Positions 1 to 44,263 of a DNA stretch of 44,263 nt are shown here, piece after piece (position 1 is the stretch's first letter; each line of letters begins with the position of its first letter). Origin of the DNA: a virus; the IMG/VR virus record IMGVR_UViG_3300028844_005280, positions 1-44,263 of that record; one strand, written 5' to 3'. The translations under genes were made by a program, and so were the position numbers. The notes under the pieces are model-generated. The model ran no database searches. It had not been told where the DNA came from and worked only from the letters and a program-made list of their open reading frames with translations.

Positions 1-1770
1 TCCTGCATAACTCATCTCCTTTTGTAATGCTTCTAGTGTTCGATACAGATAAGGTGTTAGGTCTAACCTTGGGTCTGCCGCCATGGGCAGATCTGGGGCC
101 TGAGGGTGAGGGGTCTGCATCATGCCCCCTACCAAACGAGAAAATTGAGAATACGCTCCCTGTAATTCGTTTACCATCCTGAACGGAAAGCCCGAAAGCA
201 TCTCCGCTCTTTCCTCATCTGTTTTTGATGGGAAAAGATATTTCAGTGCTTCAATGCTATCAACACCTAACTCTTGTAGGTTACGTACAACAATTGAATT
301 ATTCAAAACATCTTGCGTTGATTCTTCATAAACAGGTCCGAGCCAACGCCATTGCATGGTGATGTCGCCGTCTGGGATTAAACCTTTAACACCAGGAGGA
401 ATCATCTTTGCTTCCACGCAAGCCATTAAAAGCTTTTTAAGCATGGCCTCATATTGAACCATTGCTTGGTCATAAGCTTGCTGTTCTTCTGGTCCAGCAT
501 TCTCAGAAGGAGCTACAGGTTTCTCAAATTTTGCAGCTGCAGCTAAGGTGTCTTTAAATAGCTGTTCTTCTTGATAAATAATTAGTTCTAAACAACGACA
601 GATACCATGCGTGTAAATAGAATTAGCTTTTTTCTTGCTTGTTGCAGCAACACGTCCGAATAGTGATTTATACTCAGTTGCAGTCACGCCAGCAGAAATT
701 GATAGCTCATCAACACCACCTAAAGAAGTTAGAATCTCTTCTCTAAACTGGCGTACAAAAGCATTCTGATCACCAGAGATTGCATCAGGAACAATGTAAC
801 CAACTCGATCATTAGGCTCAAGATTTGCAATGACCCGTGGTACACGCATCTGACCATCAAGTCCCCGTGTGATTGGATCCTGTTTAAAAGTGGACCGTGA
901 TAACGGTGCCATACTGGTAAAACCAGAGTTCGCTGCAATAGAAGGACGTTGTGGACCAGAGTCTGAATTACCTGGCTCCATTAAATCTGTCTTAGGTCTA
1001 GACGACAGCAACGTAGGATTACCAAAGAACTGTAAGTTCTTTTTCATGTTGCGTACAAGATCATCATGAGCAACAATATGATTTGCCATCTGATCAAATT
1101 CACCACTGCCATCCATGGTGAATCCCTTGGGATTGTTGAAGATCTCAACGCAGGGAATAAAGCGTAATTGATTAGGAAACTTTTTTGTCTTTCCTGGTAA
1201 TACTGCATTGACATTATCAAAAGACATCTCGCCTTCTGAATGAGTCTCTTCAATTGTATTAGCTTTAATAGATAAACGGATATAACGTTTCTGTCCAGGT
1301 GTATCTCCAGGGGTAGCACCCTGTAAAGAATCCATACCACCAATACCTATATCCTGGTACATGTTGCCCTTACCAGTCTTAACCTTATAGCTATAGATGA
1401 TTACGACTTCTTCTAGCTCACCGTCTACGTTGTAATAAGAACGATACTCATGACTACGGAAATAATAGAGACGATAATTATTTTGAGTAGGTCTAATGTA
1501 GAAAATCCCTTTTCCATCACAGAGAAAATAATCCCAGATCGAGTCAAGTCTTGTATCTAACTTATTGTATTTAACTACTTTGCTAATAAAATCCTTTCGT
1601 TGATTACCGAAGTTATCTTGCGCTGGAAAAAACTCAACACCTTGGCGAATACCAAAGAGCTTCATCTGTGCAATATGACTAGCAACAATACCAGTGTCAA
1701 CATATTGACCGCCATCTCTCTCAATATAAGAGTCGATGATTTCTTTAATGCGGCCAGTTACTTCAGACAT
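1..1770 (-). CDS. Portal protein (partial, C-terminus beyond left edge)
   Basis: The frame is open from an ATG at 1770 down to base 1, giving 590 codons without a stop, so only the C-terminus is missing. It begins MSEVTGRIKEI. The middle contains a long helical stretch (FREEILTSLGGVDELSISAG) and later a WRWLGP segment. This size and style fit phage portal proteins, the dodecameric ring through which DNA is packaged. Its start overlaps by 1 nt the stop of the next small gene, at the end of an operon that also carries the large terminase. No catalytic motif is expected. Portal is the best reading from length, composition and context; I cannot show a domain match. Confidence 0.72.
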   Translation of the reverse strand, partial: MSEVTGRIKEIIDSYIERDGGQYVDTGIVASHIAQMKLFGIRQGVEFFPAQDNFGNQRKDFISKVVKYNKLDTRLDSIWDYFLCDGKGIFYIRPTQNNYRLYYFRSHEYRSYYNVDGELEEVVIIYSYKVKTGKGNMYQDIGIGGMDSLQGATPGDTPGQKRYIRLSIKANTIEETHSEGEMSFDNVNAVLPGKTKKFPNQLRFIPCVEIFNNPKGFTMDGSGEFDQMANHIVAHDDLVRNMKKNLQFFGNPTLLSSRPKTDLMEPGNSDSGPQRPSIAANSGFTSMAPLSRSTFKQDPITRGLDGQMRVPRVIANLEPNDRVGYIVPDAISGDQNAFVRQFREEILTSLGGVDELSISAGVTATEYKSLFGRVAATSKKKANSIYTHGICRCLELIIYQEEQLFKDTLAAAAKFEKPVAPSENAGPEEQQAYDQAMVQYEAMLKKLLMACVEAKMIPPGVKGLIPDGDITMQWRWLGPVYEESTQDVLNNSIVVRNLQELGVDSIEALKYLFPSKTDEERAEMLSGFPFRMVNELQGAYSQFSRLVGGMMQTPHPQAPDLPMAADPRLDLTPYLYRTLEALQKEMSYAG

Positions 1771-1979
1771 TATTTCCCAGATTTTGATTTATACATTCTA
1801 GCAGCTTTACCAGCCTTTTTTGCTTTCTCAGTATTTTGAACAAACTGCTTGCCTTTCCTAGAACCTTCTCGTTTCTTGCGATCAGTGTCTTCCCTCTCTT
1901 CTTTAGAAAGAGAAGCCCAGGCTTTCTTGGGTAGGTAACGCTTGGTCGTACCGTCAGATTGTATTGCTTTATCTGCCAT
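1770..1979 (-). CDS. Small basic protein, 69 aa, conserved phage type
   Basis: Lys/Arg-rich protein starting MADKAIQSDG, with a central KAWASLSKEEREDTDRKK segment followed by GSRKGKQFVQNT. This 'SxEER..TDRKK..GS.KGKQF' pattern recurs in small proteins of aquatic viruses; I know no function. The strong positive charge suggests DNA or RNA contact inside the virion or during packaging. Its stop shares one base with the portal start, so the two are likely translationally coupled. Confidence 0.75.
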   Translation of the reverse strand: MADKAIQSDGTTKRYLPKKAWASLSKEEREDTDRKKREGSRKGKQFVQNTEKAKKAGKAARMYKSKSGK

Positions 1980-1993
1980 GTGTTTTACTATGT

Positions 1994-2272
1994 TTATTGA
2001 AGTGCTTCATTGATGTCATCCATAACATCAATTCCCGCAATTATTTCATCTGCTTTTCGATATAAAAGATTGGGCGTAATGGGTTGTTTTTTGATATTAC
2101 CTGTTTCCATTGATACTTTAAGTTGTCTTCTCGCTTCTGTCGCTAAATCTTGAATATTATTATAGTTAATTTGCCCTGTTGGTTTATGTACTTGTCTGCC
2201 TAGAAGAGGTAAAAGAAGAGCTGAATCGCCTGATTTTTGTGCCGCACTTAAATAACGTCCTGCTAAAGCCAT
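1994..2272 (-). CDS. Small protein with MxLAG[KR] N-terminus (92 aa)
   Basis: An upstream extension is possible, but the start at 2272 gives MALAGRYLSAAQKSG. This matches the N-termini of two neighbours (MGLAGKFL at 2978 and MELAGKWL at 3575), which decides the start. The rest is helical and polar with no recognised domain. It lies between the basic protein and the HEAAH protein. The shared leader suggests a common targeting or assembly role in the virion; function unknown. Confidence 0.7.
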   Translation of the reverse strand: MALAGRYLSAAQKSGDSALLLPLLGRQVHKPTGQINYNNIQDLATEARRQLKVSMETGNIKKQPITPNLLYRKADEIIAGIDVMDDINEALQ

Positions 2273-2288
2273 TGGTTTTCTCCTTGTT

Positions 2289-2978
2289 TTATTGAAGCAT
2301 ACTCCGGCCATATCCAAACTGTCTTTCGATCGCTGGAGCAAAAGATTTATTCATTCTAACAAGTTCATCCATCTCTCCTGGCATTAAAGTAGCTAAGCCA
2401 GGTTTATTAAATGCTTCTTTATATATTGGTGATGCTTGATCGTACTGTCCACCAAACCTATATTCTGCAGGATAGCTAAGCATGGTTGCCCACCCGAGTT
2501 TATTAGGTTCATATCCAGCTTGTTTCATTGCTTCATAAGCAACACCTTGTGCATTAGCTTCTTCCATGAGAGCATATTTGCCAAAGTTTTCGTAGCCAGC
2601 TCGCATTGCTGCTCCAGAATCAACCATTTCTGGAGTCATTCTTGTTCCATATAGTTCCCTACGTTTCTGAACAGCATTTTGACTAGTCGCTAAACTACTT
2701 GGAAAAGCTTGATGAGCTGCTTCATGGGCAGCAACTGTCACGTCGCCAAAAATAGGATCAACATAAGTCGTACCTCCAACGCCATAATTTACTCCTCCTC
2801 CTGAACCCCACATACCCATTCCATCTATACCAGATATAACAGATGGAGCAGGTTGAATCTTAATAGGATTATTTGTTTTGTTTTGCATTAAATTTATTAC
2901 ATTATTCATTTCTTCTGTAGGCACAAAGGCAGTACCTTCACGTTTAAATGCTGGTAGAAACTTTCCTGCTAAACCCAT
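2289..2978 (-). CDS. Putative HEAAH zinc metallopeptidase in the virion operon
   Basis: 229 aa. After the MGLAGKFLPAF leader, residues 81-89 read TVAAHEAAH, an HExxH zinc-binding motif (H85, E86, H89). About 50 residues later comes LMEEANAQ (E139/E140), which could give the third zinc ligand as in gluzincins. A Gly-rich loop (about 52-70) precedes the motif. No signal peptide or membrane segment is seen. HExxH alone occurs by chance, but the hydrophobic context before it and the downstream EE..A pattern make a small protease plausible. Roles could include prohead processing or host envelope entry. The activity is an inference. Confidence 0.55.
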   Translation of the reverse strand: MGLAGKFLPAFKREGTAFVPTEEMNNVINLMQNKTNNPIKIQPAPSVISGIDGMGMWGSGGGVNYGVGGTTYVDPIFGDVTVAAHEAAHQAFPSSLATSQNAVQKRRELYGTRMTPEMVDSGAAMRAGYENFGKYALMEEANAQGVAYEAMKQAGYEPNKLGWATMLSYPAEYRFGGQYDQASPIYKEAFNKPGLATLMPGEMDELVRMNKSFAPAIERQFGYGRSMLQ

Positions 2979-3100
2979 TACTTTTTCTCCATGTATTTAC
3001 CAGCAAGCTTGTCAAGCTTTTTGGCTTGGCTAGCATGCATCTTTGCACTACCTTTTAACTGTTTGGAGATTTTTTTTAAGTCTTTTTTAGAGTGTTTCAT
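2978..3100 (-). CDS. Very small Lys-rich protein (40 aa)
   Basis: Begins MKHSKKDLKK and ends KLAGKYMEKK. The stop shares a base with the start of the HEAAH gene (2978), and the start at 3100 overlaps the end of the next upstream gene by 4 nt. This fits the tight spacing of the operon. Highly basic and probably helical. It carries the LAGK word near its C-terminus. Function unknown. Confidence 0.65.
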   Translation of the reverse strand: MKHSKKDLKKISKQLKGSAKMHASQAKKLDKLAGKYMEKK

Positions 3101-3384
3101 GATCTTTTGTCCTTAGCTTTTTTAGCTGCAGTAGCAGCTTTCTTACCTTTTTCATATTGATCTTTAGTCTGCCAGTCTTCCTTGCCCCACTTCTTTAAAG
3201 ACTTTTGCTTTTTACCTTCTCCACCTTTGTACCCGCCACCAGCTTTCTTATACTCGGAAGCAACGAGCTGTGCCTTACGCGCAGACCACTGACCAGACTT
3301 ACCGCCTTTAGTTCCTTTCATTACACGATCTTTAATCCGTTCGCGCAATCCTGGCTTTGTGTATTTGGAATCGTCTTGTGCCAT
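3097..3384 (-). CDS. DUF5872-like basic protein (95 aa)
   Basis: Contains the sequence signature I associate with DUF5872 proteins of algal and bacterial viruses: KYTKPGLRERIK near the N-terminus, then GGKSGQWSARKAQL, EYKKAGGGYKG and SLKKWGKEDW. The C-terminus is a Lys/Ala tail. The family has no established role; its charge and frequency in viruses suggest nucleic-acid binding or a virion function. It overlaps both neighbours by 1-4 nt. Family assignment is from memory of the motif and has not been searched. Confidence 0.7.
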   Translation of the reverse strand: MAQDDSKYTKPGLRERIKDRVMKGTKGGKSGQWSARKAQLVASEYKKAGGGYKGGEGKKQKSLKKWGKEDWQTKDQYEKGKKAATAAKKAKDKRS

Positions 3385-3575
3385 TAGAACTGTCTTGATG
3401 TGTCAATGTTCGCAAAACCTGAACCTTTTCTTCCAGGAGACGCGAAGAACGAAGATGATGCATTACGCGGTGGACGTGCAGATCTGACGTTCCCTTCTGT
3501 TTGATAGATAGGTACACCTCGATAATCACGTTTTTTAGGTGGTGCTTCTTGTAACCACTTACCTGCTAGTTCCAT
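3384..3575 (-). CDS. Small protein with MxLAG[KR] N-terminus (63 aa)
   Basis: Starts MELAGKWLQEAPPKKRDYRG. This is the third protein in the operon with the M-x-LAG-[KR]-aromatic-L leader. The remainder is polar, rich in Arg, Ser and Pro and probably disordered. The stop overlaps the start of the DUF5872-like gene by one base. Function unknown; the leader may be a shared assembly signal. Confidence 0.65.
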   Translation of the reverse strand: MELAGKWLQEAPPKKRDYRGVPIYQTEGNVRSARPPRNASSSFFASPGRKGSGFANIDTSRQF

Positions 3576-3576
3576 T

Positions 3577-4005
3577 TCAGCTTACGTACTTTGCTTGGAA
3601 GCCAGCACCTGTTGCTGGAAATTGATCGGCTTGACCATATTGGCCGCCGCCATAAAGCCCATTATTTAACTGGGTTTCTTGCTGTTCTAATAATGCTTGT
3701 AACTGCTCCCTTTGCTGTTGCTCATAAAAAGCATCATTAGCTTGACCTAAGTTTGTAGGCTGCCGTCCATCCATCCTGGCCATAGGAGGTAACAGCGGAC
3801 CTACTCTTTTAGGATCAAGAAAAGCGTCCCTCTCTCCTGGAGTAGCTCCTTTATCTATGCCTTTCTGGTATAGTTTTTCTCTCGTCCGTAATTGTCTAAG
3901 CCTCTGAGGATCAAGAGCTGGTGGCATCTGTGCAAGGTAACCTGCATTGCCAATCGTTCCACCTTGAACACCTAGTTGCCCTGGTTGCTGAATATATCTA
4001 CGCAT
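3577..4005 (-). CDS. Gln/Gly-rich hypothetical virion protein (142 aa)
   Basis: Begins MRRYIQQPGQLG. It contains a Gln-rich central helix (EQQQREQLQALLEQQ) and a Gly/Tyr-rich C-terminal part. Low complexity and its place between small structural genes and the AbrB-like gene suggest a minor virion or scaffold component. I do not recognise a family. Confidence 0.65.
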   Translation of the reverse strand: MRRYIQQPGQLGVQGGTIGNAGYLAQMPPALDPQRLRQLRTREKLYQKGIDKGATPGERDAFLDPKRVGPLLPPMARMDGRQPTNLGQANDAFYEQQQREQLQALLEQQETQLNNGLYGGGQYGQADQFPATGAGFQAKYVS

Positions 4006-4026
4006 AACTTTTATAACTATTATGAA

Positions 4027-4206
4027 CTATTCTAAGGGTTCATAACCTGAAGTATCATCTAACGCCGAAATAATAATTCCATTACCTTTTAAATCCCAAG
4101 TCAACAGTTGTCCTTCTTGCCAATCAAGGGTTTCAATGACTTCTTCTGGGATCTGAAAACACAGATCCCCGTTATTGTCTTCTTCTAACTCAATGAAATA
4201 ACTCAT
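4027..4206 (-). CDS. AbrB/MazE-like small transcription regulator (59 aa)
   Basis: The 59-residue product MSYFIELEEDNNGDLCFQ... carries the swapped-hairpin signature: a strand with DLCFQIPEEVIETLDW, then EGQLLTWDLKG and a final strand GIIIS. This is the 'xxIPxxVxxxLgWxxGdxLxw' pattern of AbrB-like DNA-binding proteins, which are frequent in cyanophages. ATGA overlap with the next gene (stop 4203-4205, start 4206) suggests coupling. It probably binds DNA as a dimer; the targets are unknown. The acidic C-terminus (DDTSGYEPLE) is unusual for a DNA binder. Confidence 0.72.
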   Translation of the reverse strand: MSYFIELEEDNNGDLCFQIPEEVIETLDWQEGQLLTWDLKGNGIIISALDDTSGYEPLE

Positions 4207-4427
4207 CTTGTCAAAACCTTTTCAATTAATTTGTCAAGCTTATCATTTATATTATCAAACTCACGATTTAATTTCTCCATCTCTCGGATATAGTCTTGCT
4301 TTAAAACGTATTCAATTGGAAACCTATCGATACGATCTTCAAGAGTACGTAAACGTGCGAAAATTTTTCCGGTTCCCCACCCTACTCCTGTAACGCCTGC
4401 TATTAAAATTGCTACTAAGTGTTCCAT
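4203..4427 (-). CDS. Small membrane protein with coiled coil (holin/XhlA-like shape)
   Basis: 74 aa from the ATG at 4427, which overlaps the terminase stop by one base. A longer frame exists but would run into terminase. Residues 3-20 (HLVAILIAGVTGVGWGTG) form one membrane segment. The C-terminal half is a charged helix with heptad spacing (MEKLNREFDNINDKLDKLI). This one-TM plus coiled-coil layout resembles XhlA-type lysis accessory proteins, and similar short proteins occur in cyanophages. The role in lysis is inferred from shape only. Confidence 0.68.
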   Translation of the reverse strand: MEHLVAILIAGVTGVGWGTGKIFARLRTLEDRIDRFPIEYVLKQDYIREMEKLNREFDNINDKLDKLIEKVLTR

Positions 4428-5953
4428 TAATAATCTAGTTGTAATTTTCCGCGTTTCATAAGACCAGTTACTAACCATACTAATGCGTCCACACAATCAT
4501 CATGGGAGCTAACACCAAAATTAGTTAGTTCTTCAAACATATTCGTAAAATTACGGTATCGATTGAAAACAATTTTACGATCTTCAAACATTCCCATGAT
4601 TCCACGGAAACGTGCCAGCTTATCTGCACGGAAACCTTTGACCGGATGCCAAATTAAGTTATAAAGATTCTCTTCAGTTAAACAAACACGTCTAAAGTCT
4701 GCTTCCAGAGATGCCTGATACTGCACAGCTTCTGACCAAATGTCACATGTATTGTAAGTAGGAAACCAAAGACCGTCTGCTTGTTTACCAATGATTGACC
4801 AGTCATTTAATAATTCTTTTAATGCATCTAACTTTTCTAAATTACCCATTACACGAATTCGACGGTAATCGATAATATGAATCTTGTCTCCAATGCGTCC
4901 ACCCAGGACCATAACCGTGTAGTCATTCTTTTCTTTAATGCCTGCTGATAAGTCAACACCAATACCTAGGCAATCAAATTCAGTTGCAATTTCTGCTTTA
5001 ACTAAAAGTTCAGGTGCAAGAGATAGCTCATTCTGCCTAATGATTTGATTCATGTATTGAAAACTAAAAGCAATTGGTGCTTGTCGTTTCTTTTCTTTTA
5101 GATAAGATAGTGACCACATCTCTGGCCAATACGAAACCTCTTCACCTGTTTCTTCATCATTTAAAATCGCTGACAACACAATTTGCATCCAATTATTCTG
5201 TGGACTAAAAGTTGTTGCATGTATATCATCATGTCGGAATCTGGTACCAAGACAGATTGCCCTGGCTCCTTCAAACATCGTTGGTGCAATAACTGCATTC
5301 CAGTTATCCTGCATCATCTTACGGATATCAGGGTTACCAATATCTGCAGCAGATTTCACAGGGTCATCAATGATAACCAAATGAGAACGTTTAGATGTCA
5401 CTGAACCTTTTAGGCCAGCTGCACATAAAGTGAACTGTTCTTCACCTGTGGTATCAATACCTGCAAACTTATGATCAATCGACCAGTACTCATTCGAGGT
5501 TACGTTCTTTAATAGCTTGACCTTAGGGAAAACGTTTTGATATTTCTTTGATTCAATGATCCTTTTAATCGTTGCTGATTTTGATCTTGCAATATCAACC
5601 GTATAACTTAGGTAAAGGATCTGTAGTGGCTTCTTTGCCATCGTGTGGATACCAATGGCCCATGCCGTATATAAACCTAGTACAGTTGATTTAGCGGACC
5701 CCCTGGGTCCTAGTAAGTCGATGTTAGGGCCAGCGATAGCTGTAAGACACGAGCTATCTTGATTGGTTACCAGTTGTTTGTGCCATTCAAGATGATGTGC
5801 TGCTGGTTTTTTATCCGCTACATATTCACAAAAGAAGCCAAAGTCTTCTCTGGCTTTCTGAAAAATATCCTCCTGATCTGTCTTGCGAATGCGATGGTTA
5901 GCTGCAGCAGCTTTAGCATTCCTGCGATAAGCAAGATGAAGATGAGAAGGCAC
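4427..5953 (-). CDS. terL: Terminase large subunit (TerL)
   Basis: 508 aa packaging motor. The Walker A motif is GPRGSAKST at residues 82-90. Walker B is LVIIDD at about 192-197, followed by a catalytic-region DP. The coupling segment GTRFRHDD follows near 236. The RNase-H-like nuclease begins at GIGVDLSAG (D334) and ends with HDDCVDALVW near the C-terminus, supplying the last acidic ligand. The protein hydrolyses ATP to drive DNA into the prohead via the portal and cuts the concatemer. Full length for the family. No small terminase is obvious; the helical genes just upstream in transcription (6123-7082) are candidates. Confidence 0.93.
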   Translation of the reverse strand: MPSHLHLAYRRNAKAAAANHRIRKTDQEDIFQKAREDFGFFCEYVADKKPAAHHLEWHKQLVTNQDSSCLTAIAGPNIDLLGPRGSAKSTVLGLYTAWAIGIHTMAKKPLQILYLSYTVDIARSKSATIKRIIESKKYQNVFPKVKLLKNVTSNEYWSIDHKFAGIDTTGEEQFTLCAAGLKGSVTSKRSHLVIIDDPVKSAADIGNPDIRKMMQDNWNAVIAPTMFEGARAICLGTRFRHDDIHATTFSPQNNWMQIVLSAILNDEETGEEVSYWPEMWSLSYLKEKKRQAPIAFSFQYMNQIIRQNELSLAPELLVKAEIATEFDCLGIGVDLSAGIKEKNDYTVMVLGGRIGDKIHIIDYRRIRVMGNLEKLDALKELLNDWSIIGKQADGLWFPTYNTCDIWSEAVQYQASLEADFRRVCLTEENLYNLIWHPVKGFRADKLARFRGIMGMFEDRKIVFNRYRNFTNMFEELTNFGVSSHDDCVDALVWLVTGLMKRGKLQLDY

Positions 5954-5986
5954 AATATCTGTTAGGTACGTAAGTTAAATAGTACT

Positions 5987-6130
5987 CTACTTTTTGCCTT
6001 TATGCTTTTTAGCTGCACGTGATGCCTTTAAACCTTTTGTAGCTAATTCTTCTGCTTGTACACCCGCCTCTGAAGCTGCTTTCTTTTTATAATATTCCAG
6101 TAGCTCTAAAGGTACTTTTGTATTATCCAT
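5987..6130 (-). CDS. Small Lys-rich helical protein (47 aa)
   Basis: Reads MDNTKVPLELLEYYKKKAAS and ends RAAKKHKGKK. The start at 6130 overlaps by 8 nt the stop of the next upstream gene. Basic C-terminal tail. No family recognised. It is transcribed just before TerL. Confidence 0.62.
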   Translation of the reverse strand: MDNTKVPLELLEYYKKKAASEAGVQAEELATKGLKASRAAKKHKGKK

Positions 6131-6308
6131 TTTCTTCTTCTGTTTTTTGATTTAATAACTGTTGAAATAACTCAATGTTTTGACCTTCTACATCAGGGGA
6201 GTTAAGTCCTTGTGCACTTAGCTCACGATTGCGCTCAAGATCCAAAAGCATTTGTTGAATATCTCGTTTATCAAACGGACTATTATTTTGTTGCTCAGGA
6301 TTCAACAT
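6123..6308 (-). CDS. Small acidic Gln/Asn-rich protein (61 aa)
   Basis: MLNPEQQNNSPFDKRDIQQM..., one amphipathic helix (about 16-30) and a polar acidic tail. It sits 8 nt after the 6317-6925 gene in transcription order. Function unknown; a small packaging or scaffold accessory protein is possible. Confidence 0.6.
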   Translation of the reverse strand: MLNPEQQNNSPFDKRDIQQMLLDLERNRELSAQGLNSPDVEGQNIELFQQLLNQKTEEENG

Positions 6309-6316
6309 TTAAAAAA

Positions 6317-6925
6317 TTAATCTTCAAATTGAATTCTAGCCCAGACAGACATTGCTGCTTCTTGTAATGGTCCTTCAATAGGATCATCTTTAAATACTGA
6401 GTTAAGTTCACGGATAGCTCGATCTGCTCCCGCAAGGAGCAGCCCCTTCCTGTCCTTAGAAGAAACAAAAGCATCTACTTGTGCAATCGTTCCACGGATT
6501 TCTTTCTGCATCTGTGCAATACGTGCTACACCAGCATCACGTTTGACAGTATAGTTTTCAATATCTAAACGTAATTTACGTACATCTTCCTGCATCTGTT
6601 CGATTTCATACAGCAAGACTTTTAGGTGATCAGGCTTTGGATAAACCTTTGCCACCCAATCATCTACACAGATAATACTGCCGTCATAACCAAGGAACTT
6701 GGCATAAATATAAACTTGAATAGGAGAAAACGTATCTTCAGCAAAGGCATTAAACGATTCTCTGGAAGCAGAGTCTAAATTATCCAGCCAAATAGCAAAA
6801 GACCGGACATTTATATCAGAATCTGTAGGCTTTTTGAGATTGCTTGTAATCGCGCTCTTCGTCTTTTTCAGAGAAGGTTTGTTGCTGTCGATTAGTTGAT
6901 CTTTGCTCACTTGCGCCTTTTCCAA
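6317..6925 (-). CDS. Helical hypothetical protein near terminase, perhaps the second part of a split gene
   Basis: The longest frame gives 202 aa. From about residue 40 (VRSFAIWLDNLDSASRESF) it looks like a folded protein: a helical domain, then a long coiled coil (YEIEQMQEDVRKLRLDIEN) and a C-terminal domain. The first ~37 residues (Lys/Thr/Ser-rich) are read from DNA that also codes for the end of the 6816-7082 gene in another frame, an overlap of 110 nt. That region looks more natural in the other frame, so the true product may be joined to it by a frameshift. Its position before TerL makes a small-terminase or head-completion role possible. Confidence 0.62.
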   Translation of the reverse strand: MEKAQVSKDQLIDSNKPSLKKTKSAITSNLKKPTDSDINVRSFAIWLDNLDSASRESFNAFAEDTFSPIQVYIYAKFLGYDGSIICVDDWVAKVYPKPDHLKVLLYEIEQMQEDVRKLRLDIENYTVKRDAGVARIAQMQKEIRGTIAQVDAFVSSKDRKGLLLAGADRAIRELNSVFKDDPIEGPLQEAAMSVWARIQFED

Positions 6926-7082
6926 TTGTTTCTCTTTCTTCGTCGCCAGCTTTTTCCATCTTACCTAAAGAAAAATCATAGGCAACTTGCGCTGCCTTTT
7001 TATACTGGTCAATATCAAACCAGTCGTCATTTGCATAGGTATCATCTATTCCTGAAGCAGGAGGTGTTGCACCGACGACCAT
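6816..7082 (-). CDS. Acidic/Gln-rich protein (88 aa), likely N-terminal part of a split gene
   Basis: MVVGATPPASGIDDTYANDD then WFDIDQYKKAAQVAYDFSLG, then a charged Gln-rich helix ending ERDYKQSQKAYRF and TGA. The stop is followed in the +1 frame by DINVRSFAIWLDNL of the next protein, which would read as a natural continuation. The P-site codon before the stop is TTC, and an AAA codon lies a few codons upstream. Either a +1 frameshift or two overlapping genes is possible. Function unknown. Confidence 0.6.
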   Translation of the reverse strand: MVVGATPPASGIDDTYANDDWFDIDQYKKAAQVAYDFSLGKMEKAGDEERETIGKGASEQRSTNRQQQTFSEKDEERDYKQSQKAYRF

Positions 7083-7117
7083 GATTTTCCTTTAAATAAA
7101 AGTGTTAACTAAGGCTA

Positions 7118-7294
7118 CTAGAAGTTGCTCATCATGGAAGCAAGACCTTGGCTGTAGATGTCACGACGACCTTCTACAGATTTTTGGCGTTGCTGACGCT
7201 TTTTAGAACCTTCTAACCTATCAAGCAATGCTTGAAAATCAGCTAAAGGTATAGATGCGTCACCTTCATAAGTACCACCGGCAGAACTTGTCAT
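7118..7294 (-). CDS. Small hypothetical protein (58 aa)
   Basis: MTSSAGGTYEGDASIPLADF... followed by a basic Gln/Arg-rich helix (SKKRQQRQKSVEGRRDIYS) and a C-terminus GLASMMSNF. It lies in the gap between the 7342 and 7082 genes on the same strand. No family recognised; probably a minor virion or packaging-associated protein. Confidence 0.6.
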   Translation of the reverse strand: MTSSAGGTYEGDASIPLADFQALLDRLEGSKKRQQRQKSVEGRRDIYSQGLASMMSNF

Positions 7295-7341
7295 TTTTAC
7301 AAAAACGATTATGTTTTAATTATACTATCAAGTAAACTTTA

Positions 7342-8070
7342 TTAACTCCAGAAACCTGACATCAAGGACCCAAAGATATTCGCATCTCGATTACGGGAGG
7401 CGACATCACGTTCAGTTGCACCTTGTAAACGGGTATTCTCTAGTTGATACTGACCCGTTAAATTTGTATTAGCGAGTCCATACTCACCACGTACAGCTTC
7501 CGCCTCTTTTGCCCCAGAGTTCACGATTTCCTGTAACGCCAATCCAAAGTTACCTTGAATCTTTGCTACCTCATTTTTTGATAACCGATCTGTATCAGCT
7601 ACATATTTACTAGTACGTTCCTGTGACTCTGAAGAAAAAATGCTTGCATCTTTTGCGGCATCTGCTCCATACATCTGCCACTTCGCTGTACTATCAGCGG
7701 CATAGTTATTAGATGCATTAATTAAACGTTGGATATTGGCATTTGCGTTTGATTGGGCAGCAATACGATCTAAAGCAAATTGCTGATCTCGCTGTGCATT
7801 GGATTCGGCTATCTCAGCACCAGACGCTCCACCGCGATTTGCTATGACACTCTTACTAAAGTCAACGTTATTACTAGAAAGCTCATCATATAAACCATCC
7901 TGACCTCCGGCTTTATTGCCTTCGGCTAGCTTGTCAGGATTAGCATTTAAATAATCCAGGATTTCTTGGTTACTGTAACCCTGTTGCTTAGCAATTTGGG
8001 TATCGTAATGGCCAAAGTCTGAGCCTTGGCCATACTGACTTGCAATTTCGGATAAAGATTGTCTTGACAT
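7342..8070 (-). CDS. Virion-type protein with N-terminal repeat domain shared with 40723-41388
   Basis: 242 aa. Residues ~5-75 (SLSEIASQYGQGSDFGHYD, then QGYSNQEILDYLNANP and LYDELSSNNV) have a clear paralogue in the protein at 40723-41388. The second half is Ala/Asn/Gln-rich helix with many spaced Ala and Thr residues (residues ~90-230), ending FGSLMSGFWS. This suggests an elongated internal or tail-associated protein. Function unknown. Confidence 0.66.
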   Translation of the reverse strand: MSRQSLSEIASQYGQGSDFGHYDTQIAKQQGYSNQEILDYLNANPDKLAEGNKAGGQDGLYDELSSNNVDFSKSVIANRGGASGAEIAESNAQRDQQFALDRIAAQSNANANIQRLINASNNYAADSTAKWQMYGADAAKDASIFSSESQERTSKYVADTDRLSKNEVAKIQGNFGLALQEIVNSGAKEAEAVRGEYGLANTNLTGQYQLENTRLQGATERDVASRNRDANIFGSLMSGFWS

Positions 8071-8082
8071 AATTAAACTCCG

Positions 8083-8775
8083 TTATGCGCTTGCGATACG
8101 CCGACCAATAAGTTCTTCCATGCCTCGGCCTACATCATACTTACCAGTAAGAGTACCGTCGCCTCCACGAAGAAGCTGACCGAATTGTGCTTCCATTTGT
8201 GTTTGTGGTCCTGTTGCAAACATCTTCTGGCCTCTAGGTGACCTGGCTGAGGCATTAAACGCAAGGCGTTGGATCTCCTCAGGAGTATTCGCTCCCAGGG
8301 CTTCTGCTTGCGCTGAGACTTGATCTACAAATCCAGGGGTTGCAGAGAAACCACCAAAGGCTGCATCACTAAAAGTAGAACCTAATTTACGACGTTCGCC
8401 GGAATCATATTGGAAGCCTACAATATCTCGCGCTGCTTTAGAATCTTTTAAAAGGTCCATCCTGCCAAAAGGACTTAAGTTGTTAAATGCTATATCTACA
8501 GCATCATCTCTTCTTAAACCACCAAGATCACCTTTTGTATAGTCATCTAGGAAAGCAGCAGCTGTCTTTACATCACCAAACAGAGACGGAACAGGTCTAG
8601 GTACATACGATTTAGCCATGCCACCCATGTTTCCTGCACTGCCTCCTCCACTGGAAGAGCCGCCAAAACTTCCAAAAGCAGCGCTACCTAAGCCGCCTGC
8701 TAATGCACCGATTGGTCCGCCTACAGCTCCTCCTATAATCGGTAAAGCCGATTTAACAAAATTACCGAAACTCAT
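8083..8775 (-). CDS. Gly/Ala-rich virion-associated protein (230 aa)
   Basis: MSFGNFVKSALPIIGGAVGGP... The N-terminal ~50 residues are hydrophobic Gly/Ala repeats that could insert in a membrane, followed by a Gly/Ser linker. A folded helical domain (about 70-230) follows. A short hydrophobic head on a soluble domain is typical of internal core or ejection proteins, but no family is recognised. It is one of four consecutive genes of this style. Confidence 0.65.
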   Translation of the reverse strand: MSFGNFVKSALPIIGGAVGGPIGALAGGLGSAAFGSFGGSSSGGGSAGNMGGMAKSYVPRPVPSLFGDVKTAAAFLDDYTKGDLGGLRRDDAVDIAFNNLSPFGRMDLLKDSKAARDIVGFQYDSGERRKLGSTFSDAAFGGFSATPGFVDQVSAQAEALGANTPEEIQRLAFNASARSPRGQKMFATGPQTQMEAQFGQLLRGGDGTLTGKYDVGRGMEELIGRRIASA

Positions 8776-8824
8776 TATTTAATCCGTACCAGCTAATATT
8801 GCCATTCTAAACTATACGTATCTA

Positions 8825-9373
8825 TTAACCAATCATGCCAGCTAATTGTGCGCCCATTGCTGCACCCACGTTTGGATTCTTAGTTGCATAGGTAACATTG
8901 TTCATCATCGCAGGAACTTGCGCCATTAAGTTCAACTGTCTTGCTTTGCGATTAGTATCAAAGGTTTGTTGATCACCTTTGGCAATACGCTGCAAATTAA
9001 AATCAGTAAGTAAATTAGTTTGTGCATTTTGTGCTGCAACTTCAGCCGCCATGTTCTGTGCATTAGCTGCTTGAATGCCTAAGTTACCAGCAAAAGTACC
9101 TAATCCTAAAGCTTGTCCAAATGCATTATCACCTTGACCGCCGCCAAATAAACCGCCCAGCCTACCTGCTAGACCATTAAAGAAACCACCGTTTGAACTA
9201 GTCCCACCAAAGCCACCGCCTGCAGCTGCGCCTAAATTAAAAGCACCAGAAGCCGCATTTGAACCAAACTTTGAAAGCGTTTCACCAGGAGTAAATGCTC
9301 CTGAATAACCACCTAAGTCAAATCCCCCTGGATTAAAACCTAAGTAAGAAGATCCTGACGTAGATGCTGACAC
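8825..9373 (-). CDS. Gly/Ala/Asn-rich virion-associated protein (182 aa)
   Basis: MSASTSGSSYLGFNPGG..., low-complexity Gly/Phe/Ser N-terminal half, then an Ala/Asn/Gln helix (ANAQNMAAEVAAQNAQTNL) and a C-terminal AAMGAQLAGMIG. The composition resembles the 8083 and 9414 products, suggesting related structural roles. No enzyme motif is visible. Confidence 0.63.
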   Translation of the reverse strand: MSASTSGSSYLGFNPGGFDLGGYSGAFTPGETLSKFGSNAASGAFNLGAAAGGGFGGTSSNGGFFNGLAGRLGGLFGGGQGDNAFGQALGLGTFAGNLGIQAANAQNMAAEVAAQNAQTNLLTDFNLQRIAKGDQQTFDTNRKARQLNLMAQVPAMMNNVTYATKNPNVGAAMGAQLAGMIG

Positions 9374-9413
9374 AACTCTCTCTCTGTTTTATTTATTTTA
9401 CAAGCTGCAAGCT

Positions 9414-9932
9414 TCAAGTGAAATATCGTCTAGCGCCTGCTGCTGTATATGGACCTTGTGCATTTTGTGCATTGTAAGTAGTACCAGCCCATGCAGGAGC
9501 AGCCATTGCTTTAGGAAGATCTTTCAAAGCAAAGCCAAGTAAAGCATTTTGTCTGCCCATTTTATTTGCAAATATTGCTTCTTCACGCATCATCTGTTGG
9601 AACTTTCTGATTCTTTCATCATCTTTAGCTGAATCATCTTTACTTAGCATTGCTTGAGCCAATCCTAACTGAAGACGTTGATCAAAAGTAGCGTCACTAG
9701 CTGGACCTAGATTTATTCCATTAAGGCTTAACATGTCTTCACCTGCGTTTGCAGAAGAACTCAAACCTTTACTTGGACCATCTGCTGGTGCTGCTGTCGT
9801 ATAAGATAACGGCTTTCCTAAATCAGTAAAAGCGTTAAGACCTAAAAGAGACTCAAAATCCCCCTCATACTCAGAGGAAAGGGGATTATATTTTCCTGCT
9901 ATAGGATTTAGTGAGGTCGAGAAATAACTCAT
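9414..9932 (-). CDS. Hypothetical virion-associated protein (172 aa)
   Basis: MSYFSTSLNPIAGKYNPLSS..., a polar N-terminus, a charged helix at ~100-125 (DDSAKDDERIRKFQQMMREE), and an Ala-rich C-terminus ending GPYTAAGARRYFT. It sits 2 nt from the next gene, so is co-transcribed with it. Unknown function; virion structural by context. Confidence 0.63.
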   Translation of the reverse strand: MSYFSTSLNPIAGKYNPLSSEYEGDFESLLGLNAFTDLGKPLSYTTAAPADGPSKGLSSSANAGEDMLSLNGINLGPASDATFDQRLQLGLAQAMLSKDDSAKDDERIRKFQQMMREEAIFANKMGRQNALLGFALKDLPKAMAAPAWAGTTYNAQNAQGPYTAAGARRYFT

Positions 9933-9934
9933 GA

Positions 9935-10807
9935 TTAACCAAAACTAATGTTAGGTGCTTGCATCACGCTGCCTGCATAAGGACTGGTAGACAGCATAGT
10001 TCGCATAGTCTCGCCTGTTTGCGCTTGTGCGCCAGTAGCTAATTTACCTGCAGTGGCAACAGTACCAAGCATTGCATAGTTACTAGCTTGGGTATTCATC
10101 AACGCTTGTTGACGAACCATCTCTGCATTCTTCATACGATTTAACAGAGGTTCGTAACGTTTATCATTTTCATATTGTTTGTCTAAAGAATATCCCATCA
10201 AATCTTTATTTGCTGCAACAATAGGTGCTAAACCAGCAGCTCCAAAACGAGCCTGTAAATCTGCCATTAAAATGGCATCTTGTTCCAATTGTTTTCTACT
10301 TGCTGCGCGGCTAGTCTTCCCTGCAGGATCTTTGCCTGTAATACCAGCTTTGACATTTTCAGCTACCTCACCTACTCCTTGTCCTAAAAGACCAGCAATC
10401 AAAGTACCTCCCAATTGCACAGCGGCACCTGCAAGAGGATTTTTTTTGCCTACAGATCTTGCAATACGATCAGTTACCATACCGGTACCTAATCCTGTTG
10501 CTACCTGGGCAGCAGCATCCAGTTGGCGTCCTTCTCCTAATGCTTCCGAAGCACCTGGAACAGTCATTAAGGCTCCACCAAGTAAACCTGCACGACTCAC
10601 TAATTGCCCGCGCATACCCATTGCATCTCCTGCATATGAACTCTGCATGAATGGAGTAATTCTTTGACGCGCTTGTGTTGCTTTAGTGCCCATGTTGGAA
10701 GCCATGTTCTGTACATTTTGTACAAAAGATCTTCCTGTTGGATCCGCTGCTGGATTAATAGCTGGTGGAATATAACCAGGGCTCATTGGGTTATAAGTAA
10801 GCTCCAT
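9935..10807 (-). CDS. Ala/Gly-rich virion protein with membrane-like segments (290 aa)
   Basis: MELTYNPMSPGYIPPAINPA..., then several hydrophobic Ala/Gly/Leu helices (VSRAGLLGGALMTVPGASEA; LAGAAVQLGGTLIAGLLGQG). A charged segment (KQYENDKRYEPLLNRMKNAE) and an Ala/Thr C-terminus follow. Such alternation suggests a membrane-active internal protein, perhaps expelled with the DNA. This is inferred from composition only. Confidence 0.63.
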   Translation of the reverse strand: MELTYNPMSPGYIPPAINPAADPTGRSFVQNVQNMASNMGTKATQARQRITPFMQSSYAGDAMGMRGQLVSRAGLLGGALMTVPGASEALGEGRQLDAAAQVATGLGTGMVTDRIARSVGKKNPLAGAAVQLGGTLIAGLLGQGVGEVAENVKAGITGKDPAGKTSRAASRKQLEQDAILMADLQARFGAAGLAPIVAANKDLMGYSLDKQYENDKRYEPLLNRMKNAEMVRQQALMNTQASNYAMLGTVATAGKLATGAQAQTGETMRTMLSTSPYAGSVMQAPNISFG

Positions 10808-10856
10808 ATTTCACCTAGTTTTTGATTTGTTGTCTGTTAAACAAATTCTATATCAA

Positions 10857-11948
10857 CTAAACCATGGGGCGAGTAACACCATACTCTTCAGTTGTTGGTA
10901 AATCAGATTGTCCAGCAGAAGCAATCATTGTATTAACAAACTTACCAGCTAAAGCTCCTCCCAATGCACCAGCTGCACCTAATGCAGCAACAGTTCGAGC
11001 ACGTGGTCCAAGTGTATCAACCCTGGTACCAGTGCGTCCGGCTGACCCGTCCCTTATTCTAACAGCTCTTTCGCCTTTACGATAAACATTTGTATCTTTA
11101 GGAAAGGGACCAGGGATATCTTGAGATGTGTCAACAGATTTTTTAGTACGTTTTTGTTTCGGTCCAATACCTCCTGGTACCGTTTCCTCTCCTGCATCTA
11201 TTCCAAGAGCACCACGGGTTGCTACTGCCCCTCCAACTAATGCACCAGCTGCTTGTAAGCCAACAGGAAAACCAACAATACGCGCTTCAGGTACGCCCTC
11301 AAGATTTTCCATTGTGCCCTTTACTATTCCAATGCCAAGCGGGCCTTTATCGTTATACAAATAATTCATATAATTTGCATAACGTTCTTTCGTTAAGCTA
11401 GGAATATCTTGTTTTGCTGTGTCATATTTTAAAGGTCGGCCTTGACGGCCTAATACAAAACGATCAACCAACTCAGGAGCTAACTGTCCTGTTTCACGTC
11501 TATCTTCAGATCCTTGCTCAGCGTAAGACTGAGCAAAACCTTTAGGTCTTCCATACTCTGAAAGATTAGTTAAATCAAAAGTACCAACGGATGCTCCTAC
11601 TGGAATACCAATTGCTGCAAGACCAATTGCAGCACGTTGCGTAGGTGAGTATGATTTAATACCTTCTCCAATAATTTTTTCTCCTATCTTTTCAGATATA
11701 GCCATTGGATGGTTATATCGCCAATACATCTGTCGTGTGGAATCTGTACCTAAGTCAGTTAAGACACGAGCGCCCATAGCACCTGCAAGTTGCTTAGGAG
11801 AATTTAAACCAATCTCTTGTCTTTTTAAACCCTTATAAAAATTTCTAGCACTTTTAGTTATAGGTAACACAGTATGACCGTAGTCTTTGTTACTCATTTG
11901 TTGGACTGCAGTTGTCCAACCTGTTTTGTAATCACTACGTAAACTCAT
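10857..11948 (-). CDS. Large hypothetical virion protein (363 aa)
   Basis: Begins MSLRSDYKTGWTTAVQQMSN. A basic, helical N-terminal region is followed by a hydrophobic Ala/Gly segment (AAIGLAAIGIPVGASVG), a central soluble domain, a second such segment (GLQAAGALVGGAVATRGALG), a basic linker (PKQKRTKKSVD) and a third (RTVAALGAAGALGGALAGKF). Start and stop share a base with the next gene at 11948. Probably an internal, membrane-interacting virion component; no family assigned. Confidence 0.64.
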   Translation of the reverse strand: MSLRSDYKTGWTTAVQQMSNKDYGHTVLPITKSARNFYKGLKRQEIGLNSPKQLAGAMGARVLTDLGTDSTRQMYWRYNHPMAISEKIGEKIIGEGIKSYSPTQRAAIGLAAIGIPVGASVGTFDLTNLSEYGRPKGFAQSYAEQGSEDRRETGQLAPELVDRFVLGRQGRPLKYDTAKQDIPSLTKERYANYMNYLYNDKGPLGIGIVKGTMENLEGVPEARIVGFPVGLQAAGALVGGAVATRGALGIDAGEETVPGGIGPKQKRTKKSVDTSQDIPGPFPKDTNVYRKGERAVRIRDGSAGRTGTRVDTLGPRARTVAALGAAGALGGALAGKFVNTMIASAGQSDLPTTEEYGVTRPMV

Positions 11949-12538
11949 TAACCTAACCCCAGGATCTGTGCCATGGCTCGTTCATCCATTGTGACTTTCG
12001 GGCCTTGATCGTTTTGTACTTGTTCCAACAACGTACCTCTAGAAGGCAGCCCTATGTTCTGCAATAAAGTATCAGGCATATAAGCACCGGATAGCTGGTT
12101 AGGTGCATTATTAACTATTGCACGTTGCAATGTTTGTTGGTCAATTTGTTTTGTTTGTGCACCTTGAACACCTTGCTCTGCTGACAGTAACATACTGACA
12201 GGAACTGTGGAAGCAACAGAAGCCGCAAGGTTAGCCGGTATTTCTAACTTAGAACGAACAGGTGTGGTTACACTCTTGCCATCTCTCGTGATTGTTTGCG
12301 TGCCTAGTTCACGAAGCCCAAGTTTCTTTCTAATACCGCTATTATTTAGTTTACGCACAGCACCAAGAGAAGCCCCAGATGCTAAAGCATCAGCACCACC
12401 ATACAAAAGTGCTTCTGCTGGATTAGCACCAGTAAGCAAAGATAAACCTGTATTTATACCACCACTCATTAGTGCTTCACCAACAAGAGGCTTCTTTAAA
12501 AGATTTAATAATGCACCTGCTATTTTTGCCTTCGCCAT
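11948..12538 (-). CDS. Hydrophobic virion-associated protein (196 aa)
   Basis: MAKAKIAGALLNLLKKPLVG..., an N-terminal amphipathic/hydrophobic stretch with Gly-Ala-Leu repeats, a basic patch (VRKLNNSGIRKKLGLRELG) and a polar Gln-rich C-terminus. It is coupled to the 10857 gene by a one-base stop-start overlap, suggesting the two products are made together. Unknown function. Confidence 0.63.
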   Translation of the reverse strand: MAKAKIAGALLNLLKKPLVGEALMSGGINTGLSLLTGANPAEALLYGGADALASGASLGAVRKLNNSGIRKKLGLRELGTQTITRDGKSVTTPVRSKLEIPANLAASVASTVPVSMLLSAEQGVQGAQTKQIDQQTLQRAIVNNAPNQLSGAYMPDTLLQNIGLPSRGTLLEQVQNDQGPKVTMDERAMAQILGLG

Positions 12539-12562
12539 AATGCTATTCCTTATCTACTAAGT

Positions 12563-13132
12563 CTAAACCGTTTTATCTTCACTACTTTCATCTTCCTCTC
12601 CTATTGGATCGGGGTCCCTTAACAAACGCGCAACAGAGTACTTCTCTTCATATTCATTCTCTGCTCGGTTTTCCGCAGCAGCCATGATGTAACCCTTCGG
12701 ATCTGGATTCTTAATTCTGGGGAAAGGATTTGATATCTTATCTCCTGGTTTAATTGTTGGACTTACTTTATACAATTCTGCCCACATAGGATTAAATTCT
12801 GATGTTTCAGTAAAACGATTACGGGTGTTTGGCCCACCGTTTTCAAAACTATATAGCTCACCACGGTTTGTATCAAAACGACCAAGGCCAGCAAACAATT
12901 CAAAATTTTGAGGATCATCAGAAACAAAATTAAGTCCAGGGTTCTGGACTTGTTTCTTTGCTAATAATTTATTACGTAAATCACTTTCATCAAAACGATT
13001 AATATCAAAAGGAGGTTGATTAGGTTTTGCTTTAAAAGAACTCGCATAGTCAATCTTGGAATTCTTTTTAAAAACACTATCAACTTTTTTGATAGCATTG
13101 TCGGCTGTATTTAAACGAGGATCCCTTGGCAT
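12563..13132 (-). CDS. Polar hypothetical protein (189 aa)
   Basis: MPRDPRLNTADNAIKKVDSV..., charged and Asn/Pro/Phe-rich with aromatic motifs (NFELFAGLGRFDTNRGELYS) and an acidic tail (GEEDESSEDKTV). It differs from its hydrophobic neighbours. Its stop and start are tightly packed with 13132-13350. No family recognised; virion context. Confidence 0.62.
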   Translation of the reverse strand: MPRDPRLNTADNAIKKVDSVFKKNSKIDYASSFKAKPNQPPFDINRFDESDLRNKLLAKKQVQNPGLNFVSDDPQNFELFAGLGRFDTNRGELYSFENGGPNTRNRFTETSEFNPMWAELYKVSPTIKPGDKISNPFPRIKNPDPKGYIMAAAENRAENEYEEKYSVARLLRDPDPIGEEDESSEDKTV

Positions 13133-13350
13133 TATTTTTTAGACTTTTTATTATTGTTTAATTTTACAAGCGTTTCTCGTAACTTTGCTTGCTTCTTTGT
13201 TTTTTCATCGTAATCATCGGGATTTTTTTCCACGTTAGCTTGAAGCTGTGCAGACGTAATCCCCTTGCGTTTTGCTTTGGCGGTAAAGGTACCTTCATTT
13301 TTAGTGGCTTTTTGAATCCACTTTTTATCTTTCTTTTCTTTTGTCATCAT
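13132..13350 (-). CDS. Small very basic protein, KWIQKA..GTFTAKAK type (72 aa)
   Basis: MMTKEKKDKKWIQKATKNEG, then TFTAKAKRKGITSAQLQANV and a Lys-rich tail. The 'KkWIqkA.k..GtFtakAkr.G.t.aqf...V..nP..yd..t.kqa.l..tl' pattern is one I know from small proteins of many phages, with no assigned role. Being highly basic it probably binds DNA or packages with it. It overlaps both neighbours by one base. Confidence 0.72.
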   Translation of the reverse strand: MMTKEKKDKKWIQKATKNEGTFTAKAKRKGITSAQLQANVEKNPDDYDEKTKKQAKLRETLVKLNNNKKSKK

Positions 13351-15665
13351 TAAACTCCAAATCCCAGAGAGCGAAGTACCATTTGAGGATCACGTCCTTC
13401 AATGTTAGCTCGTCTCACTGCTTCAGAAGCTTCCATACTACGTTTAGAAGTTTCACGGCGGTCAAGTTCAGCCATAGCAGCTTTTACAGTTGCTGCTTTT
13501 GGATTTTTCTCTTTAGAAGCAAATGATTGCAATTCTTGTGTAGATAGATCAGTTAAACCAGCACGTTTTTTAGGTGTATAAGGAAGATCAGTTGGTTTAC
13601 GTTGTGCAGTCAAAGTATATTTACCTTGCTCTGCTCCATATTTAGTTATGGGTCCAGCAGCAAAAGAACGTTCTTCACCATAAATACCTACACCCCCTGG
13701 ATCTCTATCTGGTACAAATAACTTTTTAGTAGGTTGGCCTTCCCCTTGAAATAAATTAATTACACGTTGATTTTTAGGAGCAAATTCAAGAGTCATCATT
13801 CCGGTAATAGGATCTTTTACAAATCGTTTGGGTTGAGAAGAAGGTACGTCCATCTCTAATTCACTTAATTCTTCACCAAAAGAATATGTATTAGTACCCC
13901 CTGGATCACGAAATACTTGATCATCTTCAATAGGACGATTTTTAGAATCAAATCGTTGCCTGAATTGATCAGGTTGATTTTGAATTCTAGAACGTCCACG
14001 GATAGAAGAACCAGAAGCTGCTTGTGTAAGGTTTGAGAAAGGATCTTCACCAACATTTACAACTGAAAGTGAAAAAAATGATGGACTTTCAGAAGTCTCT
14101 ACGCCCTGTATTGTTTGACGCATCGGACCTGCAGGTAAAGTTACATTATTAAGACTTTTTCCAGTGGTAGATAATTCACCGGTCTTACTGAGTTCTTTTG
14201 TTTTAAATTGTTTTGCTAATGCACGTTCAAATTTTGTAGTCCCTGGCTTAAAACCTTTTGCTTCAAGTTCTTGACGTAAAGAAACCATTTGATTACGTGC
14301 AGCATCCAATGTTTCTTGTGCAGTTAATGGACCTTGTACTTCAAGTACTTGACCTACTTGATTAGCTTGTGCAGCTTCTTGTGTTGGATAGTTAAAAGGA
14401 TCATTAGAAACAGGTGAATCTAAAATAGCTTCTTTATTATCAACAACAGCTTCGCTGACTGCTGCCATGTTCACATCTTCGTTCCGCTGAAGATTACGCA
14501 AGAACCTCCCATCTGATTGGTCATCTGCTGTATTAACCGTCTCCATTGAATTAACGGCAACTAGTGGTTCTCTACTTTCTTGTACTTGAACCAAAGTTTC
14601 AGGTTGTTGGCTAGGTGCTACTTTTCTAATCTCATTAAATCTATTTAATTCTTCATTGATCTCATTTAATACTACAGGATCATTTTTAAATGTGGCATTT
14701 GACCAGTTTCGGAAATCGTTTACAGTATCAGCGGTAATAGTACCTTGCTCTGCTTTGTTTTTAATTTGCATAAGAGCTGCTGGCAGTGTTTCATACATTC
14801 CTTCATCTACTTCTGCTTCAAGCACATCCGACATATAGTTACCTATCCTTTGAAGATCTTTTTGACGATTAGCTTCGATCCTTGCTAACTTTTCAGGATT
14901 TGGGCTGGATACATTTTCTTTCATATCTGCCAAGAAGCTTTGAGCTGCAGGTTGTTCTGCTGTATTAACCGTCTCCATTGCGTTGACAGCAACTAGTGGT
15001 TCTCTACTTTTTTGTACTTGAACCAAAGTTTCAGGCGTGACTTTAGTGTATGCACCACGTACTTTAACCGGGGCTGCAGGTTGTTCTTTTAGCTCAGACA
15101 GAATGCCACGGGCCATTGCTTGTGTTGCTTGGTCATCTTGCTTTGCCAGTGCTCGTGTCTGAGGTGAAGATTCAGTAGCTGTCATCTGACCAGCTTCTTT
15201 ATTTACTTCTGGAAGCAGTGACTTCATTAACTTATCAACTGCTGAACCTTCTTCATAAGCAGCAGTTTTAATCTTAGGACTGCTTTCAAGTTCTGCATAG
15301 GAAGCAGCAGTAGAGCCGCCACGTCTAATAAGTTTTCCAGTAGCTTTATCCACCATGAGCATATCATCATCAGCACCACCACTAGGGAACTGGTACTCAA
15401 CATCTTTACCTACACCTGGATCAGGGTATTTTTTATTTGCAGCACCATAAACCTCAGCTGCTGTTGGGTTATCTCTAGTAATAGCTCCGCCTTGTCCACC
15501 ACGTGGTCCACCTGTTGCTTGCGCCTTTGCTCGACGAGCATTAATGTTTTTAAACAAAGCTCTACCACCGAATCCGGCTAAAGCTCCAGCACCTAAAGCT
15601 CCTACTGCTATACCAAGATTATTATTCTCTTCTCGCTGAGGAGGCTGGCCGTAATAGGAATTCAT
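13350..15665 (-). CDS. Large repeat-containing virion protein (771 aa)
   Basis: Longest virion gene here and first in the operon. The N-terminus (MNSYYGQPPQREENNNLGIA) leads into a hydrophobic Gly/Ala segment (VGALGAGALAGFGG) then a basic patch. The body is polar, Gln/Glu/Thr-rich and probably extended. A repeat ETLVQVQ.SREPLVAVN.ME followed by TVNTA occurs twice (about residues 210-235 and 350-380), and an RDPGG..(T/I)Y motif also occurs twice. The C-terminal ~70 residues (DLSTQELQSFASKEKNPKAA...) look compact. Suggested role: internal or tail-tube-associated protein. No catalytic motif seen. Confidence 0.68.
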   Translation of the reverse strand: MNSYYGQPPQREENNNLGIAVGALGAGALAGFGGRALFKNINARRAKAQATGGPRGGQGGAITRDNPTAAEVYGAANKKYPDPGVGKDVEYQFPSGGADDDMLMVDKATGKLIRRGGSTAASYAELESSPKIKTAAYEEGSAVDKLMKSLLPEVNKEAGQMTATESSPQTRALAKQDDQATQAMARGILSELKEQPAAPVKVRGAYTKVTPETLVQVQKSREPLVAVNAMETVNTAEQPAAQSFLADMKENVSSPNPEKLARIEANRQKDLQRIGNYMSDVLEAEVDEGMYETLPAALMQIKNKAEQGTITADTVNDFRNWSNATFKNDPVVLNEINEELNRFNEIRKVAPSQQPETLVQVQESREPLVAVNSMETVNTADDQSDGRFLRNLQRNEDVNMAAVSEAVVDNKEAILDSPVSNDPFNYPTQEAAQANQVGQVLEVQGPLTAQETLDAARNQMVSLRQELEAKGFKPGTTKFERALAKQFKTKELSKTGELSTTGKSLNNVTLPAGPMRQTIQGVETSESPSFFSLSVVNVGEDPFSNLTQAASGSSIRGRSRIQNQPDQFRQRFDSKNRPIEDDQVFRDPGGTNTYSFGEELSELEMDVPSSQPKRFVKDPITGMMTLEFAPKNQRVINLFQGEGQPTKKLFVPDRDPGGVGIYGEERSFAAGPITKYGAEQGKYTLTAQRKPTDLPYTPKKRAGLTDLSTQELQSFASKEKNPKAATVKAAMAELDRRETSKRSMEASEAVRRANIEGRDPQMVLRSLGFGV

Positions 15666-15762
15666 TTGCAGGTATAAGGATATTTTCTTTAATATATTTA
15701 TTTTAACGGTTAAAACTTATGTCATATAGACTGTAATCTATTAGATGGCAAAATAAATAGTC
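15666..15762. promoter_or_regulatory. Divergent intergenic region with operator-like palindrome
   Basis: AT-rich 97-bp gap between the divergent 15665 and 15763 starts. It must hold the promoter of the long minus-strand virion operon. Bases 15701-15715 are a perfect palindrome with one central base, TTTTAACGGTTAAAA. A second small inverted repeat, ATAGA-6 nt-TCTAT, lies at 15726-15741 and contains TGTAAT, a possible -10 box for the plus-strand gene. The exact promoters are not determined. Confidence 0.5.
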
Positions 15763-15999
15763 ATGAAACACTTTCCGGGCGCTTTAAACGCTGACGGTGA
15801 ACTTGCAAGGGCAATTGCACTTGAAACCATTGCCTCGAAGGCAATGGATATACAGGATGCAGGTGGTGATGACCTAACAGTCAACACTTTCATCCAGGGA
15901 GCCGAGCGTGAGCTAGCCCGTAAGTTACCTGACACCCAAAAAATGGGTGAAGCAGCAATGGCATCTAAAAAATACCAAATATTAGCCGCCGGGCAGTAA
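15763..15999 (+). CDS. Small acidic/helical protein (78 aa)
   Basis: MKHFPGALNADGELARAIAL..., about three helices, no Cys, no motif recognised. It is the only gene of the plus strand before the terminator at 16034, so is probably a separate short transcript made from the divergent promoter. Function unknown. Confidence 0.68.
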   Translation: MKHFPGALNADGELARAIALETIASKAMDIQDAGGDDLTVNTFIQGAERELARKLPDTQKMGEAAMASKKYQILAAGQ

Positions 16000-16033
16000 A
16001 GAGAACGGGGGCTTTGGGTTAAATATTTGGGGT

Positions 16034-16059
16034 AACTGCCGAGTTTCGGCGGTTTTTTT
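16034..16059 (+). terminator. Rho-independent terminator
   Basis: Stem AACTGCCGA / TCGGCGGTT (9 bp, one G-T pair) with loop GTT, followed by a run of seven T from 16053. It ends the 15763-15999 transcript and insulates it from the downstream early region. Confidence 0.85.
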
Positions 16060-16476
16060 GCTATAAAATTTTATATTTAAGTAGAAATTACTAATAAATA
16101 CCTTTTGCTTGGAAAATTGGGGTACAAATAGAGTATCTCTTGCTTTTCCAGGCTTTTTTCCTGTGCTAAGCCTCACTTTTCACCCGAAAAGGGATTAGAT
16201 TTTCCTGACGTGTCTCACACAGTGTCTCCGACTGGGAACCTGGGTAGAAAAAAAAGAAAGGGCGGGATTGTATGGGTGGGAAAGAGATGAGAGTGTAGAA
16301 ATTGTAGGGAAGTAAGGTTGGAATTAAGTTTAGTTTAACGTGAAAGTAACGTGGAAGTTAGAAGTAACTGAACATGTTACTAATTGTGTCTAAACTTAGG
16401 CCATTAACCCCGACTTCCCGCGCATTTTAGGAGAGAAACCCGGCGCGGTTTCGTTCAGAAAGTATTTAAGTTTAAG
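16060..16476. other. Long non-coding region with purine-rich strand and nested inverted repeats
   Basis: No convincing gene in this stretch. The plus strand between about 16246 and 16345 is strongly purine-rich. An inverted repeat TAAGTTTAG (16325-16333) / CTAAACTTA (16390-16398) encloses a smaller one, AGTAAC (16363-16368) / GTTACT (16376-16381). Another pair, CCGCGC / GCGCGG, lies at about 16418-16449. Location between the late and early modules makes a replication origin, a leader RNA or an early promoter array possible. None is proven. Confidence 0.4.
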
Positions 16477-16495
16477 TGGAATGATAATCATTCTC
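16477..16495. promoter_or_regulatory. Fur-box-like palindrome upstream of early genes
   Basis: Bases 16479-16493 are the palindrome GAATGATAATCATTC. Aligned with the classical 19-bp Fur consensus GATAATGATAATCATTATC, the site matches 15 of 19 positions. It contains GATAAT (16483-16488), which could be a -10 hexamer, so a bound repressor would block it. It lies 75 bp before the first early gene. Whether the host regulator binds is an inference. Confidence 0.5.
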
Positions 16496-16520
16496 ATTTG
16501 AAACAAGTTAGTTGATCGTC

Positions 16521-16543
16521 AAGCTGGACGTTAAACGTAGCTT
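16521..16543 (+). other. Leader hairpin with GACGTTAAAC loop
   Basis: Stem AAGCT / AGCTT (5 bp) with loop GGACGTTAAACGT, in the leader of the first early gene. A hairpin with a different stem but the same GACGTTAAAC word occurs at 20115-20135, suggesting a small repeated RNA motif. Confidence 0.4.
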
Positions 16544-16570
16544 TCAATGTAAACCACAGCGTTAATTCCA

Positions 16571-16762
16571 ATGCAAACTCAAACAATTGCTTTCACAACT
16601 GAGAAGTTTTACTTCGAGTTTAAGATTGTAAGTGACTTAGATGTTGCTTACATAACCAAGAGAGCATTCAAAGGAACCAAGTTCAACGACCAGAGCACAA
16701 AGGTTACAGTCCAACAGGCTCGTGACTACTACGCAAAGGTCAAGACTGAGTCCGTAAGTTGA
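16571..16762 (+). CDS. Early small protein (63 aa)
   Basis: MQTQTIAFTTEKFYFEFKIV..., alternating hydrophobic/polar N-terminal strands and a helix (VTVQQARDYYAKVKTESVS). First gene of the early cluster, downstream of the Fur-like site. Its TGA stop lies inside the first tRNA-minihelix-like element (16757). No ribosome-binding site is obvious. Function unknown. Confidence 0.7.
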   Translation: MQTQTIAFTTEKFYFEFKIVSDLDVAYITKRAFKGTKFNDQSTKVTVQQARDYYAKVKTESVS

Positions 16763-16823
16763 TCCGTCAAAGCGGTAGGCCGGGTGCAAACCCCGGTCCA
16801 ACTATTGCCACAATCCCGTGGCA
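16757..16823 (+). other. tRNA-minihelix-like intergenic element 1 plus hairpin
   Basis: Closing stem AGTTG (16757-16761) / CAACT (16799-16803). Inside is a small hairpin CCG-TCAAAG-CGG (16764-16775), then a 7-bp T-arm GGCCGGG / CCCGGTC with 7-nt loop TGCAAAC (16785-16791). Position 16804 is the conserved A. A second hairpin TGCCAC-AATCCC-GTGGCA (16806-16823) follows. The upstream gene's TGA is within the closing stem. T-arm plus closing stem totals 12 bp, as in a tRNA acceptor/T minihelix. Confidence 0.7.
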
Positions 16824-16839
16824 TCTACTAGATCACATC

Positions 16840-17016
16840 ATGTATCCTGACAACCTCGAAGAATGTCTCAAGTATATTGTTGAGACTGCAGCCAACTTTA
16901 AACAAGTTGCTAAAGATGCAGGACATCCTGTTACTCTTGACGAAGCTTTGGTTATTGCTGTTGCTCAATTACAAGAGCGCACAGCTGATCAACGTTGTCG
17001 TGAAGAACTCGCCTGA
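16840..17016 (+). CDS. Early small helical protein (58 aa)
   Basis: Start at 16840 chosen because a longer frame would run through the preceding RNA element and because ATG follows the ATCACATC context common here. MYPDNLEECLKYIVETAANF... is a helical protein with a helix-turn (PVTLDEALVIAVAQL) and a charged C-terminus. No family recognised. Its TGA sits in the next RNA element. Confidence 0.66.
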   Translation: MYPDNLEECLKYIVETAANFKQVAKDAGHPVTLDEALVIAVAQLQERTADQRCREELA

Positions 17017-17069
17017 TGGTGTAGGAGGGGTTCGATTCCCCTCCCAGGTATTGCCACAATCCCGTGGCA
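17011..17069 (+). other. tRNA-minihelix-like intergenic element 2 plus hairpin
   Basis: Closing stem GCCTG (17011-17015) / CAGGT (17045-17049), with a short 8-nt insert and no small hairpin. The T-arm is GGAGGGG / CCCCTCC with perfect tRNA T-loop TTCGATT (17031-17037). Conserved A at 17050, then hairpin TGCCAC-AATCCC-GTGGCA (17052-17069). The upstream TGA lies at the edge of the closing stem. Confidence 0.72.
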
Positions 17070-17086
17070 TCTATTTACATAACATC

Positions 17087-17293
17087 ATGTTTATTTCAAG
17101 AGCATCTGCTTCTGCACCTATCATGTTCATCGGTACGCTTGTACTAGCGCTCGGTACTATCAGTGCCGCAGTTGTACTGCCTACAGTATTAGAAGGTGCA
17201 ACACGTAAGCAGTGTCTTAACCATGACTGGCCTGCTGATAAGCACGCCGTTCATATGGAGTTCTGCCAATCATACGGCTACCCCACCAACTGA
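17087..17293 (+). CDS. Small membrane protein (68 aa)
   Basis: MFISRASASAPIMFIGTLVL..., one strong N-terminal membrane helix (about 10-32). A soluble tail follows with two Cys residues in CLNHDWPADKH and MEFCQSYGYPTN. ATG at 17087 follows the TAACATC context. The Cys/His tail could hold a metal or disulphide, but this is not shown. Possibly acts on the host membrane early in infection. Confidence 0.68.
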   Translation: MFISRASASAPIMFIGTLVLALGTISAAVVLPTVLEGATRKQCLNHDWPADKHAVHMEFCQSYGYPTN

Positions 17294-17354
17294 CCACCAA
17301 GCGTGAGCTGGAGGATCGAATCCTCCGGTCAGTTATTGCCACAATCCCGTGGCA
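17288..17354 (+). other. tRNA-minihelix-like intergenic element 3 plus hairpin
   Basis: Closing stem AACTG (17288-17292) / CAGTT (17330-17334); insert with a weak CAC/GTG hairpin. The T-arm is CTGGAGG / CCTCCGG with loop ATCGAAT (17315-17321). Conserved A at 17335; hairpin TGCCAC-AATCCC-GTGGCA (17337-17354). Both strands of the closing stem changed relative to elements 1 and 2, so pairing is kept by compensation. Confidence 0.72.
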
Positions 17355-17370
17355 TCAATCACACAACATC

Positions 17371-17742
17371 ATGTTGCAAACACTCCGTACACTCGTGCCC
17401 GTTGTTCAAGCTGTCGTTCTACCCGATGGCTTGTATCAATTAGCAGCAGAGTGGACCAACGAAGACGGCCTTGCTAAAACTCACAGAGTCAAGGTCGGCT
17501 ACGAGTATAACGACGAGGAGCTTGCGATTCATCGCGGCGAGCGTCAAGAAGACGGCAGCTACGCTTACGTCTCGCCCAAAGGACGTATTCATACATGTCC
17601 TGCGGAGAAGGCTTCTATCTACGATAAGAGCCAAGCTGAGCAGCAGCAACGGTACCAAGCATGGAAGCAAACCATGGGTGGTAACGGACCAACTGTTGAC
17701 TGCTGCAATCCCCTGCCGTTCAATTGCCTTCAGCAGAGATAG
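17371..17742 (+). CDS. Early hypothetical protein (123 aa)
   Basis: MLQTLRTLVPVVQAVVLPDG..., a beta-rich N-terminal half (LYQLAAEWTNEDGLAKTHRV), then a charged half with QEDGSYAYVSPKGR, and a C-terminal CCNPLPFNCLQQR with three Cys. The last codons and the stop run into a downstream hairpin (17725-17745). A translational or structural link is possible. Function unknown. Confidence 0.66.
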   Translation: MLQTLRTLVPVVQAVVLPDGLYQLAAEWTNEDGLAKTHRVKVGYEYNDEELAIHRGERQEDGSYAYVSPKGRIHTCPAEKASIYDKSQAEQQQRYQAWKQTMGGNGPTVDCCNPLPFNCLQQR

Positions 17743-17745
17743 GCA
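17725..17745 (+). other. TGCC-type hairpin overlapping a stop codon (no minihelix)
   Basis: Stem TGCCT / AGGCA with loop containing AGCAGAGAT, the same hairpin as in element 7. The upstream T-arm part is missing or decayed. The stop TAG (17740-17742) of the preceding gene is inside the hairpin. Confidence 0.5.
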
Positions 17746-17763
17746 CTGCACAGCAGCACGACC

Positions 17764-17970
17764 ATGCAAGTTTTTGCAGTACACGAATCAGGCAATTGCG
17801 ATTGCGTATTTCCTGGCTACGTATCAGTCTGGCGCAACTACGACGACGCATATGCGGCGGCGGGAGAAGCGCAAGCCATGGATCCGGAGGCTTTTTACGC
17901 TGTTGAAACCATTGAGGAATCAGAACTCCAAGAGTTTTGGTTCTGGAACCACTACTTAACACTTGCCTGA
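17764..17970 (+). CDS. Early small acidic protein (68 aa)
   Basis: MQVFAVHESGNCDCVFPGYV..., then SVWRNYDDAYAAAGEAQAMD and an acidic Trp/Phe-rich C-terminus. Short beta hairpin followed by a helix; this resembles small proteins that relay a value or bind a partner, but no family is recognised. Its TGA lies in element 5. Confidence 0.66.
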   Translation: MQVFAVHESGNCDCVFPGYVSVWRNYDDAYAAAGEAQAMDPEAFYAVETIEESELQEFWFWNHYLTLA

Positions 17971-18026
17971 AGGTGAAGGAGGGGTTCGACTCCCCTCCCA
18001 GGTATTACCCCCAGCGGAGATGGGTA
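17965..18026 (+). other. tRNA-minihelix-like intergenic element 5 plus hairpin
   Basis: Closing stem GCCTG (17965-17969) / CAGGT (17999-18003); short 8-nt insert as in element 2. T-arm GGAGGGG / CCCCTCC with loop TTCGACT (17985-17991). Conserved A at 18004. The following hairpin is TACCC / GGGTA (18006-18010, 18022-18026), a two-sided change from the TGCC/GGCA stems of other copies. Confidence 0.7.
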
Positions 18027-18046
18027 CCGCACAACAGGAGATTCCT

Positions 18047-18299
18047 GTGGCCAACAACACCATCTCCGCTCTTAACGCTCTCGAGGTAACAGCCGTGTCG
18101 ATAAGTAATGGAGAGTGGACTGATTCTTTGAGTTGGGATCCACCATCCCGTGAAGAACTAGGAGCACGTGTTTTCTTTGAGATTGAAACGTGTTTTCTTT
18201 GAGATTGAAACTCTCATGGAGCGCGGACACTCTCAGGTTCTAACCAAAGATCACGCGGCTAAGATCGTCGCCATGGCGTCGAAGCTGCTTAACGACTGA
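18047..18299 (+). pseudogene. Small early gene broken by a 22-bp tandem duplication
   Basis: A GTG start at 18047 follows AGGAG with a 6-nt spacer, one of the few clear ribosome sites here. The product begins MANNTISALNALEVTAVSIS. A 22-bp repeat (18166-18187 and 18188-18209) shifts the frame, giving a stop at 18200-18202. Removing one copy restores an open frame to the TGA at 18297-18299, with C-terminus GHSQVLTKDHAAKIVAMASK. The intact product would be about 76 aa. The duplication may be real, a phase-variable change, or an assembly error. Confidence 0.72.
18166..18209 (+). repeat. Perfect 22-bp tandem duplication
   Basis: Unit ACGTGTTTTCTTTGAGATTG plus AA, present twice in direct succession. 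As 22 is not a multiple of three it breaks the reading frame of the surrounding gene. Confidence 0.95.
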
Positions 18300-18361
18300 T
18301 CCGTCAACGCGGTCATCCCCGGTGCAATGCCGGGGTCAGTTATTGCCACATTTTCGTGGCA
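18294..18361 (+). other. tRNA-minihelix-like intergenic element 6 plus hairpin
   Basis: Closing stem GACTG (18294-18298) / CAGTT (18337-18341); insert hairpin CCG-TCAACG-CGG. T-arm CCCCGG / CCGGGG with loop TGCAATG (18323-18329). Conserved A at 18342; hairpin TGCCAC-ATTTTC-GTGGCA (18344-18361), same stem but new loop. The intended stop TGA of the broken gene is in the closing stem. Confidence 0.7.
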
Positions 18362-18378
18362 TCTATTTACATAACATC

Positions 18379-18585
18379 ATGGCTGACTACGACAAATTCC
18401 GTAATCACATGGAAGAACCTGAGATTAGCGGTGCACTCTCTAGACTTACAGAAGACGACAAGCAATTAATTGCTAATGCCGCAACACTTGGCATCATGGG
18501 AGTCGGTACTGTTATTGCAGGACCAATGGTGGCAGTGCTTGGTGGTTGCCTTTGGGCAATCGACCGTGCACGACGCAACCCTTAA
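18379..18585 (+). CDS. Small membrane protein (68 aa)
   Basis: MADYDKFRNHMEEPEISGAL..., charged N-terminal helix, then a strong membrane segment (LGIMGVGTVIAGPMVAVLGG) ending in a basic RARRNP tail. One-TM, N-out or N-in not decided. Starts after the TAACATC context. Its TAA directly abuts element 7. Possibly an early membrane effector; function unknown. Confidence 0.66.
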   Translation: MADYDKFRNHMEEPEISGALSRLTEDDKQLIANAATLGIMGVGTVIAGPMVAVLGGCLWAIDRARRNP

Positions 18586-18654
18586 GCTGATTCGTTAACG
18601 CGAGTCCGGTGGTGCAAACCCACCGGCAGCTATTGCCTCCTGCAGAGATAGGCA
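18585..18654 (+). other. tRNA-minihelix-like intergenic element 7 plus hairpin
   Basis: Closing stem AGCTG (18585-18589) / CAGCT (18627-18631); insert TCG-TTAACG-CGA hairpin, a compensated version of CCG/CGG in other copies. T-arm CCGGTGG / CCACCGG with loop TGCAAAC (18613-18619). Conserved A at 18632; hairpin TGCCT / AGGCA (18634-18638, 18650-18654). Confidence 0.72.
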
Positions 18655-18673
18655 CTGCACTTCTTCAAATCAC

Positions 18674-18961
18674 ATGATTGAATTCTATTTTCAATCCCAT
18701 CCATCTCTCATGGATGCATACATAGCTCGCTATGAAGATGATCTCATCGGATTAGTGACGCTAGTGACAGGACCAAAAGGCATCGGCCTGATGGGAACAC
18801 TAGAACCTGGTCGTGATGAAACGACTTACGAGGTTATGTTCCCAGGGTCTGATGATCCTATTGGTTACCTAACACTTGGTGAAACCGTTGGTATTATCAA
18901 GTACCTTCGATCTCAACTAATGCGTAAGAGATTAGAAGCTTGCGCTGAACTTACCAGCTGA
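18674..18961 (+). CDS. Early hypothetical protein (95 aa)
   Basis: MIEFYFQSHPSLMDAYIARY..., a mostly beta protein (VTLVTGPKGIGLMGTLEPG, YEVMFPGSDDPIGYLTLGE) with a C-terminal helix of basic and Leu residues. It looks like a compact single-domain protein. No family recognised. Its TGA sits at the end of element 8's closing strand. Confidence 0.67.
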   Translation: MIEFYFQSHPSLMDAYIARYEDDLIGLVTLVTGPKGIGLMGTLEPGRDETTYEVMFPGSDDPIGYLTLGETVGIIKYLRSQLMRKRLEACAELTS

Positions 18962-19033
18962 TCCGTCAAAGCGGGAGGCCAGGTGCAAACCCTGGTCCAG
19001 CTATTGCCTCCTCACTCTCTACACGAGGGGGCA
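18956..19033 (+). other. tRNA-minihelix-like intergenic element 8 plus hairpin
   Basis: Closing stem AGCTG (18956-18960) / CAGCT (18998-19002); insert CCG-TCAAAG-CGG. T-arm GGCCAGG / CCTGGTC with loop TGCAAAC. Conserved A at 19003. The following hairpin is longer: TGCCTCCT (19005-19012) / AGGGGGCA (19026-19033), 8 bp with one G-T pair. Confidence 0.72.
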
Positions 19034-19057
19034 TCAATCCTTTATCACATCAAACCA

Positions 19058-19441
19058 ATGACTACTTTCCACATCCTTTCACACGTTGACACTTTCATCA
19101 CCGCTGCACTGCGTATCTATGCACTCGGCGGTGAACTGTTCAGCATCACAGCTATCTTGCTATGTGTTAACTTCCTTAGCAACTGCATCAAGAATACCTA
19201 TGAGGCAGGCTATGCCTTTGGTAAGTTCTATCGAAACCATTTGCATCGACCACTTAAATGGTTGGTCGTACATTTAATTACATTGATTATTCTGCTTACC
19301 CAGCTTGCCTGGGAGGGAGCAGTCGTCATCTATAACAACCGAGAAGAGATCCGTGCTGCTATCCATAAAGCATGGAAGACATTTGAAAGGGCATTCATCT
19401 ATGAATCATCTACAATTCCATCAGCTATGTGGAGTAAATAA
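19058..19441 (+). CDS. Early membrane protein with two hydrophobic segments (127 aa)
   Basis: MTTFHILSHVDTFITAALRI..., first hydrophobic segment about 16-45 (GELFSITAILLCVNFLSN), a basic/aromatic loop, second segment about 70-90 (LKWLVVHLITLIILLTQLAW), and a charged C-terminal helix. Start chosen after the RNA element. Could be an early host-membrane protein; no family recognised. Confidence 0.66.
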   Translation: MTTFHILSHVDTFITAALRIYALGGELFSITAILLCVNFLSNCIKNTYEAGYAFGKFYRNHLHRPLKWLVVHLITLIILLTQLAWEGAVVIYNNREEIRAAIHKAWKTFERAFIYESSTIPSAMWSK

Positions 19442-19562
19442 CCAAGCACCCATTGCGCTTACTCCTACCAAGACCACTACGGTTACGATTTCCATTGGAT
19501 TAATATCTTTGTATTGATCTTATGGTTGAATGAGTAATTAAATTGTTACAGTTGTTACAACG

Positions 19563-19589
19563 CTAGGCATCCACTGGTGTAAGTCCTAG
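19563..19589 (+). other. Type-2 intergenic RNA motif, copy a
   Basis: Closing stem CTAGG (19563-19567) / CCTAG (19585-19589). Between them: CA, a T, a 2-bp CC-ACT-GG hairpin, TG, then TAAGT. Matches four to five other copies downstream in order of parts while the stems differ. It sits 21 nt before the next ATG. Confidence 0.55.
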
Positions 19590-19610
19590 TCACACCATTG
19601 AAGCTAACTA

Positions 19611-19826
19611 ATGAAACAAATCATCTGCACCAAGCCTGGACACTACATCCAACTAGATAGTTACAGCAGAGCACCTGAAGTCCCAGCAATTGTTTACTGG
19701 GGCATAGGTATATCTACTGCACTAATGCTAGTAACAGCAGCTATCTATGGTATTGAGAAGTATTCTCAAGAAGATACTAATGTATGTCCAACAGCAGCCT
19801 CGGCCTATTATGGGCCAGGCTGCTGA
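19611..19826 (+). CDS. Small membrane protein (71 aa)
   Basis: MKQIICTKPGHYIQLDSYSR..., then a membrane helix (about 26-47, VYWGIGISTALMLVTAAIYG) and a polar tail with two Cys (NVCPTAASAYYGPGC). The C-terminal Cys residues face outside if N-in. Co-directional with neighbours. Function unknown. Confidence 0.66.
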   Translation: MKQIICTKPGHYIQLDSYSRAPEVPAIVYWGIGISTALMLVTAAIYGIEKYSQEDTNVCPTAASAYYGPGC

Positions 19827-19860
19827 ACAACCATCAACTAAATCATCTATCAATCAACTC

Positions 19861-20100
19861 ATGTTTATCTATCAAACCTACGGCCCAACACAACTCGGTC
19901 GTAAAGAACGCATCGTTTACCACGGTCAGCCATCACAACAACTCCATTACGAAACATATGAAGGTGGCGAGTGGAGAGAAGTAGATGTCATCAGCTACAT
20001 GAACAATCTTCCAACTGATATGAAAGAGTTTGAAGACGAATGTAAAGATGCATTGACCGTTGGTGCACTACGGTACGATGACTATCTAAACTCTCTATAA
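19861..20100 (+). CDS. Early hypothetical protein (79 aa)
   Basis: Start at 19861 preferred over an upstream ATG at 19810 that would overlap the previous gene by 17 nt. MFIYQTYGPTQLGRKERIVY..., beta strands with basic and aromatic residues, then an acidic helix (TDMKEFEDECKDALT). No family recognised. Confidence 0.62.
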   Translation: MFIYQTYGPTQLGRKERIVYHGQPSQQLHYETYEGGEWREVDVISYMNNLPTDMKEFEDECKDALTVGALRYDDYLNSL

Positions 20101-20114
20101 CCATTGACCGTCCT

Positions 20115-20135
20115 GAGCATGACGTTAAACTGCTC
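20115..20135 (+). other. Small leader hairpin with GACGTTAAAC loop
   Basis: Stem GAGCA / TGCTC with loop TGACGTTAAAC, between the 20100 stop and the 20160 start. Same loop word as the hairpin at 16521 with a different stem. Confidence 0.4.
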
Positions 20136-20159
20136 ACGTACACCCTATCAAATCACACC

Positions 20160-20330
20160 ATGTCACTTATCAAACAGCACCTGTACAACCAAGCACTCCT
20201 TGAGGAGCTGCGTCAAGATTACTTCTTCATGCTCAATGACATAGCAGATGAGCAGGAAAGAGTAATGATGGAACTCATGGAGGAACCTTCCGACCAGCCC
20301 ACCATCAACACCAACACCACGACAACATGA
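20160..20330 (+). CDS. Small acidic helical protein (56 aa)
   Basis: MSLIKQHLYNQALLEELRQD..., helical, with a Met/Glu-rich part (ERVMMELMEEPSD) and a Thr/Asn tail. ATG follows AATCACACC, the local start context. Too short for a 60-codon cutoff. Function unknown. Confidence 0.6.
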   Translation: MSLIKQHLYNQALLEELRQDYFFMLNDIADEQERVMMELMEEPSDQPTINTNTTTT

Positions 20331-20409
20331 GCACAGCAACACACCACGATGATGATGTCATTGATGTCATCATCGTTCTCATTTCAATTCTTATTACTGA
20401 ACTAGGATC

Positions 20410-20787
20410 ATGCTTAACCAGGTCACCGAAAGCATTGCAGTCACCTTTGGATACACCCCGTTCCCAGAAGGTGAGCAAGACAAACAGTTCCAAGCAGAAA
20501 TCAACTACGACCCGCAGAAGAACACGCCGCCCAAAAGCGGTAGTGTCTATAGAAACAAGCAGGGAGTTTTTAGGATCTACTGGACACCAAGCGAAGAGCA
20601 TCCCACCTACGGACCAGATGAAAACGGAATGTCTTACGCCTACACAGTCGAAGGCTGGTACGATGTTCCAACCAATGGAGAAGTCGAAGAGGAATGCCTT
20701 GGAGAAGTAGCGCTCGATCCATGTGGAGAAAATGAACTAGAACCTGACCATCCAGATGCATGGCCCAGGCTTCTTGGCTTGATCTAA
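20410..20787 (+). CDS. Early hypothetical protein (125 aa)
   Basis: MLNQVTESIAVTFGYTPFPE..., probably beta-rich (SGSVYRNKQGVFRIYWTPSE, YTVEGWYDVPTNGE) with an acidic C-terminus (CGENELEPDHPDAWPRL). Chosen over an overlapping frame from 20327 because its composition is protein-like. Function unknown. Confidence 0.66.
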   Translation: MLNQVTESIAVTFGYTPFPEGEQDKQFQAEINYDPQKNTPPKSGSVYRNKQGVFRIYWTPSEEHPTYGPDENGMSYAYTVEGWYDVPTNGEVEEECLGEVALDPCGENELEPDHPDAWPRLLGLI

Positions 20788-20798
20788 CATCGTTAATC

Positions 20799-20834
20799 TC
20801 TAGGCATCTACCGACGGGTAGTGTAAGCCCTAGA
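20799..20834 (+). other. Type-2 intergenic RNA motif, copy b
   Basis: Closing stem TCTAGG / CCTAGA; inside CA, T, hairpin CTACC-GACG-GGTAG, TG, then TAAGC. Lies between the 20787 stop and the 20872 start. The internal hairpin is longer than in copy a and its sequence differs. Confidence 0.58.
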
Positions 20835-20871
20835 CATATAAGATAAACTTATCAGTCCGTTACTAATCACT

Positions 20872-21078
20872 ATGGAAACAACTAAGGCTTCAGATCACAT
20901 CATCACTGATGAACACATTGAATTTATCCTAGATGCTATGAAGCACTGGATGATTCACAAACCAAAGAGAACACGTAAAGATCGTGATTATTATCATCAT
21001 CTTAACTATGTATTTAGCAAGATAAGCCTCAGCCCATTCATTCAAACACTCAACTACAAACGTACTAAAGATCAATGA
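20872..21078 (+). CDS. Small basic protein (68 aa)
   Basis: METTKASDHIITDEHIEFIL..., helices with His, then a basic patch (KPKRTRKDRDYYHHLNYVF). The stop and next start overlap (ATGA). Possibly nucleic-acid binding; no family known. Confidence 0.63.
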   Translation: METTKASDHIITDEHIEFILDAMKHWMIHKPKRTRKDRDYYHHLNYVFSKISLSPFIQTLNYKRTKDQ

Positions 21079-21281
21079 GCATCCATCTAATCGTCACCGA
21101 GTCCGAGCAACAGGCCATCGTCAATGCCTTGGCTTTCTATAACGACTGGCACGCAACCGATTTGCCTAGTGACACCGAATCCAAAGAGCAGTGGCTGATG
21201 TCTTTCAGGGAAGACAACGGTGGCCGTGCTTGGAACGGTCCTATCGATCAACTTGCCACCAAGATTGCTACCAGTAAATGA
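21075..21281 (+). CDS. Small hypothetical protein (68 aa)
   Basis: MSIHLIVTESEQQAIVNALA..., a beta-helix-beta style protein with Trp residues. ATGA overlap with the previous gene and a 4-nt overlap with the next indicate translational coupling. Unknown function. Confidence 0.63.
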   Translation: MSIHLIVTESEQQAIVNALAFYNDWHATDLPSDTESKEQWLMSFREDNGGRAWNGPIDQLATKIATSK

Positions 21282-21421
21282 TCACTATCTATTACGACTG
21301 CGCTTTCTTGAACTCCAAAAGAGTATCCATTATCTTTTGTGAAAAGATGAAAGAAGAAGCACTTGTTGCTATTAAAAGAGGCGGTAGTAAAGTCACCGCT
21401 ATTGTATATGAAAACCAATGA
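21278..21421 (+). CDS. Very small protein (47 aa)
   Basis: MITIYYDCAFLNSKRVSIIF..., two strands and a helix (KMKEEALVAIKRGGSK), ending with a strand TAIVYENQ. A compact beta-alpha-beta pattern. Coupled to the preceding gene by overlap. Too short for a 60-codon cutoff. Confidence 0.58.
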   Translation: MITIYYDCAFLNSKRVSIIFCEKMKEEALVAIKRGGSKVTAIVYENQ

Positions 21422-21467
21422 AACGTTTATGACTATCTAATCGCTTCATCCAGACAATCTCCCAGAC

Positions 21468-21680
21468 ATGCAACCAGACATCCCAGACAATCTCCCAAAA
21501 GACGACATGCTAGCTGCCATGGCATTCGTTGCAAAGATGAAGGAGTCCGCCGATCGTATCGGAGCAGGGTTCGTCGGAGGCTTTACGGCAGCCGATGGAA
21601 CTAAATTCGTCATGACTAACATGAACGAAGAGGACACCATTGCATTAACACCCCAATCATTAAGAGAATCTAATGACTAA
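21468..21680 (+). CDS. Small hypothetical protein (70 aa)
   Basis: MQPDIPDNLPKDDMLAAMAF..., acidic/Pro-rich head, Ala-Met helix, then a Gly-rich strand region (GAGFVGGFTAADGTKFVM). The leader and first codons contain a near-repeat of CCAGACAATCTCCCA. Unknown function. Confidence 0.6.
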   Translation: MQPDIPDNLPKDDMLAAMAFVAKMKESADRIGAGFVGGFTAADGTKFVMTNMNEEDTIALTPQSLRESND

Positions 21681-21828
21681 ACCTTGTTTAAATGATGACT
21701 GGCAAATTGAAGAGCTAGAACATTTAGTGACAACAGCTCAGAAAGAATCAGTTCTTTTTTGGGTATTCGATAATCTTGATTATTCAATCTATGAACACCT
21801 TTGTTTCATCACTGGAGACGCAGACTAA
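21673..21828 (+). CDS. Small acidic protein (51 aa)
   Basis: MTKPCLNDDWQIEELEHLVT..., mostly helical, acidic and aromatic (VLFWVFDNLDYSIYEHLC). Overlaps the previous stop by 8 nt and the next start by one base (TAATG). Too short for common cutoffs. Confidence 0.58.
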   Translation: MTKPCLNDDWQIEELEHLVTTAQKESVLFWVFDNLDYSIYEHLCFITGDAD

Positions 21829-22103
21829 TGACTAAGAAGAAATCTCGCATCAATTTTGACAAAACCATTGCCGGATTTAATGTTTCTGAACATGGTCTCA
21901 AAAGCTACAGCAAAACATTCAAGTTAGGACCACTGTCCTTTACTGCGAATGTAAATAGTAAAGGTGCCCGTGGATCTTTGGCGATCCCCGGCACCGGAAT
22001 ATCATTTCGCAACTTACTACACACGGAGCTGCCATCGTTAGATGATTTCAAAACACCTAACCTACCTGAGTACAAGCAAGACGAGTGGACCGATGACAAT
22101 TAA
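21828..22103 (+). CDS. DUF4236-like protein (91 aa)
   Basis: Starts MTKKKSRINFDKTIAGFNVS. Residues ~28-60 (YSKTFKLGPLSFTANVNSKG, then SLAIPGTGISFRN) match the N-terminal pattern I associate with DUF4236 (K-G-aromatic strands followed by VPGTGIS). The family is common in bacteria and phages; function unknown. The upstream frame extension is rejected in favour of the TAATG-coupled start. Confidence 0.6.
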   Translation: MTKKKSRINFDKTIAGFNVSEHGLKSYSKTFKLGPLSFTANVNSKGARGSLAIPGTGISFRNLLHTELPSLDDFKTPNLPEYKQDEWTDDN

Positions 22104-22350
22104 ACTACCAAAGAGACTTCAACTACCAATTAAAGAGCAGCTTAATCTTTTCATTAAAGAGCACTATGACGCAATGACTCCTAAAGATCTATTCAATTTT
22201 GTTCATTACTATTCAACTAAAGAGCACTATGACGCAATGACTCCCGAAGATTTATTCAATTTTGTTCACTATTATTTAACTAAAGAGTATAACGATTTCA
22301 TGGACAAAGAAGTGGCTAAGTTATATGCGGAGTCTTCTTCTCATGAGTAA
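22093..22350 (+). CDS. Small protein with 21-residue tandem repeat (85 aa)
   Basis: MTIKLPKRLQLPIKEQLNLF..., followed by KEHYDAMTPKDLFNFVHYYS and nearly the same 21-residue unit again (KEHYDAMTPEDLFNFVHYYL), then a degenerate third copy (KEYNDFMDKE). The repeat is 63 bp in DNA (22156, 22219). Helical, with Tyr/Phe/His on one face. Starts inside the end of the previous gene. Possibly a protein-binding repeat; function unknown. Confidence 0.64.
   Translation: MTIKLPKRLQLPIKEQLNLFIKEHYDAMTPKDLFNFVHYYSTKEHYDAMTPEDLFNFVHYYLTKEYNDFMDKEVAKLYAESSSHE
22156..22281 (+). repeat. In-frame 63-bp tandem repeat
   Basis: Two copies starting at 22156 and 22219, differing at few positions, each coding for 21 residues; a third partial copy follows from 22282. 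Confidence 0.9.
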
Positions 22351-22495
22351 GAATGCAAAGCTAACTAAAGAACAGGTTGTAATCCTAAGGAGTTTAAACC
22401 ACATCCATGTGCAGCACATTGCATATGAATACAATGTCTCACGGAATACAATCGAGAGGGCCAGGCGATACCTAAGCTGGCCCAAGGTTAAATAG
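22343..22495 (+). CDS. Small helix-turn-helix protein (50 aa)
   Basis: MSKNAKLTKEQVVILRSLNH..., with HIHVQHIAYEYNVSRNTIER as a helix-turn-helix, followed by a basic ARRYL tail. This is the homeodomain-like HTH of resolvases and short phage regulators. The TAA of the previous gene overlaps the start. Too short for a 60-codon cutoff. Likely a DNA-binding regulator. Confidence 0.68.
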   Translation: MSKNAKLTKEQVVILRSLNHIHVQHIAYEYNVSRNTIERARRYLSWPKVK

Positions 22496-22654
22496 CCTAC
22501 CGAATCATTAAGACAATATTAAATAACCTCCTCCCCCTTAACAATCCCCCTCCGGGGGACAGCCACGACCACACTTATATAGATATATAACTATACTTAC
22601 ATAGACCTAGACAAGTCTATAAACTATCTACATTCACACCAACTCATTCCATCT
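22496..22654 (+). other. Intergenic region with two hairpins
   Basis: CCCCC-TCC-GGGGG at 22546-22558 and ATAGAC-8 nt-GTCTAT at 22601-22620, separated by an AT-rich stretch containing TTATATAGATATATAAC. No T-run follows the first hairpin. This may be a transcript boundary plus promoter before 22655. Confidence 0.4.
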
Positions 22655-22846
22655 ATGACCACATCTTCCTTCCAGCGTTCTGCTTTCCAAGCCTACCTAA
22701 CTGTCAGTGGTATGGCCGATGAAGCATCAGACTATGCAGCATCACTCAAGCCTGGTTCTTCTGAGTGGGACAATGCTTACTCAAGAGCATTCGCCTTGCG
22801 TGATGCAGCAATCAAAATCCTAGAGGTAAATTGCGATGCAGAATGA
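22655..22846 (+). CDS. Small helical protein (63 aa)
   Basis: MTTSSFQRSAFQAYLTVSGM..., Ala-rich helices with a Trp-containing loop (PGSSEWDNAYSRAFALRDAA). It overlaps the next start by 11 nt. No family recognised. Confidence 0.63.
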   Translation: MTTSSFQRSAFQAYLTVSGMADEASDYAASLKPGSSEWDNAYSRAFALRDAAIKILEVNCDAE

Positions 22847-23123
22847 ATTACTCGCTGTCGAATCAATCACCCTTGACTTTGTTGATGAACATGGGATTTC
22901 TACTTGGCTCGTTGTTGCAACCATTGCTGATGCACGGGTTGAACTACCTGCGAAACACAATCCACCAGACGATGCACACCCTGCTGAGTATGGGCCAGGC
23001 ATTTGTGAGGCAATGTTTCAGCTAGAAGATGGTGAACTGCCTCCTCCAGTCTTAGGTACCGAGCAAGATCAGATTGACTTTCTCATACCTTTAGATCTAG
23101 ATTGGCAGCTGATCGAAGACTAG
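22836..23123 (+). CDS. Small acidic protein (95 aa)
   Basis: MQNELLAVESITLDFVDEHG..., beta-rich acidic protein with Pro-rich loops (HNPPDDAHPAEYGPG) and an acidic C-terminus. Last gene before the structured RNA upstream of SSB. Function unknown. Confidence 0.64.
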   Translation: MQNELLAVESITLDFVDEHGISTWLVVATIADARVELPAKHNPPDDAHPAEYGPGICEAMFQLEDGELPPPVLGTEQDQIDFLIPLDLDWQLIED

Positions 23124-23130
23124 CCACACT

Positions 23131-23248
23131 GTCGGGAGTCCTACATCATTAGGTGCACCTAGTGATAGGCCATACAATACCTAGTCTGCAGCTAGGAAAA
23201 GCCAAGGCATGACAAGCATCAAGCACTTGTTAAGTTGATGCTCTCGAC
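23131..23248 (+). ncRNA. Branched structured RNA upstream of SSB
   Basis: A closing stem GTCGGGA / TCTCGAC encloses three hairpins. Hairpin A (23140-23169) has a TAGGTGCACCTA core and outer CCTA/TAGG. Hairpin B is CCTAG-TCTGCAG-CTAGG (23180-23196). Hairpin C is GCATCAA-12 nt-TTGATGC (23216-23241). This makes a four-way-junction-like fold of 118 nt. It is followed 23 nt later by a type-2 motif, then the SSB gene. No protein frame is convincing in this gap. Could be an sRNA, a leader switch or an origin element. Confidence 0.5.
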
Positions 23249-23271
23249 AAACAACAATTCAATAGGCATCA

Positions 23272-23295
23272 TCCCGCCAGATGTGTAAGACCTAT
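23272..23295 (+). other. Type-2 intergenic RNA motif, copy c
   Basis: Closing stem ATAGG / CCTAT; inside CA, T, hairpin CATC-CCGCCA-GATG, TG, TAAGA. It lies 30 nt before the SSB start. Confidence 0.55.
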
Positions 23296-23325
23296 ACAAG
23301 CTACTAACTAATTCTTTTTCTAACG

Positions 23326-24111
23326 ATGAACAAAGCTTACTTGACTGTCAACGTGACAGCAGATCCACAGCAGATTTACATCAGTGAATCACGCACGATT
23401 GTTACATGCAATGTTGAGATACCAACTGCAAACACACGTAATGTACCAACAAAACTTACTTACCAAGTCTGGGCTAACCAAGACAAGTTTCTCTCTGCTA
23501 TCTCAGCTGGTATGCAGCTCTACATCTCAGGAGCACAGCTCCGACATGACCTTAAAGAACGATCCTATACTCTTCATGATGGCAACTGGGTTATTGTTCC
23601 CACTGGACAATTCCCCCTGCTAAATGAAATTATTCTTAGTGGACGTTGTATTAAAGATGTAGACCTCAGTGATCCCCGTCAGTTCAAGACAACTGATAGT
23701 GGGTACATTATCTCATCTCAATCACTTAGTGTTAACCGAGGTAAGCAAGAGACTGATCTCTTTAACCTTAAAGCAATTACTAAATCAGATGCCAAGGTAC
23801 GCTATGCAGAATGGCTAGCTAACATGACACGGAAAGGAACAGGACTAACTGTTGCTGGCCGTATCTCTACCAGCTCATGGAAAGATCAGAACACAGGTGA
23901 ACTCAAATTTAATACTGAGATTCAAATCAATCAGATGACTTTAGCACCCAAGCCAAAGACAACTGAGATCCAACCTCAAGCTACTGTCTCATCTGATTCA
24001 GCACCTAAATCTCTTTGGGGTTCTAACACAGAATCACAAGTGGCTGAACCATGGGGTAGTAACACTGAAGGTTTACCTGATCTTCCTGCAACAGATAACA
24101 TTCCCTTCTAG
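23326..24111 (+). CDS. ssb: Single-stranded DNA-binding protein with two OB folds
   Basis: 261 aa. The N-terminal half (MNKAYLTVNVTADP..., TIVTCNVEIPTA, LTYQVWANQDKFLSAISAGM) and a second half (LNEIILSGRCIKDVDLSDPR, TDLFNLKAITKSD, GLTVAGRISTSSW) both show the strand order of OB folds. A disordered Pro/Gln/Ser linker with repeated LWGSNTE / PWGSNTE words leads to the C-terminus ATDNIPF, like the acidic SSB tip that binds partners. It coats replication intermediates. Start follows the branched RNA and copy c. Confidence 0.82.
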   Translation: MNKAYLTVNVTADPQQIYISESRTIVTCNVEIPTANTRNVPTKLTYQVWANQDKFLSAISAGMQLYISGAQLRHDLKERSYTLHDGNWVIVPTGQFPLLNEIILSGRCIKDVDLSDPRQFKTTDSGYIISSQSLSVNRGKQETDLFNLKAITKSDAKVRYAEWLANMTRKGTGLTVAGRISTSSWKDQNTGELKFNTEIQINQMTLAPKPKTTEIQPQATVSSDSAPKSLWGSNTESQVAEPWGSNTEGLPDLPATDNIPF

Positions 24112-24120
24112 AATAAACAC

Positions 24121-24153
24121 CTGGGCTTCGCTAGTTATGCGAGTAAATCCCAG
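24121..24153 (+). other. Type-2 intergenic RNA motif, copy d1 (tandem)
   Basis: Closing stem CTGGG / CCCAG; inside CT, T, CGC-TAGTTAT-GCG, AG, TAAAT. The CA/TG pair seen in other copies is CT/AG here, a compensated change. It starts 10 nt after the SSB stop. Confidence 0.6.
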
Positions 24154-24154
24154 C

Positions 24155-24197
24155 CTGGGCAGCTGCACGGATATGCAACCCGCAGCGTAAGTCCCAG
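24155..24197 (+). other. Type-2 intergenic RNA motif, copy d2 (tandem)
   Basis: Closing stem CTGGG / CCCAG identical to d1, with a longer internal stem GCTGC / GCAGC and the TAAGT tail. Because the two stems are the same, d1 and d2 could swap partners. It ends 10 nt before the next ATG. Confidence 0.6.
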
Positions 24198-24207
24198 ACT
24201 AAAACCT

Positions 24208-24603
24208 ATGAAAGTTTACGGTCTTTACACACGCAAAGATGGTAGACAGCACGTCATCCTTTACAAAGATGGCGTGCGAACTACTGTTAGTTATCCCAAG
24301 TATCTACTTGAACAGAAGCTTGGACGCTCACTCCTGCCGACTGAAACATGTGATCACATTGACAATGATCACACCAACAACTGTCTTGATAACTTACAAG
24401 TGTTGACACGTAGTGACAACGCCCGCAAACAAATGTCATTACAGCCTGCGGAAGTAGGAACTTTTACTTGTCCTGTTTGTAATTCTTCATTTACTAAGCA
24501 AATGAATTACATTCGAGCTAACCTTAAGCAGAACAAGTCTGGTCCTTACTGTTCCAGGTCTTGTGCAGGGAAGGGTAGTCACCCATCTAACAAGGGCGTG
24601 TAG
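24208..24603 (+). CDS. HNH homing endonuclease with C-terminal zinc finger
   Basis: 131 aa. An N-terminal beta region leads to the HNH core LPTETCDHIDNDHTNNCLDN, with DH..(x)..N pattern and LQVLTRSDNARKQ, typical of phage HNH_3 enzymes. The C-terminus (FTCPVCNSSFTKQMNYIRAN and YCSRSCAG) is a zinc ribbon that also appears at the N-terminus of the 25333 protein. Such genes are mobile and nick DNA near their insertion site. The stop TAG lies inside the tRNA at 24594. Confidence 0.83.
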   Translation: MKVYGLYTRKDGRQHVILYKDGVRTTVSYPKYLLEQKLGRSLLPTETCDHIDNDHTNNCLDNLQVLTRSDNARKQMSLQPAEVGTFTCPVCNSSFTKQMNYIRANLKQNKSGPYCSRSCAGKGSHPSNKGV

Positions 24604-24670
24604 TCCAATTGGCAGAGACATGGAGTTTAAGCCTCCACAAGTGTGGGTTCGAGTCCCTCCACGCCTACCA
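24594..24670 (+). tRNA. tRNA-Leu-like, anticodon UAA, short variable loop
   Basis: Acceptor GGGCGTG / CACGCCT with encoded A-CCA end (24667-24670). D-arm GTC / GAC with AATTGG loop; anticodon stem TGGAG / CTCCA with loop TTTAAGC, giving anticodon TAA (Leu). T-arm loop TTCGAGT with one mismatch in its stem. The variable loop is only five bases, whereas bacterial tRNA-Leu has a long one. The first 10 bases overlap the HNH gene and its stop codon. The tRNA fold is clear; the amino acid is less certain. Confidence 0.8.
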
Positions 24671-24691
24671 ACCTTAACCTGTTCTTAATTA

Positions 24692-25342
24692 ATGTCACAG
24701 CAAGTCAAACTAATTTGGGCCACACCAAATGCAGAAGAACTCATTGTCGATATGGCAAGAGTATCTAACCCAAGCAACCAAGGTAATCATGACAATGATG
24801 CAAAGCTCATTAAGTATCTGATTAAACATAAGCATTGGAGCCCATTTGAAATGGCTAACCTTTGCTTAGAGATCAATACAACCAGAGGGATTTCACCACA
24901 GATACTAAGGCATCGAAGCTTTACCTTCCAAGAATTCTCTCAACGTTATGCAAACACAAATGCAATTGGTCGCATCCATTGCCCTCAGCTACGCTCACAA
25001 GACATAAAGAACAGACAGAATTCTGTTGATGATCTCGAAAGCAAACTAGGTAAAAGTCAACTGGCTGACATCAAACGTCGCATTGCTATTCACTTTGAAG
25101 ATGCTGAGCATCTCTATCAAGAGTTACTTAGTAAAGGCGTGGCAAAAGAATCAGCTCGTTTCTTATTACCATCAGCTGTACCAACCAGGCTTTACATGAA
25201 CGGTACACTCAGATCATGGACACATTACATTGATCTGCGTAGTGCCAATGGTACACAACAAGAACACAAAGAGATTGCTGAGCAATGCAAAGTAATCTTC
25301 ACTGAACAATTCCCAATCATCTCATCTGCAGCATGGAACTAA
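24692..25342 (+). CDS. thyX: Flavin-dependent thymidylate synthase
   Basis: 216 aa, normal length. The ThyX signature RHRx7S is present: RHR at 73-75, then seven residues, S83 (RHRSFTFQEFSQ). SPFEMANL precedes it and the C-terminal FLLPSAVPTRLYMNGTLRSW is typical. It methylates dUMP to dTMP with methylenetetrahydrofolate and FAD/NADPH, supplying thymidine for phage DNA. Sits between two zinc-finger genes. Confidence 0.93.
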   Translation: MSQQVKLIWATPNAEELIVDMARVSNPSNQGNHDNDAKLIKYLIKHKHWSPFEMANLCLEINTTRGISPQILRHRSFTFQEFSQRYANTNAIGRIHCPQLRSQDIKNRQNSVDDLESKLGKSQLADIKRRIAIHFEDAEHLYQELLSKGVAKESARFLLPSAVPTRLYMNGTLRSWTHYIDLRSANGTQQEHKEIAEQCKVIFTEQFPIISSAAWN

Positions 25343-25839
25343 AGCAATCGCGTGGCACAATAATTCTTTCTTGTACTAAATGCGGGAAAGAATTTAATCG
25401 TCAAGCTTGTCAACACCGCGCCAACCTAAGGCGCGGTCGTACTAAAACATTTTGCTCTACCAAGTGTGCAGGTAGAGAACATAGGCAACCATTCAAAGTA
25501 AAGACTGAACCTAGCAGGATTAAAGCTGCTCGTGAAAGTTTCAGAGAAGCTTGTCCTAAATGTAAAGAAAGATCTTTGGCTGTTATCGAAACTAAAATTA
25601 CAGCGAAAGGATATAGAAGACGTAGAAAGAGTTGTTTAGAGTGCGGCTATCGCATGACAACAATTGAAATGCCTATTGATGATGTAAAGAATAAAGTTGA
25701 TACAGGAATAAAGAAAACAATTAGCAGCAACGCATGCACATCATGCGAACATAATGAGAATGAAGCTTGTGGCTTCTTTATCCCTGAGTACATGACTAAT
25801 GAATCCCACGACTGCAACCTGTATTCAAAGTGCACTTGA
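25333..25839 (+). CDS. Multi-zinc-ribbon protein with NrdR-like segment
   Basis: 168 aa, Cys-rich. Residues 14-45 (CTKC..., HRANLRRG, FCSTKCAG) match the C-terminal zinc ribbon of the upstream HNH enzyme. Residues 74-111 (CPKCKE..., GYRRRRKSCLECGYRMTT) resemble the zinc ribbon of NrdR, the bacterial repressor of ribonucleotide reductase genes. The ATP-cone domain of NrdR is absent. A third Cys group (ACTSCEHNENEACG) is at 135-146 and a last pair (C161, C167) at the C-terminus. Overlaps the ThyX end by 10 nt. May bind DNA in nucleotide-metabolism control; not proven. Confidence 0.66.
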   Translation: MELKQSRGTIILSCTKCGKEFNRQACQHRANLRRGRTKTFCSTKCAGREHRQPFKVKTEPSRIKAARESFREACPKCKERSLAVIETKITAKGYRRRRKSCLECGYRMTTIEMPIDDVKNKVDTGIKKTISSNACTSCEHNENEACGFFIPEYMTNESHDCNLYSKCT

Positions 25840-25999
25840 TGAAATCTATCGCGGACAAACTAATGTCGCAGTCAAAGCTAAGGAGGTTGATCTCTCCTTA
25901 GCTGAGCTAAAAGAACTTTTCAATCAATACGTATTGAATCACCCAATCTGTTCGAGTGATTGGGAGAACGATATTGAATTGAGTTGGCCTTGGGTTTAA
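25799..25999 (+). CDS. Small hypothetical protein (66 aa)
   Basis: MNPTTATCIQSALDEIYRGQ..., helical with a KEVDLSLAELKELFNQYVLN helix and a Trp-rich C-terminus (WENDIELSWPWV). Overlaps the previous gene by 41 nt, so the start is uncertain. No family recognised. Confidence 0.55.
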   Translation: MNPTTATCIQSALDEIYRGQTNVAVKAKEVDLSLAELKELFNQYVLNHPICSSDWENDIELSWPWV

Positions 26000-26245
26000 T
26001 GGAAAATTCAGTGGCTCTCGCGCCTACCTGATCTAGCTATCTTCCAGTAGCGAGTAAAGCTTCATGTATAAAATTACATGAAACGTAGACGAGTGGTCTA
26101 CTACTAAAACATAACATTAAAAAGCCAGGCTCTCACACCTGGCTTCATTGTTAGTAGTAATCTATCCGGCTCACGCACCTGCAATAGTTGATGACCCAGC
26201 TACTAGATCTGGGAGGACAAGACGAGTATAAAGTACTCGCTTATC
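26000..26245. terminator. Hairpin-rich intergenic region with transcript terminator
   Basis: No gene. Hairpins: TTCATGTA-6 nt-TACATGAA (26061-26082), GTAGAC-GAGTG-GTCTAC (26085-26101), AAGCCAGG-8 nt-CCTGGCTT (26122-26145, strongest), CCCAG-9 nt-CTGGG, and CGAGTA-TAAAG-TACTCG near 26221-26245. A part at 26035-26061 resembles the type-2 motif. The 26122 hairpin probably ends transcription; no long T-run follows, so efficiency is uncertain. Confidence 0.5.
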
Positions 26246-26392
26246 TTATTCGACTGATGAGCCAGCGGCGATCCTTTCTCTGTCTTTCTTAAGCTCTTTC
26301 TCAAGACGTTGTTCTTTCTTAAACTTGTCTAACAAATGAGTAAGCAAAGCAGACTGGGAGTCGTAAGCTACACCACGATAGGTAAGGGTCAT
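26246..26392 (-). CDS. DUF4278-like small protein (48 aa)
   Basis: A longer frame exists, but the ATG at 26392 gives MTLTYRGVAYDSQSA, matching the MxLTYRGxxY opening of DUF4278, a family almost confined to cyanobacteria and their phages. The rest is a charged helix (LDKFKKEQRLEKELKKDRER). It lies opposite to the plus-strand replication genes. Function unknown. It supports a cyanobacterial host. Confidence 0.72.
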   Translation of the reverse strand: MTLTYRGVAYDSQSALLTHLLDKFKKEQRLEKELKKDRERIAAGSSVE

Positions 26393-26539
26393 TGGAGTTC
26401 TCCGATAAAACAAGCCCCGTTCCAAGCCTGTTGTTATGCGCCTCTTGACAGAGGTGAACGTCCTTTTATTATAGGACATCTTTAATTTCATGGGCAGTCT
26501 TGACGTAAGCCCCATGCAACTCACATCACACCACACATC

Positions 26540-27322
26540 ATGACACTACTCAAGTTCTCAACCGGCAATGCCAAGCTAGGCAAGCGTCTCATCTTCTCAC
26601 TACCAGCAGGGTACACCTGCCCTAACGCTGGTGTATGTAAGACATTCTCAGATCGAGTCACAGGTAAGATCCAAGACTTACCACAGACCAACAACACTGA
26701 CGCTGCAGCATACCGTTGCTTTGCAGCTAGCAGTGAAGCACGTAGTCCACAATGCCGTGCAGCACGTTGGCATAACTGGGACTTACTAAAAGAAACCATG
26801 ATCCCAGTGGAAGATCCTATCCATAAGATCGTTGCTGTACAGGAACTAATCACTGCATCAATCAATGCAAAGGATCGCAACCACAAGATTGATTTGGTTC
26901 GCATCCATGAGTCAGGTGACTACTGGTCAGAGCTTTACTTCCTTGCATGGCTACGTGTTGCACGTATGGATCCAACACGTAAATACTATGGATACACAAA
27001 ACAGTTACAACTGTGGCTTAATAGTATCGATGAGATTCCAGAAAACTTTTATCTCACAGCATCGATGGGTGGCAACTTAGACCCTATGCTTAAGTCGCAT
27101 GCACATCAGTTCAAACGTATTTCTTATGTCGTCTACTCAGAGATGGAAGCTAGCAATCTGGGTCTACCAATTGATCACAATGATGAGCACTGTTTTGGTA
27201 ATTCACCGTTTGCACTTTTAGTTCATGGCACACAACCAAAAGGATCTGATGCTGGTAAATCTATCCAGCAACGTAAGAAAGAAGGAGGCTTTGTTGGATA
27301 CCATTCCAGCAAAAAAGGTTAA
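26540..27322 (+). CDS. Phage gp88-like protein (260 aa)
   Basis: Begins MTLLKFSTGNAKLGKRLIFS then LPAGYTCPNAGVCKTFSD, the opening I know from the phage 'gene product 88' family (LSFGNAKL.K....SLPAG.TCPGA). Cys-rich start (C26, C32, C57, C72) and central VRIHESGDYWSELYFLAWL. The product's role in phages is unestablished; metal binding is likely from the Cys pattern. Starts after the ACACATC context. Confidence 0.72.
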   Translation: MTLLKFSTGNAKLGKRLIFSLPAGYTCPNAGVCKTFSDRVTGKIQDLPQTNNTDAAAYRCFAASSEARSPQCRAARWHNWDLLKETMIPVEDPIHKIVAVQELITASINAKDRNHKIDLVRIHESGDYWSELYFLAWLRVARMDPTRKYYGYTKQLQLWLNSIDEIPENFYLTASMGGNLDPMLKSHAHQFKRISYVVYSEMEASNLGLPIDHNDEHCFGNSPFALLVHGTQPKGSDAGKSIQQRKKEGGFVGYHSSKKG

Positions 27323-27452
27323 GCCTTGTAACAAATGTGGGAGCACAGATCGTTATGCTCCCCGTACTAATAACAGCCTGGGCAACTGCAAACGTTGTGC
27401 CAGGCGTCAAGCAAACCTTTACTACAAGAGGAAACTAACTAATGGAAACTGA
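27294..27452 (+). CDS. Small zinc-ribbon protein from a TTG start
   Basis: TTG at 27294 lies 5 nt after GAAGGAGG, giving about 52 aa that begin DTIPAKKVKPCNKCGSTDRY and end ANLYYKRKLTNGN. Pairs CNKC and CKRC form a zinc ribbon almost the same as that opening the next gene, so it looks like a cut-off copy of it. It overlaps the end of the gp88-like gene and the next ATG. The SD-like sequence also codes KEGG in the other gene, so the start is tentative. Confidence 0.5.
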   Translation: MDTIPAKKVKPCNKCGSTDRYAPRTNNSLGNCKRCARRQANLYYKRKLTNGN

Positions 27453-27861
27453 TCCGTGCGTTAAGTGCGGCAGCACTAGGCGTGCCAAGCCACGTCCAGG
27501 TAGAAAGACTGGTCACTGTATTGATTGTGCTAATGCTCGTTCAAAAAAGTGGGAAAAGAATAACCGTGAACGAGTTAAAGAAGTACAAATTAACTACAAG
27601 AAAAACAATCTTGAAACCTGGAAAGCAAGCAAGATAAGATCTAAAAATAAAGAACGAATAAAAAGACCAGTAGAAAATAAAGCTCGTCGAATAGTTTACG
27701 CAGCAGTCATACGAGGAGACTTACCCCGAGTCTCAACGTGTGACTGTGTAGACTGCGGCATTCAAGCCGTAGATTATCACCATGAGGACTATTCCAAACC
27801 ACTGGAAGTAGAACCTTTATGCAGAATGTGTCACATCAAACGACACAATCCTGACAACTAA
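27442..27861 (+). CDS. HNH-type endonuclease with N-terminal zinc ribbon
   Basis: 139 aa. N-terminal METDPCVKCGSTRRAKPRPG and CIDC form a zinc ribbon. A basic linker (NNRERVKEVQINYKKNN) follows, then an HNH-like core CDCVDCGIQAVDYHHEDYSK and EPLCRMCHIKRH at the C-terminus, with H-H, C-C and H-H pairs. Such small enzymes are mobile nickases of phages. Adjacent to DNA polymerase, a usual homing site. Confidence 0.76.
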   Translation: METDPCVKCGSTRRAKPRPGRKTGHCIDCANARSKKWEKNNRERVKEVQINYKKNNLETWKASKIRSKNKERIKRPVENKARRIVYAAVIRGDLPRVSTCDCVDCGIQAVDYHHEDYSKPLEVEPLCRMCHIKRHNPDN

Positions 27862-27882
27862 CTAACCCTTTGCTACTATTCA

Positions 27883-28134
27883 ATGACTACTACAGCTTCG
27901 ATGTCTTACTTAATCACCACTGAAATTAAAGGCGTGCCGCACGCAATTAGTACCAACTCAGAGAAAAAGAAGTTTGAATTGATTCCAATTAAAACTGATT
28001 CACAAATTGCTAAAGCTTTTTGTGCACCACATCAAACAGGCGCTTACAATATATTGAATTGGATTAATAAGAATGATAGAAAGCTTGCCGCCAAACATCT
28101 TGAAGTTCAGCCCGAAGCTAAATTCCTCCATTAA
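27883..28134 (+). CDS. Small hypothetical protein (83 aa)
   Basis: MTTTASMSYLITTEIKGVPH..., beta-rich first half, then a helix (AYNILNWINKNDRKLAAKHL). The last 62 nt overlap the start of DNA polymerase in another frame. No family recognised. Confidence 0.6.
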   Translation: MTTTASMSYLITTEIKGVPHAISTNSEKKKFELIPIKTDSQIAKAFCAPHQTGAYNILNWINKNDRKLAAKHLEVQPEAKFLH

Positions 28135-29941
28135 AAAAGCCTACGTATTTGATATTGAAACTGATGGCCTGTATGACGAAGCTACTAAAATCCACTGCAT
28201 TGTTTTCTACGACATCATCGGAGACCGCACTTATGAGTTTGGGCCTCGTGTTATTGATGCTGCTTTGCTTTGTTTGGCTGAAGCTGATCTTTTAATCGGC
28301 CACAATATTACCAACTACGACATTCCGGTCATAGAAAAACTATGGCCGGAAACTTTTACCAAGAAACCTTTCCCTCAAATCATTGACACGTTACTTTGCA
28401 CCCGGCTCATCTGGCCCAAGGAAAAACTCTACGATCTTGATACGGAGCAGTACAGTTCGGTGCCGCCGAATCTCAGAGGATCAGCTGGTCTTAAAGCCTG
28501 GGGCTACCGTCTCAGTGACAAGAAGATCAATTTCAAAGAGTTTTCTACTTACTCACAAGAAATGCTTGACTACTGCAAACAAGATGTTTCAGTCACAACC
28601 AAGTTATTTAATCACATTCAAATGCAGAACATTGACCACAAGGCTTACCAGCTGGAGCACTCGCTTGCTCATTGCATTCAAAGACAAATTAGAACAGGCT
28701 TTCCTTTTGATATTGATAAATGTCTTGCTGTTGTGGATGACCTTGAGTCTGAGAAAGCAAAACTCGAAGAAGAACTAAAGACATTATTCCCACCCATTGA
28801 AACAGAAACTTGGTTTACTCCCAAAGTAAACAATACCAAACGTGGTTATGTAAAAGGTGTGCCTTTCCGTAAGGTACACAGTGAAGAATTTAATCCAGGG
28901 TCAAGGCAACAGATCACTGATCGTTTAAGAAGTAAGTATGAATGGGTACCTGAAGACGTAACAGATAAAGGTAATGCAATCTTGAATGATGAAGTCCTTG
29001 CTCAACTTCCATACCCTGAAGCTAAGCCTTTGTCCAGGTATATGTTGTTAAAGAAACGCCTGGGCCAAATGAAAGAAGGTAACAATGCTTGGTTGAAACT
29101 AGTAGACGAAGACAGTGTTATGCATGGAGATCTAATTACTAATGGTTGTATCACAGGCAGAGCTAGTCATCGTAATCCCAACATGGCTCAGGTGCCTGCT
29201 GCTTATTCACCTTATGGTAAAGAGTGTAGAGAATTATTTCATGCTCCCAATGATTGGATCTTAATTGGTTCGGATGCGAAAGCATTGGAGTTGAGGTGCT
29301 TGGCAGGTTATTTAGCTTTATGGGATGATGGTGAATATGGAAATGTTGTTATCGATGACACGCAAGACATCCATACCTATAACCAAAAGATGTTTGGAGT
29401 GGGTACAAGAGACATCAGTAAGCGTCTTCTTTATGCTGTTCTTTATGGTGCTGGCTTTCTTAAGGCGGGTAGCATTGTTAATCCAAATGAAAAAGATCCA
29501 GACGAACTTAGAAGTTTTGGAAGAACAGCAATCAATTCATTCCTTAAAGGAATACCAGCATTACAAGAACTTAAACGCCAACTTGCAGCGACTCTTGGCT
29601 CACGAGGTTTTCTCATTGGCCTTGATAAGAGACCGCTTTATTGCCGTTCTGAATTTAAAGCATTGAATGTTTTGTTACAAGCTGCAGGTGCAGTAATAAT
29701 GAAACAAGTAGTTATTAATATCCATGAAGAATTAAATGATGCGGGCTATGTCTATGGTAAGGATTGGGTACAGCATGCTTTTATCCATGATGAAATTCAA
29801 ATGTCTTGTCGCCCAGGGATAGAGCAAGACTTAATCCCATACATATTAAATTCTTACGTAATGGCCGGAGAAGGTTTTGACTTCTTATGCAAGATCGAAG
29901 GCGACGTAAAGACAGGCCACAGCTGGTATGATACGCACTAA
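28073..29941 (+). CDS. DNA polymerase, family A, T7 type with exonuclease
   Basis: 622 aa. Exonuclease: FDIETDGL (D27, E29), IGHNITNYDIPV and YCKQDVSVT. Polymerase: motif A DAKALELRCLAGYL, with DDGEY nearby; motif B KRLLYAVLYGAGFLKAG; motif C HAFIHDEIQ. The LELRCL..(x)..DGEY pattern and short exonuclease resemble T7 gp5 rather than bacterial Pol I, which has a 5'-nuclease. It replicates the phage genome with the primase-helicase and SSB. Start overlaps the previous gene by 62 nt. Confidence 0.93.
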   Translation: MIESLPPNILKFSPKLNSSIKKAYVFDIETDGLYDEATKIHCIVFYDIIGDRTYEFGPRVIDAALLCLAEADLLIGHNITNYDIPVIEKLWPETFTKKPFPQIIDTLLCTRLIWPKEKLYDLDTEQYSSVPPNLRGSAGLKAWGYRLSDKKINFKEFSTYSQEMLDYCKQDVSVTTKLFNHIQMQNIDHKAYQLEHSLAHCIQRQIRTGFPFDIDKCLAVVDDLESEKAKLEEELKTLFPPIETETWFTPKVNNTKRGYVKGVPFRKVHSEEFNPGSRQQITDRLRSKYEWVPEDVTDKGNAILNDEVLAQLPYPEAKPLSRYMLLKKRLGQMKEGNNAWLKLVDEDSVMHGDLITNGCITGRASHRNPNMAQVPAAYSPYGKECRELFHAPNDWILIGSDAKALELRCLAGYLALWDDGEYGNVVIDDTQDIHTYNQKMFGVGTRDISKRLLYAVLYGAGFLKAGSIVNPNEKDPDELRSFGRTAINSFLKGIPALQELKRQLAATLGSRGFLIGLDKRPLYCRSEFKALNVLLQAAGAVIMKQVVINIHEELNDAGYVYGKDWVQHAFIHDEIQMSCRPGIEQDLIPYILNSYVMAGEGFDFLCKIEGDVKTGHSWYDTH

Positions 29942-29942
29942 G

Positions 29943-29974
29943 GCAAGGGCATCCATTCGGTGTAAGTCCCTTGC
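29943..29974 (+). other. Type-2 intergenic RNA motif, copy e
   Basis: Closing stem GCAAGGG / CCCTTGC (7 bp); inside CA, T, CC-ATTC-GG, TG, TAAGT. It begins 2 nt after the polymerase stop and is 26 nt before the next ATG. Confidence 0.62.
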
Positions 29975-29999
29975 TTGCTTACTTTCTCACCCCTTTACT

Positions 30000-30995
30000 A
30001 TGTCAACAGCTCTTGTTAAACGTTCGTTGGATAGCTTTGCTCTATTCAATGACAAACGATTTGTTAGTGGCTATCAACCACTCGTTACGATCCAACCCCT
30101 AAACAAATCAAAGAAACGTGGTTGGTTTATTCGTAAATCAGAGTTAGATAACTGTGGCTGGACTGCAGTTGAATCTGATTTTGATAAGGGTTCAGTCATC
30201 TTTGACTACGAACAAACCTTTGGAATGCCACCGAACACATCAAAAGAACTTGGTTTAAACTTCCAAACTCCACGTGTTCAAGTCTTATTGCGTTCACCTC
30301 TTATGGTTGAACAGCAATTTGGTATGCGTCAAATCATCGGTACCTTTGAAAAGGATTCAGTTAAAGAACTGTTTGAAGCAGACAAAGCAGCTGCTGATCT
30401 TGCAGCTAGCAAGAATGAGATGTACAAACGTAAGTACAGTGTACGTACCAAGTACCTCATTCATATCCTGACAAAGGAAAACAAAAGGGCTCACAAGATT
30501 CCTATAGTTCTTACCTTGAAAGGATTAAATGGCACTGATATTTCAGAGAAGATTCGTCTCTTTGAAAAAGAAATGTCTAAGTGTTTATCTAAAGCACTTG
30601 ATACTGAAGTGCCTATGCAGTACAACGAACAGTTCTTTGCTACTACAATCTTTTGTCCTACGTTAACTAGTGACATGAGAGGCAGTAACAACGTAGAGAT
30701 CTGCGCTGTTGAGTCCTTTGACATTCCTGATTACTCAGACAATGACGCAGCACTCACCTCACTTGGTAATCTTTCAATCCCCGATGAAGATCGTGAATCA
30801 ACCTGGAAACGCCAAGAGATGTACAGCGATTACATCAACCAGCATTCCATGCAGGATGCTAGTCGCCTTGGTGGTTCGTACGGAATCCAAGAAGGAGTTT
30901 TAATTCTTCCTCAGTCCCGTACAATTGAAGCGGAAGTAATCACTGCACTACCAGCCGCAAGCAAAGACAGCTATGGTGCAGACTCACGTCTGTAA
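30000..30995 (+). CDS. Hypothetical replication-region protein (331 aa)
   Basis: Start at 30000 places the RNA motif outside the gene. MSTALVKRSLDSFALFNDKR..., a mixed alpha/beta protein with WFIRKSELDNCGW and a long helix (KDSVKELFEADKAAADLAAS), a strand-rich middle, and an acidic C-terminal part. No catalytic motif recognised. Placed between polymerase and the SWIM protein; a recombination or DNA-annealing role is possible but unproven. Confidence 0.65.
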   Translation: MSTALVKRSLDSFALFNDKRFVSGYQPLVTIQPLNKSKKRGWFIRKSELDNCGWTAVESDFDKGSVIFDYEQTFGMPPNTSKELGLNFQTPRVQVLLRSPLMVEQQFGMRQIIGTFEKDSVKELFEADKAAADLAASKNEMYKRKYSVRTKYLIHILTKENKRAHKIPIVLTLKGLNGTDISEKIRLFEKEMSKCLSKALDTEVPMQYNEQFFATTIFCPTLTSDMRGSNNVEICAVESFDIPDYSDNDAALTSLGNLSIPDEDRESTWKRQEMYSDYINQHSMQDASRLGGSYGIQEGVLILPQSRTIEAEVITALPAASKDSYGADSRL

Positions 30996-31207
30996 TCTAA
31001 ATGCGAGTGCATGTTATCAAGGGTATCTTTAACTAGACCTTTGATAACACACTGTCTTGTAGCAGCAATGTCCACAAGCATTGCTGCTATTTGTTTCAAC
31101 TCACTCTTTGAATGGCATTCATCAATGTAACGCTTCATCTTTATCTTCCAAAACTCTTCTTCGGGTGACTCTTTGAAGTTGAGCATTTGTTCAAATTTTA
31201 ATTTCAT
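30971..31207 (-). CDS. Small helical protein on the opposite strand (78 aa)
   Basis: MKLKFEQMLNFKESPEEEFW..., two amphipathic helices (DECHSKSELKQIAAMLVDIA, RQCVIKGLVKDTLDNMHSHL). Its composition looks natural and resembles small cyanobacterial proteins of unknown role. However it contains two strong inverted repeats that could be a terminator for the plus strand, and it starts 5 bp from a plus-strand gene. Confidence is therefore moderate. Confidence 0.52.
   Translation of the reverse strand: MKLKFEQMLNFKESPEEEFWKIKMKRYIDECHSKSELKQIAAMLVDIAATRQCVIKGLVKDTLDNMHSHLDYRRESAP
31012..31089. repeat. Two strong inverted repeats after the 30995 stop
   Basis: First: GTTATCAA (31012-31019) / TTGATAAC (31041-31048), with a few more pairs inside. 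Second: TAGCAGCAATG (31060-31070) / CATTGCTGCTA (31079-31089), 11 bp with loop of 8, followed by TTTGTTT. Together they look like a terminator for the plus-strand gene. Confidence 0.6.
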
Positions 31208-31212
31208 TCTAC

Positions 31213-32151
31213 ATGACTAATCAACTCCTTGAAAAGAACAGTGCACAAGCACTAATCTATTCTGTGTCAAACATAAGGCGTGCTTTTCCTGAGTTTGATG
31301 ACACTGAAATTGCAGGCATCCACAAACAACACGATAACATTCTTGTCGTGCGACATGATGGGTCAAGTCAAAAGTACAACGCTGCTTTGATTCGTAATGC
31401 CTTCCAAGAGTTTACGTCTCGTGTTCCAGACTTCTTCTCTTACCTTGGTCCTAACTATCGTGGGCCTAGCATCTGGAGAAACAATTGCTATATTCTGTTC
31501 AAAGGTTGGCTGTATTCCCAAAAGGGAGCAGAACGTTTGTTTCAAACTCAAGCACAGTACCGATGGGCTGACAAGTTTTCCTTGTTAGATTCCGAAGAAA
31601 AGATTACAAATGTATTAAACGAATACAACTTAGGCTACATAGTTTCTCCTGATGGCCGAGCCAAAGGCCAGAAGGAGGTTACACTTGGTACTGAAGAAGA
31701 ACTACCAGCAGAAGAAGATGTAGCTGAAGAGACTCTTCCTTATTGCAACTGTGGTTCATTCCAGCAACAGTCACAGCATTTAGCTGAGATTAGAAAAGAG
31801 ATCCCAGGGTACCAGCCTATCTGTAAGCACATTGCTTATCACAGAAAGTTTCGTGAATACTGTGTGAAGCGCAGTGAATTAATCGAAGCATCCAGGGGTA
31901 ACGTTGCATCTAACACAACGGCTTGGCACTACACACCACCTGGTGCCAACGAACAGTACGGTCATTTCCAAGTGATCTACACAAGAGCTGGTCAAATGGC
32001 TACACTAGATAAGTGGCGTCTCTATAACAAAGACACCACCTATACCCAACACGATGCATGGAATCTGTTGGACAACATGCTGGGTAATGGCTTTGTTCCA
32101 TTCCCTCTTACAGCTCTCGGCCACATCTCACACGCATTCAAAACCAAGTAA
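31213..32151 (+). CDS. SWIM zinc-finger protein (312 aa)
   Basis: MTNQLLEKNSAQALIYSVSN..., an N-terminal alpha/beta region. After an acidic linker comes the SWIM pattern CxC...CxH: LPYCNCGSFQQQ near residue 177 and PICKHIAYHRKF near 203. The C-terminal part is basic/aromatic. SWIM domains bind DNA or protein and occur in recombination and transposase-like proteins. Role in the phage is probably DNA-linked. Neighbour of replication genes. Confidence 0.72.
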   Translation: MTNQLLEKNSAQALIYSVSNIRRAFPEFDDTEIAGIHKQHDNILVVRHDGSSQKYNAALIRNAFQEFTSRVPDFFSYLGPNYRGPSIWRNNCYILFKGWLYSQKGAERLFQTQAQYRWADKFSLLDSEEKITNVLNEYNLGYIVSPDGRAKGQKEVTLGTEEELPAEEDVAEETLPYCNCGSFQQQSQHLAEIRKEIPGYQPICKHIAYHRKFREYCVKRSELIEASRGNVASNTTAWHYTPPGANEQYGHFQVIYTRAGQMATLDKWRLYNKDTTYTQHDAWNLLDNMLGNGFVPFPLTALGHISHAFKTK

Positions 32152-32158
32152 CTAACTC

Positions 32159-32269
32159 ATGTTCTCTTTCTTTGCATCTATTGCTAGCAACTTTGTAGCT
32201 GAAGTTGTCTCTGGTCTAGTAGCCTTTGGTGTTGCTATGGCTATGAACTACGTTACCTCTTTATTCTGA
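32159..32269 (+). CDS. Tiny hydrophobic membrane protein (36 aa)
   Basis: MFSFFASIASNFVAEVVSGL, continuing VAFGVAMAMNYVTSLF. Nearly all hydrophobic, one membrane helix. The stop TGA shares a base with the start of the next gene. Could be a small holin-like or membrane-modulating peptide; no homologue known to me. Too short for standard ORF calling. Confidence 0.6.
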   Translation: MFSFFASIASNFVAEVVSGLVAFGVAMAMNYVTSLF

Positions 32270-32913
32270 TGACTCAAATCACTCACACCAAACTTGATAA
32301 GCTCAACACCTTTGAGCTATACAAGCATTACTCAGCTCTTACTAGTAGCCTTTCATTGCTTACTAAAGAGTCTAAAGAATTAGCCCTAGCCGAGCTCGAA
32401 GCATGTGCTCATTTACGTTCTACTAAATTAGATGGGATTCACTACCACATTACTAAGCATGAAAAACTAATTGAGGTAGGACAAGAAGAAAAGAAACTTC
32501 TTGATGCTGCTTTGAAACACCACAAGGCAGAGATTGCGGCACTCAAATCTATCTTGTCAGAAGTTAGACGAAGAGGTTTCGCTGATGGGAACAAACTCAC
32601 TGGTAACAAATACGTCTACCATGTGATCCCTAATGCGCAACCTACTGTCGAAGTAAGTTCTTCTATTGAAGATTGGTCTGCGCAAGAACAATCTGAATAC
32701 AGTATCGTAGAAGAGATCACAACCACTACTATTTGTAAATCATCTGATGGCAGTACAATCCTACGGAAAGACGAGAAAACCAAGTATCGATGTATACCGA
32801 ATGTCGAGTCCATCCTTGAAGGCCACACCCATGGGAAACAACTACCCCCTGGGGTCTCAGTCAAACAAAACTATCAAATCAGAACCAAAAGAATCCTTAA
32901 TGACAAAGACTAA
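32269..32913 (+). CDS. Gp157-like coiled-coil protein (214 aa)
   Basis: MTQITHTKLDKLNTFELYKH..., with KLDGIHYHITKHEKLIEVGQ then EEKKLLDAALKHHKAEIAAL as a coiled coil, then LTGNKYVYHVIPNAQPTVEV. This 'K.DG..y.i...e......E...L......E.lk..l...' plus GnK...  order matches the siphovirus Gp157 family, whose product is linked to host or phage nuclease interference. The C-terminal part is extra. Family call from motif memory. Confidence 0.66.
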   Translation: MTQITHTKLDKLNTFELYKHYSALTSSLSLLTKESKELALAELEACAHLRSTKLDGIHYHITKHEKLIEVGQEEKKLLDAALKHHKAEIAALKSILSEVRRRGFADGNKLTGNKYVYHVIPNAQPTVEVSSSIEDWSAQEQSEYSIVEEITTTTICKSSDGSTILRKDEKTKYRCIPNVESILEGHTHGKQLPPGVSVKQNYQIRTKRILNDKD

Positions 32914-33205
32914 TTCATGGAATAAGTTCCATCCTTCTTTACAGAAAAACTTTTATGCCACATTAGAAATCCCTACTAGCAAAGAAGATGCTGCAATTAA
33001 ACAACAGTGTCATGAACATGCAGTAGAAGATATCGAACTGCAGATGGATGTATTGAATGCTGAGTTAGCTCTTGAAGAAGATCAAGAAGTACCTTACAAT
33101 CAAAACAAAATCCAACACTTGCAAGAGCGTCGTATTAAATTAATTAATGCGAAACGTTATCACAAGAATGCATCTCGTGCATATTGGTACTTTATCGAAG
33201 GATGA
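32900..33205 (+). CDS. Coiled-coil hypothetical protein (101 aa)
   Basis: ATG at 32900, inside the end of the Gp157-like gene. MTKTNSWNKFHPSLQKNFYA..., then an acidic helix (DIELQMDVLNAELALEEDQE) and a basic helix (NKIQHLQERRIKLINAKRYH). A paired-helix layout. The longer frame from 32747 is rejected because it lies wholly within the previous gene. Function unknown. Confidence 0.62.
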   Translation: MTKTNSWNKFHPSLQKNFYATLEIPTSKEDAAIKQQCHEHAVEDIELQMDVLNAELALEEDQEVPYNQNKIQHLQERRIKLINAKRYHKNASRAYWYFIEG

Positions 33206-33229
33206 TAAAGTAAAGAAAAGGGTATCATC

Positions 33230-33499
33230 ATGACGTCCAAAGATTACGAACAACACATCTATTACATTCTCGATAATCTAACCCAAGGTGGTACTCCTCT
33301 TCCTGCTTTAATTGGTTCCAAACAAGAGTGGCAAGTCACAACGTTAGTTGCTGGCTTGCTAGCTAATGCAAATATCTCAGCTTCATTAGATGCTGAGGAA
33401 ATTGTAGAAGCTGCTATTAACTATGCCAACATCATTCAAGCTAAGTTAGGCGAATATCAAAATGCAAAGATCCATTCGCTTGAACGTTTGATTGATTAA
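33230..33499 (+). CDS. Small helical protein (89 aa)
   Basis: MTSKDYEQHIYYILDNLTQG..., helices with Leu and Ala repeats (LVAGLLANANISASLDAEEI). No Cys, no known motif. Preceded by AAAGGGTATC, a weak ribosome site. Function unknown. Confidence 0.64.
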   Translation: MTSKDYEQHIYYILDNLTQGGTPLPALIGSKQEWQVTTLVAGLLANANISASLDAEEIVEAAINYANIIQAKLGEYQNAKIHSLERLID

Positions 33500-33530
33500 G
33501 CCTATAATCTAAAAGTCTTTTTAACTACCT

Positions 33531-33731
33531 GTGACCAACCCCATTGTTAACGTTCGATTCTCTTTAGACTTCGAGTGTAAGTACAACCCTTTCAAAGGTC
33601 GTACACCAGAAGAGTATGCAGATTTACTTGAAACGGATCTGCATGAAATCTTAAAAGAATTTCGAGAGGATGAAATCGAAGGCATCTTCTCTACAATAGA
33701 AAAAGTTACTCTATGTGATTCAAATGTCTGA
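33531..33731 (+). CDS. Small acidic protein from a GTG start (66 aa)
   Basis: GTG at 33531 gives MTNPIVNVRFSLDFECKYNP, then TPEEYADLLETDLHEILKEF, an alpha/beta protein. Overlaps the next gene's start. Function unknown. Confidence 0.62.
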   Translation: MTNPIVNVRFSLDFECKYNPFKGRTPEEYADLLETDLHEILKEFREDEIEGIFSTIEKVTLCDSNV

Positions 33732-34026
33732 AGAAGAATACCTGGCTAGCTGGAACATTCATGAACAAAACCAACGAGCTGTCTTCATGGATCACATGTA
33801 TGACCGCTCAGGTCGTACCAATGGTTTGTATACAGGTCTTTGGCAAGAGTTCTGTATGGAAGAAGCTGGCCCTTACTGCAAGGCCATGTGGTTTGAGCAG
33901 CAACGAGCCGTCAAAGAATTTATTGAACAGGCTAATCTGCGCCAGCTAGAAACATTATCTTTGCCAGAAGAACCTTGCAAAGATGAAACCTGCACTCAAC
34001 CCTTCGTACCTAATCTCCACGATTGA
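33715..34026 (+). CDS. Small acidic protein (103 aa)
   Basis: Either ATG at 33715 or 33724 (MSEEEYLASWNIHEQNQRAV). Helical, Trp/Tyr-rich, with EEAGPYCKAMWFEQQRAVKE and a C-terminal tail with two Cys and acidic residues. No family recognised. Overlaps both neighbours. Confidence 0.62.
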   Translation: MIQMSEEEYLASWNIHEQNQRAVFMDHMYDRSGRTNGLYTGLWQEFCMEEAGPYCKAMWFEQQRAVKEFIEQANLRQLETLSLPEEPCKDETCTQPFVPNLHD

Positions 34027-34238
34027 TGACTACTAACTTCAACCTCAAAGAACACCAATACAAAAGTTGTATTGAATGTTTTGAAGATACTATTTCTACT
34101 TATGTAGAACGCACAAACAAAAAAGATGGTTTAACTGGTGGAGAAATCTACCAGGCTTTTAAAGAAGCTATTAAGAATCAACAGGACTGGCACGCTAGTG
34201 AACAACAGATTCTAAATGATCTTAGTTCTTTTTTCTAA
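34023..34238 (+). CDS. Small helical protein (71 aa)
   Basis: MMTTNFNLKEHQYKSCIECF..., helical, with TGGEIYQAFKEAIKNQQDWH. Convergent with the minus-strand gene at 34212 and overlaps it by 27 nt. Last plus-strand gene of the early block. Confidence 0.62.
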   Translation: MMTTNFNLKEHQYKSCIECFEDTISTYVERTNKKDGLTGGEIYQAFKEAIKNQQDWHASEQQILNDLSSFF

Positions 34239-34358
34239 AGGATCTAATCCTCCTTCACAAATAATTACAGCACGTTTATAAAAGTAAGTGTCTGTTTTAT
34301 TGGCGGTCTCCAAGGCCGCCTTTACTTTTGCCCAATTTTCTTTTGTATGTTTGTCCAT
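34212..34358 (-). CDS. Small basic protein (48 aa)
   Basis: MDKHTKENWAKVKAALETAN, then KTDTYFYKRAVIICEGGLDP. The 'W.kvk.ALE.a.KT.....YkRA..I...G.DP' pattern is one I have seen in short phage proteins. Compact helical hairpin. Convergent overlap with 34023-34238. Too short for common cutoffs. Confidence 0.66.
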   Translation of the reverse strand: MDKHTKENWAKVKAALETANKTDTYFYKRAVIICEGGLDPLEKRTKII

Positions 34359-34384
34359 TAGTTTACTTTAGTGTCCGCCCACCA

Positions 34385-34477
34385 GTGCCAATGTTTGTAA
34401 TTAATGCTAATACAGGTCACAGATTCCTAGCCTTATTTTCGTGTACTTGTGCCGATGTTTGTTATCAACGCCAAAAC
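34385..34477 (-). repeat. Diverged duplicate of the end of the 34433 gene
   Basis: The 29-bp blocks 34385-34413 and 34449-34477 match at 23 positions, with differences mainly at third codon positions. The downstream copy would read VLALITNIGTGGRTLK, like the real end VLALITNIGTSTRK. It has no start of its own. Confidence 0.6.
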
Positions 34478-34651
34478 TGTCGCGGTCATTCCAGCAAACA
34501 TTATCTCTCCTCTTTTTCCGATCTCAGGACATGCAGTTAAACCACCATTACGCATGCAATAACCCAGACCAATCCCGTAGAGAATAATCTGGGCTGAAAA
34601 TATAATACCTAAAAAGCTAATTAACACTTTTTCTTTCTGTGATAGATGCAT
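34433..34651 (-). CDS. Small two-span membrane protein next to fibre gene (72 aa)
   Basis: MHLSQKEKVLISFLGIIFSA..., two hydrophobic helices (about 8-28 and 48-66) separated by a loop with CMRNGGLTACPEIGKRG. Two-span small proteins beside tail-fibre genes are often holins. The loop has two Cys. Starts 1 nt after the fibre gene's stop. Confidence 0.62.
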   Translation of the reverse strand: MHLSQKEKVLISFLGIIFSAQIILYGIGLGYCMRNGGLTACPEIGKRGEIMFAGMTATVLALITNIGTSTRK

Positions 34652-35941
34652 TTATCTTGTAACTTCTTCCCAATCAAACGATGCATAAACATCTGAACCA
34701 GCATTATCTGTTGCAATAACTAAAGTAGCTTCAAATGGTGTGTTTGTTAAAGAGTTTCTTTCTAGTTGAAAACGAAACAAATTTGGTTTTGTTATATTTA
34801 TTACCGATTGACCTTGGTTGCTTCCTTGGAACCAGCTATTAGTAATCTTTCTTGCTCCTGTAGAATTAAAACTAGTTCCTGTTATGTTATATTCTATAGA
34901 ACTATCTGAACCTCCTGAAACCCAAGTGCCTCCAGTGGTTGTTCCTCTATAGATTAATTGTAAACTATAATTTGCATTATTACTTAAACCAACAACTGAA
35001 ACTGCAGTTGGAATAACAATTGCATCTAAACGATTAGGTGTTGCCTTTAGTCTTAATGAAACAATTGGATAATAAGTATCTGCATTTGTTAAATTATACG
35101 GAGTAGCAATATCAGTTGCTGCAAAATTTTGTGCACCTGATAATTCATAACCGCCTTCACTAAGTACAGTAGTACAAATTTGTTTAAGTGTACTACTTGA
35201 ACCTGTAGCACTTGTATTTGTAATTTCAAGTCGACAAGGTAAACATGCTGTTGTTATATATGTTGAAGCAATTAAATTTGCATGATCAAAAGTATGACAA
35301 AGAACAAAATTACCATTAATAATAAAACCAACCCTTACTGTTCCAGAGCCAAGCCATTCTATGTCTGTCCAAAAAATCTGAACTTTAGTAAAATCTGCTG
35401 TTAATCCAGAAGGCCCTGTGCCATCTAATTTATCAACATTCCAGTCGTTTTGACTCACTCCTGTATTAACAACAGAACCTGTAATAGAACTTCGTTCTAC
35501 AAATTGAGGTTTATTAATATCATTTAATTCAAAATAAATACCATTTTCATTTCCAAAATAACCAATGCGTTGTCGTAATCCTGTCTTTTGTGCGGCAGCA
35601 ACAAAAGACGACATTAATAATAATGATTTACCAGGTTGATATGCAAAAACTTTATACGTTTCTCTAGTAACACTAGAGCTATTTGAAGACGTTGTATTTA
35701 AATCAACAAGACCTTCATTTGAATTGAAAACAGATGTCCCCCCAGAAACAACTTCTGTTGTCCATAAACCATTATCAGCGTAACGATGACTAGAGTCAAA
35801 CAAAGTAAAAGGTTCACTTATTCTTAATCTTCCAAAAGCATCATTAGCTACATTTGAAATTGATGGTTCGATTTTTGCATTAATTGGATTAACAATATAA
35901 CGAGAAGGAATAATCGTATTGTTGTACCACACACGTGCCAT
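34652..35941 (-). CDS. Tail-fibre or virion surface protein (429 aa)
   Basis: MARVWYNNTIIPSRYIVNPI..., with NDAFGRLRISEPFTLFDSSH and RYADNGLWTTEVVSGGTSVF near residues 30-70, a pattern I know from surface proteins of large marine phages. Long Ser/Thr/Asn-rich beta regions follow. No enzymatic motif. Probably a trimeric fibre or capsid decoration that touches the host. Divergent from the Dps-like gene. Confidence 0.72.
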   Translation of the reverse strand: MARVWYNNTIIPSRYIVNPINAKIEPSISNVANDAFGRLRISEPFTLFDSSHRYADNGLWTTEVVSGGTSVFNSNEGLVDLNTTSSNSSSVTRETYKVFAYQPGKSLLLMSSFVAAAQKTGLRQRIGYFGNENGIYFELNDINKPQFVERSSITGSVVNTGVSQNDWNVDKLDGTGPSGLTADFTKVQIFWTDIEWLGSGTVRVGFIINGNFVLCHTFDHANLIASTYITTACLPCRLEITNTSATGSSSTLKQICTTVLSEGGYELSGAQNFAATDIATPYNLTNADTYYPIVSLRLKATPNRLDAIVIPTAVSVVGLSNNANYSLQLIYRGTTTGGTWVSGGSDSSIEYNITGTSFNSTGARKITNSWFQGSNQGQSVINITKPNLFRFQLERNSLTNTPFEATLVIATDNAGSDVYASFDWEEVTR

Positions 35942-35998
35942 TGTTTTTTTTCAAATATAATTCTAGTCTAGAATAAAGAATAACAAATAGATAAGAAG
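35942..35998. promoter_or_regulatory. Divergent promoter gap with palindrome ATTCTAGTCTAGAAT
   Basis: The palindrome at 35960-35974 has 7-bp arms around one base. TATAAT at 35956-35961 fits a -10 box for the Dps-like gene and overlaps the palindrome, so a bound regulator would block it. The -35 is not clear. Confidence 0.5.
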
Positions 35999-36541
35999 AT
36001 GGTCTTTACTGCTGCTCCTGTTGAACCAACGCAATCCGCTCCTGAAAGGCAGCCAGAAAAAGTATCCTATCAACCACAACCCCAAAGTAAAAAAGAACCC
36101 GTAAGCAGACTGGCCAATGAACTCATCCAGTTGTCTGGCTATGCTGCTCAGTTGATGTTGCAATCTCACCTCGTACATTTGAATTTTGAAGGTGGTAACT
36201 TCTTTGGCGTGCATGAGTTTACCAAGGGACAATATAAAAAACACCAGAAACAATTGGATAGATTCGGAGAGCTGACTCGTTCTCTTGATTTTCTTATGCC
36301 GATGTGTAGCAAAGGTTTGCTTGGTTCTTGTAAAAAGTTTCAACATATTAAAGCATATGAAGGCACTGCCATGCTTATAACTTACTACGAAAACTTAGAG
36401 TGTTTTGGTATGTGTGCGAAAGACGTAGCTAAACTAGCTTCCAAGATGGATGCTTTTGATATTGAAAATTACTGTGGTGAAGTTGTTGAAGATTGTTTCA
36501 CTGCAGCTTGGCAAATTAAAGCCTGCCTAAGATGTAACTAA
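35999..36541 (+). CDS. Dps-like ferritin family protein
   Basis: 180 aa. After a ~33-residue disordered Pro/Gln head, helices match the Dps fold: HLVHLNFEGGNFFGVHEFTK and QLDRFGEL. Compared with E. coli Dps (H51, H63, D67, D78, E82), the spacing places H60, H72, K76, D87 and E91 here. So four of five ferroxidase ligands remain and D67 is Lys. C-terminal half is Cys-rich (11 Cys overall) and unlike Dps. Dps proteins bind DNA and oxidise iron with peroxide. Rare in phages. The Cys-rich end and altered ligand make function uncertain. Confidence 0.72.
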   Translation: MVFTAAPVEPTQSAPERQPEKVSYQPQPQSKKEPVSRLANELIQLSGYAAQLMLQSHLVHLNFEGGNFFGVHEFTKGQYKKHQKQLDRFGELTRSLDFLMPMCSKGLLGSCKKFQHIKAYEGTAMLITYYENLECFGMCAKDVAKLASKMDAFDIENYCGEVVEDCFTAAWQIKACLRCN

Positions 36542-36546
36542 CAAAA

Positions 36547-36568
36547 AAGGAGCCGACTAAGGCTCCTT
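36547..36568. terminator. Bidirectional terminator between convergent genes
   Basis: Stem AAGGAGCC / GGCTCCTT (8 bp), loop GACTAA, with an A-run before and T-rich end after. Serves the Dps-like gene on plus and possibly the glycan operon on minus. Confidence 0.78.
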
Positions 36569-36621
36569 AATACTTCCGTGTAACCGTTTAACTTGCGAGA
36601 CGTACTGTAACTAGGATGGAA

Positions 36622-36642
36622 AGCCCCGTCGACGTTGGGGCT
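36622..36642. terminator. Second intergenic hairpin
   Basis: AGCCCC-9 nt-GGGGCT between the convergent genes; no clear T-run in either direction. May back up termination of the minus-strand operon. Confidence 0.5.
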
Positions 36643-36669
36643 ACCAATAGTTTAACTAGTTATTAGAGA

Positions 36670-37956
36670 TTATTCTTTAATCACAGCCCAAATTAAGTCA
36701 TCATACCTACCTTTAGTTTCACGTACATCAAAGATTCGTACACCTTTTCTGTCTTCTTCTTTTAAGGTTTCGGTTAACAATGTTAAATGATGAACGTTTT
36801 GAATATCTTCAATGATTAATATACCGCCTGGCTTCAGAAGATTAAAGTAATTCGCAACAGTAAACTGTTGAGTGTGCAAAGAGTGTGGGCCATCATCAAT
36901 GATGACATCGTATTTAAATTCACTGAACACTTCGATAGCTGACTTGGTATAGGCATCAGCTAGATAGAATTCATAGCGTTCTGGATCCATGTTATGCCAA
37001 ATTTTATCTGGCACAATGTCTTGAATGTCAACAAGATCAAGATGAAATTCCTTTAAATACTCATGCCAACAAAGCGAAGATCCCCCATGCTGAACACCGA
37101 TCTCAAGTAAACGTCCTTTGCTGTCGCGATACTGATCTAGAAGGTAATGGTAAATGCCCGTGAAATTGTGTAATGTATTTTTGTCAGTGCCTCCTTCACT
37201 TTCAAATCCATGTACATCACAATCTTTTAAGATTTTGACGATAGTTTCACTCGGGGTTTCCCAGGCTGGTGCACTCATTAGCTGTTGCTCATTCAGATAG
37301 TTTCTACTATATATCTTTTTTGAGTAAGGCTGGACATAATGCATAGCAATATCTTTTTTGTTTAGATTTGATTCCCAAAAGTTTTTCTCATGTGGATTGC
37401 CGCTACCAATAAAGAACTCCCGCATAAAACGTAAAGGGTGGTCTAGATATTTCAAGTCGAGACACGTTGCTACATAAGAAGCCTTTGCCCACCAGAAACC
37501 ACCTGAGTAATGTGGGAAATACCCCATGCTTGTGTCACGTTGGTAATTGACTCCTGCAGTTTCATGTCCTTTGATTAAAGCTTTAACTGCTTTCTGCCAT
37601 TGGTGAATACAAAAATATTCCATTAAATGTCGCCAATCTTCTGTATACGGTGTCTTACGTGAAGCTCCCTTGGTATGCATATACAAAACATAAGCGCCCG
37701 GATTTTCACGACAGTATTCATACAATGCTCTTAAGGTATCAGTTTCTTCTTGTTTGTTATCATTTTCTTTGACAACAATATCCAAGTTCTCTCCACCAAA
37801 GAAAGTAGGCATAAGATCAAGATCACCATTAAAACCAATGTGCAAATAATCAATTGCATTAAGTAAATTTGAAACCACCAACGCACCAATCTGAGCTTGG
37901 AACATATCTTCCCAATCTTTTCCTGGATACACATGATAAAAAATAGCTAGCTTCAT
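36670..37956 (-). CDS. Glycosyltransferase-like plus SAM methyltransferase fusion
   Basis: 428 aa. N-terminal half (MKLAIFYHVYPG...; YVLYMHTKGASR; HYSGGFWWAKASY) resembles glycan-related domains of phage and bacterial surface loci. From about 275 a class I methyltransferase begins: GRLLEIGVQHGGSSLCW (SAM site), LVDIQD, DVIIDDGPHSLHTQQF, LKPGGILIIEDIQ. The two parts could modify a sugar on the virion or host surface. Overlaps the next gene by 4 nt. Last gene of the cassette. Confidence 0.75.
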   Translation of the reverse strand: MKLAIFYHVYPGKDWEDMFQAQIGALVVSNLLNAIDYLHIGFNGDLDLMPTFFGGENLDIVVKENDNKQEETDTLRALYEYCRENPGAYVLYMHTKGASRKTPYTEDWRHLMEYFCIHQWQKAVKALIKGHETAGVNYQRDTSMGYFPHYSGGFWWAKASYVATCLDLKYLDHPLRFMREFFIGSGNPHEKNFWESNLNKKDIAMHYVQPYSKKIYSRNYLNEQQLMSAPAWETPSETIVKILKDCDVHGFESEGGTDKNTLHNFTGIYHYLLDQYRDSKGRLLEIGVQHGGSSLCWHEYLKEFHLDLVDIQDIVPDKIWHNMDPERYEFYLADAYTKSAIEVFSEFKYDVIIDDGPHSLHTQQFTVANYFNLLKPGGILIIEDIQNVHHLTLLTETLKEEDRKGVRIFDVRETKGRYDDLIWAVIKE

Positions 37957-39182
37957 TGGTGATCCTCAAGCTGATCAATATAAATAGAAGGGAGCATCAC
38001 AATGATGCGACCCTTGTAACCATCGTTTCGTAATGATTGAGTGATATAACCAGCAAAGTTATGGGCAAGTATGACGATATTCTCTGGCTCATCAGCTAAA
38101 AAGAACTCGCGTGTCTGTACTTTCATTCCAGTGCCAGGAATAAACTTTCCTTGCTTAGCAAACGTATCATCAACTACATACGAATTTTCACGCAACGAGC
38201 CATATGTTTTTAAAGCATTTAGATAAACACAACCCTTGGCAGCTGCACCAAAGAAAACAGTCTTACCTTCTAATTTAGTTAAGAAGAGATAGTCCTCCAT
38301 CATCTTTTGGATACAGAGCCCGTAGAAATCTTTGTAATTAAATGCTTCTTCTTCTTTGATAAACTTCTCAGCAGCTTTTGTATTGCCATAGATATCTTTA
38401 TTGGTTACCCAAAGACGCATTGATCCACCATGGATATCTACTTCTTCAGCGTGATAAATATTTAACCCATATTGGGAGAATAATTTTTTTAAGGGTTTTA
38501 CTAACCAGTAGTAATAATGCTCGTGGTAGAACTGATCAAACTGTAGAGTCTGAATAGTACGTAAGGTATAAGGGAACTCAAGAATCCAGGTGCCATCTAG
38601 CTTTTCGGCAATGCCCTCCACAAATTTTTCTGCATCAGGTGTATGCTGGAAAGCATTTGTAGTGAAGATTAGATTTGCTTTTGGCACCTCTGTATCTTTA
38701 CTAAAGTAATCATTAACAAAATTAATTCCACTGCTTTCATTCATTGGACGGAAAGTCTTGCAAGCATCTACGTTATATAGATTTAACTTGTCGTCCGATT
38801 GTGATTGCAATGCACGAAGCAAAGTACCATCGTTACCGCCAATGTCTAAGATTGTGTCGTGCTTTAGATGTTTTACTTTATGCCATAGAAGACGACAATG
38901 ATTTATGTAGGGTGAACTAATGCCGCTGAAGTAAAGGTAGTTACCATATAGCTCATCGCTAGGTACCTCATGATTCAATTTGATTTCTAAATCATCAGTA
39001 ATTGTTGCGCAAAGAGGATACTTCTTAGCAGCAAGAGCAGCAGCAGACCCAAGGCAAAGGTTATTTACCAAGGGTTGCAGCCCTAAATTTAGTAAGATCT
39101 TTTCACCAACGGCTTTTTTCTCTTCGCTCTGGGTCAAACTTCCAGTAGTCAAGTCCAACGGGTTGATTGAAAGGTCTGACAT
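37953..39182 (-). CDS. Sugar C-methyltransferase-type SAM methyltransferase
   Basis: About 409 aa from ATG at 39182; two earlier ATGs (39194, 39206) are possible. LGLQPLVNNL at the N-terminus, SAM site TILDIGGNDGTLLRAL, QFDQFYHEHYYYW, VDIHGGSMRLWV and GAAAKGCVYLNAL match the TylC3-like deoxysugar C-methyltransferase family (Methyltransf_13/23/14 order). The CxxC zinc part at the N-terminus seems missing or shortened. The start overlaps the upstream GT gene by ~80 nt, longer than usual. Confidence 0.78.
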   Translation of the reverse strand: MSDLSINPLDLTTGSLTQSEEKKAVGEKILLNLGLQPLVNNLCLGSAAALAAKKYPLCATITDDLEIKLNHEVPSDELYGNYLYFSGISSPYINHCRLLWHKVKHLKHDTILDIGGNDGTLLRALQSQSDDKLNLYNVDACKTFRPMNESSGINFVNDYFSKDTEVPKANLIFTTNAFQHTPDAEKFVEGIAEKLDGTWILEFPYTLRTIQTLQFDQFYHEHYYYWLVKPLKKLFSQYGLNIYHAEEVDIHGGSMRLWVTNKDIYGNTKAAEKFIKEEEAFNYKDFYGLCIQKMMEDYLFLTKLEGKTVFFGAAAKGCVYLNALKTYGSLRENSYVVDDTFAKQGKFIPGTGMKVQTREFFLADEPENIVILAHNFAGYITQSLRNDGYKGRIIVMLPSIYIDQLEDHQ

Positions 39183-39834
39183 AGATTTCTTCATTGGGTT
39201 TACCACCCCATTTATTTACATAGTAGCTGAAATTCTGTTGAAAAGTAAATTGATTTCGCTTCTTAAATTCTTCTGAGCTATTTAATGTGCTAGATCGCTC
39301 ATGTTCAGCGTCAAGCTGAACGGTTGGTACTTGGATATTAGCAACTTGGATGCGTCGTTTGTAGTCATTGTCCTCAAAATAACCAGGGAAAAAGTTTTCG
39401 TCTAGGTATCCTACTGCTCTGATTAATTTTTTAGTGAAAAGAAAGCCGCACATTGAGTCACCACCTGTGCCAAGGAACGCACCATTCTGTAAAGACGGCA
39501 ATTTTTCTAGTACTTTTTTGTACTGTCCAGGTGCTGCCCACCAGTCAAAACCAGTTACTAACCAGTGTGCACAATCAGTATTGTCACGTATAATTTGGTT
39601 TACTGCACCAGGGTAACCAGAATTCTGGTTGTTAGAAACGATTACAATCTCATCGATATTCTCTGGATGGTTATTGCAGATCTCATCAATAGCCTTGTCA
39701 ACACTAGGATCTTTACCTTCTGAATTGTCCAGGATGTAGTAACGCTTCAACGGAACGTCAATTGTTTTGATATGGCGCAGCAACTTCTCGCCTTGAACCA
39801 TAACGGGGACTGCAATTAGTTCTATTTTTTTCAT
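39103..39834 (-). CDS. Family 2-type glycosyltransferase
   Basis: 243 aa from ATG at 39834. MKKIELIAVPVMVQGEKLLR..., then RYYILDNSEG (nucleotide-sugar strand), NQNSGYPGAVNQIIRD, VTGFDWWAAPGQ (in place of DxD), GGDSMCGFLFTKKLIRAVGY, FFPGYFEDNDYKRRIQ. The ED-xD late motif is typical of rhamnosyl-like GT2 enzymes. First gene of the three-gene cassette. Acts on a host or virion glycan. Confidence 0.82.
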   Translation of the reverse strand: MKKIELIAVPVMVQGEKLLRHIKTIDVPLKRYYILDNSEGKDPSVDKAIDEICNNHPENIDEIVIVSNNQNSGYPGAVNQIIRDNTDCAHWLVTGFDWWAAPGQYKKVLEKLPSLQNGAFLGTGGDSMCGFLFTKKLIRAVGYLDENFFPGYFEDNDYKRRIQVANIQVPTVQLDAEHERSSTLNSSEEFKKRNQFTFQQNFSYYVNKWGGKPNEEIYVRPFNQPVGLDYWKFDPERREKSRW

Positions 39835-39872
39835 TTTTTTGTGTATACTTAAATCAATATACACATCTATTG
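39835..39872. promoter_or_regulatory. Divergent promoter gap with inverted repeat
   Basis: TGTGTATA (39840-39847) / TATACACA (39858-39865), 8-bp perfect arms with 10-bp spacing, placed between the GT2 start and the nuclease start. Looks like a dimeric operator. Confidence 0.55.
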
Positions 39873-40721
39873 ATGGAAATTGATACTCCTTTACCAAGTC
39901 CTTACGAAATTTATCAATCTAACCCTGAGGTCTACGACCAAGTAAACGACAAGGACGCAAGGATTGTTTTAAATGGCAAGCGTCACTACCATAATCCCTT
40001 TGGTACAAAGCCAACTCCATCAGTAACCACCATTATTTCAGAGACCGCATCCGAAGCCAATAAGAAAAAATTGGAGATGTGGTCTAAGAATAATCCTGGT
40101 GTCAAAGAAGCTGCAGCAGAACGTGGTACTGCGATACATAGCTGTATGGAGATGTACCTGAAGAAAGAAGAAGTGAATGTTCCTCCTGAGTATTCAGATT
40201 TTTGGACAGGTATGGAGCCAATGCTCGACCAGTTCGAGGAAGTGATCTGGGCCGAAACACCCTTGTACGACTATCATCAATACTGTTTATCTTCAGATAA
40301 AGTGGGACGTGTTTGGGGTAGGAACGAACTTGGACATTCATGGGTGGGATCGCCTGATATCATTGGCGTTGCCAATGGGAAACTAACCCTAGCAGACCTG
40401 AAGACCAGTGCCAAACCTTATTGCAGATGGTGGCCTAAAGATTTAGAAAAAGGTTCGATTGAATGGCGTAACCGTCTAGGTGGCTACATGAAATTTAATA
40501 AGTGTTGCCTCCAGCTTGGTGCTTATGCTTTGGGAATTGAACAGACACTAAACATGAAAGTTCAACAAGCAGCGATCCTTGTCTCTACACCAGAAGGTAC
40601 ACAGTTATTTAAGATCACACGCAACCACCTGAACTCTGCACAAGACAAGTGGCTCAAAGTAGTAAATGAATACTACTCTGATCCTGCTCGTGAGGAAATG
40701 TACGACCCTAGTTTGATTTAA
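39873..40721 (+). CDS. PD-(D/E)XK nuclease
   Basis: 282 aa from ATG 39873. Motifs: AAERGTAIHSCMEMYL (H of motif I), WVGSPDIIGVANGKLTLADL and DLKTSAKPY (PD...DxKT, catalytic), then KCCLQLGAYALGIEQ (Q..Y). This order is that of RecB/Cas4-type and phage exonucleases. It may process DNA ends in recombination or host DNA breakdown. Divergent from the glycan cassette and convergent with 40723-41388. Confidence 0.82.
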   Translation: MEIDTPLPSPYEIYQSNPEVYDQVNDKDARIVLNGKRHYHNPFGTKPTPSVTTIISETASEANKKKLEMWSKNNPGVKEAAAERGTAIHSCMEMYLKKEEVNVPPEYSDFWTGMEPMLDQFEEVIWAETPLYDYHQYCLSSDKVGRVWGRNELGHSWVGSPDIIGVANGKLTLADLKTSAKPYCRWWPKDLEKGSIEWRNRLGGYMKFNKCCLQLGAYALGIEQTLNMKVQQAAILVSTPEGTQLFKITRNHLNSAQDKWLKVVNEYYSDPAREEMYDPSLI

Positions 40722-40722
40722 A

Positions 40723-41388
40723 TCACATCATGCCAATGATGTTTTTAAATCCAGCAGGGCCTCGGTCTGCATGGCTTGTTATGTTTGCTACGTTAATGTT
40801 TCCAGATTTCAATTCGTTGTACATATCAGTGGCTTGGTACTGAGGGTTCTCTTCTAAGAACTTCAGAATTTCAGAATCCGAATAGCCTCTTTCCCTTGCT
40901 TGTTGGTAGGGTTTATGACCAAATAGAGGACCAGCGCCATACCTGCCAGCTAGTTGTGCCAGACTTTCTCTTTGGGCTCCACCACTTAAATTACCAATGC
41001 CAGCAGTTTTTTTATCGTAAGCATCACGGTTCTGTTGTGCCATCTGCTCGTAGTCATTGAGCAAACGTTGCCTACGCTCGGCATCGTATGGATCAAAACG
41101 AGGATTTGCTCTATCTCGTTCGGCTTCACGATCCATTGGGTCACCAATGGTCTCATTCAAATAAGCAAGATCACTTCTAATACTCTCTTGATTTTTTCTA
41201 ATGAGCGCATCTCTTCTGGACTCATTGTTGGATTGATTTAAAATATCATCGACTCGACTTCTTGAGCCTGCAAGGATCTCATTGATATAATCCTTGTCAA
41301 AAGAACCTTTAATTCCGTACTCTCTTCCAGGAGAAGTGGAAGTTGCTCCTACCATTCCTGCTCCTGGCATTGGTTGTCCTACTACCAT
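40723..41388 (-). CDS. Virion-type protein, paralogue of 7342-8070
   Basis: 221 aa. A charged N-terminal helical part with many Arg/Asp/Asn, then residues ~145-215 (LAQLAGRYGAGPLFGHKPYQ, RGYSDSEILKFLEENPQ, MYNELKSGNINV) match the N-terminus of the 7342 product. Located away from the virion operon. Suggests a duplicated domain used in two virion or DNA-associated proteins. Confidence 0.65.
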   Translation of the reverse strand: MVVGQPMPGAGMVGATSTSPGREYGIKGSFDKDYINEILAGSRSRVDDILNQSNNESRRDALIRKNQESIRSDLAYLNETIGDPMDREAERDRANPRFDPYDAERRQRLLNDYEQMAQQNRDAYDKKTAGIGNLSGGAQRESLAQLAGRYGAGPLFGHKPYQQARERGYSDSEILKFLEENPQYQATDMYNELKSGNINVANITSHADRGPAGFKNIIGMM

Positions 41389-41428
41389 TCTCTGTACCGT
41401 CTGGTCTTTTCATTCTATTCCAAATAAA

Positions 41429-41475
41429 CTCCTAATTTTTTCCAAATTAGGAGGAAGTAGGTTTGATGAACTTCC
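41429..41475 (+). other. Double hairpin before the primase operon
   Basis: CTCCTAATTT-TTTCC-AAATTAGGAG (41429-41453), a 10-bp perfect stem, then GGAAGT-11 nt-ACTTCC (41453-41475). The 121-bp gap is otherwise without a gene. The first may end transcription of the minus gene or act in the leader. Confidence 0.55.
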
Positions 41476-41509
41476 TATAGGATAAGTAAACAAACAAACC
41501 AAAGATCCC

Positions 41510-41683
41510 GTGGACATTCATATTTGTTCGGGGCAGTGGGTAGCAGCTATCTCGCATGCCATGACCAATGGCATGGATGGTGATTGCTTTGTACTACCTT
41601 CCTGTGCTCATTTACATGCTTATGAAATTGCAAAAAAACAAGACACAACTCAAAAAAGGTTTAAAGTAAGGATCGACTTATGA
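41510..41683 (+). CDS. Small protein coupled to primase-helicase (57 aa)
   Basis: GTG start at 41510, no upstream start before the in-frame stop. MDIHICSGQWVAAISHAMTN, then GDCFVLPSCAHLHAYEIAKK and a basic end. Cys/His present (C6, C26, C32, H34, H36). Its TGA overlaps the ATG of the primase (ATGA), so the two are coupled. Possibly a helper of replication. Confidence 0.62.
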   Translation: MDIHICSGQWVAAISHAMTNGMDGDCFVLPSCAHLHAYEIAKKQDTTQKRFKVRIDL

Positions 41684-44250
41684 GCAACATGACGGAAAAA
41701 ATAGTACAACCCGGTGAAATAAATCTTGACTTAATCCCTGTTGACTGGCCCTTGACACCGGTCGGCAGTAACAAAAACCCATACCTGACTGGGTGGCAAA
41801 ACAAGCCACAAACAAAAGAAGAGATACAACTTGAAATAGAAAAGGGCGATTGTAAAGCAATCGGTCTGATCTCTGGACCTTGTTACAACCAGCCCTATGG
41901 TTTTGTTTGGGTTGATGTTGATGGTCCAACCGTTTATAAAACTATTGAGGAAGAGTCGGAATTAACAGTTGAAGAAGCTTTACCCAAAACACTGACCATC
42001 CTTTCAGGTCGTGAAGGCCGTGAAAGAAAACTTTATAAACTATCAAAAGAAAATTGGAAGTACTTCCTACGAAATAAGTATGCATGGCACGCCGATGGTG
42101 CCGGTGAGAAGTTAGAGATTCTTTGGAAGCGACACCAAGGAGTTCTGATGGGGGTGCATCCAAAGACTGAGGGCTACCACACAAAAACAGGTGAAGGTTT
42201 TGAACGCATCGATTGCTTACCTGAGTTGCCACAGTGGGTTCTTCGTAAGATTAAATTAAAGAATATTAAACAGGGTGCACCTAATGAAGAAAACATCCGA
42301 ACCTTTGGTGGAAACTTTGCTTTCACGGCAAACATTGGACTAGAGCGCACCATCCAGGAAGCGACTGAAGCAATGTGGGCTTTGCCTTCAGAAGCTACAG
42401 ATGACTACGACGTCTGGATAACAATTGGACAATCACTTCATTCAGTTGATGACTCACTTTTAGACCAATGGGACGAGTGGTCCAAACAATCGGACAAGTA
42501 TAAGGAAGGCGAGTGCCAACGACGCTGGAAATCATTCAGTAGAAATGGTGGCATTGGACCTGGTACTCTCTTTCATCACGCTAAAGAAGCCGGTTGGTCT
42601 CCTAATCAAGAGTACTTGGTTAATAACGTCGGTGATGAACAGCTAGAAATGGCTGAAAAAGACTTGGAAAATCTAATCGAAAACATGGGCAATCTACTCT
42701 TCAACCCTACTGAAACACCTAGGCAAACACGTGTTGAGCGTATCGAGCCACCAGGTAAGGAGAAGAAAAGCACCAAGAACATGTCCAGTGATCATGTGGC
42801 ACATGCATTGTTAAGAATGTATGAGGGCAACTTGCTATTTGATCCCGCCAGTAACTCATTCCTTAAGTACGACCATGACAGATCTACTCCAGGACTATGG
42901 GTGAGCCTAGATAAAAGCAAGATGATGAGCGAAATCTGGAGCAAATGTGTTGAGCTGAAAAGCTCCTGTCTGCCCAACGGTTTCGATAATGCCTTTGTTA
43001 AGCAGATGTATGAGAACCTCTCATTCCTTCTGGAAGATAATGACTGGGAGCAGGACGTAAACCAAATCCTATTTCAAAATGGGGTCTTTGATCTGACAAC
43101 TCGCGAACTTTCCGAGCCAAAAAGGGAACAAAAAATTACGCACGCTTTGAGTTTCCAATACGATCCATCAAATACTTGCGATCAAATTAAGAACTGGTTA
43201 AGTTTTACACAGTTCGGTGATGAAGATCGAGTCCAATTACTACGTGCCTGGATGCGTGCAGTCCTCACCTGCTCTGGTCACATCCAAAAATTCATGGAGG
43301 TAGTTGGCCCAGGTAAGTCAGGTAAGTCTTCCTTCATGAAACTATGCACTGCATTGGTTGGCCGGGAGAGTGCTGCAGTATCTAACCTCGAACGTTTAGA
43401 AAAGAATCGGTTTGGATTATCTGGTATTGCAGGTAAGAAACTACTGCTCTTCAATGATGTCGAGCGGTATGCAGGTAATGTAACCCAACTAAAAGCTATT
43501 ACTGGTGGTGATGAAGTCCTAGCCGAACACAAGTTCGGCGGTAGTGAAAACTTTATCTTCAAAGGTTTATGCATGATCTCTGCCAACGAGCAGATTGCTA
43601 CAACAGATGCAACGTCTGGTCTGGCTCGTCGTCGCTTAACAGTTCCTTTCGATCGTGTCTTCCGTGGCTCCGCTAAAGAGCAAACTACATTAGTCGAAGT
43701 CCTGCAGAACGGTCACATCGTAGGTAAATTTGCAAAAGAACTTCCAGGTTTGGTCAACTGGCTGCTTGAGATGAGCACAGAAGAAATGGAGTCCTACCTC
43801 TTAGAGACTAACGAGCGAGTCAAATACTTCAAAGAACATTCTGTTAAGCAACTCACAAGAGCTAACCCCATCATCGACTGGTTAAACCAAAATATTATTT
43901 TTGTGCCGCAAAACAAAGTCATGATCGGTGACGCGAAACCAGCAGGGAAAGACTCGCTTACGTTCTACGCAAACGCTGATCGCAAACTGTACGCAAACTA
44001 CTGTGAATTCTCTAGGAATAACAACGTAGGTGCCCAGTCTCGCTCACGTTTTGAGGCCAACCTAATTGACATCCTGCAGAACCAGCTCAACGTGAATGTT
44101 TCAAAGACCAATAACAGAACTGTCTCTCTGTTTAATGTCAAAATCAGACAATTTGACGTTGATAATTATTATCCTTCGATCGTTGAATTGTCCCTTAACC
44201 CTGATTCATATGTCGAAATATACGGTAAGATTCAAGTTAAGCATCACTAA
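41680..44250 (+). CDS. Prim-pol / SF3 primase-helicase (D5-like)
   Basis: 856 aa. N-terminal prim-pol-like domain: GFVWVDVDGP (D79, D81) and LKLEILW-like segment (EKLEILWKRHQGVLMGVHPK). A PriCT-2 type region follows (YDVWITIGQSLHSVDDSLLD near 245). From about 380 a D5 N-type segment, then an SF3 helicase: GPGKSGKSS near 543 (Walker A), LLLFNDVE near 588 (Walker B), MISANEQI (sensor) and LARRRLTVPFDR. It primes and unwinds for the family A polymerase. A start-like ATGGATG at 44253 may open the next gene beyond the window. Confidence 0.9.
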   Translation: MSNMTEKIVQPGEINLDLIPVDWPLTPVGSNKNPYLTGWQNKPQTKEEIQLEIEKGDCKAIGLISGPCYNQPYGFVWVDVDGPTVYKTIEEESELTVEEALPKTLTILSGREGRERKLYKLSKENWKYFLRNKYAWHADGAGEKLEILWKRHQGVLMGVHPKTEGYHTKTGEGFERIDCLPELPQWVLRKIKLKNIKQGAPNEENIRTFGGNFAFTANIGLERTIQEATEAMWALPSEATDDYDVWITIGQSLHSVDDSLLDQWDEWSKQSDKYKEGECQRRWKSFSRNGGIGPGTLFHHAKEAGWSPNQEYLVNNVGDEQLEMAEKDLENLIENMGNLLFNPTETPRQTRVERIEPPGKEKKSTKNMSSDHVAHALLRMYEGNLLFDPASNSFLKYDHDRSTPGLWVSLDKSKMMSEIWSKCVELKSSCLPNGFDNAFVKQMYENLSFLLEDNDWEQDVNQILFQNGVFDLTTRELSEPKREQKITHALSFQYDPSNTCDQIKNWLSFTQFGDEDRVQLLRAWMRAVLTCSGHIQKFMEVVGPGKSGKSSFMKLCTALVGRESAAVSNLERLEKNRFGLSGIAGKKLLLFNDVERYAGNVTQLKAITGGDEVLAEHKFGGSENFIFKGLCMISANEQIATTDATSGLARRRLTVPFDRVFRGSAKEQTTLVEVLQNGHIVGKFAKELPGLVNWLLEMSTEEMESYLLETNERVKYFKEHSVKQLTRANPIIDWLNQNIIFVPQNKVMIGDAKPAGKDSLTFYANADRKLYANYCEFSRNNNVGAQSRSRFEANLIDILQNQLNVNVSKTNNRTVSLFNVKIRQFDVDNYYPSIVELSLNPDSYVEIYGKIQVKHH

Positions 44251-44263
44251 GTATGGATGAAGG

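Follow-up and report, generated by a model that had tools for sequence, protein, structure and literature searches.

The window analysed here, the 44,263 nucleotides of IMG/VR virus record IMGVR_UViG_3300028844_005280, carries between consecutive early genes a series of structured RNA elements with a tRNA-like acceptor/T-arm fold, which are members of a large and previously unlisted RNA family in cyanophage genomes, including that of the well-studied P-SSP7. The genes bearing these elements behave as cassettes that join exactly between base 73 of the element and the U that follows, and swaps of such cassettes are seen. We consider tRNA-type processing, mainly by RNase Z after base 73 to yield single-gene mRNAs, to be the best and a probable explanation of these features.

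Results

A preliminary description made from the letters of the window had listed seven elements, and all seven were found where it had placed them. It had also noted that the upstream stop codon overlaps or abuts each element; the codon lies inside six copies and abuts one, and is usually within the element in relatives too. The features, all on the + strand, are as follows.

16757..16804, +, tRNA-like element 1, class A: acceptor AGTTG/CAACT, D-arm CCG-TCAAAG-CGG, T-loop TGCAAAC, base 73 = A; houses stop TGA of ORF 16571-16762
16805..16825, +, leader after element 1: UU + hairpin TGCCAC/GTGGCA; 5' leader of ORF 16840-17016
17011..17050, +, tRNA-like element 2, class C: GCCTG/CAGGT, linker ATGGTGTA (GG), T-loop TTCGATT, base 73 = A; houses stop TGA of ORF 16840-17016
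17051..17071, +, leader after element 2: UU + hairpin TGCCAC/GTGGCA; leader of ORF 17087-17293
17288..17335, +, tRNA-like element 3, class B: AACTG/CAGTT, hairpin AGC-GTGA-GCT, 13-bp helix with TCGAA loop, base 73 = A
17336..17356, +, leader after element 3: UU + hairpin TGCCAC/GTGGCA; leader of ORF 17371-17742
about 17697..17722, +, eighth element, decayed: 3' half kept (TGCAATC loop, 12 nt, A, TTGCC), 5' part deleted
17723..17751, +, leader after the decayed eighth element: UU + pseudoknot-type TTGCCTTCAGCAGAGATAGGCACTGCAC, family D4; leader type covaries
17965..18004, +, tRNA-like element 4, class C: GCCTG/CAGGT, linker AAGGTGAA (GG), T-loop TTCGACT, base 73 = A; houses stop TGA of ORF 17764-17970
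18005..18033, +, leader after element 4: UU + pseudoknot-type; leader type covaries
18294..18342, +, tRNA-like element 5, class A: GACTG/CAGTT, D-arm CCG-TCAACG-CGG, T-loop TGCAATG, base 73 = A
18343..18363, +, leader after element 5: UU + hairpin TGCCAC/GTGGCA; leader of ORF 18379-18585
18585..18632, +, tRNA-like element 6, class A: AGCTG/CAGCT, D-arm TCG-TTAACG-CGA, T-loop TGCAAAC, base 73 = A; stop TAA (18583-18585) abuts
18633..18660, +, leader after element 6: UU + pseudoknot-type; leader of ORF 18674-18961
18956..19003, +, tRNA-like element 7, class A: AGCTG/CAGCT, D-arm CCG-TCAAAG-CGG, T-loop TGCAAAC, base 73 = A; houses stop TGA of ORF 18674-18961
19004..19038, +, leader after element 7: UU + hairpin TGCCTCCTC/GAGGGGGCA; leader of the next ORF

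Every element is thus directly followed by a second hairpin or pseudoknot. Rather than sharing one plan, as had been proposed, the seven copies fall into three classes. Class A, the main class of the family (16757, 18294, 18585 and 18956), comprises an acceptor stem, a small D-arm-like hairpin (CCG or TCG, a 6-nt loop, CGG or CGA) and a T-arm, with no anticodon arm; the earlier notion of a tRNA minihelix was therefore right as to the tRNA-like helix but not as to its being bare, the D-arm and elbow of class A having been missed. In class C (17011 and 17965) the linker is short and contains GG, the T-loop is a true UUCGA loop, and a paired D-stem is absent. Class B (17288) contains a GUGA hairpin, and a UCGAA pentaloop is the better reading of its loop; this class accounts for 41 of the 205 junctions in our family set and lacks a canonical T-loop. 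A podovirus hairpin, 'type III', is devoid of any T-loop. The relative L184 carries a class A element at the same gene as window element 3, with an identical outer stem, and L087 and L123 carry an intact class A element at the gene bearing the decayed eighth copy.

A loop-blind grammar (5-bp stem, 7-nt loop, 5-bp outer stem, one base and TT, at spacing 12) applied to the whole window yielded 12 matches, including six of the seven elements, vs. 2.7 expected from shuffles; element 17288, with a spacing of 13, falls outside this grammar. A covariance model recovered 16757, 18294, 18585 and 18956 at E values of 3e-12 to 3e-19 and the others more weakly (17011 at 1.6e-6, 17288 at 0.0035 and 17965 only at 1.5), with three window copies included in its training set.

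In the search for relatives, a terminase query returned mostly short contigs ending before the array and a query with the neighbouring 771-aa protein only three loci; DNA patterns worked better. The family extends over more than 100 IMG/VR contigs and the cultured S-EIV1, P-SSP7, S-CBP2, S-TIP37 and NATL2A-133, and among the matches listed it is found only in phages, namely viruses of marine and freshwater cyanobacteria. To gauge wider occurrence in bacteria, 84,980 genomes were scanned with a single pattern; this gave five matches with irregular spacings in unrelated bacteria, none of them cyanobacteria, which is consistent with chance. The impression that no named family has this layout was borne out in Rfam 15, where no family matches the elements at gathering or permissive thresholds, while some relatives' full tRNAs do match RF00005; ARAGORN and Rfam, applied to the window for the RF00005 cloverleaf, reported only a tRNA-Leu at 24594 and none of the seven elements. 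No prior description of such elements was found in the openly licensed literature.

At the 205 junctions, the T-loop stands 12 nt before base 73 in 171 cases, 13 nt in 30 and 14 nt in 4. Base 73 is unpaired and is A in 174, so that the A previously called invariant is constant in the seven window copies but not in relatives. Outside class B (164 junctions), the 7-nt T-loop bears a tRNA-like signature (G53-C61 in 155, U54 in 156, C56 in 151, R57 in 157 and A58 in 157); position 55 is G in class A, unlike tRNAs. Base 73 is followed by UU (T49 in 62/62 and T50 in at least 90% of class A copies, which were collected without requiring UU), and CCA is not encoded there. The outer pair +1/72 is formed in 86 of 102 class A copies, and -1/73 pairing is not above chance.

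Stem bases had been said to change with pairing kept, and the homologues indeed covary far beyond shuffles and slid registers: across 62 aligned class A sequences, 98.4% of cells are paired, 12 of 16 pairs show double changes, and the covariation score is 0.591 vs. 0.178 when shuffled, a value reached in 0/500 shuffles. Covariation is seen in the pseudoknot-type leader as well. Class A also has the tertiary D-loop/T-loop elbow pair 19-56, which is G-C in 59 of these sequences and A-U in 3; in targeted IMG/VR scans, A-U was present in 5 contigs, all genuine, and the A-C mismatch in none, among the matches listed. Eight G19-U56 scan matches, considered as elbow exceptions, trace to one unrelated coding sequence with no T-stem.

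The assignment to early genes holds for the array, but the range is wider, since podoviruses place one element before the major capsid gene, where this single copy stays across genera. In P-SSP7 (NC_006882), the match to the element lies at 20,632-20,686, ahead of gene 10. The slot before the capsid gene holds an element, a decayed tRNA or a complete tRNA-Gly, all of which end at one same base. The tRNA-Gly(UCC) is full (up to 73 bits in Rfam) and lacks CCA, and its U73 adjoins the same TTGGC leader; real tRNAs and elements are thus interchanged at this site. Covariation, the elbow and the tRNA in the same slot together strongly support the original idea of structured RNA serving as tRNA punctuation between genes.

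In the 205-junction set, element similarity tracks only the upstream gene (z 6.5, as against 0.0 for the downstream gene), and leader similarity only the downstream gene (z 4.4, as against 0.2 for the upstream gene), a double dissociation equally expected if recombination breaks anywhere between two genes. In L184, the ends of a two-cassette insertion fall at base 73|U. Since every gene comes with a leader hairpin and a tail element of its own, insertion and exchange involve whole cassettes joined at this point.

Discussion

The tRNA elbow is recognised by RNase Z, whose substrates include CCA-less tRNAs (PMC4810234); the enzyme's cut falls 3' of the discriminator base, which in one tested tRNA was between A and U (PMC8549757), and cyanobacteria possess it (PMC10989914). 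The element closing each phage gene is a cis-acting 12-13 bp acceptor/T-arm helix with a T-loop cap, locked in the main class by the D-loop/T-loop elbow and ending in an unpaired base 73 with no CCA. We surmise that host RNase Z, which matures CCA-less tRNAs, would measure this helix from the elbow and cut after base 73. A polycistronic phage transcript would in this way become single-gene mRNAs: the upstream mRNA would retain its stop codon and end in a folded tRNA-like cap, with CCA addition possible, and the downstream mRNA would open on UU, followed by a hairpin or pseudoknot that may protect the newly made 5' end. RNase P may add a 5'-side cut in some copies. Class B and the 'type III' hairpin, in view of their loops, speak against the RNase Z model, as does G55 in class A. 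A further point against it is that folding would compete with translation, as the 5' strand would be unfolded by ribosomes reaching the stop codon.

If RNase P were the main reader, cutting on the 5' side of the closing stem, it is the downstream mRNA that would receive a folded tRNA-like cap, at its 5' end. Bacterial RNase P likewise recognises the elbow (PMC4810234) and the full tRNAs at the capsid junction would be its substrates; however, we favour RNase Z and find this alternative quite unlikely, because the outer pair is A-U in 57 and G-C in only 7 of 102 class A copies, position -1 has no U preference, and a 5' cut would strip off the upstream stop codon located inside the element. Moreover, the length of about 12 bp, taken earlier as an RNase P ruler, stands at 12-13, but conservation is sharp at the 3' boundary, favouring RNase Z. 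Uncleaved structures that block exonucleases, protecting the upstream mRNA or setting a decay boundary, would suit a stable fold right at the stop codon with a second structure immediately after; we judge this very unlikely, as it fails to account for the precise ruler of 12-13 nt, for an unpaired base 73 followed by UU with no CCA, for the covarying elbow and for the exchange with complete tRNAs.

The cassette behaviour and the L184 insertion might instead reflect DNA-level recombination sites flanking mobile cassettes, in the style of integron attC or T4 early stem-loops, with the RNA fold being secondary. This we regard as highly improbable: integron attC-like sites were rejected with the GTTRRRY core in 0/205 junctions, a DNA site is not expected to have an elbow, the podovirus copy is fixed before the capsid gene, and full tRNAs are able to take the element's place. 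A regulatory RNA repeated before each gene and binding a protein or ligand (operator, antiterminator or riboswitch) would be in keeping with some conserved loop letters in class A, but is hardly credible given that the same junction swaps to classes sharing only tRNA geometry and that Rfam gives no match.

Going beyond RNase Z cleavage itself, we give equal weight to belief and doubt for a punctuation code evolved by cyanophages in which every cassette would end in a stop-containing, anticodon-less tRNA mimic and start with a protective hairpin, host RNase Z would release capped-and-tailed, possibly CCA-tailed mRNAs of one gene each, genes would shuffle freely at one same base, and the mimics would have arisen partly by decay of captured tRNA genes. 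If cleavage is true, tRNA punctuation, best known from mitochondria, would operate in phages of the ocean's main photosynthetic bacteria, with mimics reduced to the features that tRNA-processing enzymes read. This provides a testable account of single-gene mRNA production by cyanophages, and cassette joining offers a reason for the shuffling of small early phage genes.

The nearest parallels are plant mitochondrial t-elements and mitochondrial tRNA punctuation, in which tRNA-like mRNA ends are cut by RNase P and RNase Z and can receive CCA (PMC11658184); t-elements set mRNA ends with no role in translation (PMC11658184 and literature cited there). The likeness lies in tRNA-like structures at mRNA ends, cleavage in the phage being presumptive. 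However, t-elements are homologues of whole tRNA genes, few per genome, whereas the phage elements mostly lack the anticodon arm, form arrays, contain the stop codon and occur in phages of bacteria. Viral 3' tRNA-like structures of the TYMV type also copy the tRNA elbow without full tRNA architecture (PMC4810234). The phage elements do the same, but lie between genes of DNA phages, and not once at the 3' end of a plant RNA virus genome.

The early region of T7 has RNase III sites as processing signals between early genes, and RNase III reads long double-stranded RNA. The elements would similarly be processing signals between early genes of a putative T7-like transcript, but they are tRNA-like folds with T-loop and elbow, whose 12-13 bp helix falls short of the double-stranded stem of about 20 bp associated with RNase III. 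PeSL cassettes of T4-type phages are gene-boundary stem-loops of the variable early region that travel with genes and carry early promoters. The phage elements may resemble them in lying at gene boundaries and moving with genes; a difference would be the early promoters of the PeSLs, no promoter role having come to light for the elements. With tRNA itself (RF00005) the elements share the T-arm, acceptor geometry, elbow and base 73, and true tRNAs occupy the same slot in some relatives, whereas the elements lack an anticodon arm and CCA, carry G55 in the main class and, in the window array, have no ARAGORN or Rfam match. One genomic site thus presents a natural series from complete tRNA to decayed tRNA to minimal mimic.

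Fold and geometry of the elements

Seven tRNA-like elements had been described in the window, and all were found at the stated positions in its sequence; we assign them to class A (16757, 18294, 18585 and 18956), class B (17288) and class C (17011 and 17965). A search on geometry only, with the letters left free, recovered six of the seven at a distance of 12 from the T-loop to base 73 (the unpaired base after the closing stem) and the seventh at 13. In a letter-blind search of 1.15 Mb of related contigs, a clear excess was seen at distance 12 only (262 unique matches vs. 90 shuffled), with tRNA-like loops heading the list of matches; at distance 13, the tRNA-like loops were weaker. Neither ARAGORN nor Rfam detected the seven window elements, which are not tRNAs by either tool; the preliminary description knew of no named family with this layout. 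The elements were also without description in the open literature searched, of which coverage was incomplete. Identity as attC sites or RNase III sites was likewise rejected.

The class A element comprises, from its 5' end, a five-pair closing stem, AU, a three-pair hairpin with a six-base loop, two bases, a seven-pair arm with a seven-base T-loop, the second closing strand, unpaired base 73, UU and a second structure. In an alignment of 62 sequences, 98.4% of cells were paired and both sides had changed in 12 of 16 pairs; the covariation score was 0.591 vs. 0.178 shuffled, with none of 500 shuffles reaching the real score, and covariation was destroyed when the partner was slid by one base, bearing out the earlier claim that pairing is kept while stem bases change. 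Because the pattern used to collect the aligned contigs prescribes some D-arm and T-loop letters, these are invariant partly by construction; neither the stem covariation nor the elbow test depends on this. The closing stem ends where an acceptor stem should, with +1/72 paired in 86 of 102 copies and -1/73 pairing not above chance, and the tRNA T-loop hallmarks (G53-C61, U54, C56, purine 57, A58) were present in 92-96% of junctions outside class B.

In tRNA, D-loop base 19 pairs with T-loop base 56. Class A has G at 19 and C at 56, and a targeted IMG/VR scan revealed A19-U56 in five contigs (all complete elements with differing stems and neighbours, two of the five being related) and zero A19-C56 elements; the related locus L143 provided a further A19-U56 case. 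G19-U56, found in eight IMG/VR contigs, was rejected as one unrelated coding sequence. Position 18 tracks 55, with G18 mostly accompanying U55 and A18 or C18 accompanying G55, one clear exception being the related locus L189. The elements had been read as minihelices, but the small D-hairpin and the 19-56 elbow make the class A element a tRNA minus its anticodon arm rather than a bare minihelix.

At least four designs (A, B, C and others) share a common 3' geometry. Class B has a hairpin with a GUGA-type loop, plus a UCGAA pentaloop closed by a variable pair (A-U, C-G, G-C); class C has a short linker with GG and a UUCGA T-loop. Among 205 junctions of relatives, the T-loop-to-base-73 spacing was 12 in 171, 13 in 30 and 14 in 4, and base 73 was A in 174. 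As these junctions were anchored on TTGCC or TTACC 3' of base 73, that sequence is given by construction; in class A copies collected without this anchor, base 73 was almost always followed by UU and never by CCA.

Among IMG/VR contigs, the class A pattern matched at least 118 stretches, nearly all at one fixed spacing, such scan counts being lower bounds from uneven sampling. Across 84,980 genomes of bacteria and archaea it matched only five times, at irregular spacings that look like chance. Relatives include S-EIV1; the T7-like cyanopodoviruses S-CBP2, P-SSP7, S-TIP37 and NATL2A-133 gave early-region matches, some of them weak, and P-SSP7 and S-TIP37 also had a match directly 5' of the major capsid gene.

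Gene cassettes and the tRNA slot

The element goes with the upstream gene, and the leader with the downstream gene. The upstream reading frame stops in or beside the element in 181 of the 205 junctions, most often at the same stem position. Homologous upstream genes had the element in common (z 6.5) and not the leader (z 0.2); homologous downstream genes shared the leader (z 4.4) and not the element (z 0.0). Part of this pattern would also arise if recombination struck at any point between two genes. An exact cassette case was found in L184, a related contig carrying two genes more than the window; both bring a leader and a tail element of their own, and the insertion falls exactly at the boundary of a base 73 and the next UU. 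L184 also has class A behind a gene where the window has class B, with an identical closing stem. A decayed eighth window copy (~17697-17722) has lost its 5' part and is intact in the related L087 and L123.

A 22-bp perfect tandem duplication at 18166-18209 frameshifts the gene starting near 18020, so that translation in its frame would miss the stop codon in element 5 (18294); the duplication reflects either real decay or an assembly error.

At the podovirus capsid junction, a conserved leader starting TTGGC is preceded, depending on the phage, by class A or C elements, elbow variants, a 'type III' hairpin or complete tRNAs. A targeted scan of this slot yielded many more occupants, including canonical tRNA-Gly(UCC) that scores as high as 73 bits, lacks CCA and has its base 73 immediately next to TTGGC. 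Among intermediates, the acceptor, D and T arms of L220 are good and its anticodon stem is broken, and in L259 and L333 a weak tRNA model match persists. Where tRNA-Leu genes occur elsewhere in the phage genomes, CCA is mostly encoded, unlike in the capsid-junction tRNAs. The 'type III' hairpin had no Rfam match; being about 13 layers long, it may obey the ruler of the elements.

Window 24594-24670: tRNA-Leu(UAA), CCA encoded; most related-phage tRNA-Leu alike
L217 960-1000, L214 1700-1740 and many of L219-L337 (related phage loci): 'type III' hairpin, loop CACCTCAGAGTCGGA conserved, stem varying strongly

Predicted processing

A CCA-less tRNA within an mRNA is expected to be cut by host tRNA enzymes, and small elements replacing such a tRNA at the same base are thus the best evidence for their role. 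The fold, the elbow, the spacing ruler, the interchange with tRNAs and the cassette boundary are established by the sequence data; cleavage of the elements is what we infer. As the predicted cutter we favour RNase Z, because the conserved boundary is the 3' one, CCA is absent and the cut-site bases are A|UU in most copies; a cut by RNase P would lose the stop codon, which speaks for RNase Z over that enzyme. After such a cut, the downstream mRNA would start one or two bases 5' of a hairpin or pseudoknot. Structures of this kind near a 5' end classically protect an mRNA from 5'-end-dependent decay.

RNase Z recognises the elbow and processes tRNAs that lack CCA (PMC4810234). Its cut falls 3' of the discriminator base (PMC8549757), and cyanobacteria carry one copy of its gene (PMC10989914). 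We liken the elements, with cleavage here presumed, to mitochondrial tRNA punctuation and to plant mitochondrial t-elements, substrates of both RNase P and RNase Z to which CCA can be added without charging (PMC11658184).

Leaders and other intergenic motifs

The pseudoknot-type leader covaries, its first pair being G-C in 63 cases and A-U in 25. In the window (18005-18060) and many relatives, a third small hairpin often comes after such leaders, with GGAG in one strand and the start codon (GTG or ATG) next to it, as in ACAGGAGAATCCTGTG; this hairpin may gate translation. A second recurrent leader looks like an H-type pseudoknot, with stems covarying by eye, and in the related L103 and L159 lies directly 3' of a tRNA-like element, replacing the usual hairpin. 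Another recurrent motif lies, in relatives, just 5' of a tRNA-Leu gene.

Window 16513-16540, 20105-20135; L001 (related contig) ~6727, 10218, 10940: GTCCTGAGCATGAC-TTAAA-GCTC leader
Window ~19561-19590, 29961; L001 ~8270, 8965: intergenic motif ending GTAAGTCC inside the closing stem

Matches to the glutamine-II riboswitch, which in cyanopodoviruses are common a short way upstream of the capsid junction, were seen in the window (26409-26463, minus strand) and before the capsid region in L213, L216, L259 and L274. An abiF RNA match (47.8 bits; L220 3901-3937, minus strand) lies directly upstream of a decayed tRNA-Leu-like element before the phage capsid gene.

Follow-up and report, generated by a model that had tools for sequence, protein, structure and literature searches.

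The mRNA leader of T4 gene 32 carries a pseudoknot upstream of a phage SSB gene, and the intercistronic RNase III processing sites of phage T7 are hairpins with an asymmetric internal loop that lie between cistrons. The helix 36 hairpin of 16S rRNA reads GGG-UUAAGU-CCC. In another viral setting, bacterial RNase J1 can be stopped in vitro by the fold of a flavivirus xrRNA (PMC5760640). An RNA-guided system of phages, VIPR, has recently been described; it comprises the RAMP protein Vipr and vrRNAs (PMC13142463).

Here, we describe an RNA motif from a freshwater cyanophage, find that it is a genuine, strand-specific, covarying RNA structure whose copies occupy the borders between RNA units, and propose that it probably separates or protects pieces of long phage transcripts.

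The window (the whole analysed stretch of 44,263 nucleotides, from an S-EIV1-like freshwater cyanophage in IMG/VR) carries seven copies of the motif, all on the plus strand. Copy 1 (19563–19589; covariance-model score 38.8 bits) reads CTAGG CATCCACTGGTG TAAGT CCTAG, copy 2 (20799–20834; 32.2 bits) TCTAGG CATCTACCGACGGGTAGTG TAAGC CCTAGA, and copy 3 (23262–23295; 26.6 bits) ATAGG CATCATCCCGCCAGATGTG TAAGA CCTAT, with the SSB gene (23326) starting 30 nt downstream. Nine nucleotides past the SSB stop codon, copy 4 (24121–24153), which a strict descriptor finds but which is absent from the covariance-model matches at E ≤ 5, stands in tandem with copy 5 (24155–24197; CAG..CG type, 30.2 bits), and an HNH gene (24208) follows 10 nt after the pair. 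Copy 6 (26489–26516; 34.6 bits), CATGGG-CAGTCTTGACG-TAAGC-CCCATG, ends 23 nt ahead of a GP88-family gene (26540); directly upstream lies a Gln-II riboswitch on the minus strand. No same-strand gene is evident a short way upstream of this copy, which thus seems to be part of the downstream RNA. Copy 7 (29943–29974; 40.7 bits), GCAAGGG CATCCATTCGGTG TAAGT CCCTTGC, begins 1 nt past the DNA polymerase stop codon, and the next ATG (30000) lies 25 nt further on. The first-pass annotation had listed six copies, all of which exist, but it missed copy 6 and placed the start of copy 3 at 23272; the CT/AG change that it saw in copy 4 is real, and the same copy also has UAAAT in place of UAAGT. A candidate promoter upstream of copy 6 (TTGACA-16-TATTAT, at 11/12 the best match in the region, overlapping the riboswitch antisense) was rejected, being shared with one close relative (L005) only and without a match in the other orthologues.

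The motif is built from a variable outer stem (P1) closed by GG/CC, then a C-G pair, an A bulge, a variable inner hairpin (P2, 3–9 bp) and a five-nucleotide bulge, UAAGU, on the 3' side. About a dozen nucleotides are near-invariant and group together in a single internal loop; the stems vary freely. The secondary structure originally proposed was correct, with two refinements: the A that follows the C is bulged, and the commonest pair after it is a frequent U·U. The stems had also been claimed to covary, and among covariance-model matches we counted 218 cells in which both sides of a pair had changed, against 69.8 ± 5.7 in shuffles, with a covariation score of 0.387 where slid partners reach 0.12 at most. 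Because a covariance model favours pairing, we added a less biased test on 98 loci retrieved by a pattern that fixes the core only (GGCATCC..GGTGTAAGTCC). At the three pairs outside GG/CC, 94, 90 and 71 of the 98 loci were Watson-Crick paired, where base composition predicts 46, 48 and 34. Compensatory changes were also seen at one genomic gap across different genomes. Comparing RNA with DNA by mismatch type drew on few G·U or A·C cells; the copies are predicted to fold with modest energies only (z −0.65 to −2.76).

Across 84 DNA-polymerase-related loci (1.57 Mb), the strict descriptor gave 155 matches, 154 of them on the polymerase strand; shuffles under a first-order Markov model gave 1. The covariance-model search that the first-pass annotation had suggested returned 145 copies (threshold E ≤ 0.5) from 72 related viral loci, and each of them had the same orientation as the polymerase gene nearby. 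A scan with the core alone matched at least 118 IMG/VR stretches, most with a full stem, and 14 matches in bacterial genomes resembled chance; 85,000 genomes of cellular species gave no sign of the motif, and blastn with a consensus 30-mer returned partial matches only, mostly within coding sequence. Among named phages, only S-EIV1, accession KJ410740, was shown to carry the motif, in two copies. One motif group has S-CBWM1 as its closest named relative, and the 19 kb examined of that phage lack the motif. The carriers include many unrelated phages, infect unrelated hosts and have no shared protein. One candidate for a universal protein partner, phrog_4652, turned out to be Vipr, which S-EIV1-like phages lack.

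At or above the gathering score, the Rfam 15 matches in the window were to tRNA and Glutamine-II only, and the same two families were the only ones in the relatives, so the motif matches no family and appears new as an RNA family. An Rfam match, or absence from related genomes, had been named in the annotation as what would count against the motif; with no such match, and with copies in relatives by both descriptor and covariance model, the finding stands by that test. Its suggested likeness to cobalamin or FMN riboswitch cores was not borne out, as neither family matches even at E ≤ 10. The neighbouring genes (SSB, HNH, GP88, capsid, portal, tRNA and vipr) are unrelated, which argues for a generic role, and SSB, HNH, GP88, capsid, tRNA and vipr form no consistent regulon. 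A metabolite regulon is unlikely, since the motif precedes unrelated genes, tRNA genes and guide-RNA arrays alike.

Spacing to the flanking units differs between phage groups. In the S-EIV1-like group, an ATG lies 20–35 nt downstream in 54 of 102 copies not followed by a tRNA, and the leader between motif and ATG is G-poor. Another 38 copies precede a tRNA, at 1–4 nt in all but one; 37 of these are tRNA-Leu, and the remaining one, from another phage, is tRNA-Asn. For most copies before a tRNA, the stop codon called upstream is at a distance of about 215 nt. Outside the S-EIV1 group it is the upstream stop codon that shows the tighter spacing, with the motif beginning 0–5 nt past it in 43 of 95 copies; upstream-gene distances are noisy, coming from simple ORF calls, and the 150–250 nt class probably holds spurious longer ORFs. 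This tight upstream spacing is also compatible with a role at a 3' end. In the S-EIV1 group the sequence downstream is enriched in ACTTA, in other phage groups at most weakly so, and GACTTA also belongs to the anticodon arm of the tRNA-Leu(UAA) behind 37 copies. Hairpin loops in contig L188 had suggested that the UAAGU bulge might pair with an ACUUA further downstream; this idea was not adopted.

The gap after the DNA polymerase gene shows that the motif can be replaced. Of 61 genomes, 10 carry the motif there, 24 carry an H-type pseudoknot and 27 carry neither. The pseudoknot occurs in the window at 20109–20138 on the plus strand (CGUC-C-UGAGCAU-GACG-UUAAAC-UGCUCA) and has no Rfam match. Where an element is present, the next ORF is mostly 45–76 nt away. 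Among the 27 gaps without either, the motif overlaps the stop codon in one (L054); for the remaining 26, the following ORF starts at −1 to 14 nt (one has no called ORF). SSB lies downstream in both element classes, and SSB genes of relatives have a pseudoknot leader. At this gap, then, an unrelated pseudoknot can stand in for the motif, or the genes are close-coupled and the motif is lost. The use of several RNA folds at one gap position by some phages suggests a generic division of long transcripts. The motif had been said to replace a first element type in gaps from 19.5 kb on; the position is right, and the pseudoknot is a third type in the same region.

The motif is also linked to guide-RNA arrays. 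The stop codon of a vipr gene is directly adjacent to the motif, or overlapped by it, in at least 40 other contigs; of 27 cases with parsable runs of NNGG repeats, 17 have the run starting no more than 12 nt from the motif. Vipr-linked loci show 5-nt periodicity after the motif, where the window has a short leader and an ATG. In two contigs (L188 and L194), most or all vrRNA-like units are headed by the motif. Neither the window record nor the complete S-EIV1 genome contains the gene itself (phrog_4652). We saw no mention of the element in the main text of the VIPR paper, which reports hammerhead ribozymes interspersed in other VIPR arrays (PMC13142463).

We consider it likely that the role of the motif is to mark where one RNA unit of a phage transcript meets the next, and we infer that it acts on behalf of the RNA downstream. 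Our best overall explanation, offered tentatively, is a cis-acting border RNA that probably serves as a compact roadblock, insulating or protecting what lies downstream. The roadblock mechanism is a model that we regard as possible at most: the A bulge and UAAGU bulge would form a tight internal loop and a compact fold, which after an upstream endonuclease cut would mechanically halt 5'-to-3' decay, for example by RNase J. The next unit would thereby be insulated from the preceding message, and the end product would be a protected coding sequence, tRNA or guide RNA. The in vitro block of RNase J1 by an xrRNA (PMC5760640) makes such a mechanism physically possible; given the modest folding energies, the fold would depend on tertiary structure to form a mechanical block.

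Near-invariance of about a dozen nucleotides in one loop beside freely varying stems would also fit a self-cleaving ribozyme or an endonuclease site, cut in or near the UAAGU/A-bulge loop to separate cistrons, tRNAs and vrRNA units, as would its spread through unrelated hosts without a common protein, its place at the head of guide-RNA units and the precedent of hammerheads in other VIPR arrays (PMC13142463). We find this reading doubtful, because no hammerhead or other Rfam ribozyme model matches in the window or relatives, a natural ribozyme made of two short stems and one internal loop would be of unusually small size, and the cut before tRNAs is already made by RNase P. Rather unlikely is its extension to a new class of tiny self-cleaving ribozyme (two stems and a CA/GUAAGU loop) that would serve as general transcript punctuation in phages of unrelated hosts, interchangeable with further compact RNA elements, the pseudoknot among them. 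If true, such a class would free VIPR guide RNAs as well as mRNAs and tRNAs from the long transcripts that contain them.

A translational operator or insulator, in which a phage or host protein or a ligand bound to the internal loop would control or uncouple translation of the next gene in the manner of the T4 gene 32 leader, is improbable. The G-poor leader to the ATG, the occurrence of elements in gaps without close gene coupling, and SSB among the downstream genes, with pseudoknot leaders in relatives, are all in its favour, yet 38 copies stand before tRNAs and about 40 before noncoding guide arrays, neither of which is translated, and the downstream genes have no functional relation. We give similarly little weight to a 3'-end stabiliser, whereby cleavage downstream would leave the motif as a terminal hairpin shielding the upstream message from 3'-to-5' exonucleases. 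It would explain the 43 of 95 copies directly after stop codons outside the S-EIV1 group, and RNase P cutting at an adjacent tRNA would put a new 3' end 1–4 nt from the motif; however, copy 6 lacks a clear upstream gene, the stop codon is distant in most tRNA cases, and in the S-EIV1 group it is the downstream ATG whose spacing is tight. A DNA-level repeat, mobile element or intrinsic terminator, as many dispersed copies in gaps might suggest, is very improbable given the single strand, the compensatory changes at the same gap in different genomes, the lack of a terminator-like site at all seven window copies and the only mild T enrichment downstream.

Among known elements, the T4 gene 32 leader likewise places a small structured RNA before an SSB gene with an unstructured leader to the start codon, but it is a pseudoknot, and the motif is a bulged two-stem hairpin found before many unrelated genes and noncoding RNAs; the closer analogue of that leader is the alternative pseudoknot found here. 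T7 RNase III sites share the asymmetric-loop hairpin between cistrons, whereas the motif is far shorter (often 8–12 bp in total), has a strictly conserved internal loop and occurs in phages of unrelated hosts. Helix 36 of 16S rRNA has a similar UAAGU flanked by GG and CC, into which the motif would have a hairpin inserted. The likeness to xrRNAs (PMC5760640) is one of proposed function only, a compact viral fold that halts 5'-to-3' decay; sequence and secondary structure are different, and a ring topology is a feature of known xrRNAs. As for VIPR, at least 40 contigs have the motif exactly where vipr meets its vrRNA array, yet it is not the YNNGG repeat and also occurs without VIPR, as in the window and S-EIV1. 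Environmental phages hold hundreds of copies of the motif and Rfam none; its tie to VIPR makes it a candidate for a signal that borders or processes the guide RNAs of this system.

The motif, a bulged two-stem RNA (P1, A bulge, P2 hairpin and UAAGU 3' bulge) repeated between genes, lies within the replication-gene region of the 44,263-base IMG/VR virus record, which holds SSB, HNH, ThyX, GP88 and polymerase genes. Among named phages, Synechococcus phage S-EIV1 (KJ410740) is its closest relative, with 64% identity in the family A DNA polymerase. All six copies claimed in the first-pass annotation were found, five where it had placed them and one at 23262 rather than 23272, and we identified a seventh at 26489-26516. 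In the consensus drawn from 145 covariance-model hits, P1 has at least five pairs with GG/CC at the closing end, followed by C, then A (133/145); a position at which U opposes U in most copies (G-C, C-G, A-U and G-U also occur); a pyrimidine-purine pair; and a P2 hairpin whose length varies widely. The 3' side reads G, UAAG (145/145), U or C, then CC. Invariance in this consensus is overstated, because the covariance model itself demands part of the pattern.

The searches that supplied the motif loci left the stems free. Across 84 polymerase-related loci, a descriptor gave 155 hits against 1 in Markov shuffles, 154 of them on the polymerase-gene strand. The covariance model (E<=0.5) gave 145 hits in 72 loci and 0 on the opposite strand. 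Two-sided changes occupied 218 cells versus 70 in shuffles, with a covariation score of 0.387 against at most 0.12 for slid partners. A test free of P1 selection, fixing only GGCATCC..GGTGTAAGTCC, matched at least 118 IMG/VR stretches and 14 stretches in 85,000 cellular genomes. Among the viral matches listed, the pair adjoining GG/CC was Watson-Crick in 94 of 98 (46 expected) and the next pair out in 90 of 98 (48 expected), while the cellular set gave 5 of 14 (3.5 expected). This pairing excess in the viral set, with the cellular set near expectation, indicates that the motif is real and viral. No Rfam family matches it, and no description was found in the open PMC literature, which leaves most subscription papers and supplements out of reach.

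We compared the gap 3' of the polymerase gene in 61 genomes. The motif occupies 10 gaps, differing in P1 and P2 sequence with pairing kept, and is replaced in 24 by an H-type pseudoknot (CGUC-C-UGAGCAU-GACG-UUAAAC-UGCUCA). By regular expression 27 gaps contain neither element; one of these (L054) has a motif overlapping the stop codon, and the remaining 26 have their next ORF beginning -1 to 14 nt from the stop, with no ORF called in one. Where an element is present, the next ORF mostly lies 45-76 nt from the stop, and SSB (PF00436) is the next gene in representatives of both classes. We read this as functional exchange of motif and pseudoknot at a border, a correlation rather than proof. The pseudoknot, which is not in Rfam, also precedes SSB and other genes, and occurs at 20109-20138 (+) of the window and in polymerase-related loci such as L047, L036 and L014. 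Its descriptor is nearly strand-exclusive in these loci (183 plus-strand hits versus 5), and helix 2 positions pair in 165, 179 and 178 of 183 copies (133, 137 and 139 expected from composition).

Other elements share the window. A Glutamine-II riboswitch (RF01704; 26409-26463, minus strand) belongs to a gene directly upstream of, and divergent from, copy 26489; L004, L005, L008, L009, L010, L064 and L072, among the viral loci compared, show a similar arrangement. The "first element" of the first-pass annotation is a tRNA-like border element: a T-arm-like hairpin (GGGGTTCGATTCCCC or CCGGGTGCAAACCCCGG) with a short closing stem after short ORFs, continuing into a TTGCC..GGC(A) hairpin or pseudoknot and the next ATG (16757-16809, 17007-17055, 17961-18009, 18585-18637 and 18956-19008).

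In S-EIV1-like genomes the copies are mostly grouped in a single stretch per genome, and an ATG lies 20-35 nt downstream of 54 of 102 non-tRNA copies. A tRNA follows 38 copies, in 37 of them after 1-4 nt. Of these 38 tRNAs, 37 are tRNA-Leu(UAA) and the one tRNA-Asn belongs to a different phage. tRNA-Leu(UAA) is the commonest tRNA in the loci compared (75/95); that of the window (24594-24670) is not preceded by the motif, as it often is in relatives. Of 95 cases from phages outside the S-EIV1-like group, 43 have the motif starting 0-5 nt past a stop codon. The motif also separates a decoration-like gene from a capsid gene in about 18 contigs among the matches listed, grouped by common sequence downstream of the motif; the capsid protein of the one tested is 66% identical to its S-CBWM1 counterpart. 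Elsewhere it stands after the portal gene, in a phage with a terminase like those known from Bacillus and Clostridioides phages. It is found twice in a phage record of 244.7 kb; there (L137 1-2000, minus strand) the motif and its small neighbour ORF are contained in a roughly 670-bp direct repeat present as two near-identical copies.

The gene directly before the motif in at least 40 contigs found by pattern is phrog_4652, which adjoins it even in lineages just 25-33% identical. It has no Pfam match. It matches SUSP1 Vipr, the RAMP protein of the RNA-guided phage system VIPR (PDB 36pp; profile E 5.8e-39, single-sequence E 4.5e-25), and its predicted model (mean pLDDT 89.4) is similar in shape to Csm3/Cas7 RAMP proteins. 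The noncoding stretch 3' of the motif in vipr-linked loci has 5-nt periodicity (L181 3081-3970, L112 7880-6860 on the minus strand, L179 2638-3880, L188 2242-3660; further IMG/VR contigs include L085). In L188 and L194 the motif stands at the head of successive units; in these AT-rich loci the repeats appear to follow NNTTG or a similar consensus instead of NNGGY, and a GCCTG-TACTTA(A)-CAGGC hairpin closes each unit. Since neither S-EIV1 nor the window has a vipr gene, VIPR does not define the motif but is one of the settings in which it occurs.

Structure, strand, border placement and exchange at one gap are observed directly; the mode of action we infer throughout. That a divergent minus-strand gene lies just upstream of copy 26489 suggests that the motif serves the downstream RNA. 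It may be a compact roadblock acting for the downstream unit, which would be compatible with every junction type. A cleavage site or ribozyme comes close to this in fit, the main argument being a placement comparable to that of the hammerheads reported for some VIPR arrays (PMC13142463). A translational operator does not explain the tRNA and guide-RNA junctions, and the sequence gives no support for a terminator.

PMC13142463 describes a 5-nt periodicity for VIPR guide RNAs (vrRNAs), as in the stretches after the motif here, and reports that hammerhead ribozymes are interspersed in some VIPR arrays, where they occupy a place comparable to that of the motif.
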